A DNA stretch of 64,000 bases from Thiomicrorhabdus aquaedulcis (GTDB taxonomy: Bacteria > Pseudomonadota > Gammaproteobacteria > Thiomicrospirales > Thiomicrospiraceae): the NCBI RefSeq assembly GCF_004001325.1, contig NZ_AP018722.1, positions 1,240,001 through 1,304,000 on the forward strand. The letters run 5' to 3'. This document shows, one piece after another, positions 1 to 64,000 of the stretch; position 1 is the first letter of the stretch; each line of letters begins with the position of its first letter. A program made the position numbers and the translations under genes. The notes under the pieces were generated by a model. That model was given only the letters and a program-made list of their open reading frames with translations. It was not told the origin of the DNA and did no database searches.

Positions 1-57
1 TACGTTTGGAAACCCCCTCTTAATGCTTATTTTGCTTGCTTGTTACACTGCGTTGCT

Positions 58-2697
58 ATGCTGACCCCCTTTTTACAGGCTCGATCTTTAATAGGGCTTA
101 CGCTCGTATCTTTATTGATATTGGTCTTAGGAGTGGGGCTTACAGGGATACTCTTTAAAGCACAAGAAGCTGATAAAATTCGTGCGTTGGAAGGCGCATT
201 TGAACAACACAGCCATAAGGCCGAAGTTGCTATTAGACGTGCGTTAAGCCATCAACGCGACCGTTTAAAAAGTTTAGCAGTGGTCTTTGAGGTATCTAAA
301 AATATATCACGCGACGATTTTAATCAATACGCTAAGGTTTTAATGGCCTCAAAAAATGCCACTCAAGCGTTGGAGTTTTTAAAAATTGTACCTCATGCCG
401 ATCGTGATTTTTTTGAGGAATCGGTTCGTGCCGAAGGTTTTAGTGACTTTAATATTACCGCTATGAGTCATGGTGTTTTGGTTAAAGCACCCGTGGCCGA
501 TGAATACGCAGTGGTTAAATATGTATACCCGTTTAATGAAAATAAAATGGCATTTGGGTTAAACGCGTACGCTAACGCCAGTCAAAAAGCCGCCATGCAA
601 GAAGCGTTTGAGAATAAAGCCATGGTGGTTACATCTCCGCAAAAACTAGTGCAAGCAGCACAAACTAAAAGCGCAGTTATTTTTTATTTGCCGGTATTTA
701 CCGATGACACTAAAGTGCATTTAAAAGGCTACGCAGCCTTGTTATTGCGTATGGATGAATTTGTGGATTTTATTCAAGAAAAACATCTTTTAGACGCATC
801 GCTGTTTTATCAATTAGAAGATCCTATGAGTTCCGATAGTGGGTTTATGCAGCTAGGTCCGCATTACAACGCGCAAACCAATCCCAATGTAAGAACATTT
901 ACTCGAGACTTTTTGGTGGCTGGACGCACCTGGGCACTTACCACGCAGGTTGATTTATTGCGTTTACCGCAGGCTCAAATGTATGCCAAACAAACCCCCT
1001 TTAAACAAATGTTACCAGGCCTGGTCATTAGTGTATTTATGGCTTTATTGGTGTTTTTTGTGGGGCGTTCGTATAAAGAAAAACAACTTAAACGACAAGA
1101 ACTGTTCAAACAAGAGAGTCGTTATCACGACTTAATTGAACAGAGCTCGGACGCGTTCTTTTTGCTTAATTGCGAGGGTTGCATCTTAAACGTCAATTCA
1201 CAAACTGAGCGCTTGCTGGGGTATAAAAAAAGCGAATTAATCGGCATGAACCTAGCCAAAATTGATGTTAAATATTCTAAGTTGCAAATTTCATCCATGT
1301 GTCAGACCATTCAAGCTGGCGAAAAACTGTTAATTGAAAGCCTACACCGTCGTAAAGACGGTACTACTTTGCCTGTTGAAATCAGCGCCAATAAAATATT
1401 ATATGGTGAAGAAATTGTTACCAGCGCCTTTGCGCGTGATTTAACTGAACGCTTATCTTTTAGAGCTTTAAGCGTGGGTAACCTTAAATTGCAAGCGTCC
1501 ATTACCCAAACTACGCAAGCGTTAGAGGCACAAAAAGCCGCATTTGAAACCATTTTTAACCAGTCGGCTGACGGATTTTTTATTACCGCTGGGCGCACAG
1601 TATTAGACTGCAACGAAGCCGCTGTAAGATTGTTGGGCTATTTTAGTAAAGATGCCGTGTTAAATCGTTCAAATCGCTTGTTTTCACCCCGCTTTCAACC
1701 TGATGGTGCACGCTCTACCCGCAAAGGCTTAGAGATGATTTTGTTGTGCCATAAGAACGGTTCGCACACCTATGAATGGGTTAATTTGCGCGCAAATGGT
1801 GAGCTTTTTTGGAGCGATGTGGTGCTTACTCGGATTGATTGTTTCGGCAAGCCGGCCATTTTAATTGCGTTACGTGATATTTCACAACGCAAGTTGTTGG
1901 AAGCACAAATGCAGGCCGCACGCGAAACCGCCGAAAGGGCGCATCAAAGTAAATCTGACTTTTTGGCCAGTATGTCACACGAAATTAGAACGCCGTTGCA
2001 TGGCATTTTAAGCTATGCGCAAATGGGGCAAACACGAGTGGATAAAGTGAGTTTGGATGAGCTAAAACGTTACTTTGAGTTAATTAACACCAGTAGTAAT
2101 CGTTTAATGAGCTTGTTAAACGATCTACTGGATTGCGCCAAGTTTGAGTTTGCACAAATGTCCTTTAGCTTTGCATTGCACGATGTGCGTGCCATTTTAA
2201 ATGAAACCGTGCACGCGCAATCTGCGGTACTGCAAAGCAAAAACATAAAAATGGTGGTGCCCAATATAGGGCAAATGGCCTATGTAGATGCTACGCGTAT
2301 GGGGCAAGTGTTTACCAATTTATTAAGCAATGCCATACGCTTTACCCCGCAAGGCAATGTGATTGAAGTGGTGTTTGAGGTACAAGACAACGCCACCTTA
2401 TGCGTTTGGGTCATGGATTCGGGCTCGGGCATTGCCCAAGATGAACTGGTGAGTGTGTTTGATAAGTTTTTTCAAAGTCGCCATTCATCAAGTCAACACG
2501 GAAGTACTGGATTAGGTTTGGCTATTTGCAAAGAGATTATTCAAGCCCATCAAGGAGAAATTTGGGCAGAACCCCTTATGGACGGACTCACGTTGCGCGG
2601 CACAGTATTTAAGTTTACTTTGCCGCTGCATAGCGATAAACAAGTGGATAAATTGATAAAAAATCACGCAAACGAGACTCATCAGCATGCGTCTTGA
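58..2697 (+). CDS. CHASE-PAS-PAS sensor histidine kinase
   Basis: Membrane-bound sensor kinase of about 879 residues. A first membrane helix (residues 10-33) and a second one (about 325-345) flank a periplasmic CHASE-like sensing domain. Two cytoplasmic PAS domains follow (about 365-475 and 500-625). The HisKA motif SHEIRTPLHGIL has the phospho-accepting His at residue 641, and a HATPase domain ends with GSTGLGLAICKE. ATG at 58 is chosen because the only earlier in-frame start is TTG at 40; no clear ribosome site helps. The stop overlaps the next gene, a response regulator, by 11 bases, so the two are almost certainly a cognate pair. The ligand is unknown. Confidence 0.85.
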   Translation: MLTPFLQARSLIGLTLVSLLILVLGVGLTGILFKAQEADKIRALEGAFEQHSHKAEVAIRRALSHQRDRLKSLAVVFEVSKNISRDDFNQYAKVLMASKNATQALEFLKIVPHADRDFFEESVRAEGFSDFNITAMSHGVLVKAPVADEYAVVKYVYPFNENKMAFGLNAYANASQKAAMQEAFENKAMVVTSPQKLVQAAQTKSAVIFYLPVFTDDTKVHLKGYAALLLRMDEFVDFIQEKHLLDASLFYQLEDPMSSDSGFMQLGPHYNAQTNPNVRTFTRDFLVAGRTWALTTQVDLLRLPQAQMYAKQTPFKQMLPGLVISVFMALLVFFVGRSYKEKQLKRQELFKQESRYHDLIEQSSDAFFLLNCEGCILNVNSQTERLLGYKKSELIGMNLAKIDVKYSKLQISSMCQTIQAGEKLLIESLHRRKDGTTLPVEISANKILYGEEIVTSAFARDLTERLSFRALSVGNLKLQASITQTTQALEAQKAAFETIFNQSADGFFITAGRTVLDCNEAAVRLLGYFSKDAVLNRSNRLFSPRFQPDGARSTRKGLEMILLCHKNGSHTYEWVNLRANGELFWSDVVLTRIDCFGKPAILIALRDISQRKLLEAQMQAARETAERAHQSKSDFLASMSHEIRTPLHGILSYAQMGQTRVDKVSLDELKRYFELINTSSNRLMSLLNDLLDCAKFEFAQMSFSFALHDVRAILNETVHAQSAVLQSKNIKMVVPNIGQMAYVDATRMGQVFTNLLSNAIRFTPQGNVIEVVFEVQDNATLCVWVMDSGSGIAQDELVSVFDKFFQSRHSSSQHGSTGLGLAICKEIIQAHQGEIWAEPLMDGLTLRGTVFKFTLPLHSDKQVDKLIKNHANETHQHAS

Positions 2698-3859
2698 AAT
2701 GGCTAATTTTAATCAAGCTTGTGTGAAAGCAACCAGGCCTGATCAACGCCCTTATGTGTTGGCGGTAGACGATGAATATATTAATAGATTGATATTAAAC
2801 GATTTATTGCAAGTTCATTTTAAACTCACGTGTGTGGACAGTGGCCAGGCCTGTTTAGATGCCGTGAATCAAAGTCCCCCTGATTTAATTTTATTAGACA
2901 TTAATATGCCCACCATGAATGGCTTTGAAGTTTGCCAATGGTTAAAAGACCAACCGGCGTTTAATGCCATTCCGGTGATTTTTTTAACCGCTAAAATCAC
3001 CGAACAAGATCAGCATCATGGTCTGGCTTTAGGGGCAGTGGACTATATAACCAAGCCTTTTAGCGAATCGATATTATTGGCGCGCATTCAGACACATTTG
3101 AGCTTAAGTTTAAACGCCAAAATGATGGCGCATGTCAACGCGCAACTGCAATCTGAGCGCCACACCATTGAGCGCATCATGCATAAAATGCAACACGACG
3201 CACGCTTTGTCACACAATCATTGCGCACCTTGCACATGCCTATGACCGACACCAGTGCGGATGTCATTCTTTCGGCGCGTACACCCGACGGACGGCGTCA
3301 AGTGTTAATGGGTGACTTTACTGGACACGGCTTATCAGCGGCCATTGCTGCACCAATGGTGTCGGCATTGTTTTACGCTCAAGCGGCTAATAATCAAGCC
3401 TTATGCGATACTGCGCGCTTGCTCAATCAAGAGCTGTGTCAGCGTTTGCCAACTGAGCTCTTTATGGCGGCGGTGTTTATGGAGTGGTCAGACCAAGCAA
3501 ATACCATTACGTTATGGAATTGCGCCATGCCCGATGTGCAAGTATTTAGGCAAGGAAAACTCTTGCAAACGGTGCCTTCAAGTGCCCTTGCATTGGGTAT
3601 TGTGGATGCTTTTTACGATCAAGCTTGTCCTTTAACATTACATGTTCGCAGTGGCGATGTGCTGTTTGGTTTTTCGGACGGTTTACTCGACGCGCGCTCA
3701 ACACAAGGCGAGGTTTTTGGGGCGCAGAAATTGTCAGGTGTGTTAAACGATATGCTCACTTTAGGATTGCCATTACGTTATGTACAAAATCAGCTATTTG
3801 AGTTTGTGGGTGAAATTGGAGTGCAAGACGATGCCAGTGTATTAGAGTTGCGTATATAA
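2687..3859 (+). CDS. Response regulator with SpoIIE/PP2C-type phosphatase output (RsbU/HsbR-like)
   Basis: A 390-residue protein. The N-terminal receiver domain has the acidic pair D28/D29, phospho-acceptor D71 in LLDINMP, T101 and K123. A short coiled linker (about 140-175) leads to a SpoIIE-type serine phosphatase domain with metal-binding segments GDFTGHG and FSDGLLD and a C-terminal QDDASVLEL. Family members dephosphorylate STAS anti-anti-sigma proteins in partner-switching circuits. There is no HATPase (anti-sigma kinase) domain, unlike HsbR of Pseudomonas. The obvious candidate substrate is the STAS protein at 14445. Two partial copies of the AGGCCTG palindrome lie in this gene (2731-2742 and 2843-2852). 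Confidence 0.85.
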   Translation: MRLEMANFNQACVKATRPDQRPYVLAVDDEYINRLILNDLLQVHFKLTCVDSGQACLDAVNQSPPDLILLDINMPTMNGFEVCQWLKDQPAFNAIPVIFLTAKITEQDQHHGLALGAVDYITKPFSESILLARIQTHLSLSLNAKMMAHVNAQLQSERHTIERIMHKMQHDARFVTQSLRTLHMPMTDTSADVILSARTPDGRRQVLMGDFTGHGLSAAIAAPMVSALFYAQAANNQALCDTARLLNQELCQRLPTELFMAAVFMEWSDQANTITLWNCAMPDVQVFRQGKLLQTVPSSALALGIVDAFYDQACPLTLHVRSGDVLFGFSDGLLDARSTQGEVFGAQKLSGVLNDMLTLGLPLRYVQNQLFEFVGEIGVQDDASVLELRI

Positions 3860-3882
3860 AACGCATTGGGGCATTATGTGTT

Positions 3883-4401
3883 TTACACGCTAAGCTTTTT
3901 TAAAACGGCTTGACGCGCCAATCCATCGGCTAAGGTGTTGCCCGGGTTGCCGTTATGACTTTTGACCCAGCACCAATGCACATTGTGATGCAGACTAAGA
4001 GATTCAACACTTTCCCACAAGGTTTTAAACACCACCTCTCGTCCAGACTTATTTAACCAGGCCTGGTCACGCCAACGCGCTATTTTTTTGGTTAAGCCTT
4101 CCATTAAAATACGTGAGTCGGTGTAGAGCGTAATGCGAGTGGCTTGACCCTTTAAAGATGTGAGTAGGGCGGTTAGCTCTGGTGTTTGCAGTGCCAACAG
4201 CGCTTGCTGTGCGGCCAGCAGCTCCATCTCTAAACTTGAGTGACTGGTTTTAGCGTGCGCAGCGCGTAAGATTTCTTGTTGATTTACAAACATCACCCAA
4301 CCCCAGCCACCGAGCTGATGCTGGCGAAAATAGCCGCCGTCGGTGTAAATTTCAATGACAAGCGGGGTACTTGCAAAAGGCGATTTACTCAACGATTGCA
4401 C
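3883..4401 (-). CDS. rnhA: Ribonuclease HI
   Basis: Cleaves the RNA strand of RNA:DNA hybrids. The 172-residue protein carries the RNase H fold with the expected DEDD metal ligands: D21 in IYTDGG, E60 in LEMELLAA, D95 in LYTDSR and D159 in NTLADGLA, plus the flexible-loop His (H149, KSHNGNPGN). Translation appears to start at GTG (4399-4401), nine bases after the stop of the membrane-protein gene upstream on the same strand, suggesting co-transcription. It ends 23 bases from the convergent response-regulator gene. A perfect ACCAGGCCTGGT lies inside it and is read as DQAWL. Confidence 0.9.
   Translation of the reverse strand: MQSLSKSPFASTPLVIEIYTDGGYFRQHQLGGWGWVMFVNQQEILRAAHAKTSHSSLEMELLAAQQALLALQTPELTALLTSLKGQATRITLYTDSRILMEGLTKKIARWRDQAWLNKSGREVVFKTLWESVESLSLHHNVHWCWVKSHNGNPGNTLADGLARQAVLKKLSV
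4056..4067. repeat. ACCAGGCCTGGT palindrome, coding copy in rnhA
   Basis: Perfect 12-bp palindrome. On the minus strand it is read in frame as D-Q-A-W-L in the variable middle of RNase HI. Confidence 0.85.
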
Positions 4402-4410
4402 TGGGTAACG

Positions 4411-4713
4411 TTAGCTTTTTGGATGGCTATTTGATTGATTATGATCGTCTTTATGATCGTCTTGGGTCTTATGATTTGCTTGAGCTTCGGCCAATGCCGA
4501 TGATTGGCTGTATTTTTGGGCTATTTTCGCCGTCCAGCGATACGACAACCATAAGGCCGGAGTAATGATAATTAAACTGTAAAAACCGGCAACCGCCGCG
4601 GTAGTCAGTTTAAGGGCAGCGTCCATCTCTTGATAGTAGCTTAAGCCAGCTACCACTAAACTAAGCAATAAACCGTTGCGTAAGGCGCGTTTTAAAGGGT
4701 TGTCGTAAATCAT
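4411..4713 (-). CDS. Small two-helix membrane protein of unknown function
   Basis: A 100-residue protein I do not recognise. Two hydrophobic segments (about residues 12-27 and 36-60) are followed by a very polar, His/Asp/Lys-rich tail (roughly residues 75-100, HKTQDDHKDDHNQSNSH) that is probably cytoplasmic. It lies directly upstream of rnhA on the same strand with a nine-base gap. Codon use looks like the neighbours, so it is probably a real native gene, but no function can be assigned. Confidence 0.55.
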   Translation of the reverse strand: MIYDNPLKRALRNGLLLSLVVAGLSYYQEMDAALKLTTAAVAGFYSLIIITPALWLSYRWTAKIAQKYSQSSALAEAQANHKTQDDHKDDHNQSNSHPKS

Positions 4714-4773
4714 AAAAGTTCTCGTAGTGTGTGATAGTAAGATTGCTTGGTTTGGTTGTTTATCGGACTTAAC

Positions 4774-5205
4774 TTATAAAATCAGCAGGTTTTGCAAACA
4801 GCGCAAATAGGCGGCTTCGTCGGGTTCTATTTGGTCGCGTTGTGCCACCCATAACGATTCGGCCAAGCAGTCCATCATGGCGTGTTCGGTGGCGTGTACA
4901 TCTCGCAAGCGTGCGCCCAATTGTTGATAGACCGCTTGAATGCCAATCGGTCGATTCATAGAGACTTGTTCTTGAAGCCCTAAATGCATGCCCATATGCA
5001 AAAACGGATTGGTTTGACCGTCTTCGGGTTTGTATTCGTTACCCAGGTGTTTTTGGTTGCTGAGCATGGCGTGGTATTCGGGATGCAGTTCAATCACACG
5101 CGCCACCATGGTTTCCATCGCGTCTAATGGCAAACCGTGGCGCGCTTTGTGCCAAGTATCCACGTAAAATTGGCGTAATTTATCGCGTTCAGAAGTGTAA
5201 AACAT
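4774..5205 (-). CDS. DUF1841 family protein
   Basis: A protein of about 143 residues starting MFYTSERDKLRQFYVDTW and containing the conserved block NPFLHMGMHLGLQEQ typical of DUF1841, as I recall the family. The function is unknown; in many gammaproteobacteria the gene sits next to nth, as here. The in-frame sequence runs on to 5268, overlapping nth, but the family usually starts at the MFY residue, so ATG at 5205 is chosen. The ribosome site is weak. An imperfect AGGCCTGGT palindrome lies just upstream of this start. Confidence 0.8.
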   Translation of the reverse strand: MFYTSERDKLRQFYVDTWHKARHGLPLDAMETMVARVIELHPEYHAMLSNQKHLGNEYKPEDGQTNPFLHMGMHLGLQEQVSMNRPIGIQAVYQQLGARLRDVHATEHAMMDCLAESLWVAQRDQIEPDEAAYLRCLQNLLIL

Positions 5206-5264
5206 AGCAGGCCTGGTGGTTATGGTGGTTGTATTGAATATATTGGTAAGGGGCTGGAATTGTC

Positions 5265-5921
5265 TCAATCATTAGAATCATCGGAATCGTTATGAGTTTT
5301 TGCCTTGTATTCGCATAAATCGTAAATACAACACGCCTCGCAGCGCGGTTTGCGGGCAATGCAGGTGTAACGGCCGTGTAAAATCATTAAGTGGTGTGCG
5401 GCAATTAAATAGTCTTTGGGTACAAACTTAAGCAGTTTGTGCTCAACCTCTAATACATTTTTTCCAGGTGCCAGTTTGGTGCGATTGGCCACTCTAAAGA
5501 TGTGGGTGTCCACCGCCATAGTGGGGTGACCAAACGCGGTGTTAAGCACCACATTGGCAGTTTTTCGACCCACACCGGGCAGCGCTTCTAACGCCACACG
5601 GTCATCGGGCACGATTGAGCCGTGTAATTCAATTAACATTTTGCAGGTTTTAATAATATTAGCGCCCTTGGTGTTAAACAGGCCAATGGTTTTAATGTAC
5701 TCTTTTAAGCCGGTCTCACCCAGTGCAAAAATGGCTTCGGGTGTGTTGGCGACCGCAAATAATTTGTCGGTGGCAATGTTTACCCCTTTATCGGTGGCTT
5801 GCGCCGACAGAATCACCGCGATCAACAGTTCAAACGTTGATTGATAGTGCAATTCGGTTTCTGGGTTGGGAATGGCTTGGCTTAGGCGCTCAAACATCAT
5901 TAAGCGTTTTTGTTTGTTCAT
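5265..5921 (-). CDS. nth: Endonuclease III (DNA glycosylase/AP lyase)
   Basis: Base-excision repair enzyme for oxidised pyrimidines, 218 residues. The helix-hairpin-helix segment [13 protein letters not shown] is followed by the conserved [12 protein letters not shown], which contains the catalytic Asp; the catalytic Lys is the K of GVGRKTA. The C-terminus has a C-X6-C-X2-C-X5-C iron-sulfur motif ([17 protein letters not shown]). The start codon overlaps the end of rnfE by four bases, the standard rnf-nth arrangement, and indicates translational coupling. Confidence 0.95.
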
Positions 5922-6685
5922 AGAGGCTTAACCACGGCAATTGGAATCCCCAGCGCATTGGTTTGCTTGGCGATTTTTTTGGCGTCCATTGCGTTTTTTA
6001 GGGCAATTAACAGCCCTAAACCAATAAACGCTCCAGGGGGTAAAATCGCGAGTAATACGCCTTGATAGTTGTCGCCCAAGTGAATCGTCCAGCTGCGTGC
6101 GCTTTCGCCAAACATTAAGTAGGCCTGGTCAAACAGCGTGCCGTTGCCAATGAGTTCGCGCAGTGCGCCCAATAATACCAATACAAATAAAAAGCCAATG
6201 CCCATAAAGAAAGCGTCCACCAAGGCTTTGTCCAGTGGGTTTTTAGACGCGTAGGCTTCGGCGCGGCCTAAAATGGCACAGTTGGTTACAATCAGCGGAA
6301 TAAAAATGCCTAAGATACCGTGCAGCGTATTAAAGTAGGCGCTCATTAATAGGTCAATAATGGTAACCGCCGTAGCGATGATGGCAATAAACACCGGAAT
6401 GCGAATCTCGTCCGAGACGTGATTGCGAATCACCGAAACCAAACTGTTTGAAATCAGTAACACTAATAAAGTCGCCAAACCCAAGCCTAAGCCGTTAACC
6501 GTATTGTTAGAGACCGCCAATAACGGACATAAACCCAATAGCGCGACGAGGGCTTGGTTATTCTTCCACAGTCCGTTTTGCATAATGCCACGGTAGTCGT
6601 GCAAACGACCCTTTAGCCACCCAGATGAGGCGGGCGCAGACGTATTATTAATGTCATTAATGTCACTGATACTGGCATTACTCAT
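5918..6685 (-). CDS. rnfE: Electron transport complex subunit RnfE/RsxE
   Basis: Integral membrane subunit of the Rnf ferredoxin:NAD+ oxidoreductase / Rsx complex, about 255 residues with six predicted membrane helices and the family segment [16 protein letters not shown] at 6685 is preferred over the upstream in-frame start at 6820 because an AAGGAG ribosome site precedes it and the extra 45 residues are not family-like. It overlaps the end of rnfG by eight bases. A near-palindrome TAGGCCTGGTC at 6120 is read as DQAYL. Confidence 0.93.
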
Positions 6686-7361
6686 AAAGCACTGCTCCTT
6701 GTTGATTGACCCAAGACAAGGTCTGTTTAACCGTTGCGACCACCGCCCGAGGGGTGATGGTCGCACCAGTAAATTGATCAAACTGGCCGCCGTCTTTTTT
6801 GACCGCCCAGGTGTTAACATTGTCTTGGGTTAAGGTTAAGCCATTAAAACTCAAAATCCAATCGTGTTTGTCGAGCTCAATTTTATCGCCCAACCCTGGG
6901 GTTTCTTTATGGCTTAAAACGCGCACCCCTGAAACCGAACCATCGGCTAAAACAGCCATTAATAAAGTAATGTTGCCACTGTAACCATTGGGTGCGGTGG
7001 TGGTTAAAATAAGCCCAACGGGTTGGTTGTTTTTGCGTGCTCGATAGACAGTAACAGGTGATGACGCGCCTAACGCGGCCATTTGCTCTGGCGTATCAAG
7101 CAATAATGTATCTTCAAGTAAGGCGTTGTCGTATTGCTGAGCGGGCAACACTTGGTTAAAACTTGACAATAAAGTGTTGCGTTGTACCTCGGCAATCATC
7201 GGTTCGGTGAGGGCGCGTGTCAGCAATAACAACACAACACTGGTGACGACAAACAGGGTCAGTTTACCGGCCGAACGCGCCATCGAAACCACTAAAAACT
7301 GAGCGGAAGAACGATTGGCTTGACTGGTTTGGTCGTCTTGGTTAAGCGTGGGTTTTGACAT
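6678..7361 (-). CDS. rnfG: Electron transport complex subunit RnfG/RsxG (FMN-binding)
   Basis: Peripheral Rnf subunit of about 227 residues, anchored by one helix near residues 28-46, with a periplasmic FMN-binding domain. The motif [11 protein letters not shown] carries the threonine to which FMN is covalently attached in this family (SGAT/TGAT-T). The start at 7361 (MSKPTLNQ) is chosen because the longer open frame would overlap rnfD. It lies 19 bases after rnfD. Confidence 0.93.
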
Positions 7362-7380
7362 ATAAGTTCCTAGCGAGTTC

Positions 7381-8426
7381 CTAGCGCCGATGACCATAGA
7401 CTCTGGGTTGAGTGTACTGGTCAATTAAGGGCACGGCAATGTTCATTAACAAAATCGCAAACGCAATGCCGTCTGGAAACGCGCCCCAGTTACGAATCAC
7501 ATAGACCAACACCCCAATGCCACACGCATACACCAATCGACCCCGTGGAGTGGTGCTGGCGCTGACGGGGTCGGTAATAATGAAAAAAGCCGCCAACATA
7601 GTGCCACCCGACAACAATACAAAATCAATGGGCGGGTAGGTATTGGGGTCAAAGGCATGAAACCCCCACGCCATCAGCGTCAACGACCCTAAAAACCCTA
7701 CCGGAAACTGCCAACGAATAGTGCCCTTAAACAGCATCCACACCCCACCCGCAATAAAGGCAACGTTAACCCATTGCCAGCCATTTAAACCCCAATACAA
7801 ACCATTGTGTAAGGTGCTGGTGGTAGCGTGCAAGGTATCAGTGATGCCAATGCCTTGTGACAGAGCAATACGCACTTCGTTAAGGGGTGTGGCACCGGTA
7901 ATCATGTCCATATTCAGGCCGGGTATCGCGCCGGTAAAAATAAGGTAAATCGAGTCCATTAAGGTCAGCGTATGACCAGAAATGGCCGTGGGTAAAGTCC
8001 ACTGAGTCATTTGAATAGGAAACGAAATGAGCAAAAACGCATAGCCTAGCATGGCTGGATTAAAGGGGTTATAACCCAAGCCGCCGTACAAATGTTTACC
8101 AAAACAAGCGCAAAGGCGCTGCCCGACACCACCACCCACCAAGGTGCTTCGGGCGGAATGCAAAATACCAGGCCGGTAATGGTAATTAGCGCACTCATGT
8201 CGGTCATAAAGGGTGCCACCGGACGGCCGCGCATTTTGAGCATAATGTATTCAACGATTAACGCCGTAGCCACCGCCAAAAACCATTGAATAACAATGCC
8301 ATAGCCAAAAAAGAACACGTGGGCAAACAGCGCCGGAAACGCTGCAAGCTGCACTTGCAACATTACTTTGCGCACAGTTTGATTATTGTGGGTAAACGGG
8401 GACGATGAAACCATGTTTGGGATCAC
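7381..8426 (-). CDS. rnfD: Electron transport complex subunit RnfD/RsxD, frameshifted
   Basis: Membrane subunit with covalent FMN, about 348 residues when repaired, normal for the family. The reading frame breaks near 8099: the upstream part ends in SGSAFALVL and the downstream part resumes as GKHLYGGLGYNPFNPAM, a continuous RnfD sequence if one base is added to a GG run. FMN attachment is expected in the TGAT motif (ITGATPLNEVR). GTG at 8426 follows directly after the rnfC stop and has an AGGAG site nine bases upstream; ATG at 8414 is the alternative. Ten transmembrane segments are expected. Confidence 0.9.
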
Positions 8427-10781
8427 TTAGTGCGGCTCCTGTGATTGGGTTTTGCGTTGAGCTGCGCGCAAACGTGCGGCCGCCACGGCTTTATCGCGCT
8501 TGCTTTCTGGAGAGTCTGTGGGTGCCAGCGTCGGTTCAATTTTTGACGCAATTGTCGATGCGTCGGCAACCGAGTCGATGGCGTTTAAGTCGTTTGAGGA
8601 TAGGTCAGTTGGCGCTTGGGTTTGAATAGGCGGTTTAGCGGCACTCACACTGGCTTTACGTTTTTGAGCCGCATCGCGCGCCGCTTGCATGGCCGCGTTG
8701 CGCGCATTCTCTTTGTCTAATGCCGCCGAACTCGAATTAGTAGTGTTAGAGCTCACCGATGCTTGCGTTAAATCGATTATCTGTGGTTGAGATGCATAAT
8801 TATCTGGTGTATCAGCCTTTTGTACTGACTTGTGCGCTGACTTGAGTGCCGCTTTTTGAGCGGCTTCTATGGCGCGCCGACGAGCCGGGGGCATGGCGCT
8901 TAAATCGAGTACCGTGGGTTCAAGACTTGGTGGATTGCTTGGCGCAATGTGAGGCTCAACATGATTTTCAACATGACGTTCAACATTGGGCAATGCTTGA
9001 TTATGGTTACTGGGGTCAATGCTGGGATGGTTAAACGTCACAGCAACGGCGTCTATTTCATCCATTTTAGCAGCGGATTTTTGTGCAGCACGTTTGGCTG
9101 CCGCAGCTTTAGCGGCGGCCGCGGCAGCAGACACCGGTTTTGGTGCAACTTGCATGGTGGTGTCTTGCGTGCTGGTTATTTCTTGAGCGGGCGGTTTTAT
9201 AGCTTGTTTTACAGCGGCTTTTTTGGCGTTTAAACGCGCTTCACGCTCTTGCTTTTCGCGCTCAATGCGAGCCAATTTAAATTCGTGACGCTGTTTGGCT
9301 AAATCAATGGCGTGAGCTTGGACGTGCAACTCTTTGATTTCGGCTTTGGCGTGACGGTAGTATTGCACCAAGGGAATGTGGCTTGGGCAAACAAAACTGC
9401 AACAGCCGCACTCTATGCAATCAAAGACATTGAGTTTTTCGACTTTATCGTATTCATGCGCCTGCGCGTGCCAATACATTTGCTGGGGCAATAAATTAAT
9501 AGGGCACGCGTCCATACACTCGCCACAGCGAATGCAGGGCATTTGCATCTCGATGGGTTGCGGTGGGTTGGCTAAAATGCAGTTTGAAGTTTTTGTTACT
9601 GGTACTTGATTGTTTTTTACTTGATAGCCCATCATTGGACCGCCCACAATTAATGGGTAGTTTAACGGTGTTTTAGGTTGGGCGGCTTGCGCTAATACAT
9701 CAAAAGGTGTGCCAATCAGGGCTTGAATATTAAACGGTTTATGCAGTCCTAAGCCGCTCACGGTAATTAAGCGCGAGGTAAGGGGTTCGCCGTAGGTTAC
9801 TGCACGATAGATGGCGGCAAAGGTGGCCACGTTCATCATCAGCATGCCCAAATCAACCGAGTGGGTTTTTTTAGGGACTTCTACGCCGGTTAACTCTTGA
9901 GTAAGTTGTTTTTGACCGCCCATGGGGTAAACCGTGGCGACACTTATAATTTGTACAATCGGGTCATCGGTAAATTTTTGTGCGGCGTTATTGGCGGCTA
10001 TTTGAGCGGCTTTAATCGCTTCGGGCTTGTTGGTTTCAATGCCAAATAGAATTGTCACAGCACCCAAGGCGTGCGCGGTCATTATGGCGCCTTGAATAAT
10101 TTCGTCACTGCGCGTTTGCATTAACAAATCGTCGCAGGTAATAAACGGCTCGCATTCGGCTCCGTTAATCATTAAGGTGTGAATTTGACCTTTTTGCGCC
10201 GGAATTTTAGCGTAAGTCGGAAACCCAGCACCCCCCATACCAATAATGCCGGCGTTAAATAAGATGTCCTTAAGCGCTTGCGGAGTTTTTGGCACAGAAG
10301 CATCGACGTGTAAGACGTTGTTAATGGCCACGTCAAGTTGGTCGGGTTTTAAAATAACGCACAAATCGGTTAAGCCCGAAGGGTGCGGCAAGGTAAAGGG
10401 TTCAACTGCAATAATGGTGCCCGAAGTAGGGGCGTGGATGGGTACCACCAAGGCTTTAGTCGCGTCTTTATTGGAACGAGCAATCAGTTGATTTTTTTTG
10501 ACGTAACTGCCCACTTTTACCAACAGCTCGGCCGGTTGCCCAACTTGTTGTTGCAAAGGCAAAATCAAGCGTTCTGGAATAATCGGTGCGTGAATTGGCT
10601 GTTTGGCCGAAAGCGACTTGTTGTATTGCGGAAAAATTCCACCGTGAAAGCGGTATAACCCGCGCTTAGCCGCTGGATAGAGTCGAGCTAAACCCTTTAG
10701 GAATGACTGAAGCACTGCGCTAAACCATTTAGAGCGTTTTTCATTAGCGGAATGAGCGGGGTTGTGCACTTTTGAGTTCAT
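8427..10781 (-). CDS. rnfC: Electron transport complex subunit RnfC/RsxC
   Basis: NADH- and FMN-binding peripheral subunit, 784 residues. The N-terminal domain has the glycine-rich nucleotide site [13 protein letters not shown]; two [4Fe-4S] motifs follow ([12 protein letters not shown] and [12 protein letters not shown], about residues 400-450). After residue 510 the protein becomes a long Ala/Lys/Gln-rich, probably helical and disordered tail, as in E. coli RsxC. An AGGAGGTG ribosome site precedes ATG at 10781, which overlaps the end of rnfB by four bases. Confidence 0.95.
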
Positions 10782-11374
10782 AACACCTCCTGCGCTTTTT
10801 GGGTTGGCGCATCACTTGAAGTAATGGGGTCTTGAACCGTCGGAACTACGGGGTCAGGCCATTTCCAGTTTTTGGTGGTGATTGTTTCAGGCCGCATCTC
10901 AATGCAATCCACCGGGCAAACGGGGACGCAGAGTTCACACCCTGTGCACTCTTGTTGAATGACGGTGTGCATTAATTTGGTGGCGCCCAAAATGGCGTCC
11001 ACCGGGCAGGCTTTAATGCACAGCACACAGCCAATGCACAAATCTTCATCTATAAACGCGGTGGTTTTCGGTTTGGTTTCAACGGCGGTGGCGTCCATCG
11101 CTTTGGGTTCGCGATGGGTGATTTCAGAAATTTTAATCATGACCTCTGTGCCACCTGGAATGCACAAGTTAACTTCGGTATTGCCTTGTGCCAAGGCTTC
11201 GGCGTAGGGTTTGCAGCCTGGAAAACCACATTGCCCGCATTGTGTTTGTGGTAGTACTTTGTCAATTTGCTCGGCGATTGGATTGCCTTCAACCTTAAAG
11301 CGTACTGCAGCGTAGCCCAGTAATAAACCAAACAACAGGGCTAACAGGGTAAAAATAATAATAGCTTCTAACAT
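10778..11374 (-). CDS. rnfB: Electron transport complex subunit RnfB/RsxB
   Basis: Ferredoxin-like Rnf subunit, 198 residues. One N-terminal helix anchors it. A Cys-rich domain follows ([15 protein letters not shown]), then two ferredoxin-type [4Fe-4S] motifs ([16 protein letters not shown] and [18 protein letters not shown]). It passes electrons toward the membrane subunits. The gap to rnfA (58 bases) contains a perfect copy of the palindrome, only two bases before the ATG. Confidence 0.95.
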
Positions 11375-11375
11375 G

Positions 11376-11387
11376 ACCAGGCCTGGT
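11376..11387. repeat. ACCAGGCCTGGT palindrome between rnfA and rnfB
   Basis: Perfect 12-mer in the context TGACCAGGCCTGGTCA. It ends two bases upstream of the rnfB ATG and so overlaps the ribosome-binding region. Confidence 0.85.
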
Positions 11388-11431
11388 CAATGTAAGTTAA
11401 GGTTTTTGATGATTTAAATAATGCGTTCATG

Positions 11432-12007
11432 TTAAACCAAGCCGCCAAAGCCCATAAAAGCCATGGACATTAAACCGGCTGTAATCAGGGCGATGGGCGC
11501 GCCTTTAAACGGCGTAGGCACATCGGCGGCGTCAACGCGCTCACGAATAGAAGCAAACAAAATCATCACCAACGTAAAGCCCACGGCCGCACCAAAACCA
11601 TACACCGCCGATTCGATAAAGTTGTTTTTTTCACCGACGTTTAACAACGCAACGCCCAGTACCGCGCAGTTGGTGGTGATTAACGGCAGATAAATGCCCA
11701 ACACTTGATACAGCGCGGGGCTGGTTTTGTGAATGGCCATTTCGGTAAACCCGACCACGGCGGCAATGGCTAATATAAAGCCGATGGTTTGCAGATATTC
11801 TAGGCCAAACGGTTGCAGTAAATAGGTGTAAATAATGTAACTGAGCACCGACGAAAGCGTCATGACAAACGTGGTCGCCAGTCCCATTCCCAGTGCGGCA
11901 TCAGTTTTTTTAGACACACCCATAAACGGGCACAAGCCTAAAAATTTAACCAATACAAAGTTATTAACTAACACCGTACTGATAAGAATGAGAATATACT
12001 CTTGCAT
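11432..12007 (-). CDS. rnfA: Electron transport complex subunit RnfA/RsxA
   Basis: Integral membrane subunit, 191 residues and six helices, homologous to RnfE. The signature [20 protein letters not shown] lies at the N-terminus and contains the Cys that ligates an intramembrane iron-sulfur centre with RnfE. ATG at 12007 (MQEYILIL) is chosen over 12025 because it matches the family start and has AGG six bases upstream. It is first in the rnfABCDGE-nth cluster, 34 bases after metG. Confidence 0.95.
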
Positions 12008-12040
12008 GCTTAGCCTATTTAACATATTAAAAAGTTAGGA

Positions 12041-14196
12041 TTATTTAACTCGCATACCGGGTTGCGCGCCATCGCCTGGCGACAAAATGTAAAAGTCGCC
12101 TTGACCGTCACTGGCCGCCAACACCATGCCTTGAGACACCCCAAAACGCATTTTACGTGGCGCTAAATTAGCCACCATCACGGTCAATTTACCGATTAAA
12201 TCTTCCGGATTGTACGCCGATTTAATGCCCGCAAACACCTGGCGTTGTTCAAAGCCAATGTCTAACGTTAGCCTAATAAGTTTATTGGCTTCTGGCACGG
12301 CTTGCGCGTCGATAATTTTGGCGATTCTAAAGTCAATTTTAGAAAAGTCATCAATGCTTATTTCAGCCGCAAGGGTTTCATATTCGGCTTTAGCGTCTAT
12401 TTGACGCTCAGTATCAGCGATAGTCACCGTATTGGCAGTTGCTGTATTCGTCACCACTTTTTTATCGCCCTTTTTGCCATCCGGGGCGGCGTTAGGGTTA
12501 AGCGATTGAGCCGAATTGTTGACCATTTTTTCAATAGGCTCAAGCTCTAAACGCCTCATTAACGGGCTAAAGGTTTCAATACGGTGGTTCATTAATGGTG
12601 TGGCCACCGCATTCCATTGCCAATCGGTTACGTTTAAAAATGCGCGGGCTTTTTCGGCTGTGGCCGGCAATACGGGGGTCAAATAGCTCATTAATACTCT
12701 AAATAAATTAAGGCTTAGACTCACTACTTCATGCAATTGCGCTTGTTGGTCTGCTTGTTTGGCTAACACCCAGGGCGCGTTTTGTGCAATGTATTCATTG
12801 GCTTTGTCGGCCAGCGCCATAATTTCACGCATGGCGTGACCGTATTCGCGCGCTTCGTAATGCTGAGCAATCTCTTCACTTTTAGCGCTAAAACTGGCGT
12901 ACAACTCGGCAGATTGATCCGACCATTGGTTGCACAGTTGACCGTTAAATTGTTTGGTGACAAAGCCCGCACAACGGCTGGCGATGTTGATGACTTTGCC
13001 GACTAAATCGGAGTTAACGCGTTGGGCAAAGTCTTCTAAATTTAAATCTAAATCGTCAATGCGGCTGGTTAATTTAGTGGCAAAGTAGTAACGCAGATAC
13101 TCTGGGTTTAAACCTTGTTCAAGATAGGTTTTGGCCATAATAAAGGTGCCGCGTGACTTGGACATTTTTAACCCATTGACCGTTAAAAAGCCGTGCGCAA
13201 AGACGGCAGACGGGGTTCTAAACCCTGCGCCAGACAACATGGCGGGCCAAAATAGCGCGTGAAAATTAATGATGTCTTTGCCAATAAAATGATAAAGCTC
13301 GGCGGTTGAATCGGGTTTCCAGTAGTCGTTAAAGTCTAGATCGGATTGCTCACAATGGGCTTTAAAACTCGACATATAGCCAATGGGTGCGTCCAGCCAA
13401 ACGTAAAAATATTTATTGGTTTCACCCGGGATTTCAAACCCAAAATAGGGTGCATCGCGCGAGATGTCCCAACCACGCAAGCCGCTTTGCAGCCATTCGT
13501 TAAGTTTGTTGGCTATTTGCGGCTGCAAATGGCCGGCGTGCGTCCACTCTTTAAGCATGGTTTCAAATTGACCTAACTCAAAAACAGGTGATCGGTGTCT
13601 TTTTCAATGGGTGTTGCCCCCGAAATAACCGATTTTGGGTCAATTAAATCGGTCGGGCTGTAGGTTGCGCCACAAGCTTCGCAATTGTCACCGTATTGAT
13701 CTGGGGTTTTGCATTTTGGGCAGGTGCCTTTAATAAAACGATCGGGCAAAAACATTGCCTTTTCTGGATCGTAAAATTGCGAAATGGTCTTGCGTGAAAT
13801 GTAACCTTTGTCTTTTAACTGGGTGTAAATGTAACTGGCCAACGCTTGGTTTTCGAGTGAATGCGTGCTGCCGTAGTGGTCAAACTCAATGTTAAATCCA
13901 GCAAAATCCGCTTGGTGTTCAATGGACGACTTAGCAATGAGCGCCTCTGGGGTAATGCCCTCGGCCGCGGCTCTAAGCATAATAGGCGTGCCGTGCGCAT
14001 CGTCGGCGCAAATGTAGGTGCAGTGATGTCCACGCATTTTTTGAAAACGCGACCAAATATCCGTTTGAATGTACTCGACCAAATGCCCTAAATGAATAGG
14101 ACCATTGGCGTAAGGCAGTGCGCTGGTAATTAAAATCTTTCTGGGCGACTGCGCAACAAGGTGAGTGTGCGAATGATTGTGTGACGTTTCTGACAT
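12041..14196 (-). CDS. metG: Methionyl-tRNA synthetase, frameshifted
   Basis: Charges tRNA-Met. About 718 residues after repair. The N-terminal part has the class I signature HLGH ([13 protein letters not shown]) and a zinc knuckle (CPKCKTP...CEACG). The rest has KMSKSRG, the anticodon-binding domain and a C-terminal EMAP/Trbp111-like tRNA-binding domain (FRIAKIIDA). The frame breaks at a run of five T on the coding strand (13580-13584): DTDHLF must continue [13 protein letters not shown], which needs a sixth T. ATG at 14196 is chosen; GTG at 14208 is possible. As this enzyme is essential, a sequencing error is most likely. Confidence 0.93.
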
Positions 14197-14377
14197 TGAG
14201 GATTCCACATTTAGACGATGGTTTTGTGCGTAATATACCGGCGGCTAAGCCAGTCAAGCCCGATATTATAGCTATTTTGCGGGTCAATGTGCGCTTTGTT
14301 GAAGCGCCATTTTAGGTAAAAAATAAAATTTTGAGTAATGCCTTTAATGTTAATTAATATTAAAGGCTGATGCTTTG

Positions 14378-14389
14378 ACCAGGCCTGGT
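14378..14389. repeat. ACCAGGCCTGGT palindrome upstream of the STAS gene
   Basis: Perfect 12-mer in context TTTGACCAGGCCTGGTGAAA. It sits in the divergent metG/STAS gap, about 20 bases upstream of a TATAAT -10 element. Confidence 0.85.
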
Positions 14390-14408
14390 GAAAGCTTGTT
14401 TTAGCACT

Positions 14409-14414
14409 TATAAT
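14409..14414 (+). promoter_or_regulatory. Possible -10 element for the STAS gene
   Basis: Perfect TATAAT 30 bases upstream of the ATG at 14445. No good -35 is seen at 16-18 bases; the palindrome at 14378-14389 partly covers that region. Confidence 0.35.
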
Positions 14415-14444
14415 TAATGTCTTGTTATTTTGGAGCACGCTAGG

Positions 14445-14747
14445 ATGAGTTTAAACATTAAAGAAAAAAATAATGTGGTGACCATCGCCATTGAAGGCAG
14501 TTTTGATGTTAGTGGTTACCAAGCATTTAAAGAGGTTATCGAAACCCACAATGACCCACAAACGCACTTTATTGTAGAGTGCAAACACGCTTCTTACCTT
14601 GATAGCTCTGCGCTAGGCATGTTACTGCTGTTGCGAGAAAAAACGGCCGGTGATCAAAAACGTTTAAAGCTGGTAAATGTGCACGGTGATGTAGCGAGTA
14701 TTTTAAAAATTGCTCAGTTTGACCGATTGTTTAGCATCAACCCTTGA
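14445..14747 (+). CDS. STAS-domain (anti-anti-sigma factor-like) protein
   Basis: A 100-residue single STAS domain. The signature LDSSALGMLLLLREK carries the serine that is the phosphorylation site in SpoIIAA/RsbV/HsbA-type proteins. ATG at 14445 is preferred over TTG at 14430 because TTGGAG and TAGG precede it. The gene is monocistronic, between metG and mrp. Its likely phosphatase is the SpoIIE-type regulator at 2687, an inference from domain logic only. The stop codon lies inside a foldback-element remnant. Confidence 0.85.
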   Translation: MSLNIKEKNNVVTIAIEGSFDVSGYQAFKEVIETHNDPQTHFIVECKHASYLDSSALGMLLLLREKTAGDQKRLKLVNVHGDVASILKIAQFDRLFSINP

Positions 14748-14779
14748 GACATTTGCATAGGTAATTGTGCAAAGGTCTT
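14746..14779. mobile_element. Minimal foldback-element remnant between convergent STAS gene and mrp
   Basis: The two element ends (GAGACATTTGCA and TGCAAAGGTCT) face each other with only a few bases between them, making a 34-bp hairpin. The TGA stop of the STAS gene overlaps the left end, and the TAA stop of mrp overlaps the right end. It may act as a two-way transcript end, though there is no long T run. Confidence 0.6.
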
Positions 14780-15903
14780 TAGGTATTTTGAATCACAATC
14801 TTTGGAAAAACATGGTTGTAACTGCGTTTTTGAATACCGATTTTACTGCTTATTTTATGCGCCATGGTGCGGTACTTAAAGGCAATCTCGCTATTAGGTT
14901 CGGCGGTAACCGTAGGGTTTCCGGTATCAGCTTCTTCACGAATTCGTTTATCGAGCGGTAAGCTGCCTAAAAAATCAACTTGATAGGTTTGCGCCATTTT
15001 TTGTCCACCATTCTCTCCAAAAATAGCCTCTTCGTGACCACAATTTGAACAAATGTGTGTACTCATGTTTTCAATAATACCTAAAACAGGAATGGCAACT
15101 TTTTCAAACATTTTCAAGCCTTTTTTAGCGTCAATAAGTGCAACTTGTTGCGGGGTGGTCACAATGACGGCTCCCGTAACCGGAATTTGCTGTGACAATG
15201 TAAGCTGCACATCACCTGTTCCGGGTGGAAGGTCAATGATCAAATAATCCAAATTGCTCCAATTGGTCTCTTTTAAGAGTTGCGTTAAGGTTTGCGTAAC
15301 GATTGGGCCACGCCATATCATGGGCGAGTCTTCTTCAATTAGCGCGCCAATTGACATTACTTGTAAGCCGTAGGCCATTAGCGGCTGCATGCTTTTACCA
15401 TCGGACGATTGTGGTTTGTCTTTAATATTTAGCATAGTGGGAATGCTAGGACCATAAATGTCGGCGTCTAAAATGCCAACATTAGCACCTTCTTGCTGCA
15501 ATGCTAAAGCCAAATTAACGCTGGTGGTCGACTTGCCAACGCCGCCTTTGCCAGAAGCCACGGCAATAATGTTTTTAATGTTTGGTAAAGGGTTAATGCC
15601 TGCTTGAGCGTCATGCACCACAATACGAGTTTCAAAATGAATCTGTACGCTTTCAATTTCGGTAATTTGTGTGAGTGAATGACTTAAGGTTTGCAGCATG
15701 CTCGGCCAAAGACTTTTGCACGGATAAGGCAACGCTAAGGTAAAGCTAAGTTGCTTTTTTTTAAGCTGCAATTGACTGATGGCTTTAAGGGCTAAAAAGT
15801 CTTGCTGACTGGTTGGTTCAAGACAAAGTTTAAGTTGATGTTCAATTTGGGTTTGTAAGGTTTCAGAGATTCCATTACCAAAAAGCGTGTTTAAAATGCC
15901 CAT
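14779..15903 (-). CDS. mrp: Iron-sulfur cluster carrier ATPase Mrp/ApbC
   Basis: P-loop scaffold/carrier for Fe-S clusters, 374 residues. A divergent N-terminal DUF59/MIP18-like domain (1-95) precedes the deviant Walker A SGKGGVGKST (about 117-126). A cluster-binding CxxC follows (HICSNCGHE, about residue 280). The last few residues (FPKIVIQNT) look non-conserved and abut the foldback remnant, so the C-terminus may have been remodelled by that insertion. mrp and metG are neighbours in many gammaproteobacteria; here a STAS gene lies between them. Confidence 0.93.
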   Translation of the reverse strand: MGILNTLFGNGISETLQTQIEHQLKLCLEPTSQQDFLALKAISQLQLKKKQLSFTLALPYPCKSLWPSMLQTLSHSLTQITEIESVQIHFETRIVVHDAQAGINPLPNIKNIIAVASGKGGVGKSTTSVNLALALQQEGANVGILDADIYGPSIPTMLNIKDKPQSSDGKSMQPLMAYGLQVMSIGALIEEDSPMIWRGPIVTQTLTQLLKETNWSNLDYLIIDLPPGTGDVQLTLSQQIPVTGAVIVTTPQQVALIDAKKGLKMFEKVAIPVLGIIENMSTHICSNCGHEEAIFGENGGQKMAQTYQVDFLGSLPLDKRIREEADTGNPTVTAEPNSEIAFKYRTMAHKISSKIGIQKRSYNHVFPKIVIQNT

Positions 15904-16048
15904 AATTACGATTTACCTTATATGTCTGTTTTATATTGGTGCCCAGTTTAGCAGTTTTAGTTCTTTTTAGCCTGGTTTGCCGTTAACGCATTTGCCTTAT
16001 GGTGGGTTGTTTGCGCAAAATCTATCCAAACACAACCGGTTGCGGTGC

Positions 16049-16054
16049 TATAAT
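16049..16054 (+). promoter_or_regulatory. Possible -10 element for mutL
   Basis: TATAAT 37 bases before the mutL ATG in the divergent mrp/mutL gap. A convincing -35 is not visible. Confidence 0.35.
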
Positions 16055-16090
16055 TTTGTTCTTTATTTTTAGAGTATTTATTGCGTTTTT

Positions 16091-17944
16091 ATGTTCAATC
16101 GTCAACCCATTGCTCAATTACCGTCGCATTTAGCCGACCAAATTGCCGCCGGCGAAGTGGTCGAACGCCCGGCTTCGGTGGTAAAAGAGTTACTTGAAAA
16201 TGCTTTAGACTCTGGCGCTACGCTTATAGAGATTCACATTGAAGAAGGTGGCGAAAAGCGTATTCAAGTGACCGATAATGGCAGCGGCATTCCTAAAAAT
16301 GAGTTGCTGCTGGCAGTAAGTCGTCACGCTACTAGCAAAATACAAACAGCCGCCGATTTAGCTTGCGTGACTACGCTTGGGTTTAGAGGTGAGGCCTTGG
16401 CGAGTATAAGCTCGGTTTCACGATTTGAAATTACCAGCCGAGCCCATAACGATGTGGCGGCATGGCAATTGCAAAGCGAAGGTGATGCACAATGGAGCGC
16501 GCTAAAACCAGCCGCCTGCCCAGAAGGTACCCGCGTAAATGTGAGCGACTTGTTTTTTAACACGCCGGCGCGAAAAAAATTTTTACGCTCTTCTAAAACA
16601 GAGTTTTTACAAATAGAACAACTGGTTAAACGAGTAATGTTAAGTCGTTTTGAGGTTGGCTTTAAACTCTGGCATAATCACAAGCTGTTGCGCCAGGTGA
16701 CTCCCGCGTTGGACAATAAAGCCATTAATCAGCGCCTATCCATCTTACTAAGTGATGCATTTGTCGAACAAAGTGTAGAGATTTTGTTTGAATCTCAAGA
16801 GTTAGTCGTCAAAGGCTGGGTTGGATTGCCAACCTTTAATCGCAGCCAAACCGATATGCAATATTTATTTGTAAATGGTCGCATGGTGCGCGATCGTTTA
16901 CTGTCTTACGCTGTAAAACAGGCGTATGCCGATGTGATGTATCACGGTCGTCATCCAGCGTATTTATTATTTTTAGAACTGCCAAGCGATTGGGTGGATG
17001 TTAATGTTCACCCCGCCAAGTACGAAGTTCGTTTTGCCAATGGTCGCTGGCTATACGATTTTTTACGCCGCAGTGTGCGTGACGCGGTAGCCAAGCCATT
17101 AATGGCACAACACGGCAGTGGTACGGCACTTGAGGCAAGTGGACAAACCTCCCAATCTGGTTATGTAAATCAAAATACGCCCTTATACAATCAAAATCGC
17201 AGTCTAGACATAGTTGCAGCACAGCAGTTTCAGCAACCGCTTGGCGGTATGTTTAATGCGCCAAATTATGCGAATTATTCGCACTCACCAGGCCTGGTCA
17301 CATTACATGAGCCCAATGCAACGTATACCACTTATAATAATACCCCGTCTAGCGATGTAACGCCGCGCTTGGGGTTTGCTAAAGCACAAATACATGGTGT
17401 GTACATCTTAGCCCAAAATACACAGGGCTTAATATTGGTGGATATGCATGCCGCACACGAACGCATTGTGTATGAACGCATGAAAAAGCAATGGAACAAT
17501 GAACGCATTATCAGTCAACCGTTATTAGTGCCTATTGCTATGGGTGTAGAATCTCTAGCGGTGGATGTATGGCATGAGCAGCGCGATTTATTTACCCAGC
17601 TGGGTTTTGAAATCGAGCCTTTGGGGCCACAGCAACTAAAAATTATGGCTGTGCCTGCAATGCTGGTTAAAAGTAATGTGGTAGGATTAATAAACGATAT
17701 GTTGGCCGACTTAGCTGTGACCGGGCAAACTCAGCGCAGCGAAGAGCGCATTAATGCAATTTTATCGACCATGGCTTGTCATGGTTCAGTGCGTGCAAAT
17801 CGCACATTAAGCTTGCTCGAAATGGACGCATTGCTAAGAGAAATGGAAGTAACTGAGCGTTCGGATCAGTGCAATCATGGTAGGCCTACTTGGGTAGAGC
17901 TTTCGATGGGACAATTAGACAGCCTTTTTATGCGAGGCCAGTAA
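16091..17944 (+). CDS. mutL: DNA mismatch repair protein MutL (endonuclease type)
   Basis: 617 residues. The GHKL ATPase domain shows E-N-ALDSGA, DNGSGI and GFRGEALASI. A variable linker (about 335-430) is followed by the dimerisation domain. That domain has DMHAAHERIVYE, matching the DQHA(X)2E(X)4E endonuclease motif with Met for Gln, as well as ACHGSVR and CNHGRP. These suggest a nicking MutL, as in MutH-lacking gammaproteobacteria, unlike E. coli MutL. A perfect palindrome copy falls in the linker (SPGLVT). It starts the mutL-miaA-hfq run. Confidence 0.95.
   Translation: MFNRQPIAQLPSHLADQIAAGEVVERPASVVKELLENALDSGATLIEIHIEEGGEKRIQVTDNGSGIPKNELLLAVSRHATSKIQTAADLACVTTLGFRGEALASISSVSRFEITSRAHNDVAAWQLQSEGDAQWSALKPAACPEGTRVNVSDLFFNTPARKKFLRSSKTEFLQIEQLVKRVMLSRFEVGFKLWHNHKLLRQVTPALDNKAINQRLSILLSDAFVEQSVEILFESQELVVKGWVGLPTFNRSQTDMQYLFVNGRMVRDRLLSYAVKQAYADVMYHGRHPAYLLFLELPSDWVDVNVHPAKYEVRFANGRWLYDFLRRSVRDAVAKPLMAQHGSGTALEASGQTSQSGYVNQNTPLYNQNRSLDIVAAQQFQQPLGGMFNAPNYANYSHSPGLVTLHEPNATYTTYNNTPSSDVTPRLGFAKAQIHGVYILAQNTQGLILVDMHAAHERIVYERMKKQWNNERIISQPLLVPIAMGVESLAVDVWHEQRDLFTQLGFEIEPLGPQQLKIMAVPAMLVKSNVVGLINDMLADLAVTGQTQRSEERINAILSTMACHGSVRANRTLSLLEMDALLREMEVTERSDQCNHGRPTWVELSMGQLDSLFMRGQ
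17287..17298. repeat. ACCAGGCCTGGT palindrome, coding copy in the mutL linker
   Basis: Perfect 12-mer read as S-P-G-L-V-T in the unconserved linker between the MutL ATPase and dimerisation domains. Confidence 0.85.
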
Positions 17945-17987
17945 CTGCTTTACATTACAAAGATACATAAGAGATTGCTTTAACGTT

Positions 17988-19043
17988 ATGAAGTTAAAAG
18001 ATAAAGAAATAAATTTAAATATACGAAACAACTTTAAAGTAGCCCCGGGCTTATTTAGCACTGAACAACTTAGTCAGTGGCTTAAAATGGCTGAGCAATG
18101 CATTGCTCAAAAAACCTGTTTGGCTATTATGGGGCCAACCGCTTCGGGTAAAAGTCAGCTGTCTATGGATTTAGCTCGTGTACTTCCTATTGAAATAATT
18201 AGTGTAGATTCAGCACTTATTTATCGACAAATGGACGTGGGAACTGCAAAGCCTACGGCACAAGAGTTGGCCACAGTGCCTCATCATTTAATCAATACTC
18301 ACGACCCGTTGCAAACCTATTCAGCCGCTGAGTTTGTTGAAGACGTGCACGGTTTGGTTGCCGACATATTAGGGCGAGGCTGTTTGCCCGTATTGGTAGG
18401 GGGAACAATGATGTACTTTAATGCACTGCAACAGGGCATGTCCGACTTGCCCGAAGCTGATAAATCGGTGCGTGAGGCATTACAAGCATTGTGGGTACAA
18501 GACCCAAGTCAATTGCACGCTCAGTTGCACGACATTGATCTGGTGTCGGCGCAGCGAATTCATCCTAATGACCCGCAACGACTGATTCGCGCGTTAGAGG
18601 TTTTCAAAACGTCAGGCAAGACTTTAACCGAGCTGCGGGCTTTACCCAAGCCATCCTTAAGCGCCTTTAAGTTAATTAAGGTGGCGTTATTACCCCAGGA
18701 TCGCTCTAAATTGCATGATCAAATTGGGGTGCGCTTTGAACAGATGTTGGAAAAAGGTTTGTTGCAAGAAGTTAAGCAATTAATGCAGCGAGGTGATTTG
18801 CACGCCGATTTAACCGCAATGCGCAGTGTTGGATATCGCCAGGCCTGGTTGTTTTTACAGGGTGATTACGATTACCCAACGTTTATAGAAAAAGGATTGG
18901 TGGCGACACGCCAATTAGCAAAGCGCCAACTAACATGGTTGCGTAAAGAACCCGATTTAGAACTTTTTGACCCGTTTTCGACAACACGAATTGAACGTTT
19001 GGAGGGGGTTTTAAATTTAATACAGAGTCATGTTCGCCATTAA
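17988..19043 (+). CDS. miaA: tRNA dimethylallyltransferase
   Basis: Adds the dimethylallyl group to A37 of tRNAs reading UNN codons. Walker A GPTASGKS and the substrate motif SVDSALIYRQMDVGTAKPT are present, as is RQLAKRQLTWLRKE near the C-terminus. With ATG at 17988 the protein has 351 residues and about 40 more before the P-loop than is usual; an internal ATG near 18088 (KMAEQC) would give a more typical length. A near-perfect palindrome at 18838 is read as RQAWLF. Confidence 0.93.
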   Translation: MKLKDKEINLNIRNNFKVAPGLFSTEQLSQWLKMAEQCIAQKTCLAIMGPTASGKSQLSMDLARVLPIEIISVDSALIYRQMDVGTAKPTAQELATVPHHLINTHDPLQTYSAAEFVEDVHGLVADILGRGCLPVLVGGTMMYFNALQQGMSDLPEADKSVREALQALWVQDPSQLHAQLHDIDLVSAQRIHPNDPQRLIRALEVFKTSGKTLTELRALPKPSLSAFKLIKVALLPQDRSKLHDQIGVRFEQMLEKGLLQEVKQLMQRGDLHADLTAMRSVGYRQAWLFLQGDYDYPTFIEKGLVATRQLAKRQLTWLRKEPDLELFDPFSTTRIERLEGVLNLIQSHVRH

Positions 19044-19078
19044 AATACATGTTTTTTTAATAAAGCCAATAAACTCTA

Positions 19079-19107
19079 TTGATAAAACCGCGTGTGGCCG
19101 CTATGGT
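19079..19107 (+). promoter_or_regulatory. Possible sigma-70 promoter for hfq
   Basis: TTGATA, a 17-base spacer and TATGGT, lying just after miaA. A transcript starting here would carry the foldback element at 19210-19366 in the hfq leader. Confidence 0.4.
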
Positions 19108-19209
19108 ATGCTTTAAACAAACGGCGACATTAATAACTCGTATAAATAACAAGAAATCTTTACACCTGTAAAATTCTTACTAAAAGCGTGAGCGATAAAC
19201 TAACAATAT

Positions 19210-19366
19210 GAGACCTTTGCACGAGTGGGGTACGAGAAAAAAATGCGAAAAAACTTACCTGATTGAGTGGGAAACTTGTGAATAGTTGGCTATTCACAAG
19301 TTTGCCAACGAAAAGCAGGAAAAATTTAACCATTTTTGGCCGTACATCCACTCGTGCAAAGGTCTC
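19210..19366. mobile_element. Foldback MITE copy A, upstream of hfq
   Basis: A 157-bp element with inverted ends GAGACCTTTGCACGAGTG and CACTCGTGCAAAGGTCTC. The arms pair imperfectly along their whole length, and the centre is a GTGAATAG/CTATTCAC hairpin. It is flanked by AATAT on both sides (19205-19209 and 19367-19371), a likely 5-bp target duplication. It has no coding capacity and ends 53 bases before the hfq ATG. Confidence 0.85.
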
Positions 19367-19419
19367 AATATACTCATGAAGCAACATAAACATCTCTAAA
19401 AATAAAAACAGGAAAAATC

Positions 19420-19692
19420 ATGGAGAATAAAAAATTGGTTAAGGCATTGCCCATTCAAGACCCATATTTAAATGCGTTACGCAAAGAAAAAATCAGTGTG
19501 TCTATTTACTTGGTTAATGGCGTAAAGCTTCAAGGGCGAGTGGATTCATTTGACCAGTTTGTAGTACTGCTTAGAAGCAATGTTACTCAAATGGTTTATA
19601 AGCACGCTATTTCAACCATTGTGCCAATGCGCGACCCTAAGCTGTATGAAAACAGCAGTGACGAGATTGGAACGGTTGACTTACCAGAATAA
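19420..19692 (+). CDS. hfq: RNA chaperone Hfq
   Basis: 90-residue Sm-like hexameric RNA chaperone for sRNA-mRNA pairing. Sm1 motif ([26 protein letters not shown]) and Sm2 motif ([12 protein letters not shown]) are intact, including the proximal-site YKHA. The C-terminal tail is short and acidic. AGGAAAA precedes the ATG. The leader contains a transposon-like hairpin, which is unusual for this gene. Confidence 0.97.
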
Positions 19693-19861
19693 CTTTATTG
19701 TGGTCGCATAAATAATAATTGCACACAATAAGGTTCTTAAACTGATGTTAAAGTCAGTTCATGCTCAACCTGACATATCCAAACTTGTATATGCCATAAA
19801 TTTTGCCTTTACAGCAAACCTTCTTATCTTGCTTTGTTGCATAATTTAACGAGCCCCCTAA

Positions 19862-21157
19862 ATGGAATTATTTGATCGTCTTGAACGACGAGAGTTAGAA
19901 CGCGCTGTGCTGGTGCATGTTGATTTGCATGACGAAGCTGATCGTGAAGAGTTAGATGAATTATATGAACTAGTCGACTCGGCTGGAGCGCAAGCTTGTG
20001 CACTATTAACCACCAAGCGCAGCAAGCCAGACCCTAAATTATTTGTAGGTAAAGGTAAAGCTGAAGAAATTAAGCAGGCCGTTGAATTATACGAAGCCGA
20101 CGTTGTCATTTTTAATCACGCATTGACGCCTGCTCAAGAGCGTAATTTGTCCAATCTATTAGAGTGTCACGTAATAGACAGAGTGGGTTTAATCTTAGAT
20201 ATCTTTGCGCAACGTGCACGTTCTCATGAGGGAAAGTTGCAAGTTGAGTTAGCGCAGTTAAAACGCATGTCAACCCGATTGGTTAAAGGCTGGTCGCATT
20301 TGGATCGACAAGGTGGCATTGGTGCGCGCGGCCCTGGTGAAACTCAGCTTGAAACTGACAGACGACTTATTCAAGCTAAAATCAAGCAGTTAGAGCTGCG
20401 TATTGATAAAGTACGTCAACAGCGTGGTTTAGGGCGTCGTTCACGAAAACGCTCGGATGTGCCCACAGTAACTATTGTGGGATACACCAATGCAGGTAAA
20501 TCAACGCTGTTTAATCAAATGACTAACGCAGGGGTGTACGCTGAGGACAGGTTATTTGCCACACTCGATTCTACCTTGCGGCGCGTACATTTACCGGGTG
20601 CTGGTTCGGTTATTTTTGCCGACACCGTTGGTTTTATACGTCACATTCCACACGATTTGGTTACCGCGTTTCGTTCGACATTAGAGGAGACCAGTGAAGC
20701 TAATCTATTGATTCATTTGGTCGACGCTGCAGATATTCACCGTGAAGAAAAAATGCAAGACGTCTACGAGGTTATTAAAGAGGTAGGGGCTGATGGCGTG
20801 CCTCAACTGTTGGTCTTTAATAAAATAGATGCGTTAGAGCCCGCGGTTGAACCTAAAGTTGACTTTAATGAAGATGGCGTCCCGCAGCGCGTATGGATTT
20901 CGGCCAAAAGTGGTTCGGGCATTGATTTACTTATGAATTCGGTCGCCTCGTTTTTTAAGGGAACCTTCTTTACTGTGTCCATTACCTTAAGTATGCAAGC
21001 CGCTAAAAAACGTTCTGAGCTTTACAGTTTAGGCACTATTTTAGAAGAAGGGTTTGATGAGTTCGGCAACAGTCTGTTCAAAATGACTTTAACCGCTCAG
21101 GAATGGGATTCAATTAAAAGCTGGCCGGAACTTCTAGAGGCTAAAATCTTAGAGTGA
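19862..21157 (+). CDS. hflX: GTPase HflX
   Basis: Ribosome-associated GTPase (ribosome rescue/splitting under stress), 431 residues. The N-terminal HflX domain contains the glycine-rich GPGETQLETDRR. The G domain has G1 GYTNAGKST, G3 DTVGF and G4 NKID. It follows hfq by 169 bases in the conserved order hfq-hflX-hflK-hflC. No feature was seen in the 213-base gap that follows. Confidence 0.96.
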   Translation: MELFDRLERRELERAVLVHVDLHDEADREELDELYELVDSAGAQACALLTTKRSKPDPKLFVGKGKAEEIKQAVELYEADVVIFNHALTPAQERNLSNLLECHVIDRVGLILDIFAQRARSHEGKLQVELAQLKRMSTRLVKGWSHLDRQGGIGARGPGETQLETDRRLIQAKIKQLELRIDKVRQQRGLGRRSRKRSDVPTVTIVGYTNAGKSTLFNQMTNAGVYAEDRLFATLDSTLRRVHLPGAGSVIFADTVGFIRHIPHDLVTAFRSTLEETSEANLLIHLVDAADIHREEKMQDVYEVIKEVGADGVPQLLVFNKIDALEPAVEPKVDFNEDGVPQRVWISAKSGSGIDLLMNSVASFFKGTFFTVSITLSMQAAKKRSELYSLGTILEEGFDEFGNSLFKMTLTAQEWDSIKSWPELLEAKILE

Positions 21158-21369
21158 AGCTGACAAAAATTGAGGTTTCCAGGCCGTTTATGAAGGCGTT
21201 TAATGAGTAACAACCTTTGTAATATGAGCTTTTTACGCACACAACGACTCGTAAATGGCCTATAAATTGTATTAATAGATGACTTTTTTAACCTTTATCA
21301 CTAGAATAGTGAGCTTAATGTCCGCGCTCAGTGGACGTGTCAAGATGCCCAATGCATGGAGAATTTTAA

Positions 21370-22589
21370 ATGGCTTGGAATGAACCAGGTAAACCCGGAC
21401 AAGACCCTTGGGGTAATTCTGGAAATAACAATGGTGGCAATCAGCCGCCTAAGAAGCAAAATAATGACCCTGATTTAGACGCTTTATTAAAAAAAGCACA
21501 ATCTATCTTGGGCGGTGCCGGCAATCAATTTAATAATGCAGGCAATCGTTTTGTCGGTATGATTATTTTTGCCGTTATTGTGGTGGTTTGGTTGCTATCG
21601 GGTATTTATATTGTTGACCCAGCTGAGCGTGGCGTTGTAACGCGCTTTGGAGCGTTTGTAGAAGAAACCAAAGCCGGTCCGCATTGGCACTTGCCTTACC
21701 CTATTGAAGCGGTTCGCGTTGTTAACGTTGACCAAATTCGTACGGCCGAAATTGGATACCGCTCCGATTCTCGTAGCAAGGCTGGCAACGTGACTGAAGA
21801 ATCACTTATGTTGACCAAAGACGAAAACATTATTGATCTTAAGATTGCTGTTCAGTATCAGGTTCAAAGTGCCAATCAATATTTATTTGAAACGGCTGAC
21901 CCTGATGAAACCTTGCGTTCAGTGGTAGAGAGTGCTTTGCGTGAAGTAGTTGGTCAAAGCACTATGGACTTTGTTTTAACTGAGGGACGAAATGAAGTAG
22001 TGTCTCGTTTACAAACTTTGGCCCAAGAGCGTCTAACGTCTTACAACAGTGGTTTATTAATTACCAGTGTAAACTTGCAAGACGCTCAACCGCCAGAACA
22101 AGTTCAGTCAGCGTTTGCCGACGTTGTTAAAGCTCGTGAAGACCGTGAGCGTTTAATTAATGAAGCAGAAGCTTATTCTAACGATGTTATACCAAAAGCT
22201 CGTGGTGCAGCAGCACGTGAATTAGAAGAAGCCAGTGCGTATCACGATCGAGTGATTGCACAAGCAAAAGGGGAGTCAGCACGTTTTACCAGTATCATGG
22301 TCGAATACCAAAAGGCACCTGAAGTAACGCGCAGTCGTTTATATATTGACGCTGTGTCGAATGTATTAACCAATACCACTAAGATTTTGTTGGCTCTGAA
22401 AGCGGTAATAATTTACTGTATCTGCCTTTAGACAAAATGGTAGGAGGTCAAGCGGTTCCGTTTGCTCCAGCACAGGGTGTAGCAACAGGCACTCCAGCCA
22501 GCGCAACACCTTCAGGCGCATCGACTGATGCAAATGGCGGGCAAAGAACCAATATCAGAGATTACTTAAAAAATAGGGAGCTACGTTAA
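21370..22589 (+). CDS. hflK: Membrane protease regulator HflK (SPFH), frameshifted
   Basis: HflK joins HflC to control FtsH. The Gly/Asn/Pro-rich N-terminus is followed by one membrane helix (about 63-80) and an SPFH domain, then a coiled coil. The frame breaks near 22393: the raw frame stops at 22431 after TTKILL, while the next frame continues SESGNNLLYLPLDKM to a TAA at 22587-22589 that overlaps the hflC ATG (TAATG). One missing base, probably A in a GAC codon, restores about 406 residues. The overlapping stop and start supports the repaired version. Confidence 0.93.
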
Positions 22590-23449
22590 TGAAATCTGTA
22601 TTTTCAATTTTAGTGGCGGCTATTTTATTTATTGGCAGCAGCTCGGTTTACGTTATTAATCAATGGGAAACCGGTGTTGTATTGCGTCTAGGTGAGATTG
22701 TCAAAGCTGATGTAGAACCAGGCCTACATTTAAAAGTTCCTTTTATAAACAATGTGCGTACATTTGATGCACGTTTACAAACTTTAGATGCACAAACCGA
22801 ACGTTATTTAACCAGTGAAAAGAAAAACTTAGAAGTGGATTCGTTTGTTAAATGGCGTATCAAAGATGTGGCATTATTTTATACCACTATGAACGGTGAT
22901 AATCGTCTTGCTGGATTGCGTTTGTCGCAAATTGTGAAAGATGGTTTGCGTGCTGAATTTGGTAACCGCACGGTAAATGAAGTTATTTCGGGTGAGCGTG
23001 TTGAGATTGCCAATCGCATTCGCAACAGCACAGCCGAGGCCGCTAAGTCTTTTGGTATTCAAATTGATGACGTACGTATCAAACGTATTGATTTAGCCAA
23101 GGACATTAGTGAGTCTGTCTATCGTCGTATGGAAGCAGAGCGTAACCGTGTTGCTAAAGATCTACGCTCTAAAGGCGCAGAGGCCGCTGAGAAAATTCGT
23201 GCCGATGCTGACCGTCAAAGGGTAGTTATATTGGCCGATGCATACAGCGAGGCTGAAATTTTACGCGGTAAAGGCGACGCGACTTCAGCAGAGATTTACG
23301 CTCTGGCTTACAGCAAAGACGCTGAGTTTTATAATTTTTACCACAGCATGAATGCATATCAAGCCGCGTTTAATGAAAAGTCAGATGTAATGTTGGTTGA
23401 TCCAAAGTCAGACTTCTTTAAATACTTTAATAAGTCTGCAGAACAATAA
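22589..23449 (+). CDS. hflC: Membrane protease regulator HflC (SPFH)
   Basis: 286-residue SPFH protein with an N-terminal membrane anchor (residues 3-22) followed by the band-7 domain and a coiled coil. It forms the periplasmic HflKC cage around FtsH. Its start overlaps the stop of hflK by one base. It is followed by a clear intrinsic terminator, so the hfq-hflC run probably ends here. A partial palindrome occurs at 22717-22726 (EPGLH). Confidence 0.95.
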   Translation: MKSVFSILVAAILFIGSSSVYVINQWETGVVLRLGEIVKADVEPGLHLKVPFINNVRTFDARLQTLDAQTERYLTSEKKNLEVDSFVKWRIKDVALFYTTMNGDNRLAGLRLSQIVKDGLRAEFGNRTVNEVISGERVEIANRIRNSTAEAAKSFGIQIDDVRIKRIDLAKDISESVYRRMEAERNRVAKDLRSKGAEAAEKIRADADRQRVVILADAYSEAEILRGKGDATSAEIYALAYSKDAEFYNFYHSMNAYQAAFNEKSDVMLVDPKSDFFKYFNKSAEQ

Positions 23450-23467
23450 GCTGTAATTTATATGAGA

Positions 23468-23493
23468 AAAGGTGGGGTTAACCCACCTTTTTT
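23468..23493 (+). terminator. Intrinsic terminator after hflC
   Basis: Stem AAAGGTGGG / CCCACCTTT with a five-base loop, running into T residues. It ends nine bases before the DUF2065 start. Confidence 0.8.
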
Positions 23494-23501
23494 ATGGAAG
23501 C

Positions 23502-23689
23502 ATGATAGAGAATGCCTTAATTGTTGCAATTGCGTTAGTCTTTATTTTGGAAGGACTTTTACCGTTTGTTTTTCCAAATTTTGGCGAAAATTGATGCTTG
23601 AGGCGGTTATTTTGACCGAAAAGCAACTTAGATTAATGGGTCTATTCGCAATAACTGTGGGTATGACCTTGCTGCTATTTTTTAGTTAA
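23502..23689 (+). CDS. DUF2065 (YjeT-like) small membrane protein, frameshifted
   Basis: About 62 residues with two hydrophobic helices: MIENALIVAIALVFILEGL and MGLFAITVGMTLLLFFS. It corresponds to the small inner-membrane DUF2065 protein usually found after hflC. From ATG 23502 (GGAAG upstream) the frame reads to FPNF and then breaks at a run of four T (23579-23582). With a fifth T it continues WRKLMLEAVILTEKQLRLMG to the stop at 23689. The function is unknown. Confidence 0.8.
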
Positions 23690-23799
23690 GACGGCTAAAT
23701 TGATTTACAATATCTGCGCAAATTTATTTTAGAGTAATACAAACGTTTGACATAGGCATTGCTTATGCAAGGGTTTCAATACAAAAAGAAGTTTTTATA

Positions 23800-24987
23800 A
23801 TGCAACAATCCACATGGTTTACGCCGGAAGGTTTAGAGGATCTCTTACCGCCGCAAGCGCAAAAATTAGAATATTATCGACGCAAATTAATGGATGGTTT
23901 TCAATCATCTGGTTACGATTTGGTTTTACCTCCATTGGCAGAATTTACAGATTCATTGTTGACAGGTACCGCCAGACACACAGCCATTGATACGTGTCGT
24001 TTTACCGATCAAGAAAGTGGCAGAATGATGGGCGTTCGTGCCGATATGACCCCACAAGTAGCGCGTATTGTTAGTAACCGCCTTAAGTCAAAAGACATTA
24101 TTTCACGTTTGTGTTATGTGGGTGAAGTTCTTAAAACACGTAATAACAAAGCCAAAGGTTCGCGTAGTCCAATTCAAGTAGGCGCCGAATTATTTGGTCA
24201 CGCAGGCGTGGAAAGTGACATTGAAATCATTGAATTAATGCTTGAGAGCATGCACTCTCTAAACCTACAAGACATTAAGATGAGTCTTGGGCATGTTGCT
24301 GTGGTGGATGAGTTAATTTCTTTAGCGGGTTTAGACGCGGCACAGTCAAGTGAGTTAATTGCTATTCTTGAAAGAAAAGCGATACCCGAATACGCTGTTT
24401 TTTTAACTCAAGTAAACTTACCTGAAGCAGTTAAGTCGGCATTTAATCATTTACCCATGCTGTGTGGTGATGCAAAAAGTGTATTGGTTCTCAGTAAAAG
24501 TATTTTGCTTGGTTTATCAACAATCTTGGATCAAGCATTAGAAAATATTCAAGGTGTAATGGATTATGTAGAAGCTCATTATTCACTGCCTATTCATCTT
24601 GATCTTGCTGATATTCGTGGTTACCAATATCACACTGGAATTATTTTTGCATGTTATACCACCGCTGGAAAACTGCAACCACTGGCAAAAGGTGGGCGTT
24701 ATGACAATATTGGTTCTGAGTTTGGCTTGGCTTTGCCAGCCACAGGTTTTAGTTTAGACTTACGGATTGCATTAGATTTGCTTGCACCGTTAATATCTAC
24801 CTCAAAGGGCACTGTTTATATGCCTTTAGTTACCGATACCTCGACAAGTCAATCCTTAAAAAGTAAGGTTAACGAGCTCAAGGAACAAGGTTATCAGGTT
24901 GTTAAGTCGTATGATTTAGCGGCACTTAACCCAGGTAGTTTTCGATTAGTAGAAGTTTCAGGTCAGTGGATGGTTGAAACGGTTTAA
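23800..24987 (+). CDS. hisZ: ATP phosphoribosyltransferase regulatory subunit HisZ
   Basis: Histidyl-tRNA-synthetase paralogue, 395 residues, that activates the short form of HisG in histidine synthesis. The class II core is recognisable (RADMTPQVARI, LCYVGEVLKT, KGGRYDNIGSEFG), but the anticodon-binding domain is absent. It precedes purA in the conserved hflKC-hisZ-purA order. hisG is not in the window. Confidence 0.93.
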   Translation: MQQSTWFTPEGLEDLLPPQAQKLEYYRRKLMDGFQSSGYDLVLPPLAEFTDSLLTGTARHTAIDTCRFTDQESGRMMGVRADMTPQVARIVSNRLKSKDIISRLCYVGEVLKTRNNKAKGSRSPIQVGAELFGHAGVESDIEIIELMLESMHSLNLQDIKMSLGHVAVVDELISLAGLDAAQSSELIAILERKAIPEYAVFLTQVNLPEAVKSAFNHLPMLCGDAKSVLVLSKSILLGLSTILDQALENIQGVMDYVEAHYSLPIHLDLADIRGYQYHTGIIFACYTTAGKLQPLAKGGRYDNIGSEFGLALPATGFSLDLRIALDLLAPLISTSKGTVYMPLVTDTSTSQSLKSKVNELKEQGYQVVKSYDLAALNPGSFRLVEVSGQWMVETV

Positions 24988-25075
24988 GAACTGTTTTAAT
25001 CTTGTTTTAAATTTCAAGAGGCTTTTGTGCATGCTTGAATTGCGTTAAAAATGTGGAAAATTGCACGCTTTGTGA

Positions 25076-26512
<1,437 letters not shown>

Positions 26513-26534
26513 GGTTGTTTAAGGCTTAAATTAA

Positions 26535-26575
26535 AAACCCAAGTAGATTAGAGGCTGATCCACTTGGGTTTTTTT
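26535..26575 (+). terminator. Intrinsic terminator after purA
   Basis: Ten-base stem AAACCCAAGT / ACTTGGGTTT followed by a T run. It lies between convergent purA and the CheY-like gene. Confidence 0.75.
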
Positions 26576-26602
26576 GTATGCGGCGTGATTGTAACGCTTG
26601 AT

Positions 26603-26956
26603 TTAAAAGCGCTCTAATATCTTAATTAATTTTTCAGGATCAAAAGGTTTTACAATCCAACCAGTCGCACCGAGTTGTTTGCCTTGTTCTTTTAACTCAT
26701 CGCTGGCCTCGGTTGTGAGCATTAATACCGGTACAAATTTGTACTGAGCTTGCTGTCTAAGATGACCTAAAAACTCCAACCCCGTCATAACCGGCATATT
26801 AACGTCCGAAATAACGACATCAAAATTCTCTTTTAAAATTGCGTTTAATCCCTCTTGACCGTTCTCAGCGGTAGTTACATCGTAGTGTTTGCTTAAGACA
26901 AGCTCGACCAGTTTGCGCATTGAGCGTGCATCATCAACATAAAGTATTTTTTTCAT
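26603..26956 (-). CDS. CheY-like single-domain response regulator
   Basis: A 117-residue stand-alone receiver domain with D8/D9, phospho-acceptor D51 in ISDVNMP, T81/T82 and K103 in VKPF. There is no output domain. Chemotaxis-type or phosphorelay function is possible, but no kinase or chemotaxis gene is adjacent. It is divergent from ppiD with a 220-base gap that holds a palindrome copy. Confidence 0.88.
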   Translation of the reverse strand: MKKILYVDDARSMRKLVELVLSKHYDVTTAENGQEGLNAILKENFDVVISDVNMPVMTGLEFLGHLRQQAQYKFVPVLMLTTEASDELKEQGKQLGATGWIVKPFDPEKLIKILERF

Positions 26957-27036
26957 TATGAGCCACTTTTTTTCTTGTAAATACGTATATTAGTGGATTT
27001 ATGCCGAACAAAAGTTATTTTTAGCCAACTAAATTC

Positions 27037-27048
27037 ACCAGGCCTGGT
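27037..27048. repeat. ACCAGGCCTGGT palindrome in the divergent cheY-like/ppiD gap
   Basis: Perfect 12-mer, 81 bases upstream of the CheY-like ATG and 129 bases upstream of ppiD. Confidence 0.85.
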
Positions 27049-27176
27049 AATGTTTGCTTAATTCGTCTTTAAAATACTTGTTAACCAATAAATAGAATGC
27101 AAATAAGATGAAACCTGCTCAGCAGATTGGTATCATATCGACTATTTTTTAATGCTATGCCCACAAAGGATTTACC

Positions 27177-29080
27177 ATGTTACAAACCATTCGAGATCAT
27201 GCTCAAGGCTGGATAGCTTGGGTTATTGTCGGTCTGATTATTTTAACGTTTGCCCTATTTGGGATTGATCAGTACGCCCGCGGCGATAAGCTGGTTACCG
27301 TCGCAGAAGTCAATGGTGAGGACATCACGGCCACGAGCTTTTTAACTCTGTACAATCGACAAAAAGTTCGTTTGCAAGAGCAGTTTGGCGACTTATATGA
27401 TCAAGTGGTTAAAGACGAAGAATTGCGTAATCAGGTTTTGGATGCGTTAATTGAGTCTGAGGTAATACGTCAGTGGTCACGCGACAGTAATATGACGATT
27501 AGCGATCAGCAATTGGCCGCCACGATTCATGGTGCTGAAGTATTTCATCAAGATGGCACGTTTTCAGACAAGGTCTACGAAGAAATCTTAATGCGTAATG
27601 GTTTAAATGTGGCTCGGTTTGAATATGAGCAGCGTCAATACTTGTTAGAAGCACAGTACCGTGAGCTGACCAATGGTTCAAACTTTACCACCGCATTTGA
27701 GCTTAACCAACTAGCCAACTTGCAAGGCCAACAACGTGATGTTAGTTATTTACGCGTAGATCAACGTCCATTTTTAACAACTGTTCAAGTAACAGATGAG
27801 CAAATTGCACAGCATTATGAAGCGCAAAAAGCACTGTATGTTGAAGCCGAAAAAGTTGCGATTGACTACATTGAATTGTCACAAGCCACTATCGCTGAGT
27901 CGGTCGCGGTCAGTGATGAAATCATTACAAACTATTATAATGAAAACCAGTCGGCTTTTACTCAACCAGAAAAGCGTCAAGCTAAGCATATTTTGATTGC
28001 CGTCGACGCGAATAACCCTGAATCTGAAGCCGCCGCATCTGTGGTGCTTGCCGAGGTTCAAGCTAAATTAAAAGCCGGTGATTCGTTTGAAACGTTAGCG
28101 CAAACTTATTCAAAAGACCCTGGCTCGGCCAGTTTAGGAGGGGATTTAGGTTCGTTTGAGCAAGGCATGATGGTACCTGCATTTGATGAAGCTGTTTTTT
28201 CGATGGACGTTAATCAAGTCAGTGAACCTGTACAAACTGAATTTGGCTATCATTTAATTAAGTTGATGGCGATTGAACCCCCTAAAGTACAAGCATTAGC
28301 CGACATTAAAGTCGATGTTACTGCTCAGTATCAAATGCAACAAGCCGAAAAGCAGTATTTTGAAATGCTAGAAAAGCTTAATGTATTGGCTTACGAGCAA
28401 CCCGACAGTCTTGAACCAGCTGCACAAGCAGTAGGTTTAAGCGTTATAACTTCTGAAAATTTGGCCGGGAGGGTGGCCCCGGTGATGTGTTGTCTAATAC
28501 AAAAGTGGCTAATTTAGCGTTTTCGGATGAGGTTTTGAAATCTCGTCAAAACAGCACTTCCATTGAACTTTCTCCAAACCGTTCGGTTTTTATACGTTTA
28601 AATGAACATTTCCCAAGTAAACAAAAAACTTTAGAAGAAGTGGCCACTGTTATTAAAGAACAATTGGTACGTCAAGCAGCGATTGATGAAGCCGCGCGTT
28701 TGGCCAGCACTTTATTTGAAAAAGTTACTAAAGGTGAAGCACCAGAAACTCTTGCAAAAGAAGGGATTGAGTGGAGTGTAGTGGGCTGGGTAGGGCGAGA
28801 TACGCAAAAACTATTACCACAATTAACGGCGGATATTTTTAAAGCGTCTAAGCCGGTTAATGGTCAACCAACTTGGCGTTCGCTTCAATTAAACACCGGT
28901 GATACTCTGTTGATTCAGTTAAAAGGTATTAAAACAGACGCTATTACAGAAGAACAGAAAACGCCATTATTAACAGCTTATGCTGACTTGATCAGCGGAG
29001 CTGAACTTGATGTGCGATTAAATTCGTTGTTGGCAAATGCTGAAGTGGTTAAAAAGCCAGAGTATTTAACCCTTAAGTAA
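27177..29080 (+). CDS. ppiD: Periplasmic folding chaperone/PPIase PpiD, frameshifted
   Basis: SecYEG-associated periplasmic chaperone anchored by one N-terminal helix (about 12-31). A SurA-like N-domain is followed by a parvulin domain (about 255-370: QAKHILI, SLGGDLGSF, FGYHLIKL). The frame breaks at 28465-28469 after ITSENLA. The next frame continues GGPGDVLSNTKVANLAFSDEVL to 29080, giving about 634 residues, close to E. coli PpiD (623). One missing C in a GCCCGGG context explains it. Confidence 0.92.
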
Positions 29081-29134
29081 AGCTGTTTTACTTAACGGTT
29101 TTAAATCGTCACCGCCTCTTAATTGGCTGTAAAC

Positions 29135-29178
29135 AAAAAAGCCCCTAACAACAACGCCTGGTTGTTAGGGGCTTTTTT
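29135..29178. terminator. Bidirectional terminator between ppiD and hflD
   Basis: Twelve-base perfect stem GCCCCTAACAAC / GTTGTTAGGGGC with an eight-base loop, flanked by A6 on the left and T6 on the right, so it can work for both convergent genes. Confidence 0.9.
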
Positions 29179-29189
29179 GTTTTGAGATT

Positions 29190-29903
29190 TTAATCGGGTC
29201 TAAAATAACTGGGTGGTTCAGACTGATTGTTGTCGCTATTGGTGTCAGTTGGTTGAGTAAGTTTCGTGGCAGGGGGTCGATACAATGCTTGAGCCGATTG
29301 AAGATATTTTTTGCGTGATAAAATCAATCCCCAACGCGTTCCACCCACTTGACTCCAAAGCAGAGATGCACGAATGCCAGCCAAAAGCAGCGCGCGAATT
29401 TTATTGGCGGTGTTGGGGTTTTGTAGATGGCCATGTTGACCATTAACCATAATTCTGGGCTTAATGTTGCTAACGTTTTCGGTATAAGCGCGCGCAATGC
29501 TGGCGATGACGTTTTCGTGCAGTTCGCTAAAATGCACTTGTTGCGTTTTAGCGGTGCTTAATATGCCAGCAATTTTTTCAAACGGTGTGCCTAACTGTGA
29601 TAACTTTTTTTGTAAAATAATTAAGGTTAAAACGTAACGCGTAATTTCGATATTACGATTTTGCATTGCCATGTCAGAGCTCATTTGCGCCAATAGAGTG
29701 TTTACGCCTACCTGTAAATTGGCAATGTCACCCCCAAATACATCCAAAGTGCTCTGCGGGTTTTCGACAAAGAGCGATTGAATACAGGTTTTATAAGCCA
29801 ACTCATCCGTTTTGCCCGTGGTGGCCAATTCGAAGACCAATTGAGCGGCCTGATAAAGGCCTACTAAAGCCAGTGTTTTATCTTGTTGGGTAAAGTCTGC
29901 CAT
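29190..29903 (-). CDS. hflD: HflD-like protein
   Basis: 237 residues of mostly helical sequence with the family start (QDKTLALVGLYQAAQLV) and the later GQHGHLQNP and RALLLAGIRASLLWSQVGG blocks. In E. coli HflD is a peripheral membrane protein affecting lambda lysogeny, and its gene follows mnmA, as here (58 bases). The C-terminal tail is Thr/Asn/Ser-rich and unconserved. Confidence 0.88.
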   Translation of the reverse strand: MADFTQQDKTLALVGLYQAAQLVFELATTGKTDELAYKTCIQSLFVENPQSTLDVFGGDIANLQVGVNTLLAQMSSDMAMQNRNIEITRYVLTLIILQKKLSQLGTPFEKIAGILSTAKTQQVHFSELHENVIASIARAYTENVSNIKPRIMVNGQHGHLQNPNTANKIRALLLAGIRASLLWSQVGGTRWGLILSRKKYLQSAQALYRPPATKLTQPTDTNSDNNQSEPPSYFRPD

Positions 29904-29960
29904 AAGGTGTGTCCAATTAATTATTTTAAAAATCTTTAAAACGTCTTTTAAAGATTGTGA

Positions 29961-31139
29961 TTACGGTGCGTTTTGGGCAGTTAAATCAAGGTTAACTTCG
30001 GCAAGAGTATGAAAACGTTGCTCAATAATTCCGCCTCCTAAGCAGTCATCGGCTTGGTAAAATACCACCGATTGTCCTGGCGCTATGGCTGTTTGCGGTT
30101 GATCAAACTGCACTACAATTTTGTCATTTTGGGCATATATAATTTGACAAGGTTGCTCTTCTTGACGATAACGTATTTTAGCTTTAAGTGGCGTGTTGAG
30201 TGCTGGGCAGTGACCAGCCACCCAATCTAACGTATCGGCAGTCAGCACCGCATGTTGCAGCAGTGGATGCTGTTTGCCTTGTACGGCAATTAATCTATTA
30301 AGCGCTAAATCTTTGTCGGCTGCAAACCAAGGTGCATTGTCTTCACCGTGACCACCGCCTACGCCTAGGCCTTTTCGTTGGCCCAGAGTGTGATACATTA
30401 AACCTTCATGGCGACCAATAATGTGTCCTTTGTCGTCGACAATGTCCCCCGGTTGTGCGGGCAGAAAGCGTTGTAAAAAGTCTTTAAATTTACGCTCTCC
30501 AATAAAACAGATGCCTGTACTGTCTTTTTTATTGTGTGTGACCAGGCCTGCTTGTTCTGCTAAGTGTCTTACCATTGGTTTTTCTAGTTCACCAATAGGA
30601 AAAAGCGTTTTTTGCAATTGCGCTTGCTGTAAGGTGTACAAAAAATAACTTTGGTCTTTATTGGCGTCTAAACCTTTAAGTAAATGAAACTTTCCATTAG
30701 CGTCTGTGCTGATGCGTGCGTAATGCCCCGTGGCAATGTAGTCCGCTCCCAAAGTCATTGCGTGCTGTAAAAAGGCTTTAAACTTAACTTCTTTATTGCA
30801 CAAAATATCTGGATTGGGTGTTCTTCCTACTTGATATTCTTGCAAAAAGTGGGCAAATACATTGTCCCAATATTCGCCCGAGAAATTCTCGATGTGCACC
30901 GGAATGTCCAACTTTTCGGCAATGGCTAAGACGTCTTTTAAATCTTCGGCCGCCGGACAAAAGTCTTCGGTGTCGTCGCCTTCCCAGTTTTTCATAAACA
31001 AGCCTTCGACTTGATAGCCTTGCTCTTTAAGCAACCATGCGGTCACCGACGAGTCAACACCGCCCGATAAGCCCACAATGACTTTGATACGCTGATTGAT
31101 TGGGTTAAATAAAAAAGGAGATTGAATGGAATCGCTCAT
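29961..31139 (-). CDS. mnmA: tRNA-specific 2-thiouridylase MnmA
   Basis: Makes s2U34 in tRNA Lys/Glu/Gln. 392 residues with the PP-loop [10 protein letters not shown] (about 22-31). Catalytic cysteines lie in [12 protein letters not shown] and [23 protein letters not shown] and the C-terminal beta-barrel are present. A partial palindrome at 30541 is read as QAGLV. The N-terminus has about 15 extra residues before the usual family start. Confidence 0.95.
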
Positions 31140-31230
31140 AAGCTTAGGGTTCGCGTTTTAATTAATTTTTAAGACCCACATTTTAACAGAGCCTGGCGTT
31201 GGCAAACAGTTGATTAACACTGGTCTGTAA

Positions 31231-31302
31231 AGCAAAATATGGTGTGTAATGTTAAGCAAAATATGGTGTGTAATGTTAAGCAAAATATGGTGTGTAATGT
31301 TA
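31231..31302. repeat. Three identical 24-bp tandem repeats at the end of rluE
   Basis: Unit AGCAAAATATGGTGTGTAATGTTA at 31231-31254, 31255-31278 and 31279-31302, with a partial fourth unit (AGCAA) after it. The last three bases of unit 3 are the complement of the rluE stop codon. The units are identical, implying recent expansion. Confidence 0.9.
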
Positions 31303-31857
31303 AGCAATAGAGCGTAATACGCTTTGACCTGGTTGTAAGCCCTCTAGACTCCAATCGCCAATTTTTAGACGAATTAAACGTAACGTTGCGCATCCTACTG
31401 CGGCCGTCATACGTCGGACTTGGCGATTTTTACCCTCGGTAATAGTGAGTTCTAACCACGTGGTAGGAATCAATTTACGCTCTCGAACGGGCGGGTTTCG
31501 CGGCCATAGCCAGTCGGGTTGAGGTACTACTTTGGCTTTGGCGGGGCGAGTTAGACCGTCTTTGAGTAGCACACCGGCTTGAAGCTGTTTAAGCGCCGCT
31601 GAATTTAGAATGCCTTCGACCTGAACCAAATAGGTTTTAGAGAGTTTATTGGCCGGGTTAGCAATCTGATGCTGTAATTGGCCGTCGTCGGTCAGCAGTA
31701 AAAGGCCTTCCGAATCGCGGTCTAAACGTCCTGCGGCGTAAAAATTGGGGAGTTGAATGTAGTCGGCTAAGGTTTGACGTTGGCCTGCAAACTCAGGCTC
31801 ATCGGTAAATTGGCATAAAACATTAAACGGTTTGTTAAATAAAAGAACAGAACTCAT
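31300..31857 (-). CDS. rluE: 23S rRNA pseudouridine synthase, RluE type
   Basis: RsuA/RluE family enzyme of about 185 residues without an S4 domain. Catalytic Asp lies in [18 protein letters not shown], and [14 protein letters not shown] is the C-terminal family motif. E. coli RluE modifies U2457; the assignment rests on the short length and start [17 protein letters not shown] at 31857 is chosen over GTG at 31872. The stop codon lies in a 24-bp tandem array. Confidence 0.85.
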
Positions 31858-31971
31858 AGAGGGTACAGGCACTTTTGTGGTCGACTTTTGTGGTTGGTCG
31901 GTTAAAATAGCTCGTATTCTAACAAATTTTAGCCTTTAACGCCGAGCCGGCTGTACGCTTAAGTTTTAAAA

Positions 31972-31989
31972 GAGACCTTTGCTCGGTGG
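31972..31989 (+). mobile_element. Solitary foldback-element end upstream of icd
   Basis: GAGACCTTTGCTCGGTGG resembles the left end of the foldback family (GAGACCTTTGCACGAGTG). No matching right end is seen nearby, so it is a decayed remnant. Confidence 0.5.
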
Positions 31990-32025
31990 TTTTTGCGTTT
32001 ATTCCTGTATTTTGCTTTGATCTAA

Positions 32026-34278
<2,253 letters not shown>

Positions 34279-34314
34279 CCCAAAGCGTTTAAAATAAGTT
34301 GTTAATAACAAAAG

Positions 34315-34347
34315 CCCTTTGACCAGGCCTGGTCAAAGGGATTTTTT
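34315..34347 (+). terminator. Intrinsic terminator after icd, built from the ACCAGGCCTGGT palindrome
   Basis: A 26-bp perfect palindrome (34315-34340) made of CCCTTTG, the core palindrome at 34322-34333 and CAAAGGG, followed by a T run (34342-34347). This is both a repeat copy and a strong rho-independent terminator. Confidence 0.85.
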
Positions 34348-34374
34348 ATCAAGGCATACAAAAACAAACATTAA

Positions 34375-34533
34375 GAGACCTTTGCACGAGTGAGGTGCGA
34401 GGAAAAAATGAGATAAAATTTGCCTGATTGAGGCGGAAAACGCAGTGAATAGCTGGCTATTCGCAAGGTTTTCAACAAAAATCAGGCAAATTTTAGCCAT
34501 TTTTTCCTCGCACCTCACTCGTGCAAAGGTCTC
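34375..34533. mobile_element. Foldback MITE copy B, between icd and ycjX
   Basis: A 159-bp element and the most symmetrical copy: its arms pair over most of their length around a GTGAATAG/CTATTCGC centre. Ends are GAGACCTTTGCACGAGTG and its complement. Both flanks are ATTAA (34370-34374 and 34534-34538), a clean 5-bp target duplication. It ends 17 bases before the ycjX ATG. Confidence 0.88.
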
Positions 34534-34550
34534 ATTAACTAAGGAGCAAC

Positions 34551-35936
34551 ATGACCTCTATTTTTTCACGAGCCAGTCATGCGTTGGAGTCGTTAGTACA
34601 TAAAGGTTCAGAGCAACTCGAACAATGGGTTAGCCAAGAGGTGCATAAAATTGCCATAACCGGCTTAAGTCGCAGTGGTAAATCAATGCTTTTTACCAGC
34701 CTTATGGGTGCCTTGCAGTATCGAGCCGATCATCTTTACGACAGTTTGCCATTGTTAAAAAGCTTGCCGGTGGAGCTGATTGATAAAATGGAATTGCTGC
34801 CTATTATGGGTCACACGCCGTTTCCGTTAACAACACACTTAGATGCATTAGACGCACAGCAATGGCCGCGTGCCACCGATGAAGTGTACGGTTTTCAACT
34901 GGTTATTTGGCTTAAGCAAACCCACTTTATAAAAAAACAGCTAATGCCGCATAAAAAAGTGGTGTTTGAGTTTTATGACTACCCCGGCGAATGGCTTACT
35001 GATTTGCCCATGCTAAATAAAACCTTTACCCAATGGTCCGATTCGGCATGGGCTCAACAAATGAGCGCTCCCCAAAAGTTTTACGCCAACGACTGGCATG
35101 CTTTTGCGGATGATTTTAATTTTGATTCTACCCCCGATAACGCAACGGTAGCACGCTGGGTAAATGAGTATCGTGGCTATTTACAAACCGCTAAAGCCGG
35201 TGGCATTTCGCTGTTGCAACCGGGTAGCTTACTGTTGCCTAGTACGCAATTTGATTGGGGCACTTATGGGTTTGCGCCACTGCCCACCAACATCAGCAGC
35301 GACCCGCAACATCCGTGGACGCGATTGTTTAGTGCGCATTACAACCTGTTTAACCAGGCCTGGTTAAAACCTCTTAAAGAAACCACGTTTAAAACCACCG
35401 ACAAACAAATTATCTTAATTGACCTGTTTGAAGGCTTAAACCACAGCAAGCAGCATGTTTTGCAACTTAAAGAAGCTATTAGCAATTTAGCCGCTACCTT
35501 TGTATACGGCTCAAATCACTGGTTACGCCAAAAAGTGTTGCGTAAAACGCGGGTGGCCAAAGTGGCGTTTGTAGCCACTAAAATTGATTTAATACCGTTG
35601 TCTCAGCAAGCCAATTTAATGGCGTTATTGCACGAAGTCACTGCTGGCGCGCGCGCGCAATTTAAGGCCGATGAAGTTGATTTTGAGCATTTTCTGGTGT
35701 CGGCCATGCAAACCACCGACCCCGGAAAAACCCCCGAGAGTTTGCGTTACACGAATCAATATGACGACTACATTGAAGCGCAGTTTGAACCGCTTCCCAG
35801 CGGGCTAAAACAGATGCTTGAACATGAAAATTACCCGTACTTACCGGTTAAAGTTCCAAAAGACTATTTGGCTCGCATGCTTAACGCACAAGGTTTAGAC
35901 CGCTTGTTTGAATACATAATTAAGGATAAATCATGA
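34551..35936 (+). CDS. ycjX: YcjX family P-loop protein (DUF463)
   Basis: 461-residue GTPase-like protein. Walker A GLSRSGKSMLF (about 38-48) and KVAFVATKIDLIP (G4-like NKxD variant TKID) are visible, as is FYDYPGEWL. The function is unknown in most bacteria; in E. coli it is induced with the phage-shock/sigma-32 regulon. AAGGAGC precedes the ATG, immediately after MITE copy B. It overlaps ycjF by four bases. A palindrome copy is read as NQAWLK. Confidence 0.9.
   Translation: MTSIFSRASHALESLVHKGSEQLEQWVSQEVHKIAITGLSRSGKSMLFTSLMGALQYRADHLYDSLPLLKSLPVELIDKMELLPIMGHTPFPLTTHLDALDAQQWPRATDEVYGFQLVIWLKQTHFIKKQLMPHKKVVFEFYDYPGEWLTDLPMLNKTFTQWSDSAWAQQMSAPQKFYANDWHAFADDFNFDSTPDNATVARWVNEYRGYLQTAKAGGISLLQPGSLLLPSTQFDWGTYGFAPLPTNISSDPQHPWTRLFSAHYNLFNQAWLKPLKETTFKTTDKQIILIDLFEGLNHSKQHVLQLKEAISNLAATFVYGSNHWLRQKVLRKTRVAKVAFVATKIDLIPLSQQANLMALLHEVTAGARAQFKADEVDFEHFLVSAMQTTDPGKTPESLRYTNQYDDYIEAQFEPLPSGLKQMLEHENYPYLPVKVPKDYLARMLNAQGLDRLFEYIIKDKS
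35353..35364. repeat. ACCAGGCCTGGT palindrome, coding copy in ycjX
   Basis: Perfect 12-mer with the extended form TTAACCAGGCCTGGTTAA, read in frame as F-N-Q-A-W-L-K. Confidence 0.85.
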
Positions 35937-36850
35937 ACGATGCGCACTATCGCTCTAAAGTGACTCAAACTAAACTTAATCAGCGCGCTCCCGAGATGGG
36001 CTTACCGAATCCATTGCCCAGTTTAAAGTCCGATGAAGAGCGCAACACAATGGCTGGCTCATCATGGGGTTGGTGGGCATTGGGGCTGGGTCTTACATCT
36101 ATTATTGCGTTTGCGGTGTTGGACGCCGTTTTGTTTTTGCAAACGCTGTTTGCTGAGTCGCCCATTATTAGCACTGTGCTAGCCGGCTTATTGTTGGCCT
36201 TTTTGGTGGTTGCAGGCTTGTTTATTAACCGTGAGGTGCAGGGCTATCGTTCGATTGAGCCATTTTTACAGGTGCAAACGCACATAGTTGACTTGGCCAG
36301 TAAAGACGACCGTGCCTTTACCCTAAAAACTTTGCAAAAGCATGCTAAACAGCAAGCCGGTAGCCGGTTTGCGCAAGACTGTTATCACCAGTTTTTTAGC
36401 AGTTTAAAGCCACACCACAGCAATGCCGAACTGTTGAGTTTATACGAGCAAAAAGTGCACGGGCTTATTCATGCTAAAGCTCAAGCGGTGTTAAAAAAAG
36501 AGTCGTTATTAAGCGGTGGTTTGGCCTTTGTAAGCCCAAATAGCTTGATTCAAACTACCTTAATTTTATGGGTGAGTGTGCGCACACTTAGACGCATAGC
36601 TCAGGTGTATGGTTTACGTCCTGGCAAAGTCGGCGGCGTTAAGTTGTTGCGAATTACGCTCGAAAATCTAGCCGCGCAAGGCGTGTTAGACGTTATAAGC
36701 GATGAAATTGCTAATCAAATAGGCAGCAGTCTAGCCGCTAAGTTTATCGAAAATTCAGCACAAGCCGTCGCGGCCAGTGCGTTAAACATTCGGCTTGGCA
36801 AAGCGTTAATTCGTCAATTAGAAGGGCCTAATAGAGAGGTAAAACTGTAA
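35933..36850 (+). CDS. ycjF: YcjF family membrane protein (DUF697)
   Basis: 305 residues with two adjacent membrane helices (about 38-58 and 67-90), followed by a DUF697 domain (RTLRRIAQVYGLRPG, about 215-300). It is translationally coupled to ycjX by an ATGA overlap, the usual arrangement of this pair. The biochemical role is unknown. Confidence 0.88.
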   Translation: MNDAHYRSKVTQTKLNQRAPEMGLPNPLPSLKSDEERNTMAGSSWGWWALGLGLTSIIAFAVLDAVLFLQTLFAESPIISTVLAGLLLAFLVVAGLFINREVQGYRSIEPFLQVQTHIVDLASKDDRAFTLKTLQKHAKQQAGSRFAQDCYHQFFSSLKPHHSNAELLSLYEQKVHGLIHAKAQAVLKKESLLSGGLAFVSPNSLIQTTLILWVSVRTLRRIAQVYGLRPGKVGGVKLLRITLENLAAQGVLDVISDEIANQIGSSLAAKFIENSAQAVAASALNIRLGKALIRQLEGPNREVKL

Positions 36851-37188
36851 ATGGTTAACGCGTGAACTTAAAGCTTAAAGTTTAAATTACCGCACTGTTT
36901 AACGTAGTTTAGATGAGTTAACCCATTGTATTACCAGGCCTGGTTAAAGCATTAAACCTACTTAGAGCCTCTCTAAAACCTCTTTATTCACTACAAATTG
37001 ATAAAGGCAATGGCAATTTGTTCAAATTTAGGCCGTCAACTCAGAATCAAATAACTTGGCTAAGTCGTTCTTAATTCAACTTGGCGTTAACAGCGGTGCT
37101 CTTTAAGATCAGTCTATTAAGATTTGCTTATCAATTTTATCCTGGCACTGTACAATCGCCGCTTCTTTAGTCTAAAAGGCGGTTCTCT
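36851..37188. other. Intergenic region ycjF-yaeQ
   Basis: 338 bases without a gene. It holds the perfect palindrome at 36933-36944; no tRNA, element copy or clear terminator was seen. Confidence 0.6.
36933..36944. repeat. ACCAGGCCTGGT palindrome between ycjF and yaeQ
   Basis: Perfect 12-mer in context ATTACCAGGCCTGGTTAA, 83 bases downstream of ycjF and without a T run, so it is not an obvious terminator. Confidence 0.85.
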
Positions 37189-37728
37189 GTGGCACTTAAA
37201 CCCACTATATATAAATTTAAAATTGCGGTTTCTGACTTAAATCGTAATCGATTTGACGATGTAGCCTTGACCATTGCCCAGCATCCTTCAGAAAACTTAG
37301 AGCGTATGATGGTGCGTGTGTTAGCGTTTTGCATTCATCAAGCTGAGTTTTTAACCTTTACTAAAGGTTTAAATGAAAACGACGATCCAGCAATTTGGGC
37401 GCGCAGTTTAGACGATCAAATTGATGTGTGGATTGACGTAGGCGAGCCAGCGGTTGATCGCCTTAAAAAGGCAAGTTACAACGCCAAACAGGTGTTTGTA
37501 TACAGTTTTAACAGTAAGTCAGATGTTTGGTGGGAGCAGTCGCGCAGCAAACTTGCGTTGTTAAAGGTAAATGTATTGCAAGTTCCGTGGGGACAGGCTC
37601 AAGATTTAGCCAAAATGGTGGAACGTACCATGGATTTTTCAGTGACATTAACGGGTGAGTCGGCTTACTTTGCCACCGCCCAGGGTGACTGCGAAGTGCA
37701 TTGGAACGTATTGCAGATACCTCAATAA
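37189..37728 (+). CDS. yaeQ: YaeQ family protein
   Basis: 179-residue protein with a PD-(D/E)XK-like fold. The family pattern is clear: start KPTIYKFKIAVSDLNR, MVRVLAFCIHQAEFLTFTKGLN, DQIDVWIDVGEP. The cellular role is uncertain; an RfaH-related suppressor role was proposed in enterics. GTG start at 37189 with AAGGCGG upstream. Confidence 0.9.
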   Translation: MALKPTIYKFKIAVSDLNRNRFDDVALTIAQHPSENLERMMVRVLAFCIHQAEFLTFTKGLNENDDPAIWARSLDDQIDVWIDVGEPAVDRLKKASYNAKQVFVYSFNSKSDVWWEQSRSKLALLKVNVLQVPWGQAQDLAKMVERTMDFSVTLTGESAYFATAQGDCEVHWNVLQIPQ

Positions 37729-37738
37729 TGTTTAATTG

Positions 37739-37750
37739 ACCAGGCCTGGT
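37739..37750. repeat. ACCAGGCCTGGT palindrome between yaeQ and the Sel1 gene
   Basis: Perfect 12-mer in TTGACCAGGCCTGGTGTG, 11 bases after yaeQ and 14 bases before a lone foldback-element end. Confidence 0.85.
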
Positions 37751-37763
37751 GTGTTTTTAAGCC

Positions 37764-37776
37764 GTGCAAAGGTCTT
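37764..37776 (-). mobile_element. Solitary foldback-element end upstream of the Sel1 gene
   Basis: GTGCAAAGGTCTT matches the right end of the foldback family; no left end is seen. It lies 16 bases upstream of the GTG start at 37793. Confidence 0.5.
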
Positions 37777-37792
37777 AAATAGGAAAAATTTT

Positions 37793-39229
37793 GTGATTAA
37801 AAAACGACTAATTACCTCATTATGCATGGTGTTGTTAAGCGCTGTTTTTTCAGTAGCCCGTGCCGATGGCTTTGACGCGGCTTTTAGTGCTTACGAAAAA
37901 CGTGATTACACCAGCGCGATGGCTGGCTTTAAACCTTTGGCCAAAGCTGGCGATGTGGTGGCGCAAAATATGATGAGCTTAATGTACGCCAATGGCCAGG
38001 GTGTAAACGTGGACATTGCGCAGGCGGTTTTTTGGCAAACTCAAGCGGCAAATCAGGGTGATGTAGGGGCGCAAGTAGCCTTGGCATTTCGTTATTTTGA
38101 GGGCAATGGGGTTCCCAAAGATTATCAAAAAGCGTTAGAACTCAATATCGCGGCCGCTAAACAAGGCAATGCCGCCGCGCAATTTAATTTGGGCGTGATG
38201 TATGGGCAAGGTATTGGGGTTGAAAAAAACACTGAACAAGCACTGTATTGGTACAGTCAAACCGCCGAACAAGGCGATGCAGCGGTGCAGTTTAATTTAG
38301 CTAAAATGTATCAAACGGGTCAAAATGCACCTCAAAGTGATGCCAAAGCATTGTACTGGTACAACAAAGCCGCTATGTCTGGGCATGCAGGTGCGCAAAA
38401 TAAATTAGGGTTAATGTTTAAAAGTGGTCTTGGGGTTAAAGCCGATTTAGCAAAGGCAGTGCATTGGTTTAATCAAGCCGCCGCGCAAGCTGAACCCGAT
38501 GCACAACATAACCTTGGGCAATTGTTTCATCTAGGGTTAGGCGTGTCAAAAGACCTTAAAAAAGCGTTTTATTGGTACGATGAAGCCGCTAAACAAGGTC
38601 ATTTAGGCGCGCAAAACAGCGTGGCCTGGATGCACGAGCATGGGCTAGGGGTGGTTAAGAATGCCCAAACGGCCTTTGCTTGGTATGAGCAAGCTGCAAA
38701 GCTGGGCGATGCACAAGCGCAATACAATTTGGGCGTGCTCTACGCCACGGGCAAAGGGATAAAGTCTGATGCGGTTCAAGCAGCGCATTGGTTTAACCTA
38801 GCCGCTCAACAACAACACGTGCGTGCACAATACGAATTGGCGGCGGCTTATTTACGTGGTTTAGGGGTAGCACCTGATTTATCTAAGGCCGTAGATTGGT
38901 TTAGAACAGCGGCCAAGGCCGGTTATCCTCAGGCTCAAGATCAATTGGGAGTGCGTTATGCACTGGGAGAAGGCGTTGAGCAGAGCTGGGTTAAAGCCTA
39001 TCACTGGTTTAATTTGTCTGCCGCACAAGGGTTTAAACCCGCACAAGCGCACCGCGAGCAAGCGGAACAAAAAATGACGCTTAAACAAGTTGAGCAAGCC
39101 CAAGCGTTATCACGTCAGCATGACAGCCAAACCAATCAAAATAATAACGCGACGGATTTAGGTGAGCGAGACTTGCCAAGCATCACTGGGAGAGATGCGT
39201 TAACCGATGTATTGGGCAATCCAATTTAA
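37793..39229 (+). CDS. Secreted Sel1-repeat protein
   Basis: About 478 residues. An N-terminal signal peptide (residues 1-24, KKRLITSLCMVLLSAVFSVARA) is followed by ten consecutive 36-residue Sel1-like repeats (pattern AxxGxxxAQxxLGxxYxxGxGVxxDxxxAxxWYxxAA) and a partial eleventh. A Gln/Asn-rich tail follows. Such proteins are periplasmic protein-interaction scaffolds; the partner is unknown. GTG at 37793 is chosen because AGGAAAA precedes it and it gives a proper signal peptide; the open frame extends to 37736. Tandem DNA arrays follow. Confidence 0.85.
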   Translation: MIKKRLITSLCMVLLSAVFSVARADGFDAAFSAYEKRDYTSAMAGFKPLAKAGDVVAQNMMSLMYANGQGVNVDIAQAVFWQTQAANQGDVGAQVALAFRYFEGNGVPKDYQKALELNIAAAKQGNAAAQFNLGVMYGQGIGVEKNTEQALYWYSQTAEQGDAAVQFNLAKMYQTGQNAPQSDAKALYWYNKAAMSGHAGAQNKLGLMFKSGLGVKADLAKAVHWFNQAAAQAEPDAQHNLGQLFHLGLGVSKDLKKAFYWYDEAAKQGHLGAQNSVAWMHEHGLGVVKNAQTAFAWYEQAAKLGDAQAQYNLGVLYATGKGIKSDAVQAAHWFNLAAQQQHVRAQYELAAAYLRGLGVAPDLSKAVDWFRTAAKAGYPQAQDQLGVRYALGEGVEQSWVKAYHWFNLSAAQGFKPAQAHREQAEQKMTLKQVEQAQALSRQHDSQTNQNNNATDLGERDLPSITGRDALTDVLGNPI

Positions 39230-39248
39230 ATTCGCCTTATAACGACTC

Positions 39249-39387
39249 TATAACAACCCATAACAAACCCATAACAACCCATAACAAACCCATAACAACC
39301 CATAACAAACCCATAACAAACCCATAACAAACCCATAACAAACCCATAACAAACCCATAACAAACCCATAACAAACCCATAACAACC
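39249..39387. repeat. 10/11-bp tandem array (CATAACAAACC)
   Basis: Thirteen units: the first five alternate between CATAACAACC (10 bp; the first begins TATAAC) and CATAACAAACC (11 bp), then seven identical 11-bp units and a last 10-bp unit. It begins 19 bases after the Sel1 stop. Unit length matches one DNA helical turn. Confidence 0.92.
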
Positions 39388-39445
39388 AACTTTAGTCTTT
39401 AACGCAGTGAAGTCGTTACATTCTTAAACTGGATTAACCAGGCCC

Positions 39446-39550
39446 TGCTCAATGCTTGATGCTCAATGCTTGATGCTCAATGCTTGATGCTCAATGCTTG
39501 ATGCTCAATGCTTGATGCTTGATGCTTGATGCTTGATGCTTGATGCTTGA
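39446..39550. repeat. 7-bp tandem array (TGCTYRA)
   Basis: Fifteen heptamers. The first ten alternate TGCTCAA and TGCTTGA (a 14-bp super-unit, five times), the last five are all TGCTTGA. A degraded palindrome half (ACCAGGCCCTG, 39437-39447) lies at its left edge. Confidence 0.92.
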
Positions 39551-39714
39551 TGCTTATTAAGTTTTGTTTAAAAACAGCCACTATTCTTTTTAATCTTATT
39601 TTGAACGATTAAGGCATTTGCCTACGCTGGGTAAAATTAGACCGTTGCAATGCGTAATGAATTTATCAAACCCGCAATTGTGTCAAATTCAGCCTAAACG
39701 TAAGGATGTCAACC

Positions 39715-40167
39715 ATGAATACAGAAAGCAAACCCATTTGGATTTTAGTGGCCAATAGCGCACAAGCGCGTGTTTTTAAAACTCAGGATTCAACCGCGCC
39801 TTGGCATGAAATAGCCGATTTCTCGCACTCAGAAGCACGCCTGCATGAGCGAGACTTGGACACCGATGTGTCGGGGCGCAATCGCACACCGTTGGGTGGA
39901 GGGCATGTTTTTGACGAAATCATTTCACCTAAAGAACAAGAAAATATCTATTTTGCTAACCAAATCGCTCATTATTTGCACGATGCTTTAAATCAAAATC
40001 AGTTTGGTTTGTTGTATGTGGTGTCTGCCCCAGAATTTTTGGGGCAGTTGCGTCAGTTGTTTGGTGAACAGCTTCAAAAACAGGTGGTATTGAGTGTGGA
40101 TAAAAACCTAGTAACGGATTCTGTGCAGAATATTCGTGCACATTTGCCGTTGGCGTTAGGAAAATAG
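39715..40167 (+). CDS. Host-attachment family protein
   Basis: 150 residues resembling the family annotated as 'protein required for attachment to host cells' (WILVANSAQARVFK, a Glu/Arg-rich loop LHERDLDTDVSGR, then FANQIAHYLHDAL and LYVVSAPEFLGQLR). The fold is probably eRF1-domain-like; the family name comes from plant-associated bacteria and need not describe the role here. ATG at 39715 is chosen over 39706 because TAAGGA is then correctly spaced. Confidence 0.8.
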   Translation: MNTESKPIWILVANSAQARVFKTQDSTAPWHEIADFSHSEARLHERDLDTDVSGRNRTPLGGGHVFDEIISPKEQENIYFANQIAHYLHDALNQNQFGLLYVVSAPEFLGQLRQLFGEQLQKQVVLSVDKNLVTDSVQNIRAHLPLALGK

Positions 40168-40199
40168 CACATCTAAACACTAAAGTGCTCGGTTATGGG

Positions 40200-40778
40200 T
40201 TAGGCTTTTTTAAGATACGCGGCGACCAATACAATTTGAGTGCCGTTTACTTTGCCTTCAATATGCAATGGATTGTCTGTTAAATGAATCCCTCGCACCA
40301 TGGTCCCACGTTTTGCAGTAAACCCCGCACCTTTGACCTCCAAATCTTTAATAATAGTGACGTTGTCGCCTTCAGATAACGTAGTACCATTACTGTCTTT
40401 GGTGGGTTGCGTGTCATCGTCTGTGAGGGTTTGTGTTAAACCAGCTTCGGCCCACGCTTTGGTGTCGTCGTCCAAATAAAGCATGTCTAACAGGTCTTGC
40501 GACCATCCAGTATTAAGGGTTTTTAGCATTCTGTAAGCAACCACTTGTACAGCAGGAACCGTGCTCCACATACTGTCGTTTAGACAACGCCAGTGATTTT
40601 CATCGATGGGGGCTGTTTGATTGATTTGGCTTAAACAAGTATTGCACACCACAATAGATTGGTCAGCCGATTCATCGCTTGGTGTAACGGCAAAAGCGCT
40701 TAGGTTGTGTTCACTGTTGCATAATTCACAACTGTTTTGGCTGCGTGCCAATAAAGTGTCTAATATTTGATTACTCAT
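40200..40778 (-). CDS. PhnA/YjdM family zinc-ribbon protein
   Basis: 192 residues. An N-terminal zinc ribbon (SCELCNSEHNL ... VVCNTCLSQ) and a C-terminal PhnA domain (GDNVTIIKDLEVKGAGFTAKRGTMVRGI) are joined by a helical middle. It is annotated in many genomes as 'alkylphosphonate utilisation protein', but a direct phosphonate role is not established and no phn genes are nearby. MITE copy D lies just upstream of its ATG. Confidence 0.85.
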   Translation of the reverse strand: MSNQILDTLLARSQNSCELCNSEHNLSAFAVTPSDESADQSIVVCNTCLSQINQTAPIDENHWRCLNDSMWSTVPAVQVVAYRMLKTLNTGWSQDLLDMLYLDDDTKAWAEAGLTQTLTDDDTQPTKDSNGTTLSEGDNVTIIKDLEVKGAGFTAKRGTMVRGIHLTDNPLHIEGKVNGTQIVLVAAYLKKA

Positions 40779-40802
40779 TGATTGTCCTTTTTAAGGTTCT
40801 AT

Positions 40803-40910
40803 GAGAGCTTTGCACGAGTGGGGTACGAGAAAAAATTGCGAAAAAACTTACCTGATTCTTGGCTTTTCGCCAAGCTCTTCGTTTGAGGCGGTCACTTGTG
40901 CAAAGGTCTC
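40803..40910. mobile_element. Foldback MITE copy D (internally shortened), between phnA-like and J-domain genes
   Basis: A 108-bp derivative. The left end is GAGAGCTTTGCACGAGTG (one change), the right end GTGCAAAGGTCTC. The centre is replaced by a different hairpin (TTGGCTTTTCGCCAA). Flanks TCTAT and TTTAT could be a diverged 5-bp duplication. A further right-end-like piece lies at 41028-41041. Confidence 0.75.
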
Positions 40911-41027
40911 TTTATAAATTACGAGCGTATTATGCCAATTTTAACCACTAAACGGCGGCTTTATTCAACCAGACCGCCAAGCCAAATAACTAAAACTTAA
41001 CCTTTTTACCGATTTTATCGCCCCGCC

Positions 41028-41041
41028 CACTCGTGCAATGG
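41028..41041 (-). mobile_element. Decayed foldback-element end
   Basis: CACTCGTGCAATGG resembles the right end CACTCGTGCAAAGG. The rest of this 196-base gap after MITE D shows nothing else. Confidence 0.4.
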
Positions 41042-41105
41042 GGTTAATGTGTATAAAATAGCGGCTTATTTATTGTTGGTGATTTATAGGCCATGACGCG
41101 ACTCA

Positions 41106-41972
41106 ATGTCTTCCTTTAACGCTTTATACGACCCATTAATGGACTATTTTGCCGTATTGGGAGTGCACCAAGGTGCCTGTCAACAATCGGTTAAATTAGC
41201 GTACCGCAAAATGGCGCGACGCTATCACCCAGATGTGTCTAAAATAGTTGACGCAACGACTAAATTTCAAGAAATTGCTCATGCCTATGAGGTCTTAACT
41301 AAGCATCGTAAGACGTATTGTCAAGATTTTGAATTGGCACGTCGACAGCAACAGGCAATGCATGCTGCGCAAACTGCCAGAGCTGCTAGAAGCGCTCAGT
41401 TTGCTAAAAAAGAGCACACCGCGCATACCGCGTCTAAAAAATCCTGTGAAGAGTCCGGCTCGCACCATGCCAAAAACACTGAGTTTTCGTGGCATAATGC
41501 CGGTCGGGGTCAAAAACCATTAAACGGCAAAAATCGCTTAATTACTTATCCATTAACTCTACGTTATGCAATACGCCTACTTAAACTTGGATTTTTTTAC
41601 ATTCCAGGATTAAAAATTAACATGAAATTTACCCGTGAGGCCTTTGAAGGCAAAACCTTTAGAATCGCCGGCAAAGGTTACAGTGGATTATTTGGCGGCA
41701 CGTCAGGTGATTATTTAGTGCGTTTTAATATTAAGCTCGACACCCTTCGCTATGAATTAAAAGGGGCTGATATTCACGGTGTTTTTTACGTGGAATATGA
41801 ACAGTTAACCGTTGGAAAATCATTAATGCTGGATGCGCCAAGCGGCCATTTTAGTGTGCTAGTTTCTACTGATTTTGCATCCAATCAGGTTATTAAAGTA
41901 CCTAATATGGGTTTACCTGGCGATGCTCGATTTCAGGCGGGGCATTTGTATGCAAGATTAGTTGTTCGCTAG
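41106..41972 (+). CDS. J-domain (DnaJ/CbpA-like) co-chaperone
   Basis: 288 residues. The N-terminal J domain (about 12-75) carries the HPD motif (ARRYHPDVSK) that stimulates DnaK ATPase. A charged Ala/Gln/Lys-rich linker (about 80-140) leads to a DnaJ C-terminal-like substrate-binding domain (ITYPLTLRYAIRLL ... GKGYSGLFGGTSGDYLVRF). There is no zinc domain, so it is type II/CbpA-like. ATG at 41139 is an alternative start. Confidence 0.85.
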   Translation: MSSFNALYDPLMDYFAVLGVHQGACQQSVKLAYRKMARRYHPDVSKIVDATTKFQEIAHAYEVLTKHRKTYCQDFELARRQQQAMHAAQTARAARSAQFAKKEHTAHTASKKSCEESGSHHAKNTEFSWHNAGRGQKPLNGKNRLITYPLTLRYAIRLLKLGFFYIPGLKINMKFTREAFEGKTFRIAGKGYSGLFGGTSGDYLVRFNIKLDTLRYELKGADIHGVFYVEYEQLTVGKSLMLDAPSGHFSVLVSTDFASNQVIKVPNMGLPGDARFQAGHLYARLVVR

Positions 41973-41986
41973 GCGTTGCAATTGTG

Positions 41987-41998
41987 ACCAGGCCTGGT
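41987..41998. repeat. ACCAGGCCTGGT palindrome between J-domain gene and clpS
   Basis: Perfect 12-mer in TGTGACCAGGCCTGGTTAG, 14 bases after the J-domain gene stop. Confidence 0.85.
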
Positions 41999-42093
41999 TA
42001 GATACATGTCTTGAAACCATGCCATTACGTCGCTATAACACATCAATGATTACGCCTTAAAATTTAAAAAAATTAAAAGCTTTTCTATTTTAT

Positions 42094-42106
42094 GAGACCT
42101 TTATTG
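42094..42106 (+). mobile_element. Decayed foldback-element end upstream of clpS
   Basis: GAGACCTTTATTG begins like the family left end and then diverges. No partner end was seen. Confidence 0.35.
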
Positions 42107-42170
42107 TCTTTTGGTGGATATATTTTATTAACCCCCTGTTTTAACGAAATTGATTAAAGAAGTTATAACC

Positions 42171-42488
42171 ATGCCACACGCTCCAGATTACGACGACGGT
42201 AACACACTGCTCGACACTGCCAAGCCCAAGTTAAAGCGCCCTAAACGCTACCAAGTAATACTGTTAAATGACGACTTTACGCCCATGGAATTTGTGGTGC
42301 TGGTTTTGCAAGAGTTTTTTGGTATGGACGAGCAAAAAGCCCATGCCATTATGTTAGCCGTGCATCATGATGGCAAAGGGGTCTGCGGTGTGTTTAGCCG
42401 AGAAGTGGCCGAGATGAAAGTACAGCAAGTCAATCAGTTTTCACGCGCGCACAAGCACCCATTAATGTGTCAATTAGAGGTAGTCTGA
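42171..42488 (+). CDS. clpS: ClpA adaptor ClpS
   Basis: N-degron recognin that delivers substrates to ClpAP, 105 residues. The family core YQVILLNDDFTPMEFVVLVLQEFF holds the N-degron pocket residues (N-D-D), and MLAVHHDGKGVCGVFSREVAE follows. ATG at 42171 is preferred over TTG at 42150. It precedes clpA by two bases, and aat lies 3 kb downstream, so the bacterial N-end-rule genes are clustered. Confidence 0.95.
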   Translation: MPHAPDYDDGNTLLDTAKPKLKRPKRYQVILLNDDFTPMEFVVLVLQEFFGMDEQKAHAIMLAVHHDGKGVCGVFSREVAEMKVQQVNQFSRAHKHPLMCQLEVV

Positions 42489-42490
42489 CC

Positions 42491-44766
42491 ATGTTAAGCA
42501 AAGAGTTACAACTCACCTTAAGCAACGCGTTTAGTGTGGCGCACGAGTACGAACACGAATTTGTAACACTTGAGCACCTGTTGCTTGAACTGTTGGGCAT
42601 ACCCGCGGTTCAAGAGGTTATTAAAGCATGCAATGCCACTGTGGCCGACATTGAAACCGGCTTAGAGCACTTTTTAGAAACCGAAATGCCTGTGCACAAA
42701 ACCGCTGACTTACAACCCTCGATGGGCTTTCAGCGAGTGATTGAACGCGCGATTTATTTAGTGCAATCAAACGGTTACCCTGAAGTGACTGGGGTACACG
42801 TTTTAGCATCATTGTTTGCCGAACAAGATTCGCAAGCGGTCTTTTTGTTAGAAAGTCACGGAGTAGAGCGGGTCGACGTGCTCAGTTACATTTCGCACGG
42901 TGTCACCACCAACGAAGCGGATTCTTACAACCCAGCCAGCGGCCAAGATTCGGCGCAAAGTGATGCGGGCGAGGCCGCGCAAAAAAATCCTCTTGAAGCC
43001 TACACCACCAACCTAAACGAAGAAGTGGTGAAGGGACGCATTGACCCTATTATTGGACGCGATTGGGAGCTAAATCGCACCCTAGAAATACTCAGCCGTC
43101 GGCGAAAAAATAACCCATTATTGGTGGGAGAGCCTGGCGTAGGCAAAACGGCGGTGGCCGAAGGCTTAGCGTATCAAATTGTTCACAACAAAGTACCCGA
43201 GCAGCTGGCCAATGCGGTGGTTTACAGCCTAGACATGGGCGCGCTTTTAGCCGGAACGCGCTATCGGGGCGATTTTGAAAAGCGCTTTAAGGCATTGCTA
43301 AACGAGCTTGAAAATCAGCCGCACGGCATTTTGTTTATTGATGAAATTCATACCGTTATTGGCGCGGGTGCGGTGCAGGGTGGGGCGATGGACGCTTCTA
43401 ATTTAATGAAGCCTGGATTGTCGTCGGGCAAAATTAGGTGCATTGGTGCGACCACCTACGAAGAGTATCGCGGTGTGTTTGAAAAAGACCGTGCTTTAGC
43501 GCGACGTTTTCAAAAAGTCGATGTGAAAGAGCCAACGGTTCACGAGGCGTTTGAGATTTTAAAAGGTTTAAAAGACAAATACGAGGCACATCACAACGTT
43601 AAATACACCTTGCCCGCGTTAAAAGAAGCGGTGGCGTTGTCGGCGCGTTATTTAACCGATCGTCATTTGCCCGATAAAGCCATTGATGTCATTGATGAAG
43701 CCGGTGCAAAGCAAGCCTTAGCCGTGGCCAGTAAGCGTAAAAAACAGATTGGTGTGCCCGAAATTCAGCAGGTTATTGCCAGCATTGCGCGCATTCCCGT
43801 GTCGCAAATTACCCAAAAAGAAAAAGACAAATTACAAGACCTGGGCGCGAGCTTAAAACGCGTGGTGTTTGGGCAAGATCATGCGGTAGAACAGTTAACG
43901 TCGGCCATTAAATTAGCGCGTTCCGGTTTGGGCGACACCAATAAACCCACCGGTTCTTTTTATTTTCTGGACCAACGGGGGTCGGAAAAACAGAGCTATC
44001 GCAACAGTTGGCTCTTCACTTAGGGGTAGAGATGCTGCGCTTTGACATGTCCGAATACATGGAGCGTCATACTGTTTCGCGTTTGATTGGCGCGCCACCT
44101 GGATACGTTGGGTTTGATCAAGGCGGCTTATTGACCGAAGCGGTTAATAAACAACCGCACGCTGTAGTGTTGTTAGACGAAATTGAAAAAGCACATCCTG
44201 ATGTGTTTAATATTTTATTGCAAGTGATGGATCACGGCACGCTCACCGACAACAATGGCCGTAAAGCTGATTTTAGAAACATTATTTTAATTATGACCAG
44301 TAATGTGGGCGCTCAACAAATAGCGCGATCCAGCATGGGGTTTAGTGTGCAAGATCACACTCAAGATTTTGAAGGCGAGCTTAAAAAAGTCTTTAGCCCC
44401 GAGTTTAGAAATCGCTTAGACGGCGTGATTCAGTTTAATCGTTTGTCACAAGATTCGATGGCTTCGGTGGTGAATAAGTTTATTTATGCGCTTGAAAATA
44501 CTTTGGCCGATAAAAAAGTCACCTTAACCGTAACCGATGCCGCACGTGCCTGGTTAGCGCAACATGGCTACGATCCGTTAATGGGTGCGCGTCCAATGAG
44601 TCGTTTGATTCAAGAGAAGGTAAAACAACCGCTAGCGGATAAATTGTTGTTTGGTGATTTACAGCACGGTGGAGTGGTCATCATTGATTGCAAAGACGAT
44701 GCATTGACGTTTGGCGTAACGGCATCCAATAATAAGTCTAATAAGACAGGTAATAAGCAGGCCTAA
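42491..44766 (+). CDS. clpA: ATP-dependent Clp protease ATPase subunit ClpA, frameshifted
   Basis: AAA+ unfoldase of ClpAP. After repair 758 residues, exactly the E. coli length. The N-domain (1-145) is followed by D1 with Walker A GEPGVGKTA and Walker B ILFIDEIHT, then D2 with VVLLDEIEKAHPDVF. The frame breaks at 43979 inside the D2 Walker A: GSFYFL should continue GPTGVGKTELSQQLALHLGVE, which needs GGG instead of GG. ATG at 42491 is chosen; 42467 would overlap clpS. A terminator follows. Confidence 0.94.
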
Positions 44767-44774
44767 AAAGCCAA

Positions 44775-44809
44775 AACCCCCTTAACAACGAGTTGTTAAG
44801 GGGGTTTAT
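44775..44809 (+). terminator. Intrinsic terminator after clpA
   Basis: Long perfect stem AACCCCCTTAACAAC / GTTGTTAAGGGGGTT with a very short loop, followed by TTATT. Confidence 0.75.
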
Positions 44810-44893
44810 TAGGGTTTAACGAGCGTAGACAGTGTGTGAACTTAAACGCTTATTTACCTTTACCGTTAATAGCCGTAAATGGCTTGTGGTGCG

Positions 44894-45112
44894 TTACTTA
44901 CCGCGATAAGTAATGCGTCCCTTGGTTAAGTCGTAAGGTGTAAGTTCAACCTTAACAGCGTCACCGGCTAGAATTCGGATATAGTTTTTACGCATGCGAC
45001 CAGAAATGTGCGCCAAAATTTTATGGCCGTTTTCCAGTTCCACTTTAAACATTGTGTTAGGCAGCGTTTCTAAAACCACACCTTCAAATTCAATGACATC
45101 TTGTTTTGACAT
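44894..45112 (-). CDS. infA: Translation initiation factor IF-1
   Basis: 72-residue S1/OB-fold protein, near-universal sequence ([24 protein letters not shown] ... GRITYRGK). It is essential and binds the 30S A-site. Its leader region (45113-45460) holds MITE copy C. It sits between clpA and aat as in other gammaproteobacteria. Confidence 0.97.
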
Positions 45113-45260
45113 AAGCTTGTATAGACCCTTTTTTTGTATAAAGCACTTTAAAAATGTGCGCGGATTATACCAAAGTTAATTGATTGAATTCAAATATATT
45201 TTTTATGTCGTGTAAAGTGGGTTAAAGATGTTTTTTTACTGTTTCTTTAGATATTTTTTA

Positions 45261-45419
45261 GAGACCTTTGCACGAGTGGGGTGCGAGAAAAAAATGAGGA
45301 AACATTTACCTGATTGAGGCGGGAAACGCAGTGAATAGCTGGCTATTCACAAGTTTTCCAACGAAAAGCAGGAAAGTTTTAACCATTTTTGGCCGTATAT
45401 CCACACGTGCAAAGGTCTC
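45261..45419. mobile_element. Foldback MITE copy C, between aat and infA
   Basis: A 159-bp element with left end GAGACCTTTGCACGAGTG and right end ACACGTGCAAAGGTCTC (one change). The centre GTGAATAG/CTATTCAC matches copy A. Flanking TTTA on each side suggests a 4-bp duplication. It is 148 bases upstream of infA and 39 bases past the aat stop. Confidence 0.85.
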
Positions 45420-45458
45420 TTTAAGTTATGTTTTGTAAGAATTTTTTATATTGACTCA

Positions 45459-46256
45459 TCAAATCGGTTGCAAGGTATTTGATGGCGCATGCTTTTGCTC
45501 ATACACGTAATAATCCACCCAATTAAACCAGTCTGGACTCACTTGCCAAGCGTGTGCCGGAAACGCCATTTGAATTTGCGTGTTTAAATATTGTTCAAAT
45601 TCAGTACGTGGAATAGAGCGTGCGCCCAAACTTTTAAGGTGAGGGGTTTCTACTTGAGTGTCAAGTAAGCTAAAACCCCATTGTTTTAAATGCATACACA
45701 ACGCCACTAAACCAATTTTAGACGCATCACGCACGTTAGCAAACATGGATTCACCATAAAACATTTTGCCCAATGCTACGCCGTAGACACCACCCACCAA
45801 TTCATCGCCTTGCCACACTTCAACCGAATGTGCGTGACCAGACTGATGCAGACTAGAGTATGCGGCAATCATTTTCGGGGTAATCCATGTACCATTTTGA
45901 CCAGGCCTGGGTGCGTTTGAACAGGCCTGCATCACTTGAGTAAAGGCTTGATCAAACGTAACCGTAAGGTTCTCGTTGTCTTCGATTCGCACTAGAGTTT
46001 TTTGCAGACTTTTATGAATTTTTAACTCGTTCATAAACAACACACTGCGTGGGTTAGGTGTCCACCATAAAACAGGTTCGTCTGCGTTAAACCAAGGAAA
46101 CAAACCTTTGCTGTAAGCGTGTAAAAGCCATTCTGGGGTTAGGTCTCCGCCCACAGCCAATAAACCATTAGGCTCGGTGAGCGCCAAATGACTGGGTGGA
46201 AATAAAACCGGTTGCGGGTCAAGCCAAAAGGGGGTGTTTTTCGGGGTATTTTTCAT
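45459..46256 (-). CDS. aat: Leucyl/phenylalanyl-tRNA-protein transferase
   Basis: Adds Leu/Phe to N-terminal Arg/Lys, creating N-degrons for ClpS. About 265 residues with FPPSHLALTEPNGLLAVGGDL, KGLFPWF, WWTPNPRSVLF, GGVYGVALGKMFYGESMFA and LLDTQVETPHLKSLGA. ATG at 46256 is chosen; the open frame to 46334 is not conserved. Two palindrome-like cores occur 20 bases apart (45900 and 45920), read as RPGQ and QACS. Confidence 0.95.
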   Translation of the reverse strand: MKNTPKNTPFWLDPQPVLFPPSHLALTEPNGLLAVGGDLTPEWLLHAYSKGLFPWFNADEPVLWWTPNPRSVLFMNELKIHKSLQKTLVRIEDNENLTVTFDQAFTQVMQACSNAPRPGQNGTWITPKMIAAYSSLHQSGHAHSVEVWQGDELVGGVYGVALGKMFYGESMFANVRDASKIGLVALCMHLKQWGFSLLDTQVETPHLKSLGARSIPRTEFEQYLNTQIQMAFPAHAWQVSPDWFNWVDYYVYEQKHAPSNTLQPI

Positions 46257-46370
46257 TGCGAGCGTTTTGAAACCATTATGAGTTGAGGCGTAATTTATCG
46301 TGTAAAACCATAATAAGGCGTTAGAATACCACACATTCTAACAGCCTTAAAATTATGCGATAGCCTCCTC

Positions 46371-49300
46371 ATGACTCAATTTGTACACTTGCACGTTCAC
46401 TCTGAATATTCGATTGCCGACAGTACCCTGGGCATAAAACCCATGGTTAATTTGGCCAAAGAAAGTCACCAGCCAGCGTTAGCCTTAACCGATTTTAACA
46501 ATCTATTTGCCTTAATTAAGTTTTACAGTGCCTCCAATGGTGCGGGGCTTAAGCCCATTATTGGTGCAGATGTTCGTATTGAAGATGTCAGCGGCGAGGT
46601 GTTTCATGCGGTTTTATTGTGTCAAAACACACAAGGCTATCTAAATTTATCGCACTTAATTTCGCAAAGTTATCTTAAAAACCAAAAGCTGCTCAATAAT
46701 AAAACGGTCGCGCTGATCAAACGCGAGTGGTTGGCTGAGTTTAATGGTGGGTTATTGGCGCTGTCAGCCGGTCGCGAGGGTGATATTGGCAACGCACTGG
46801 TCGGGCAAAAGCCCGAGCTGGTCGACAGTCGGGTGCAGTGGTGGCAAACCTATTTTGCCGATCGCTTTTATTTGGAATTGATTCGCACGGGTCGTGATCA
46901 TGAAGAACTTTACATAGAGCACGCTTTGGATTTGGCTCTGCGCTATGATTTGCCCGTGGTGGCCACAAACGATGTACGGTTTGCCAAAACAGACGATTTT
47001 GAGGCGCATGAAGTGCGCACCTGCATTCACGACGGGTATGTGTTGGATGATCAAAGTCGTCCTAAACGCTATTCGGAAGAACAATATTTCAGAACCAGCC
47101 AAGAGATGTTTGAGCTGTTTTCCGACATTCCTGAAGCCATTATTAACACCGTTGAAATCGCCAAACGATGCAGTTTAAGTTTAACGTTAGGCGAGTATTT
47201 TTTACCCGAATTTCCGGTGCCAAAAGGCTTAACCGAAGCCGAGTTTTTTATTCAAGAGAGCCACAAAGGTTTGGACGAACGCTTGACGTTTTTATTTGGG
47301 CACTTGTCGGCCGAAGAGTTTGCCTTTAAACGCGCGCACTATTACGAGCGTATTGAGTTTGAGCTCAAAATTATTTTGCAAATGGGTTTTCCAGGGTACT
47401 TTTTAATCGTGGCTGATTTTATTCAATGGGGCAAAAATCATCAAATTCCAGTCGGGCCTGGTCGAGGCTCGGGTGCGGGTTCGCTGGTGGCGTACGCGCT
47501 TAAAATCACCGATTTAGACCCCATTGAATACGACCTTCTGTTTGAGCGTTTTTTAAATCCCGAACGTGTCTCCATGCCCGACTTTGACGTGGATTTTTGC
47601 ATGGATCGCCGCGACGAAGTGATTGATTACGTCTCTAATCATTATGGCCGTGATCACGTTTCGCAAATTGTGACTTATGGCACCATGGCCGCTAAAGCCG
47701 TAGTGCGCGATGTGGGACGCGTGCTGGGTTTAGGCTATGGCGTGGTAGACGGCATTGCTAAATTAGTGCCAAACGAACTGGGCATTAAGCTCAAAGACGC
47801 GCTAGACAAAGAAGAAGAGCTGCAAGCCAAATACGACAACGACGATGACGCGCGGCAATTGCTTGAATTGGCGTTAAAACTTGAAGGCACTGTGCGTAAC
47901 ACCGGTAAGCACGCCGGCGGCGTGGTGATTGGTTCTAAACCACTGGATCAGTTTTGCCCTTTGCTGTGCGACCCCGATGGTTCGAGTGTGGTTACGCAAC
48001 TGGATAAAAACGATGTGGAGTACGCAGGCCTGGTCAAGTTTGACTTTTTGGGTTTGCGAACACTGACCATTATTGATTGGGCGTTGCAGTCGATTAACGT
48101 GGGCAAGCTGCCCGGTGACCAGGGCTTTGTCGACATTGCACGCATTCCGCTTATTGACCCACCAACGTTTGATTTAATTAAGACGGGCAAAACCACCGGA
48201 GTCTTTCAGTTAGAGTCCAGCGGCATGCAAAGCTTGATTGTGCGGCTGCGCCCAGACTGTTTTGAAGACATTATTGCGTTGGTGGCCTTGTTTCGACCCG
48301 GGCCACTGGAGTCGGGCATGGTCGATAACTTTATTGCCCGTAAACACGGTCGCGAAAAAGTCTCGTATCCCGATGCACAATATCAACATACCTCGCTGCA
48401 ACCGATTTTAGAACCCACTTACGGGGTTATTTTGTACCAAGAGCAGGTTATGCAAATTGCGCAAGTTTTGGCCGCTTACACCTTGGGTGGAGCCGATATG
48501 TTGCGCCGAGCGATGGGTAAAAAACAGCCCGAAGAGATGGCTAAGCAACGCTCCATTTTTAAAGAAGGTGCTATTTCCATTGGTGTCGATGGCGACTTGG
48601 CAATGAAAATCTTTGACTTGGTTGAAAAATTTGCCGGTTACGGATTTAACAAGTCGCACTCGGCGGCGTATGCCTTGGTGTCGTATCAATCGGCATGGTT
48701 AAAAACCCATTACCCAGCCGAGTTTATGGCCGCGCAAATTTCGTCCGACATGGACAACACCGAAAAAGTGGTGCACATGGTCAATGAATGTTACGCAATG
48801 GGATTAAACGTATTGCCGCCCAACATTAATACCGCGCAAATTCACTTTAAACCCTATGGTGAGCGCACGGTAAATTACGGTTTGGGCGGCATTAAAGGTG
48901 TCGGCGGCGCGGCGTTAGAAGGGGTGATTGAAGAGCGTAACGCCCACGGTGCGTTTGTGGATTTATTTGATTTTTGCTTGCGCGTCAGCCGCAAGGTCAA
49001 TCGCCGTGTGCTCGAGGCGTTGGTGCGCTCCGGCGCATTTGACAACCTGCACCCCAATCGCAACGCTATGTTAGAGAGCATTCCAATGGCGTTGCGCCAG
49101 GCCGAGCAGCAACAAAAAAATCAACAGTTTGGACAAGACGATCTGTTTGGCGACAGTTTGTCGGTCGAGGCGGTGGGCGGCACTCAGTTATTAGACGTGC
49201 CCGAAATGCCCGAAAAACTGCGTCTTAAAGGTGAAAAAGAGACCTTGGGATTGTACATGACCGGTCACCCCATTGATTTGTACAAAAAAGAGCTAGAACA

Positions 49301-49862
49301 CTTGGTGGGTGGAAGTTTAAGTGGGTTGCGTCCCGAAAAATGGCAAAAGAAATGGGTCGCAGGCTTGGTGATGGAGTTGCGCAATAAAACCACCAAAAGC
49401 GGCTCGCGCATGGGGTTTGCGGTCATTGACGATAAAACCGCGCGGCTTGACATTGTGATGCGTCCGGCGGTGTATGAATCGATTAAAGAGTCCGTTAAGG
49501 TTGATACCGTGGTGATGGTGTTTGGTGAAGTCAGTGAGGATAATTTTAACGGCGGCATTAAAATGGACGCCGAACAGATCATCAGCTTGGCCGAAGCGCG
49601 AATTGAGAAGGCTCGCGCCATTAAATTAACCGCGCATCAGCACAGTTTACACAGCGATAAAATTACGCAACTTAAAGGTTTGCTGAACGATTATCAAGCC
49701 GAAAAAGGCTTGCCATTGGTGTTGGATTACACTAATAACCAGGCCACGGCGCAACTTATAAGCTCAGCGGATGTGTTTTATTTACCCGAAGACAGTTTAT
49801 TAGAACTGTTGCACGCACACGGCTGGCAGCCCGAAGTGGTGTTTGCCGATGTTAAAAAATAA
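46371..49862 (+). CDS. dnaE: DNA polymerase III alpha subunit
   Basis: Replicative polymerase, 1163 residues (E. coli 1160). The N-terminal PHP domain starts HLHVHSEYSIADST. Catalytic aspartates lie in MPDFDVDFCMDRR. GPGRGSGAGSLVAYAL, FNKSHSAAYALVSYQ, an internal clamp-binding motif GQDDLFG (about residue 923) and an OB domain follow. A near-palindrome at 48024 is read as YAGLVK. It starts 115 bases from divergent aat. Confidence 0.97.
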   Translation: MTQFVHLHVHSEYSIADSTLGIKPMVNLAKESHQPALALTDFNNLFALIKFYSASNGAGLKPIIGADVRIEDVSGEVFHAVLLCQNTQGYLNLSHLISQSYLKNQKLLNNKTVALIKREWLAEFNGGLLALSAGREGDIGNALVGQKPELVDSRVQWWQTYFADRFYLELIRTGRDHEELYIEHALDLALRYDLPVVATNDVRFAKTDDFEAHEVRTCIHDGYVLDDQSRPKRYSEEQYFRTSQEMFELFSDIPEAIINTVEIAKRCSLSLTLGEYFLPEFPVPKGLTEAEFFIQESHKGLDERLTFLFGHLSAEEFAFKRAHYYERIEFELKIILQMGFPGYFLIVADFIQWGKNHQIPVGPGRGSGAGSLVAYALKITDLDPIEYDLLFERFLNPERVSMPDFDVDFCMDRRDEVIDYVSNHYGRDHVSQIVTYGTMAAKAVVRDVGRVLGLGYGVVDGIAKLVPNELGIKLKDALDKEEELQAKYDNDDDARQLLELALKLEGTVRNTGKHAGGVVIGSKPLDQFCPLLCDPDGSSVVTQLDKNDVEYAGLVKFDFLGLRTLTIIDWALQSINVGKLPGDQGFVDIARIPLIDPPTFDLIKTGKTTGVFQLESSGMQSLIVRLRPDCFEDIIALVALFRPGPLESGMVDNFIARKHGREKVSYPDAQYQHTSLQPILEPTYGVILYQEQVMQIAQVLAAYTLGGADMLRRAMGKKQPEEMAKQRSIFKEGAISIGVDGDLAMKIFDLVEKFAGYGFNKSHSAAYALVSYQSAWLKTHYPAEFMAAQISSDMDNTEKVVHMVNECYAMGLNVLPPNINTAQIHFKPYGERTVNYGLGGIKGVGGAALEGVIEERNAHGAFVDLFDFCLRVSRKVNRRVLEALVRSGAFDNLHPNRNAMLESIPMALRQAEQQQKNQQFGQDDLFGDSLSVEAVGGTQLLDVPEMPEKLRLKGEKETLGLYMTGHPIDLYKKELEHLVGGSLSGLRPEKWQKKWVAGLVMELRNKTTKSGSRMGFAVIDDKTARLDIVMRPAVYESIKESVKVDTVVMVFGEVSEDNFNGGIKMDAEQIISLAEARIEKARAIKLTAHQHSLHSDKITQLKGLLNDYQAEKGLPLVLDYTNNQATAQLISSADVFYLPEDSLLELLHAHGWQPEVVFADVKK

Positions 49863-50015
49863 TGCATTAAAGTACGTATTAAAATTAACTTATTCGTCAT
49901 ATAAGTAAGTAAATTGACTTTCTTTTGACTTAACTTACCCTTAGCGACTTTAAATTTTTACGCGCGGTGGTAAACTTGCCCAAAATTTGTAAACCCTATT
50001 CAACCAGGAGACAGC

Positions 50016-51980
50016 ATGTCTAAACCAAACATTGAATCCATCCTAACCGAAACGCGCGTTTTTGAAGCCAGTGATGCGATTAAAAGCAGTGTTGCTATAA
50101 ATGAAGAAAAGTTGGCGCAGATGCGTCAAGAAGCCAAAGACGATAATGTCGGATTTTGGTCACGTTTGGCCAAAGAAAAATTGGTTTGGTCAAAGCCATT
50201 CACTGTGGGTTTAGACGATTCGAATGCACCCCATTACAAGTGGTTTTCTGATGGTGAACTCAACGTTTCATACAACTGTATTGACCGCCACTTAGACACC
50301 AAAAGCGATAAATTAGCCATTATATTTGAAGGTGATCGCGGGGATGTTGAACACTACACCTACAAAGAACTGCATGATCAGGTATGTCGTTTTGCCAACA
50401 CATTAACCGCCCAAGGCGTAAAACTTGGTGATCGCGTTATTATTTACATGCCGATGATTCCCCAGGCGGTTATTGCCATGCAAGCTTGTGCGCGCATTGG
50501 AGCGATACATTCGATTGTATTTGGTGGATTCTCATCCGAAGCGCTGCGAGATCGTATTGAAGACGCTGGCGCTAAAATGGTCATTACCACCAATGGCAGT
50601 CGTCGCGGTGGCAAAACGATTCCTTTAAAAAGTGCTGTAGACGAAGCCTTAGCAAAAGGTTGTGAGCAAGTTAAACACGTAATTGTGTATCGCCGTACTG
50701 ACGATGTTGTGCCTATGCAAGCGGGACGCGACTTGGATTGGTTAGAAGCTGAAGCAGGAATGAGCAACTATCACACTCCTGTCATGGTCAATGCAGAACA
50801 TCCTCTATTTTTACTTTACACATCAGGTTCAACAGGCAAACCTAAAGGGGTGCAACACAGCACTGGTGGTTATTTGTTGAATGCACATTTAACCAACGAA
50901 TGGATGTTTGATTTAAACGACAAAGATGTGTTTTGGTGTACGGCCGATGTAGGCTGGATTACCGGGCACACTTATGTGGCATATGGCCCTTTATCAGTGG
51001 GCGCGACCATGCTAATGTTTGAAGGCGTGCCAACCTATCCAGACGCGGGTCGTTTTTGGCAGGTATGTCAAGACAATGGCGTAACCGTTTTTTACACTGC
51101 GCCTACGGCGATTCGCGCTTTAATGAAGTTTGGTGCCGATTTACCCAATCAATACGATCTTTCTAAATTGCGTATTTTAGGCACAGTGGGTGAGCCCATT
51201 AACCCAGAAGCGTGGATGTGGTATCACGATGTGATTGGTGGCGGTCGTTGCCCAGTGATTGACACATGGTGGCAAACCGAAACGGGCGCACACATGATTG
51301 CGCCTTTTCCTGTTACACCCCTTAAACCTGGTTCGTGCACCTTACCCTTACCCGGTATTGAAGCCGGAATTTTGGACGAAGAAGGTAACGAGTTATGCAA
51401 AGGCGAGGGTGGTTTGCTGGTGATTAAAAAGCCATGGCCATCTATGTTGCGCACTATTTGGGGTGACAATCAGCGCTATCTTGATACCTATTTTCCAATT
51501 AAAGGCAAGCATTACTACGTGGTAGGCGACAGCGCGCATCAAGATACTGATGGCTATTTTTGGATTTTAGGTCGTGTAGACGATGTCCTTAATGTATCCG
51601 GTCACCGTTTAGGAACCATGGAAATTGAATCCGCATTAGTGTCACACCCACAAGTAGCCGAAGCCGCTGTGGTGGGTCGTCCTCACGATGTAAAAGGCGA
51701 AGCGGTGTCGGCATTTGTGGTGTTAAACGTTGATATTCCGGTGGGTGAAGCGCGCGAAAAATTGATTTTAGAATTGCGTAATTGGGTGGCTAAAGAAATT
51801 GGCCCTATCGCTAAGCCAGATGATATTCGTTTTGGTACTAATTTACCCAAAACACGTTCGGGTAAAATTATGCGTCGATTACTGCGTACTATCGCTAAGG
51901 GCGAAGAAATTACCCAAGACACTTCGACCCTAGAAGACCCGGCTATTTTGGCGCAATTTCAAAATCAAAGTGCTAAGTAA
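50016..51980 (+). CDS. acs: Acetyl-CoA synthetase
   Basis: Activates acetate via acetyl-AMP, 654 residues. ANL-family motifs are present: [59 protein letters not shown] and the C-terminal catalytic lysine in [12 protein letters not shown], the usual acetylation target. AGGAGA lies upstream. It leads the acetate cluster with DUF485 and ActP. Confidence 0.97.
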
Positions 51981-52101
51981 TCAGTTTGTACAACCCCATT
52001 CTTGAGTCGAAGTACTGATTGTATTCGGTTCAATAAATACGGTGGCTTGGCTGTTTTGATACTGTTTAAAACACCTAAAATGCCACCTTTATAAAAGCAA
52101 A

Positions 52102-52120
52102 GGCCTGTCTAAAACAGGCC
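52102..52120 (+). promoter_or_regulatory. Hairpin immediately upstream of the DUF485 ribosome site
   Basis: Seven-base stem GGCCTGT / ACAGGCC with a CTAAA loop, followed by AAAAAGAGGAGAG and the ATG at 52138. It may stabilise or attenuate the actP message. It is not followed by a T run, so it is not a normal terminator. Confidence 0.4.
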
Positions 52121-52137
52121 AAAAAGAGGAGAGAACT

Positions 52138-52446
52138 ATGGAATCCACCATGGTCGAAAAAATTAACGCTCTACCGCAATATCGGCGATTAGTGCGTGAA
52201 CGTTCACGTTTAGCTTGGTTGTTGAGCGCTGTAATGTTAGTTGCTTACTTTGGTTTTATTTTGTTAATCGCTTTTAACCCAGATTTTTTTAAAATCGTTG
52301 TTTTGGGTGAATACATGACCATTGGTTTTCCTTTGGGTGTGGGCATTATCTTATTAGCGTTTGTACTCACTGGAATTTACGTGCGTAAAGCCAACAGTGA
52401 TTTTGACGAATTAACACAGCAAATTCGTGACGAGGTTCAACAATGA
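52138..52446 (+). CDS. yjcH: DUF485 (YjcH-like) membrane protein
   Basis: 102 residues with two membrane helices (about 26-48 and 60-83) and the family start [23 protein letters not shown]. It is always found with acetate/solute:sodium symporters of the ActP type, probably as an accessory subunit. GAGGAG upstream; its stop overlaps the actP start by four bases. Confidence 0.92.
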
Positions 52447-54074
52447 AATTACATTCTTATACAACTGGACTATTGGCACTGTTGGCCTCAAGCAGTGTTA
52501 TGGCAGACGACGGTGGTTTATTTCAACCCAAAACCATCATGTTTCTTTTATTTGTTGTGGGAACCTTAGCCATTACTTATTGGGCGGCGCAGCGTACTAA
52601 AACAGCCAGAGATTTTTATACTGCAGGCGGTGGAATTACTGGTTTTCAAAACGGATTGGCTATTGCAGGCGATTACATGTCTGCAGCCTCGTTTTTAGGT
52701 ATTACGGCGTTGGTGTACTCCAGTGGTTACGATGGTTTAATTTATGCGATCGGTTTCTTGGTGGGTTGGCCGGTTATTATGTTTTTAATGTCGGAGCGTT
52801 TACGTAATCTAGGAAAATTTACGTTTGCTGATGTCGCATCATTTCGTTTTCAACAAACACCTATTCGCGTCTTTTCGGCCGTAGCCGGAATTGCGATTGT
52901 TTTATTGTATTTAATTGCCCAAATGGTCGGCGCCGGTGCTCTAATTCAAACTTTATTTGGCTTGGATTTTGAAACGTCAGTCGTGATTGTAGGTCTGTTG
53001 ATTATTGCTTATGTAACTTTTGGTGGCATGTTAGCGACTACCTGGGTGCAAATTATTAAAGCAGTGTTGCTGCTGTCAGGTGCGACCTTTATGGCGTTGG
53101 CAGTAATGTATTTGTCTGAGTTTAGTTTTGAAACCTTGTTTAAGAACGCGGTGGAAAATCATGCCAAAGGCATGGACATTATGTACGTTGGTGGCTTGGT
53201 TAAAGACCCAATCAGTGCTATTTCTTTAGGGATTGCATTAATGTTTGGTACAGCAGGTTTACCTCACATTTTAATGCGTTTTTTCACAGTACCTAATGCT
53301 AAAGAAGCGCGCAAATCAGTGTTTTATGCCACTGGATTTATTGGCTACTTCTATATTCTTACCTTTATTATTGGTATGGGTGCGGTGGCGTTTGTCTTAG
53401 GCAACCCTGCTTATTTTGTTGACGGTAAAATGATTGGTGGCGCAAACATGCCAGCGGTGCATTTAGCGCACGCAGTCGGTGGTGATCTGTTCCTAGGTTT
53501 TATCTCAGCGGTTGCATTTGCTACCATTTTAGCGGTAGTTGCGGGCTTAACCTTGGCAGGCGCGTCGGCGATTTCGCACGATATTTACGCCAACGTAATT
53601 AACCCTAATGCCACCGAGCAAAACGAATTGCGCGTTTCACGCGTGGCGACAATTGTTTTGGGTATTGCGGCTATTTTGTTAGGTATTGCTTTTCAAACGC
53701 AAAACATCGCCTACATGGTTGGTTTGGCCTTTACCATTGCCGCCTCAACGACGTTCCCTGTGCTGATTATGTCTATGTTCTGGAAAGACATGACCACGCG
53801 CGGTGCAGTGATTGGCGGAACCTTAGGGTTGTTGTCAGCAGTTACCATGGTAGTGTTAAGCCCGAACGTATGGGTTAAGGTAATGGGGAATGCTGAGGCC
53901 ATCGTGCCTTACTCAAACCCAGCGCTGTTTACTGTGGCGATTGCGTTTGGTGGTATTTGGTTGTTCTCTAAACTGGACAATTCACCACGTGCAAAAATTG
54001 AACGCGATTTGTTTGATGCACAATTTATACGTTCACAAACTGGGATTGGCGCCGAAGGTGCTTCTTCTCATTAA
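52443..54074 (+). CDS. actP: Cation/acetate symporter ActP
   Basis: Sodium:solute symporter for acetate, 543 residues. A signal-like first segment (1-21) is followed by about 13 membrane helices. Family motifs include [46 protein letters not shown] and [17 protein letters not shown]. Coupled to DUF485 and downstream of acs, it completes acetate uptake and activation. Confidence 0.96.
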
Positions 54075-54132
54075 ACCCAAAAACTAAAATGTTAAGGGTT
54101 TCGTAACGTTTAAATTAAACGCTAGCGACAAT

Positions 54133-54166
54133 AAAAAAGGGCTGTATTTTACAGCCCTTTTTTTTC
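54133..54166 (+). terminator. Intrinsic terminator after actP
   Basis: Stem AAAAAAGGGCTGTA / TACAGCCCTTTTTT with a TTT loop and a T8 run. Confidence 0.9.
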
Positions 54167-54206
54167 ATTAAATTTTATTGTTTGATGCCCAAAGGCCTCA
54201 CAAAAA

Positions 54207-54346
54207 GAGACCTTTATGCTAATAGATTATGGTTTTAAGCACGCCTTGTGGGTGTAAAATTATGAATCTTACATCGGACTTTTTTGCGTCGTACGCAGGT
54301 AAAATTTTCTGTATTTTTTCTTTTACATCACTCGTGCAGAAATCTC
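54207..54346. mobile_element. Degraded foldback MITE copy E, upstream of the DUF294 gene
   Basis: About 140 bp with left end GAGACCTTTATGC and right end TCACTCGTGCAGAAATCTC. The interior is diverged. No clear target duplication remains. It ends 13 bases before the DUF294 ATG, and AAGGATAA lies between. Confidence 0.65.
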
Positions 54347-54359
54347 ACAAGGATAAATT

Positions 54360-56293
54360 ATGGCTCTTGAACAACAAATGCAGTTTTTAGCACAAATTTC
54401 GCCCTTTGATGTTTTAGATTCAGCACAATTAAAATTGGCCGCCGAAAGCTTAGACGTCGTTTATTTTGTAACAGGACACACCTTAAAACTACAAGACCCT
54501 AAGACATCTGACCAGGCCTGGTTGTATTTCGTTATTAAAGGCATTGTGGCTGAAAACGTAGGCGATTTGCTTATAGCACGCTACAGCGTAGGCGGTTTTA
54601 TTGGCGCGCGTCAATTGTTGTTAGAAGCAACACAACCTCAAAATACCGTTCATCAAAGTCAAATTAACCACGCTGTTTCTACGATTGATGCACAGTATTG
54701 TATTGTGGAAGAGGCTATTTTGTATCGTATGCCTGGCGCTGTTTTTGTAACACTTATGCAGCAAAATACTCAATTTAACAGTCATTTTAACGCCAGTTTA
54801 GTTGATAAACTTAATGCTTTGCACAATCAATTACAAGCTCAACAATCCACAGAAGTAATGATGGAAACAGTGTGCTCTGCCCCAATGCAACCCCTGGTAA
54901 GCGTGGCCGCAACCAGCAGTTTGCTCAGTGCTGTACAAGCTATGGTTGCGGCCAATACCGACGCGTGCATGATCGAGTTTGCATTAGATTCTTTAGAAAT
55001 TGATGCGTCAGAAAAATGGGGCATTATCACCGCCACCGAAGTGCTAAAAAGTTTGGCGAGTGGAGATAATCCGCAACTTATAAAGGTAGGAGAGCTTGCT
55101 AATAAGCCCGTGTACACGGTACATCAGTTTGATTATTTGTTTAATGCCTTGCTTAAAATGACGCGTCATCAAATTAATCGGTTGGTTGTACGCAGCGACA
55201 GCGGTTGGTTGGGGTTTTTGCATCAAAAAGAACTGATGAGTTTATTTGCCAATCAATCTGGATTGGCATTGTTAAAAATTGACCAGGCCTGCTCGATTGA
55301 GGATTTAAAACAAGTTACTCTGCAAATGGATCAGCTTATAGCCAGCTTAAATCGTAAAGGCATTAAAATGCACTACATTGCTAAACTGGTAGGTGAATTG
55401 CATCGCAAGTTGTTTTATAAACTTACCGAGTGGTTTTTACCACAAGAATTGCATTCAAAAGTGTGTTTGTTGGTTATGGGCAGTGAAGGGCGATTTGAGC
55501 AACTTATTCGCACCGATCAGGATAATGCACTTTTATTGCAAAACGACTTGTTAGACCAAGAGCGTGCGCAAGTTGATAAGTTTGCTGTGGTGTTTAATGG
55601 TGCATTAATAGAGTTGGGGTTTCCAAATTGCTCGGGCAATATTATGGTAACCAATGAGCAATGGCGGCAGCCGATAGGAACGTTTATTGCCCAGATTGAC
55701 CAATGGTTTGATCAGCCCAATACCAATAGCTTTATAAACATGGCCATTTTTTTTGATGCTCAACCCATTATGGGTGACGAGAGCTTGTTGGATAAAGCCA
55801 AGCAACGTTTAAGACTGCGCATGCAACAACAGCCAATGTTGTTAAAGCACTTTGCTAAGAGTGCCTTGCAATTTGAAACTCCGGTGAGTTTTTTTGGTGG
55901 ATTAATTACCCAAAAAAACAGTGGGGTCGAACGTATGGACATTAAAAAAGGCGGTATTTTTCCCATTGTGCATGGCATACGTTGCTATGCGTTAAAGTCA
56001 GGTATTTACGCGACTAACACCCATTGGCGCATAAAAGCCCTAATGGACAAAGGCGTTTTAGATCCCTCTTTTGGAGTTGAACTAGGCGAAAGTCTTAACT
56101 TTTTAATACACTGCGTCTTGAATCACAACTGAATCAATTGGCGCACGGAATACACTCTAGTCAAGTAGATAATTGCATCGAACTGCAGGCTTTGTCGCAC
56201 TTGCAGCAAGATTTGCTAAAACAAGCATTGGGTGTAGTCACCCAATTTAAAAAAATCCTGACACGACAATTTAGCATACAGGATATTTTATAA
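54360..56293 (+). CDS. cNMP-binding/CBS/DUF294 nucleotidyltransferase, frameshifted
   Basis: About 644 residues when repaired. An N-terminal cyclic-nucleotide-binding-like domain (1-150) is followed by a CBS pair (about 175-305), then a GlnD-like nucleotidyltransferase domain (GSEGRFEQLIRTDQDNALL, about 375) and a DUF294 C-terminal domain. Such genes are commonly linked to acs/actP and a DnaQ-like exonuclease. The frame breaks at 56105: ESLNFL should continue NTLRLESQLNQLAHG to a TAA at 56291-56293 that overlaps the next ATG. One A is missing. A perfect palindrome (54511, DQAWL) and a partial one (55282, DQACS) lie inside. Confidence 0.87.
54511..54522. repeat. ACCAGGCCTGGT palindrome, coding copy in the DUF294 gene
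   Basis: Perfect 12-mer read in frame as S-D-Q-A-W-L-Y in the cyclic-nucleotide-binding-like domain. Confidence 0.85.
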
Positions 56294-56943
56294 TGCACAC
56301 TGTCCAGGCCTGGTTAAAGGCAAAACAGCGTTCTTGGCAGTTTAAAAAACTAAAGAATCCTAAATTTACACACCTGTTTACACCAACAATACCGGGGCGT
56401 TATGTGTGTTTTGATTGCGAAACCACCGGACTCAGCCCTAAACAAGACAAGATTATTTCGCTAAGCGCCATAATAATAGAAGATAACCAGGTTTTAACCA
56501 GCCAAGCGCTTAACTTATGGATTAAGCAATCACAACCCATTAACGCAAAAAGCATTAAAGTGCACCGCATTCGCAATGCGGATTTGACCCATCATCACAA
56601 TGTAATGAACGAACAGGAAGCCATTAGTCAATTTTTAAAGTTTATCGAAGGCGCGACACTAGTAGGGTATTTTTTAGAATTTGATGTCGCCATGATTAAT
56701 CAAGTGATAAAGCCATGGCTAGGTGTCAATTTACCCCATCCTCAAATTGAAGTATCCAAACTCTATTATGCGCAGCAATTGGCCAAGCAGTCCCCAGGCG
56801 TCTATCAAGGCGATATTGACTTACGCTTTAAGGTAATGCTAAACCAGTTGCAGATTCCAAATTTTGCACAACACGATGCATTTAGCGATGCCCTAATGAC
56901 CGCATTAATGTTTATAAAACTCAATAAATACCTTCAGCCATAG
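56293..56943 (+). CDS. DnaQ-like 3'-5' exonuclease
   Basis: 216 residues with the DEDDh fold: ExoI FDCETTGL (about 39), ExoII in LVGYFLEFDVAM and ExoIII HDAFSDA (about 197). It is often found after the acs/DUF294 genes, where it is annotated as a DNA polymerase III epsilon-like protein. It is not the replicative DnaQ because the clamp/alpha-binding tail is missing. Its start overlaps the repaired stop of the DUF294 gene. A near-perfect palindrome at 56303 is read as VQAWLK. Confidence 0.87.
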   Translation: MHTVQAWLKAKQRSWQFKKLKNPKFTHLFTPTIPGRYVCFDCETTGLSPKQDKIISLSAIIIEDNQVLTSQALNLWIKQSQPINAKSIKVHRIRNADLTHHHNVMNEQEAISQFLKFIEGATLVGYFLEFDVAMINQVIKPWLGVNLPHPQIEVSKLYYAQQLAKQSPGVYQGDIDLRFKVMLNQLQIPNFAQHDAFSDALMTALMFIKLNKYLQP

Positions 56944-57060
56944 GCTAAAGGTACAGACAAACTTGACAAAACAGCCTTTAGACTATATATTGCCGACAGA
57001 TTTTTTAAAAAGTTTGATTAAGAGGCGTTTAAAGCAATTTAAACGACTGCTTAAATTTTT

Positions 57061-57087
57061 AAAAACCCCGTTTTTACGGGGTTTTTT
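57061..57087 (+). terminator. Intrinsic terminator before rimP
   Basis: Stem AAAACCCCGT / ACGGGGTTTT with a TTTT loop and a T run. It separates the exonuclease gene from the rimP-nusA-infB operon. Confidence 0.85.
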
Positions 57088-57122
57088 GTTATTAAAAACC
57101 GTTAAATTAATGGAATCTTTGC

Positions 57123-57578
57123 GTGACTGTAGAAGAAAAATTAGAAAACCTCTTGAAACCCACCATTGAATCAATGGGCTTTGAGTTTTGGGGCTGTGAA
57201 TATTTACCAGCAGGAAGACATTCTGTCTTAAGAATATACGTCGAAAAGCCCGATGAAGGCATTAATGTAGACGACTGTGCCGATATCAGTCGTCAAATTA
57301 GCGCCATTATGGACGTTGAAGACCCTATTTCAACCGCCTATATGCTCGAAGTGTCCTCGCCGGGTATGGAGCGTTTGCTTTTTAACCTTGAGCAGTATCG
57401 TCGCTACGAAGGCAAAACTGTGCAAATTCGTACCGCTATTTCTGTACTAGGTCGCAGACGCTTTAAAGGCCCCATGCTCAAAGTAACCGAGTCCCACATC
57501 GAAATAGAAGTGGACGGTGAGTTGTTTGAGATTCCATTTGACGTGATTGATAAAGCGAATTTAGTCGCAGAGTTTTAA
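57123..57578 (+). CDS. rimP: Ribosome maturation factor RimP
   Basis: 151 residues with FEFWGCEYLPAGRHSVLRIYVEKP and LEVSSPGMERLL, the two family signatures; needed for 30S maturation. GTG start at 57123 with GGAA upstream. It heads the conserved rimP-nusA-infB-rbfA-truB run. Confidence 0.94.
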   Translation: MTVEEKLENLLKPTIESMGFEFWGCEYLPAGRHSVLRIYVEKPDEGINVDDCADISRQISAIMDVEDPISTAYMLEVSSPGMERLLFNLEQYRRYEGKTVQIRTAISVLGRRRFKGPMLKVTESHIEIEVDGELFEIPFDVIDKANLVAEF

Positions 57579-57608
57579 TCAAACACCCCTATTTAAAGTG
57601 AGTGCATA

Positions 57609-59096
57609 ATGAGTAAAGAAATTTTAGCGATTGTTGAAATCATGGCAAACGAAAAAGGCGTTGATAAAGAAATTATTTTTGATGCCATCGAAACTGCGCT
57701 TGCCACCGCCACCCGAAAAAGTCACGACGACGAATTGGATGCGCGTGTACACATCGATCGTCATACCGGTAATTACGAAACCTTTCGTCGTTGGGAAGTC
57801 ATTGACGACGCCACCGCCATTGAAGACAACGTGGGCTGGTATTTACGCGAAATGGATGCAATAGACATTGACCCCAATATTGAAGTCGGCGAATTTATTG
57901 AAGAGCCTATTGACTCAATTGATTTTGGACGCATTGGCGCACAAACCGCCAAACAGGTCATTATTCAAAAAGTTCGTGAAGCCGAACGTAAAAAAGTCGT
58001 AGAGGTTTACTCTAAGCGCGTGGGCGAAATTTTAACCGGCCAAGTTAAGCGTATTGACCGCGGCGATGTTATTTTAGACATGGGCGATTATGTAGATGCT
58101 GTCATTCCACGCAATCAATTAGTAGGTCGTGAAACCTTCCGTATTGGTGATCGTGTGCGTGCCTATTTACAAGAAGTTGGTTTTAGACCACGTGGCCCAC
58201 AACTGTTTATGTCACGTGCATGTAAAGAAATGCTGATTGAATTGTTTAAAATTGAAGTTCCCGAAATTGGTGACGATTTAATCGATATCATGGCCGCAGC
58301 ACGTGATGTTGGCTTTAGAGCCAAAATTGCAGTTCGTGCCAATGACCCACGACTAGACCCAATAGGTGCTTGCGTGGGTATGCGCGGGGGGCGTGTGCAA
58401 GCCGTTACCAATGAATTGGCAGGCGAGCGTATTGACATTATTATTTGGGATGGCAATGATGCGCAGTTTGTTATAAACGCTATGGCACCCGCTGAAGTCA
58501 CCAATATCATGGTTGACGAAGACAAACACACCATGGATCTTGCGGTTGAAGACGAGCAGTTATCACAAGCCATTGGTAAAAATGGACAGAATATTCGTCT
58601 TGCCAGTGAGTTAACAGGCTGGGTATTAAATGTTATGACCAAAACCACCATGTCTGAAAAACACGACACCGAATCGAAAGATCAGGTTGAAGTGTTTGTA
58701 AATGCTTTGGACGTGGATGAAGAGATGGCCGAAATGCTTGTCTCTGAAGGGTTTACTACCCTAGAAGAAGTGGCGTACGTGCCTGCAGCTGAAATGCTGC
58801 AAATTGATGGATTTGACGAAGATATTATCGCCGAACTTAAGCAACGTGCTAAAGATGCGTTGTTAACACAAGCCATTGCCGCAGAAGAAAAAACCGTTTT
58901 AGCCGAACCTGCTGACGATTTGTTGAATTTAGAAGGTATGACTCCTGAGATGGCCAAACAATTGGCCACGCACGGAGTGATTACCCAAGAAGATTTAGCC
59001 GAACTTGGTACGGATGAATTACTAGAATACATTAATATTGACGAGACCTCTGCAGGTGAGCTTATTTTAAAAGCGCGTGCACCATGGTTTGAGTAA
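57609..59096 (+). CDS. nusA: Transcription termination/antitermination factor NusA
   Basis: 495 residues. N-terminal RNAP-binding domain (1-130), S1 domain (GEILTGQVKRIDRGDVILDMG), two KH domains (GACVGMRGGRVQAVTNELAGERIDII; AIGKNGQNIRLASELTGW) and two C-terminal acidic AR repeats, as in E. coli. It lies 30 bases after rimP. Confidence 0.96.
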   Translation: MSKEILAIVEIMANEKGVDKEIIFDAIETALATATRKSHDDELDARVHIDRHTGNYETFRRWEVIDDATAIEDNVGWYLREMDAIDIDPNIEVGEFIEEPIDSIDFGRIGAQTAKQVIIQKVREAERKKVVEVYSKRVGEILTGQVKRIDRGDVILDMGDYVDAVIPRNQLVGRETFRIGDRVRAYLQEVGFRPRGPQLFMSRACKEMLIELFKIEVPEIGDDLIDIMAAARDVGFRAKIAVRANDPRLDPIGACVGMRGGRVQAVTNELAGERIDIIIWDGNDAQFVINAMAPAEVTNIMVDEDKHTMDLAVEDEQLSQAIGKNGQNIRLASELTGWVLNVMTKTTMSEKHDTESKDQVEVFVNALDVDEEMAEMLVSEGFTTLEEVAYVPAAEMLQIDGFDEDIIAELKQRAKDALLTQAIAAEEKTVLAEPADDLLNLEGMTPEMAKQLATHGVITQEDLAELGTDELLEYINIDETSAGELILKARAPWFE

Positions 59097-59108
59097 GGGA
59101 GAGTTTCA

Positions 59109-61634
59109 ATGGCCGAAGTATCAGTAAAGCAATTTTCAGAAAACCTTAATTTGTCTGTAGATAAATTATTATCACAGCTTGAAGCTTCAGGCGTGAAAGG
59201 CAAAAAATCTGCCGATAATATCTCAGAAGACGAAAAACGTACCCTTTTAGGGTACCTAAAAAGTTTACACGGTGAAACCGGTGATGCTCCCGAGAAGGTG
59301 ACGTTACGTCGTAAACAAACACTAAACTTATCGGCAGGCACTGGCAGTGGCAAACGCACTGTCAACGTGGAAGTGCTTAAAAAACGTACTTACGTTAAAA
59401 AACCCGAAACGGTGGAAGAACCTGTGGTTGAAGCTGTTGTAGAACCCATTGTGGCGTCTGTAGCAGTAGAACAAACTCCAGTTCAAACGCGCGTTGATGC
59501 TGGCGTAACCGATGCAGCGGTTGAATCTTTAATTCAGCCAAAATCGGTTGAAAGACCCAAGCCTACACATCAAAAACCAGCGGCAAACAAGCCGGTGGTT
59601 GCCGTCAAAGTAGGACAGACATCAGTTGTAGTAGAAGCACCACTGCCTGAGAAAGAAGATCATTCTAAAGCCGCTAAAAAAGAAAAAGACAAAAAACACC
59701 ACACTGGTCGTAAAGCCAATGACGGTGTAGATGGCCCTAAAGGCGGTAAAGCGAAAGTGCTTACTGCACCAGCAGGCAATCGCCGTCCAGGTGGAAAAGG
59801 CGGGCGTAAAGGTGGGTTTAAATCCAATCATGCGCAGTCTGACAACGAACATGCTTTTCAAATGCCTACCGAACCTGTTGTACGTGAAGTAAAAGTACCT
59901 GAAAGCATTACCTTGGCCGCATTGGCTGATCAAATGTCGGTAAAAGCCGGTGAAATTATTAAATTTATGATGATGCAGTTGGGCACTATGGCCACCATCA
60001 ACCAAATTTTAGATCAAGAAACGGCCATGTTAATTGTTGAAGAGATGGGGCATAAAGCCATCGCTTATAACGAAGTAACAATTGAAGACGAAGTGGTTAA
60101 TCAAGAATACCACGGTGAAACAGTAACACGCTCACCTGTCGTCACCATAATGGGTCACGTTGACCATGGTAAAACGTCCTTGCTGGATTACATTCGTAAA
60201 GCCAAAGTTGCCTTTGGCGAAGCCGGTGGAATTACTCAGCACATTGGGGCATACCATGTGGATACCGATCGTGGCGGGGTAACCTTTATTGATACCCCGG
60301 GTCACGCCGCGTTTACCGCAATGCGTGCACGTGGTGCCAAAGTTACCGATGTCGTGGTCATTGTTGTGGCTGCCGACGACGGTGTAATGCCACAAACCAA
60401 AGAAGCTATTCAGCACGCTAAAGCCAGTGGTGTAGGCATTGTAGTGGCAGTCAACAAAATGGATAAAGAAGCCGCTAACCTTGATCGAGTGATGCAAGAA
60501 TTGGTGGCCGAAGGTGTGGTGCCCGAAGCATGGGGTGGGGATGTGCAGTTTGTACCTGTATCGGCTAAGACCGGTATGGGCATTGAAGAACTGCTAACCG
60601 CTATTTCATTGCAAGCCGAAATGCTTGAGCTGGAAGCACCTATTGAAGGGCCAGCCAAAGGGGTGGTTATTGAATCACGCCTAGACAAAGGTCGAGGGCC
60701 TGTGGCGACTGTACTAGTGCAAAGCGGTACGCTTAAAAAAGGCGATATTGCATTGTGCGGAATGGAATACGGCAGAGTTCGTACTTTGCTGGGCGACACC
60801 GGTGTGATTATTACCAGTGCAGGTCCTTCTATTCCGGTTGAGATTATTGGTCTTTCAGGTGTGCCAGTAGCCGGTGACGAGATGATTACGGTTGAGACTG
60901 AACGCAAAGCGCGTGAAGCCGCAACGTTCCGTCAAGGAAAGCATAAAGAGTTAAAAATTGCGCGTCATCAAAAATCGAAGTTAGACAACATGTTTAACAA
61001 GATGACCGAAGGCGAAATGCAAAGTATTAATATTGTGCTTAAGGCCGATGTGCAAGGTTCTATCCAGGCGATATCCGATGCATTAACCAAGTTGTCTAAC
61101 GATGAAATTCGCGTTAACGTTGTGTCATCTGGCGTGGGTGGAATTTCAGAAACCGATGCCAACTTAGCCATTGCGTCTGATGCGTTGATTGTTGGCTTTA
61201 ACGTGCGTGCCGATGCTACGGCAAAACGTATGATTGACAGTGAAGGTGTTGCGTTAAAGTATTACAGCATCATTTATGAAATTGTTGATGACGTTAAACG
61301 TGCGATTGAAGGCAAAATGGAACCCGAGTTTAAAGAAAATATCTTGGGAATTGCCGACGTTCGTGAAGTCTTTAAAGCACCTAAAATTGGTCTAATTGCA
61401 GGTTGTATGATTGTAGATGGCGTCGTTAAGCGCAATAACCCTATTCGTGTGTTGCGTGATAACGTGGTGATTTACGAAGGTGTATTAGAATCATTACGTC
61501 GCTTTAAAGACGATGTAGCCGAAGTACGCCAAGGTATTGAGTGTGGTATCGGGGTCAAAGATTACAACGATGTACGCGCCGGCGATCAAATAGAATGTTT
61601 TGAGCGTATTGAAGTTAAGCGTACCTTAGCTTAA
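59109..61634 (+). CDS. infB: Translation initiation factor IF-2
   Basis: 841 residues. The N-terminal IF2N domain ([20 protein letters not shown]) is followed by a long charged linker. The G domain has G1 GHVDHGKTS (about 348), G3 DTPGH and G4 NKMD. Domains II-IV bind initiator fMet-tRNA. GGGAGAG lies upstream. It is 12 bases after nusA. Confidence 0.97.
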
Positions 61635-61695
61635 TGCTTGAACCCAAGTCTGTTGCCCGTTAGTTTAAATAACATGTTGAGTTATAAGCGTATTG

Positions 61696-61707
61696 ACCAG
61701 GCCTGGT
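61696..61707. repeat. ACCAGGCCTGGT palindrome between infB and rbfA
   Basis: Perfect 12-mer in the extended form ATTGACCAGGCCTGGTTAAT, 61 bases after infB and 58 bases before a terminator-like hairpin. Confidence 0.85.
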
Positions 61708-61765
61708 TAATGCGTTTATGGCCAAAACAAATTATTTGTGCCAGACGTAATCACTTTACAAAATT

Positions 61766-61787
61766 ACCCCGTTTGGGGTTTTTTTGT
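61766..61787 (+). terminator. Terminator-like hairpin between infB and rbfA
   Basis: Short stem ACCCC / GGGGT with a GTTT loop and a T7 run. It would separate rbfA-truB from infB or attenuate read-through. Confidence 0.65.
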
Positions 61788-61868
61788 TTAAAATCATCTT
61801 AATATTTTAAGATTCGTTTTAATAAACTAAAATTAAATCAATAGCCTACGGGCTTAAGTGAGAACACC

Positions 61869-62230
61869 ATGAGTAACGATGCCGTTAGCCGCCCAACGCG
61901 CGTGGCGTATGAAATTAAAAAAACTTTGGCGCAAATGCTGTTGCGTGAGGCCAAAGATCCACGTTTTCAAAAATTAACATTACCGAATGCAAAGTCAGCA
62001 AGGACTTAAGCATTGCTAAAATTCACTTTACCTTGATTGGCCACAATGGCGATGATCCAGAAGTGCAAGACGTAGTGCAAGCGCTTGAAAAAGCCAAAGG
62101 CTTTTTTAGATCAGAATTAGGAACCAAGTTACGCTTAAGAATTGTTCCAGACGTGCGGTTTTATTACGATGAAGTGCCTGAGCATGCGCAGTATATGGAA
62201 GCCTTAATTCAAAAAGCGTTGAACTCGTAA
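61869..62230 (+). CDS. rbfA: Ribosome-binding factor A, frameshifted
   Basis: 30S maturation factor. After repair about 120 residues: SRPTRVAYEIKKTLAQMLLREAKDPRFQKLT, then ITECKVSKDLSIAKIHFTL, through to RIVPDVRFYYDEV. The raw frame stops after QKLTLPNAKSART at about 62010. The break is at 61979 (ACATTACC, expected ACAATTACC), one missing A. The stop abuts the truB start. Confidence 0.92.
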
Positions 62231-63139
62231 ATGGTGCAATTTAAACACCCTCCAAAGCAGAATGTTCATGGCATAGTTTTACTTAACAAGCCAGTGGGCG
62301 TTTCGTCTAACGGAATTTTACAAAAAGTCATGCGAGTGTTTAACGCCAAAAAAGGCGGACACACCGGTGCTCTCGATCCATTTGCCACTGGATTGTTGCC
62401 TATTTGTTTAGGCGAGGCCACTAAAGTTTCGGGATTGTTGCTCGAATCGGACAAACGTTACACCGCTACCTTAAAATTGGGCGAGCAAAGCAGCACCGGC
62501 GACACCGAAGGTGAGATTATTAAACGTGATGCGGTTCCGGTTTTATCACGCGAAATAATTGAAGCCGTTTTTGCTCAATTTACAGGCGATATTCAGCAAA
62601 TCCCCCCCATGTATTCGGCTCTAAAACACCAAGGAAAACCCCTTTATTATTACGCGCGTCAAGGCATAGAGATAGAACGGCCTGCTCGAGATATTACTAT
62701 CAAGCAATTAAATTTAATACGTTTTGAAGAAAACAACATTGTGTTTGATGTATTGTGCACCAAGGGCACTTATGTGCGTACATTAGGTGAGGATTTGGCT
62801 AAGGGGCTGGGCACGGTCGGGCATTTAATTGCCTTGCATCGTACTCAAACCGGCAGTTTAATAGGCGACGACATGTTATCGCTAGAGCAAATTGAACAGC
62901 AAAAACTTGATTGTGTTAAGCCATTAGACATAGCACTTGAGCATTTACAACGAATTGATTTAACGTCGGAAGAAATGGACTTAATTCGTCACGGTCAAAT
63001 GCTTGCCAAACCTAAGCCTCACACCGAATTGGTGCGTTTATACCACGCCAATGTATGCATTGCTGTGGGAGAATGGCACCTTGAAAAAGGCTTACTTAAG
63101 CCCAAAAGGGTATTTAATTTAGAGGAATCTGGTGTATGA
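62231..63139 (+). CDS. truB: tRNA pseudouridine-55 synthase TruB
   Basis: 302 residues. The catalytic Asp lies in KGGHTGALDPFATGLLPICLG and the substrate-binding segment is KRYTATLKLG; a small C-terminal PUA-like domain follows. It starts directly after the rbfA stop and overlaps the next gene by four bases. Confidence 0.96.
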   Translation: MVQFKHPPKQNVHGIVLLNKPVGVSSNGILQKVMRVFNAKKGGHTGALDPFATGLLPICLGEATKVSGLLLESDKRYTATLKLGEQSSTGDTEGEIIKRDAVPVLSREIIEAVFAQFTGDIQQIPPMYSALKHQGKPLYYYARQGIEIERPARDITIKQLNLIRFEENNIVFDVLCTKGTYVRTLGEDLAKGLGTVGHLIALHRTQTGSLIGDDMLSLEQIEQQKLDCVKPLDIALEHLQRIDLTSEEMDLIRHGQMLAKPKPHTELVRLYHANVCIAVGEWHLEKGLLKPKRVFNLEESGV

Positions 63140-63996
63140 GCGAGCAAAAAATGCGCTTTGAACAAGCCGACGGCATTTTAGATTTACGCGATGAGATTGC
63201 CTACCAAACTGCACATCTTCTGGGCGCGACTTGGTTAAGTTGGGACGATTTACCCGAAAGTTTAGCCATGTTGCCCGCGGCACCTGCACAATTTTTTTTA
63301 GTGGGTTCTAAAGCACAAATAGACGCCGCAAGTATTTTTTTAGACTTAAAAGAATATCAAGTTACCGGTTCATTAGTGGTTGAGTTAGACCAATCAATGG
63401 CATTATGGGACGCGCAATTACCAGGCCTGGTGGTTTCTGGAAACGATTCAAAAGTCTTGTGGTCACCCAACGAGCTTGTGGTTAGATGGTTGAGCAAATT
63501 AGAGTTTGATCCTAAAGCCTTAAAACCCAGACCACTGGCACTCGATTTGGGCTGCGGTGCTGGGCGTGACGCCGTTTTTTTAGCACAAAAGGGTTTTGTC
63601 GTCGACGCTATTGACAGTGAGGCACGCACCTTAAAACGAGCCAAGCAATTGGCTGCACGCAGTCGTACGCAAGTGCGCTTTAAATGTTGCGATTTAAAAA
63701 ATACCGAGTGCTTCCCCGACCAAATGTACGATGTGATTTTAATGGTGCGCTATTTAAATAGAGATTTATTTGACGCCATCAAACAACACGTTAAACCCGG
63801 CGGTTATGTGTTAATTCATACCTTTAGTGAAGGCGTTGAAGAGTTTAAATCTCCCAAAAATCCTAACTTTATTTTGCAACACGGTGAATTACGTCAAATT
63901 TTTGCTGGTTTTACCATCTTGGTAGATAATACAACTTATCTAAACGATGGCCGTCCCATGAATGCGTTTATTGCGCAAAAGCCACTTATTGAATAA
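63136..63996 (+). CDS. Rhodanese-like/class I methyltransferase fusion protein
   Basis: 286 residues. The N-terminal part (about 10-100, ILDLRDEIAYQTAHLLGATWLSWDDL) looks like a rhodanese domain, but the usual active-site Cys loop reads FFLVGSKAQ, so it is probably inactive. The C-terminal part is a SAM-dependent methyltransferase (LALDLGCGAGRDAVFLAQKG, AIDSE; TehB-like). The substrate is unknown. It is coupled to truB by a four-base overlap. A perfect palindrome is read as LPGLVV. Confidence 0.78.
   Translation: MSEQKMRFEQADGILDLRDEIAYQTAHLLGATWLSWDDLPESLAMLPAAPAQFFLVGSKAQIDAASIFLDLKEYQVTGSLVVELDQSMALWDAQLPGLVVSGNDSKVLWSPNELVVRWLSKLEFDPKALKPRPLALDLGCGAGRDAVFLAQKGFVVDAIDSEARTLKRAKQLAARSRTQVRFKCCDLKNTECFPDQMYDVILMVRYLNRDLFDAIKQHVKPGGYVLIHTFSEGVEEFKSPKNPNFILQHGELRQIFAGFTILVDNTTYLNDGRPMNAFIAQKPLIE
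63420..63431. repeat. ACCAGGCCTGGT palindrome, coding copy in the methyltransferase gene
   Basis: Perfect 12-mer read as L-P-G-L-V-V between the rhodanese-like and methyltransferase domains. Confidence 0.85.
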
Positions 63997-64000
63997 AACA

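Follow-up and report, generated by a model that had tools for sequence, protein, structure and literature searches.

The described systems closest to the repeat reported here are the USS of the Pasteurellaceae, the DUS of the Neisseriaceae and the HIP1 palindromes of the cyanobacteria. In the USS, as described in PMC1626085, the core is followed by A's and then T's (segment 2), with a second AT block further out (segment 3) that in the Hin type is centred 12 positions from segment 2, and the copies are reported there as arising by substitution. Both DUS and USS reportedly act as transcription terminators, in the form of inverted pairs (PMC3630211; PMC12616744). For HIP1, the published account indicates that a HIP1-like cause calls for a cognate methylase in the genomes that are rich in the palindrome (PMC4390886). 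The available portion of a motif-discovery survey (PMC5217627) makes no mention of Thiomicrospira. Moreover, literature searches for natural transformation, competence or uptake sequences in Thiomicrospira, Hydrogenovibrio and Thiomicrorhabdus gave nothing on topic by title, and neither did a text match to the letters AGGCCTGG among the matches listed. No uptake signal or motif of this kind in the Thiomicrospiraceae was found among the listed literature matches (titles and abstract starts; most subscription journals lay outside the scope).

The window, i.e., the whole 64,000-nucleotide stretch of Thiomicrorhabdus aquaedulcis DNA that was analysed, contains on its plus strand a 747-aa ORF (icd, 32035-34278) that matches the Pfam IDH family (PF03971, monomeric isocitrate dehydrogenase) with 1281.5 bits. 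Beginning 37 nt beyond the icd stop codon (counted from its final base), the sequence CCCTTTGACCAGGCCTGGTCAAAGGG at 34315-34340 is a perfect 26-bp palindrome, the centre of which is the 12-mer ACCAGGCCTGGT (34322-34333). On its 3′ side, one A is followed by TTTTTT at 34342-34347, on the same strand as icd. The preliminary description, which had reported a perfect palindrome centred on the 12-mer and followed by a T run, was accurate here. The RNA of positions 34310-34350 has a predicted folding energy of -19.1 kcal/mol, compared with a shuffle mean of -8.5 (z -4.16; 0/200 shuffles equally stable), and the predicted hairpin has an 11-pair stem with a GGCC loop. Positions 34315-34347 show the standard anatomy of an intrinsic terminator, that is, a G+C-containing stem-loop and a T run after a gene, and the icd transcripts would be expected to end there.

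Other repeats are found in the neighbourhood. A MITE-like element with inverted ends GAGACCTTTGCAC lies directly behind the icd terminator (34375-34533) and is found again at 19210-19366 and 45261-45419; pairs of these ends, 153-156 bp apart, occur 10 times in the window plus a 400-kb sample, and the end sequence is also present in the loci of G011, G012 and G019. Two adjoining tandem arrays, one of the 11-bp unit ATAACAAACCC (x 12.6) and one of the 14-bp unit TGCTCAATGCTTGA (x 7.9), were located at 39250-39385 and 39446-39555, respectively. A 24-bp unit is repeated 3.4 times (98%) between two minus-strand ORFs at 31226-31307.

The 12-mer is found at 718 places in the genome (2,537,035 bases, two contigs), each palindrome being counted once, while the reversed pattern is found at none. 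In 400 kb of sampled stretches, 114 copies were counted where an order-3 Markov model predicts 0.04. Counts of ACCAGGCCTG in the window and the samples cover both strands, and each full palindrome counts twice in them. The window itself holds 14 copies of the 12-mer and 25 of its 8-bp core, CAGGCCTG. Besides the copy in the icd terminator, the pattern count combined with gene calls placed intergenic copies at 11376-11387, 14378-14389, 27037-27048, 36933-36944, 41987-41998 and 61696-61707. Copies scored as coding are those at 1014-1025, 4056-4067, 54511-54522 and 63420-63431, along with one at 17287-17298 in an ORF that is mutL-like by eye (16091-17944), one at 35353-35364 in a ycjX-like gene, and one at 37739-37750 that sits at an ORF start and is uncertain. 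Cores outside full 12-mers were found within icd (32623-32630), at 30543-30550, and at nine further places starting at 2734, 2846, 5208, 18840, 45902, 45922, 48025, 55284 and 56305.

Extending the placement to 464 kb (sample plus window) gave 128 copies, 60 intergenic and 68 coding, which corresponds to densities of 0.945 per kb of intergenic and 0.170 per kb of coding DNA. The density is highest between convergent genes (2.4 per kb), with 0.99 for divergent and 0.78 for tandem pairs. Coding copies favour two of the three reading frames (33, 26 and 9 copies). These coding/intergenic assignments, like the flank, terminator and origin counts given below, rest on gene calls made by a simple script and not by a standard gene finder. 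The spacing of the copies (CV 0.89) is not clearly more even than random. On contig 2 the motif is roughly 5-fold rarer, with 5 copies in 96.8 kb versus 114 in 400 kb of contig 1. Contig 2 (97 kb; L129, L262-L265) also contains 15 copies of another repeat, GCTCGTATTCC.

Single-mismatch versions of the 12-mer in the 464 kb indicate which of its positions are kept: 6 carry the change at one of the four inner half-site positions, versus 44 at one of the two outer ones. The inner positions are thus rarely changed and the outer ones often, which makes CAGGCCTG the core of the motif here. The flanks of the 12-mer start on both sides with a preference for a pyrimidine, followed by a strong A and an A/T stretch; in the own genome, a further AT-rich block lies 15-18 bases from the centre, with a weaker one at 25-28. 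When only coding sites were considered (n = 64), the first AT block had a z of 7.6 and the second of 4.2 against random coding places, and the gaps between the blocks were at background. The succession of A's and then T's right after the core is seen in the own genus, including the G006 dialect described below, and in the related group g3, and is weak in group g6. We also compared coding core sites with the best relative. A usable relative was available for 46 of the 130 sites (84 had none), and the alignment around the site was ungapped for 38 of these 46 and gapped for 8; most testable coding copies therefore arose by substitution.

Several intergenic copies resemble the one behind icd. The preliminary description had held that the other intergenic copies lack T runs, and within the window this is correct under the strict test (a perfect arm of at least 9 bp and a T-rich tail); a looser test, however, flags the copy at 14378-14389, which has a weak terminator-like context with an imperfect stem. 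Across the 464 kb, 8 of the 60 intergenic copies are terminator-like and 52 fail the strict test. When the 12-mer was implanted at random intergenic places, 300 such draws gave 0.31 terminator-like copies on average and never more than 2. Arms of at least 11 bp, with or without a tail, were found at 6/60 (null mean 0.16). The icd copy is thus one of several terminator-like copies, since eight pass in the wider sampling.

The icd loci of relatives were also scanned. A homologue search with icd kept 80 relatives at 63-68% identity, and nearer relatives are possibly missing from this set. Motif-centred icd terminators are present in 6 of 30 genus genomes, the own genome included: four were found by a strict scan 3′ of icd (G000, G001 with a one-base variant, G003 and G021) and two by eye, with stem mismatches (G007 and G014). 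A core is found no more than 200 nt downstream of icd in 8 of the 30 loci and in none of the 13 loci from genomes nearly devoid of the motif; in G006, G011 and G029 it is present at this distance and no terminator was found by the scan. The remaining loci have hairpins that do not contain the motif, or none, according to this crude scan, which can miss terminators. The stems differ among relatives and, therefore, the recruitment is repeated or keeps changing. The earlier proposal that the repeat can be recruited as a transcript end is supported, at the level of sequence, by the eight terminator-like copies and by the motif-centred icd terminators with differing stems. A single copy would suffice for a terminator here because the signal is itself palindromic. 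The putative terminator function is a side role of the motif.

The degenerate motif MCMGGCCKGK is abundant, with over 100 sites per genome (our definition of a bearing genome), in 35 of the 62 genomes of the family, and an order-wide pattern search covered the same 62 genomes. The bearing genomes comprise 18/32 in the own genus, 7/11 in g3, which is very probably Hydrogenovibrio, 9/9 in g6, which we take to be Thiomicrospira, 1/1 in g7, and 0/9 in g2, g4 and g5 together. In the other 14 of the 32 genus genomes the motif is almost totally absent (bare genomes). Of the 940 MCMGGCCKGK sites in the own genome, 718 are the full palindrome.

The spelling of the motif varies between genomes. In short samples, ACCAGGCCTGGT is the version found in most genomes, and G003, G026 and G027 have mixed AACAGGCCTGTT- or AGCAGGCCTG-like versions. 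G006 uses the dialect ACCGGCCGGT, found 22 times in 45 kb versus 0.06 expected, and the G002 dialect, AACAGGCCGGGT, is asymmetric. Further variation is seen at the outer bases in g3 and g6 (again in short samples), and GGCC is common to all of the dialects sampled. An icd tree was built for 30 of the 32 genus genomes, and on it motif presence changes at least three times, with G013, G016 and G021 counted as bearing from their degenerate-motif counts. The AACA versions group with G002 and G016 with weak support (64), the CCA version occurs in three places, G006 lies among bare genomes, and the branch of the own genome is long and loosely placed. The fit of the dialects to the phylogeny is suggestive only. 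In the motif-poor genome G038 (L246 and L271), a repeat with CAGACCTAGCC occurs 28 times in two 20-kb samples and is perhaps a CRISPR array.

Of the competence genes, which the preliminary description had singled out as worth looking for, ComEC and PilT-family ATPases were searched for and detected among the 32 genus genomes. ComEC scored over the cut-off in 28 of them (16/18 bearing, 12/14 bare), and the two bearing genomes without a match, G015 and G016, are both fragmented drafts. For pilT_fam, the corresponding figures are 29/32, with 16/18 bearing and 13/14 bare. As the bare relatives mostly keep ComEC and pilT_fam, the machinery does not predict the motif. The bare and nearly complete genomes G004 and G030 each have a single pilT_fam gene, scoring ~415 bits, and no copy that scores close to 500 bits; G030 is also without a ComEC match. 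A link between the motif and the competence machinery cannot be drawn from so little. The ComEC of the own genome is full length. Four core sites lie in its gene (L296:8159-10798), of which three belong to full 12-mers, and the coding density predicts ~0.9; this is an observation on one gene only.

The pilus genes that were inspected are similar to an MSHA-type cluster, with assembly ATPase and secretin matches below the family cut-offs. A search of the 32 genus genomes for PF12019 (GspH/FimT-type) gave weak matches in three, all of them bare, and no motif-tracking pilin; the two GspH/FimT-type matches inspected lie in type II secretion clusters. A PF07963 pilin search in six genomes (three bearing and three bare) found large pilins in all and no gene that tracks the motif. 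At L235:6177-14567, very large pilin-like proteins (293-495 aa) that share LPCPD are encoded near a small major-pilin-like gene, and relatives have related pilin-like groups with a different gene content. This group is a possible place of a DNA receptor.

The sequences show the abundance, core, flanks, dialects and mostly substitutional origin of the motif, the presence of ComEC and PilT, and the terminator anatomy behind icd. Most of the traits by which sequence can reveal an uptake signal are found in this motif. We consider it fairly probable that a recognition signal of the DNA-uptake-sequence type, spread over the genome and specific to the family, has the 12-mer at its centre. Beyond these observations, we infer a receptor, an uptake bias and transcription termination. 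The receptor would sit on the cell surface, probably as a pilin of the PilT-retracted pilus, and would bind free DNA at the core (GGCC in all dialects, CAGGCCTG in this genome) and at the flanking A-then-T tracts. The cell would preferentially import DNA of kin, which would pass through ComEC and then recombine. Recurring over time, such biased uptake would maintain the motif at a high frequency and allow the dialects to diverge. An intergenic palindromic copy would already form a hairpin and, where G+C and T-run flanks evolve, might become an intrinsic terminator, as after icd. The preliminary description had asked whether the motif is itself an uptake or recognition signal; the occurrence in 35 of 62 genomes, the dialects, the USS-like flanks, the mostly substitutional origin, the lower frequency on contig 2 and the occurrence in genomes that gave no match to three DNA-methylase families sharpen this question and favour a positive answer. 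The failure to find a motif-tracking pilin in the searches above points the other way. So do the palindromic form, which DUS and USS do not have, the weaker flanks in g6, a spacing not clearly more even than random, the retention of ComEC and pilT_fam by most bare relatives, the weak support for the AACA grouping, and literature searches that gave nothing on topic for natural transformation in these genera.

The strongest rival to the uptake reading is a site for a dimeric protein that acts chromosome-wide inside the cell, such as a nucleoid, segregation, recombination or replication factor. The two-fold symmetry of the motif (718 of 940 sites being full palindromes), the tight core and the smaller number of copies on contig 2 would all agree with such a site. 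However, one would not expect of an essential factor that its recognition positions differ between dialects within one genus, or that its site is almost totally absent from 14 of the 32 genomes of that genus, and the G002 dialect AACAGGCCGGGT is not symmetric; we regard this explanation as unlikely, yet the one to be taken most seriously. Less probable still is that the motif is an iterated palindrome like HIP1, owing its origin or persistence not to uptake but to an orphan DNA methyltransferase with linked repair. The motif fits Elhai's description of HIPs in being GC-rich, palindromic and iterated and in having alternate versions in relatives, and a GGCC methylase of Anabaena is named in the same paper (PMC4390886), but the description, in the parts available, contains no AT flanks like those found here. 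In addition, 7 of the 18 bearing genus genomes (G001, G003, G005, G006, G026, G028 and G029) have no match to PF00145, PF02086 or PF01555, the three methylase families searched, and these include G006 with 1096 sites and G029 with 735. A methylase cause was rejected as a general rule on account of these seven genomes.

A third explanation would make the motif a family of terminators, or REP-like elements spread by insertion, with no need for uptake. The higher density in intergenic DNA (0.945 versus 0.170 per kb), the peak of 2.4 per kb between convergent pairs and the excess of terminator-like copies over the null would fit this explanation, but 68 of the 128 sampled copies are scored as coding, 52 of the 60 intergenic copies fail the strict terminator test, and 38 of the 46 coding core sites compared show no gap. 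A terminator family as the prime cause was rejected on account of the coding copies, and an insertion element, REP or other mobile repeat on account of these copies and the ungapped sites; we consider this explanation very improbable.

Returning to the uptake signal, a fuller proposal, to which we give about equal chances of being right or wrong, is that the motif would be a third, independently evolved and first palindromic uptake signal. It would pair two USS-like half-sites head to head, both with their own core and AT segments, would be readable on either strand, and would exist in at least four dialects that label species for recombination; single copies of it would have become terminators. 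Its carriers would be sulfur oxidisers, presumably Thiomicrorhabdus, Hydrogenovibrio, Thiomicrospira and their kin. If true, a third family, of free-living chemolithoautotrophs and with a palindromic signal, would offer an independent test of how uptake signals originate, change their spelling and isolate species. It would also provide a new system for receptor discovery, and a route to a terminator from one uptake-signal copy instead of an inverted pair.

Compared with the known systems, the motif shares with the USS of the Pasteurellaceae a short core, hundreds or thousands of copies and A-then-T flanking segments (PMC1626085), as well as an origin by substitution, versions specific to subclades and use in terminators (PMC1626085; PMC12616744). 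The USS, however, is asymmetric with AT segments on one side, whereas here the core is palindromic, AT tracts are found on both sides at a closer spacing, and uptake is putative. With the DUS of the Neisseriaceae it has in common dialects within a family, a shared inner core and an association with terminators (PMC3630211). Unlike this motif, the DUS is non-palindromic and has a known receptor, ComP, and its link with terminators takes the form of an inverted pair of two copies, whereas one copy would serve here. HIP1 and the alternate HIPs of cyanobacteria resemble the motif as iterated palindromes with alternate versions in relatives (PMC4390886), but HIPs go with specific methyltransferases, while 7 of the 18 bearing genus genomes here lack a match to the three families searched. 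Finally, the icd site is like a Rho-independent terminator in its 11-pair stem, GGCC loop and T run, and differs from one in that the centre of its stem is a genome-wide motif rather than a gene-specific sequence.
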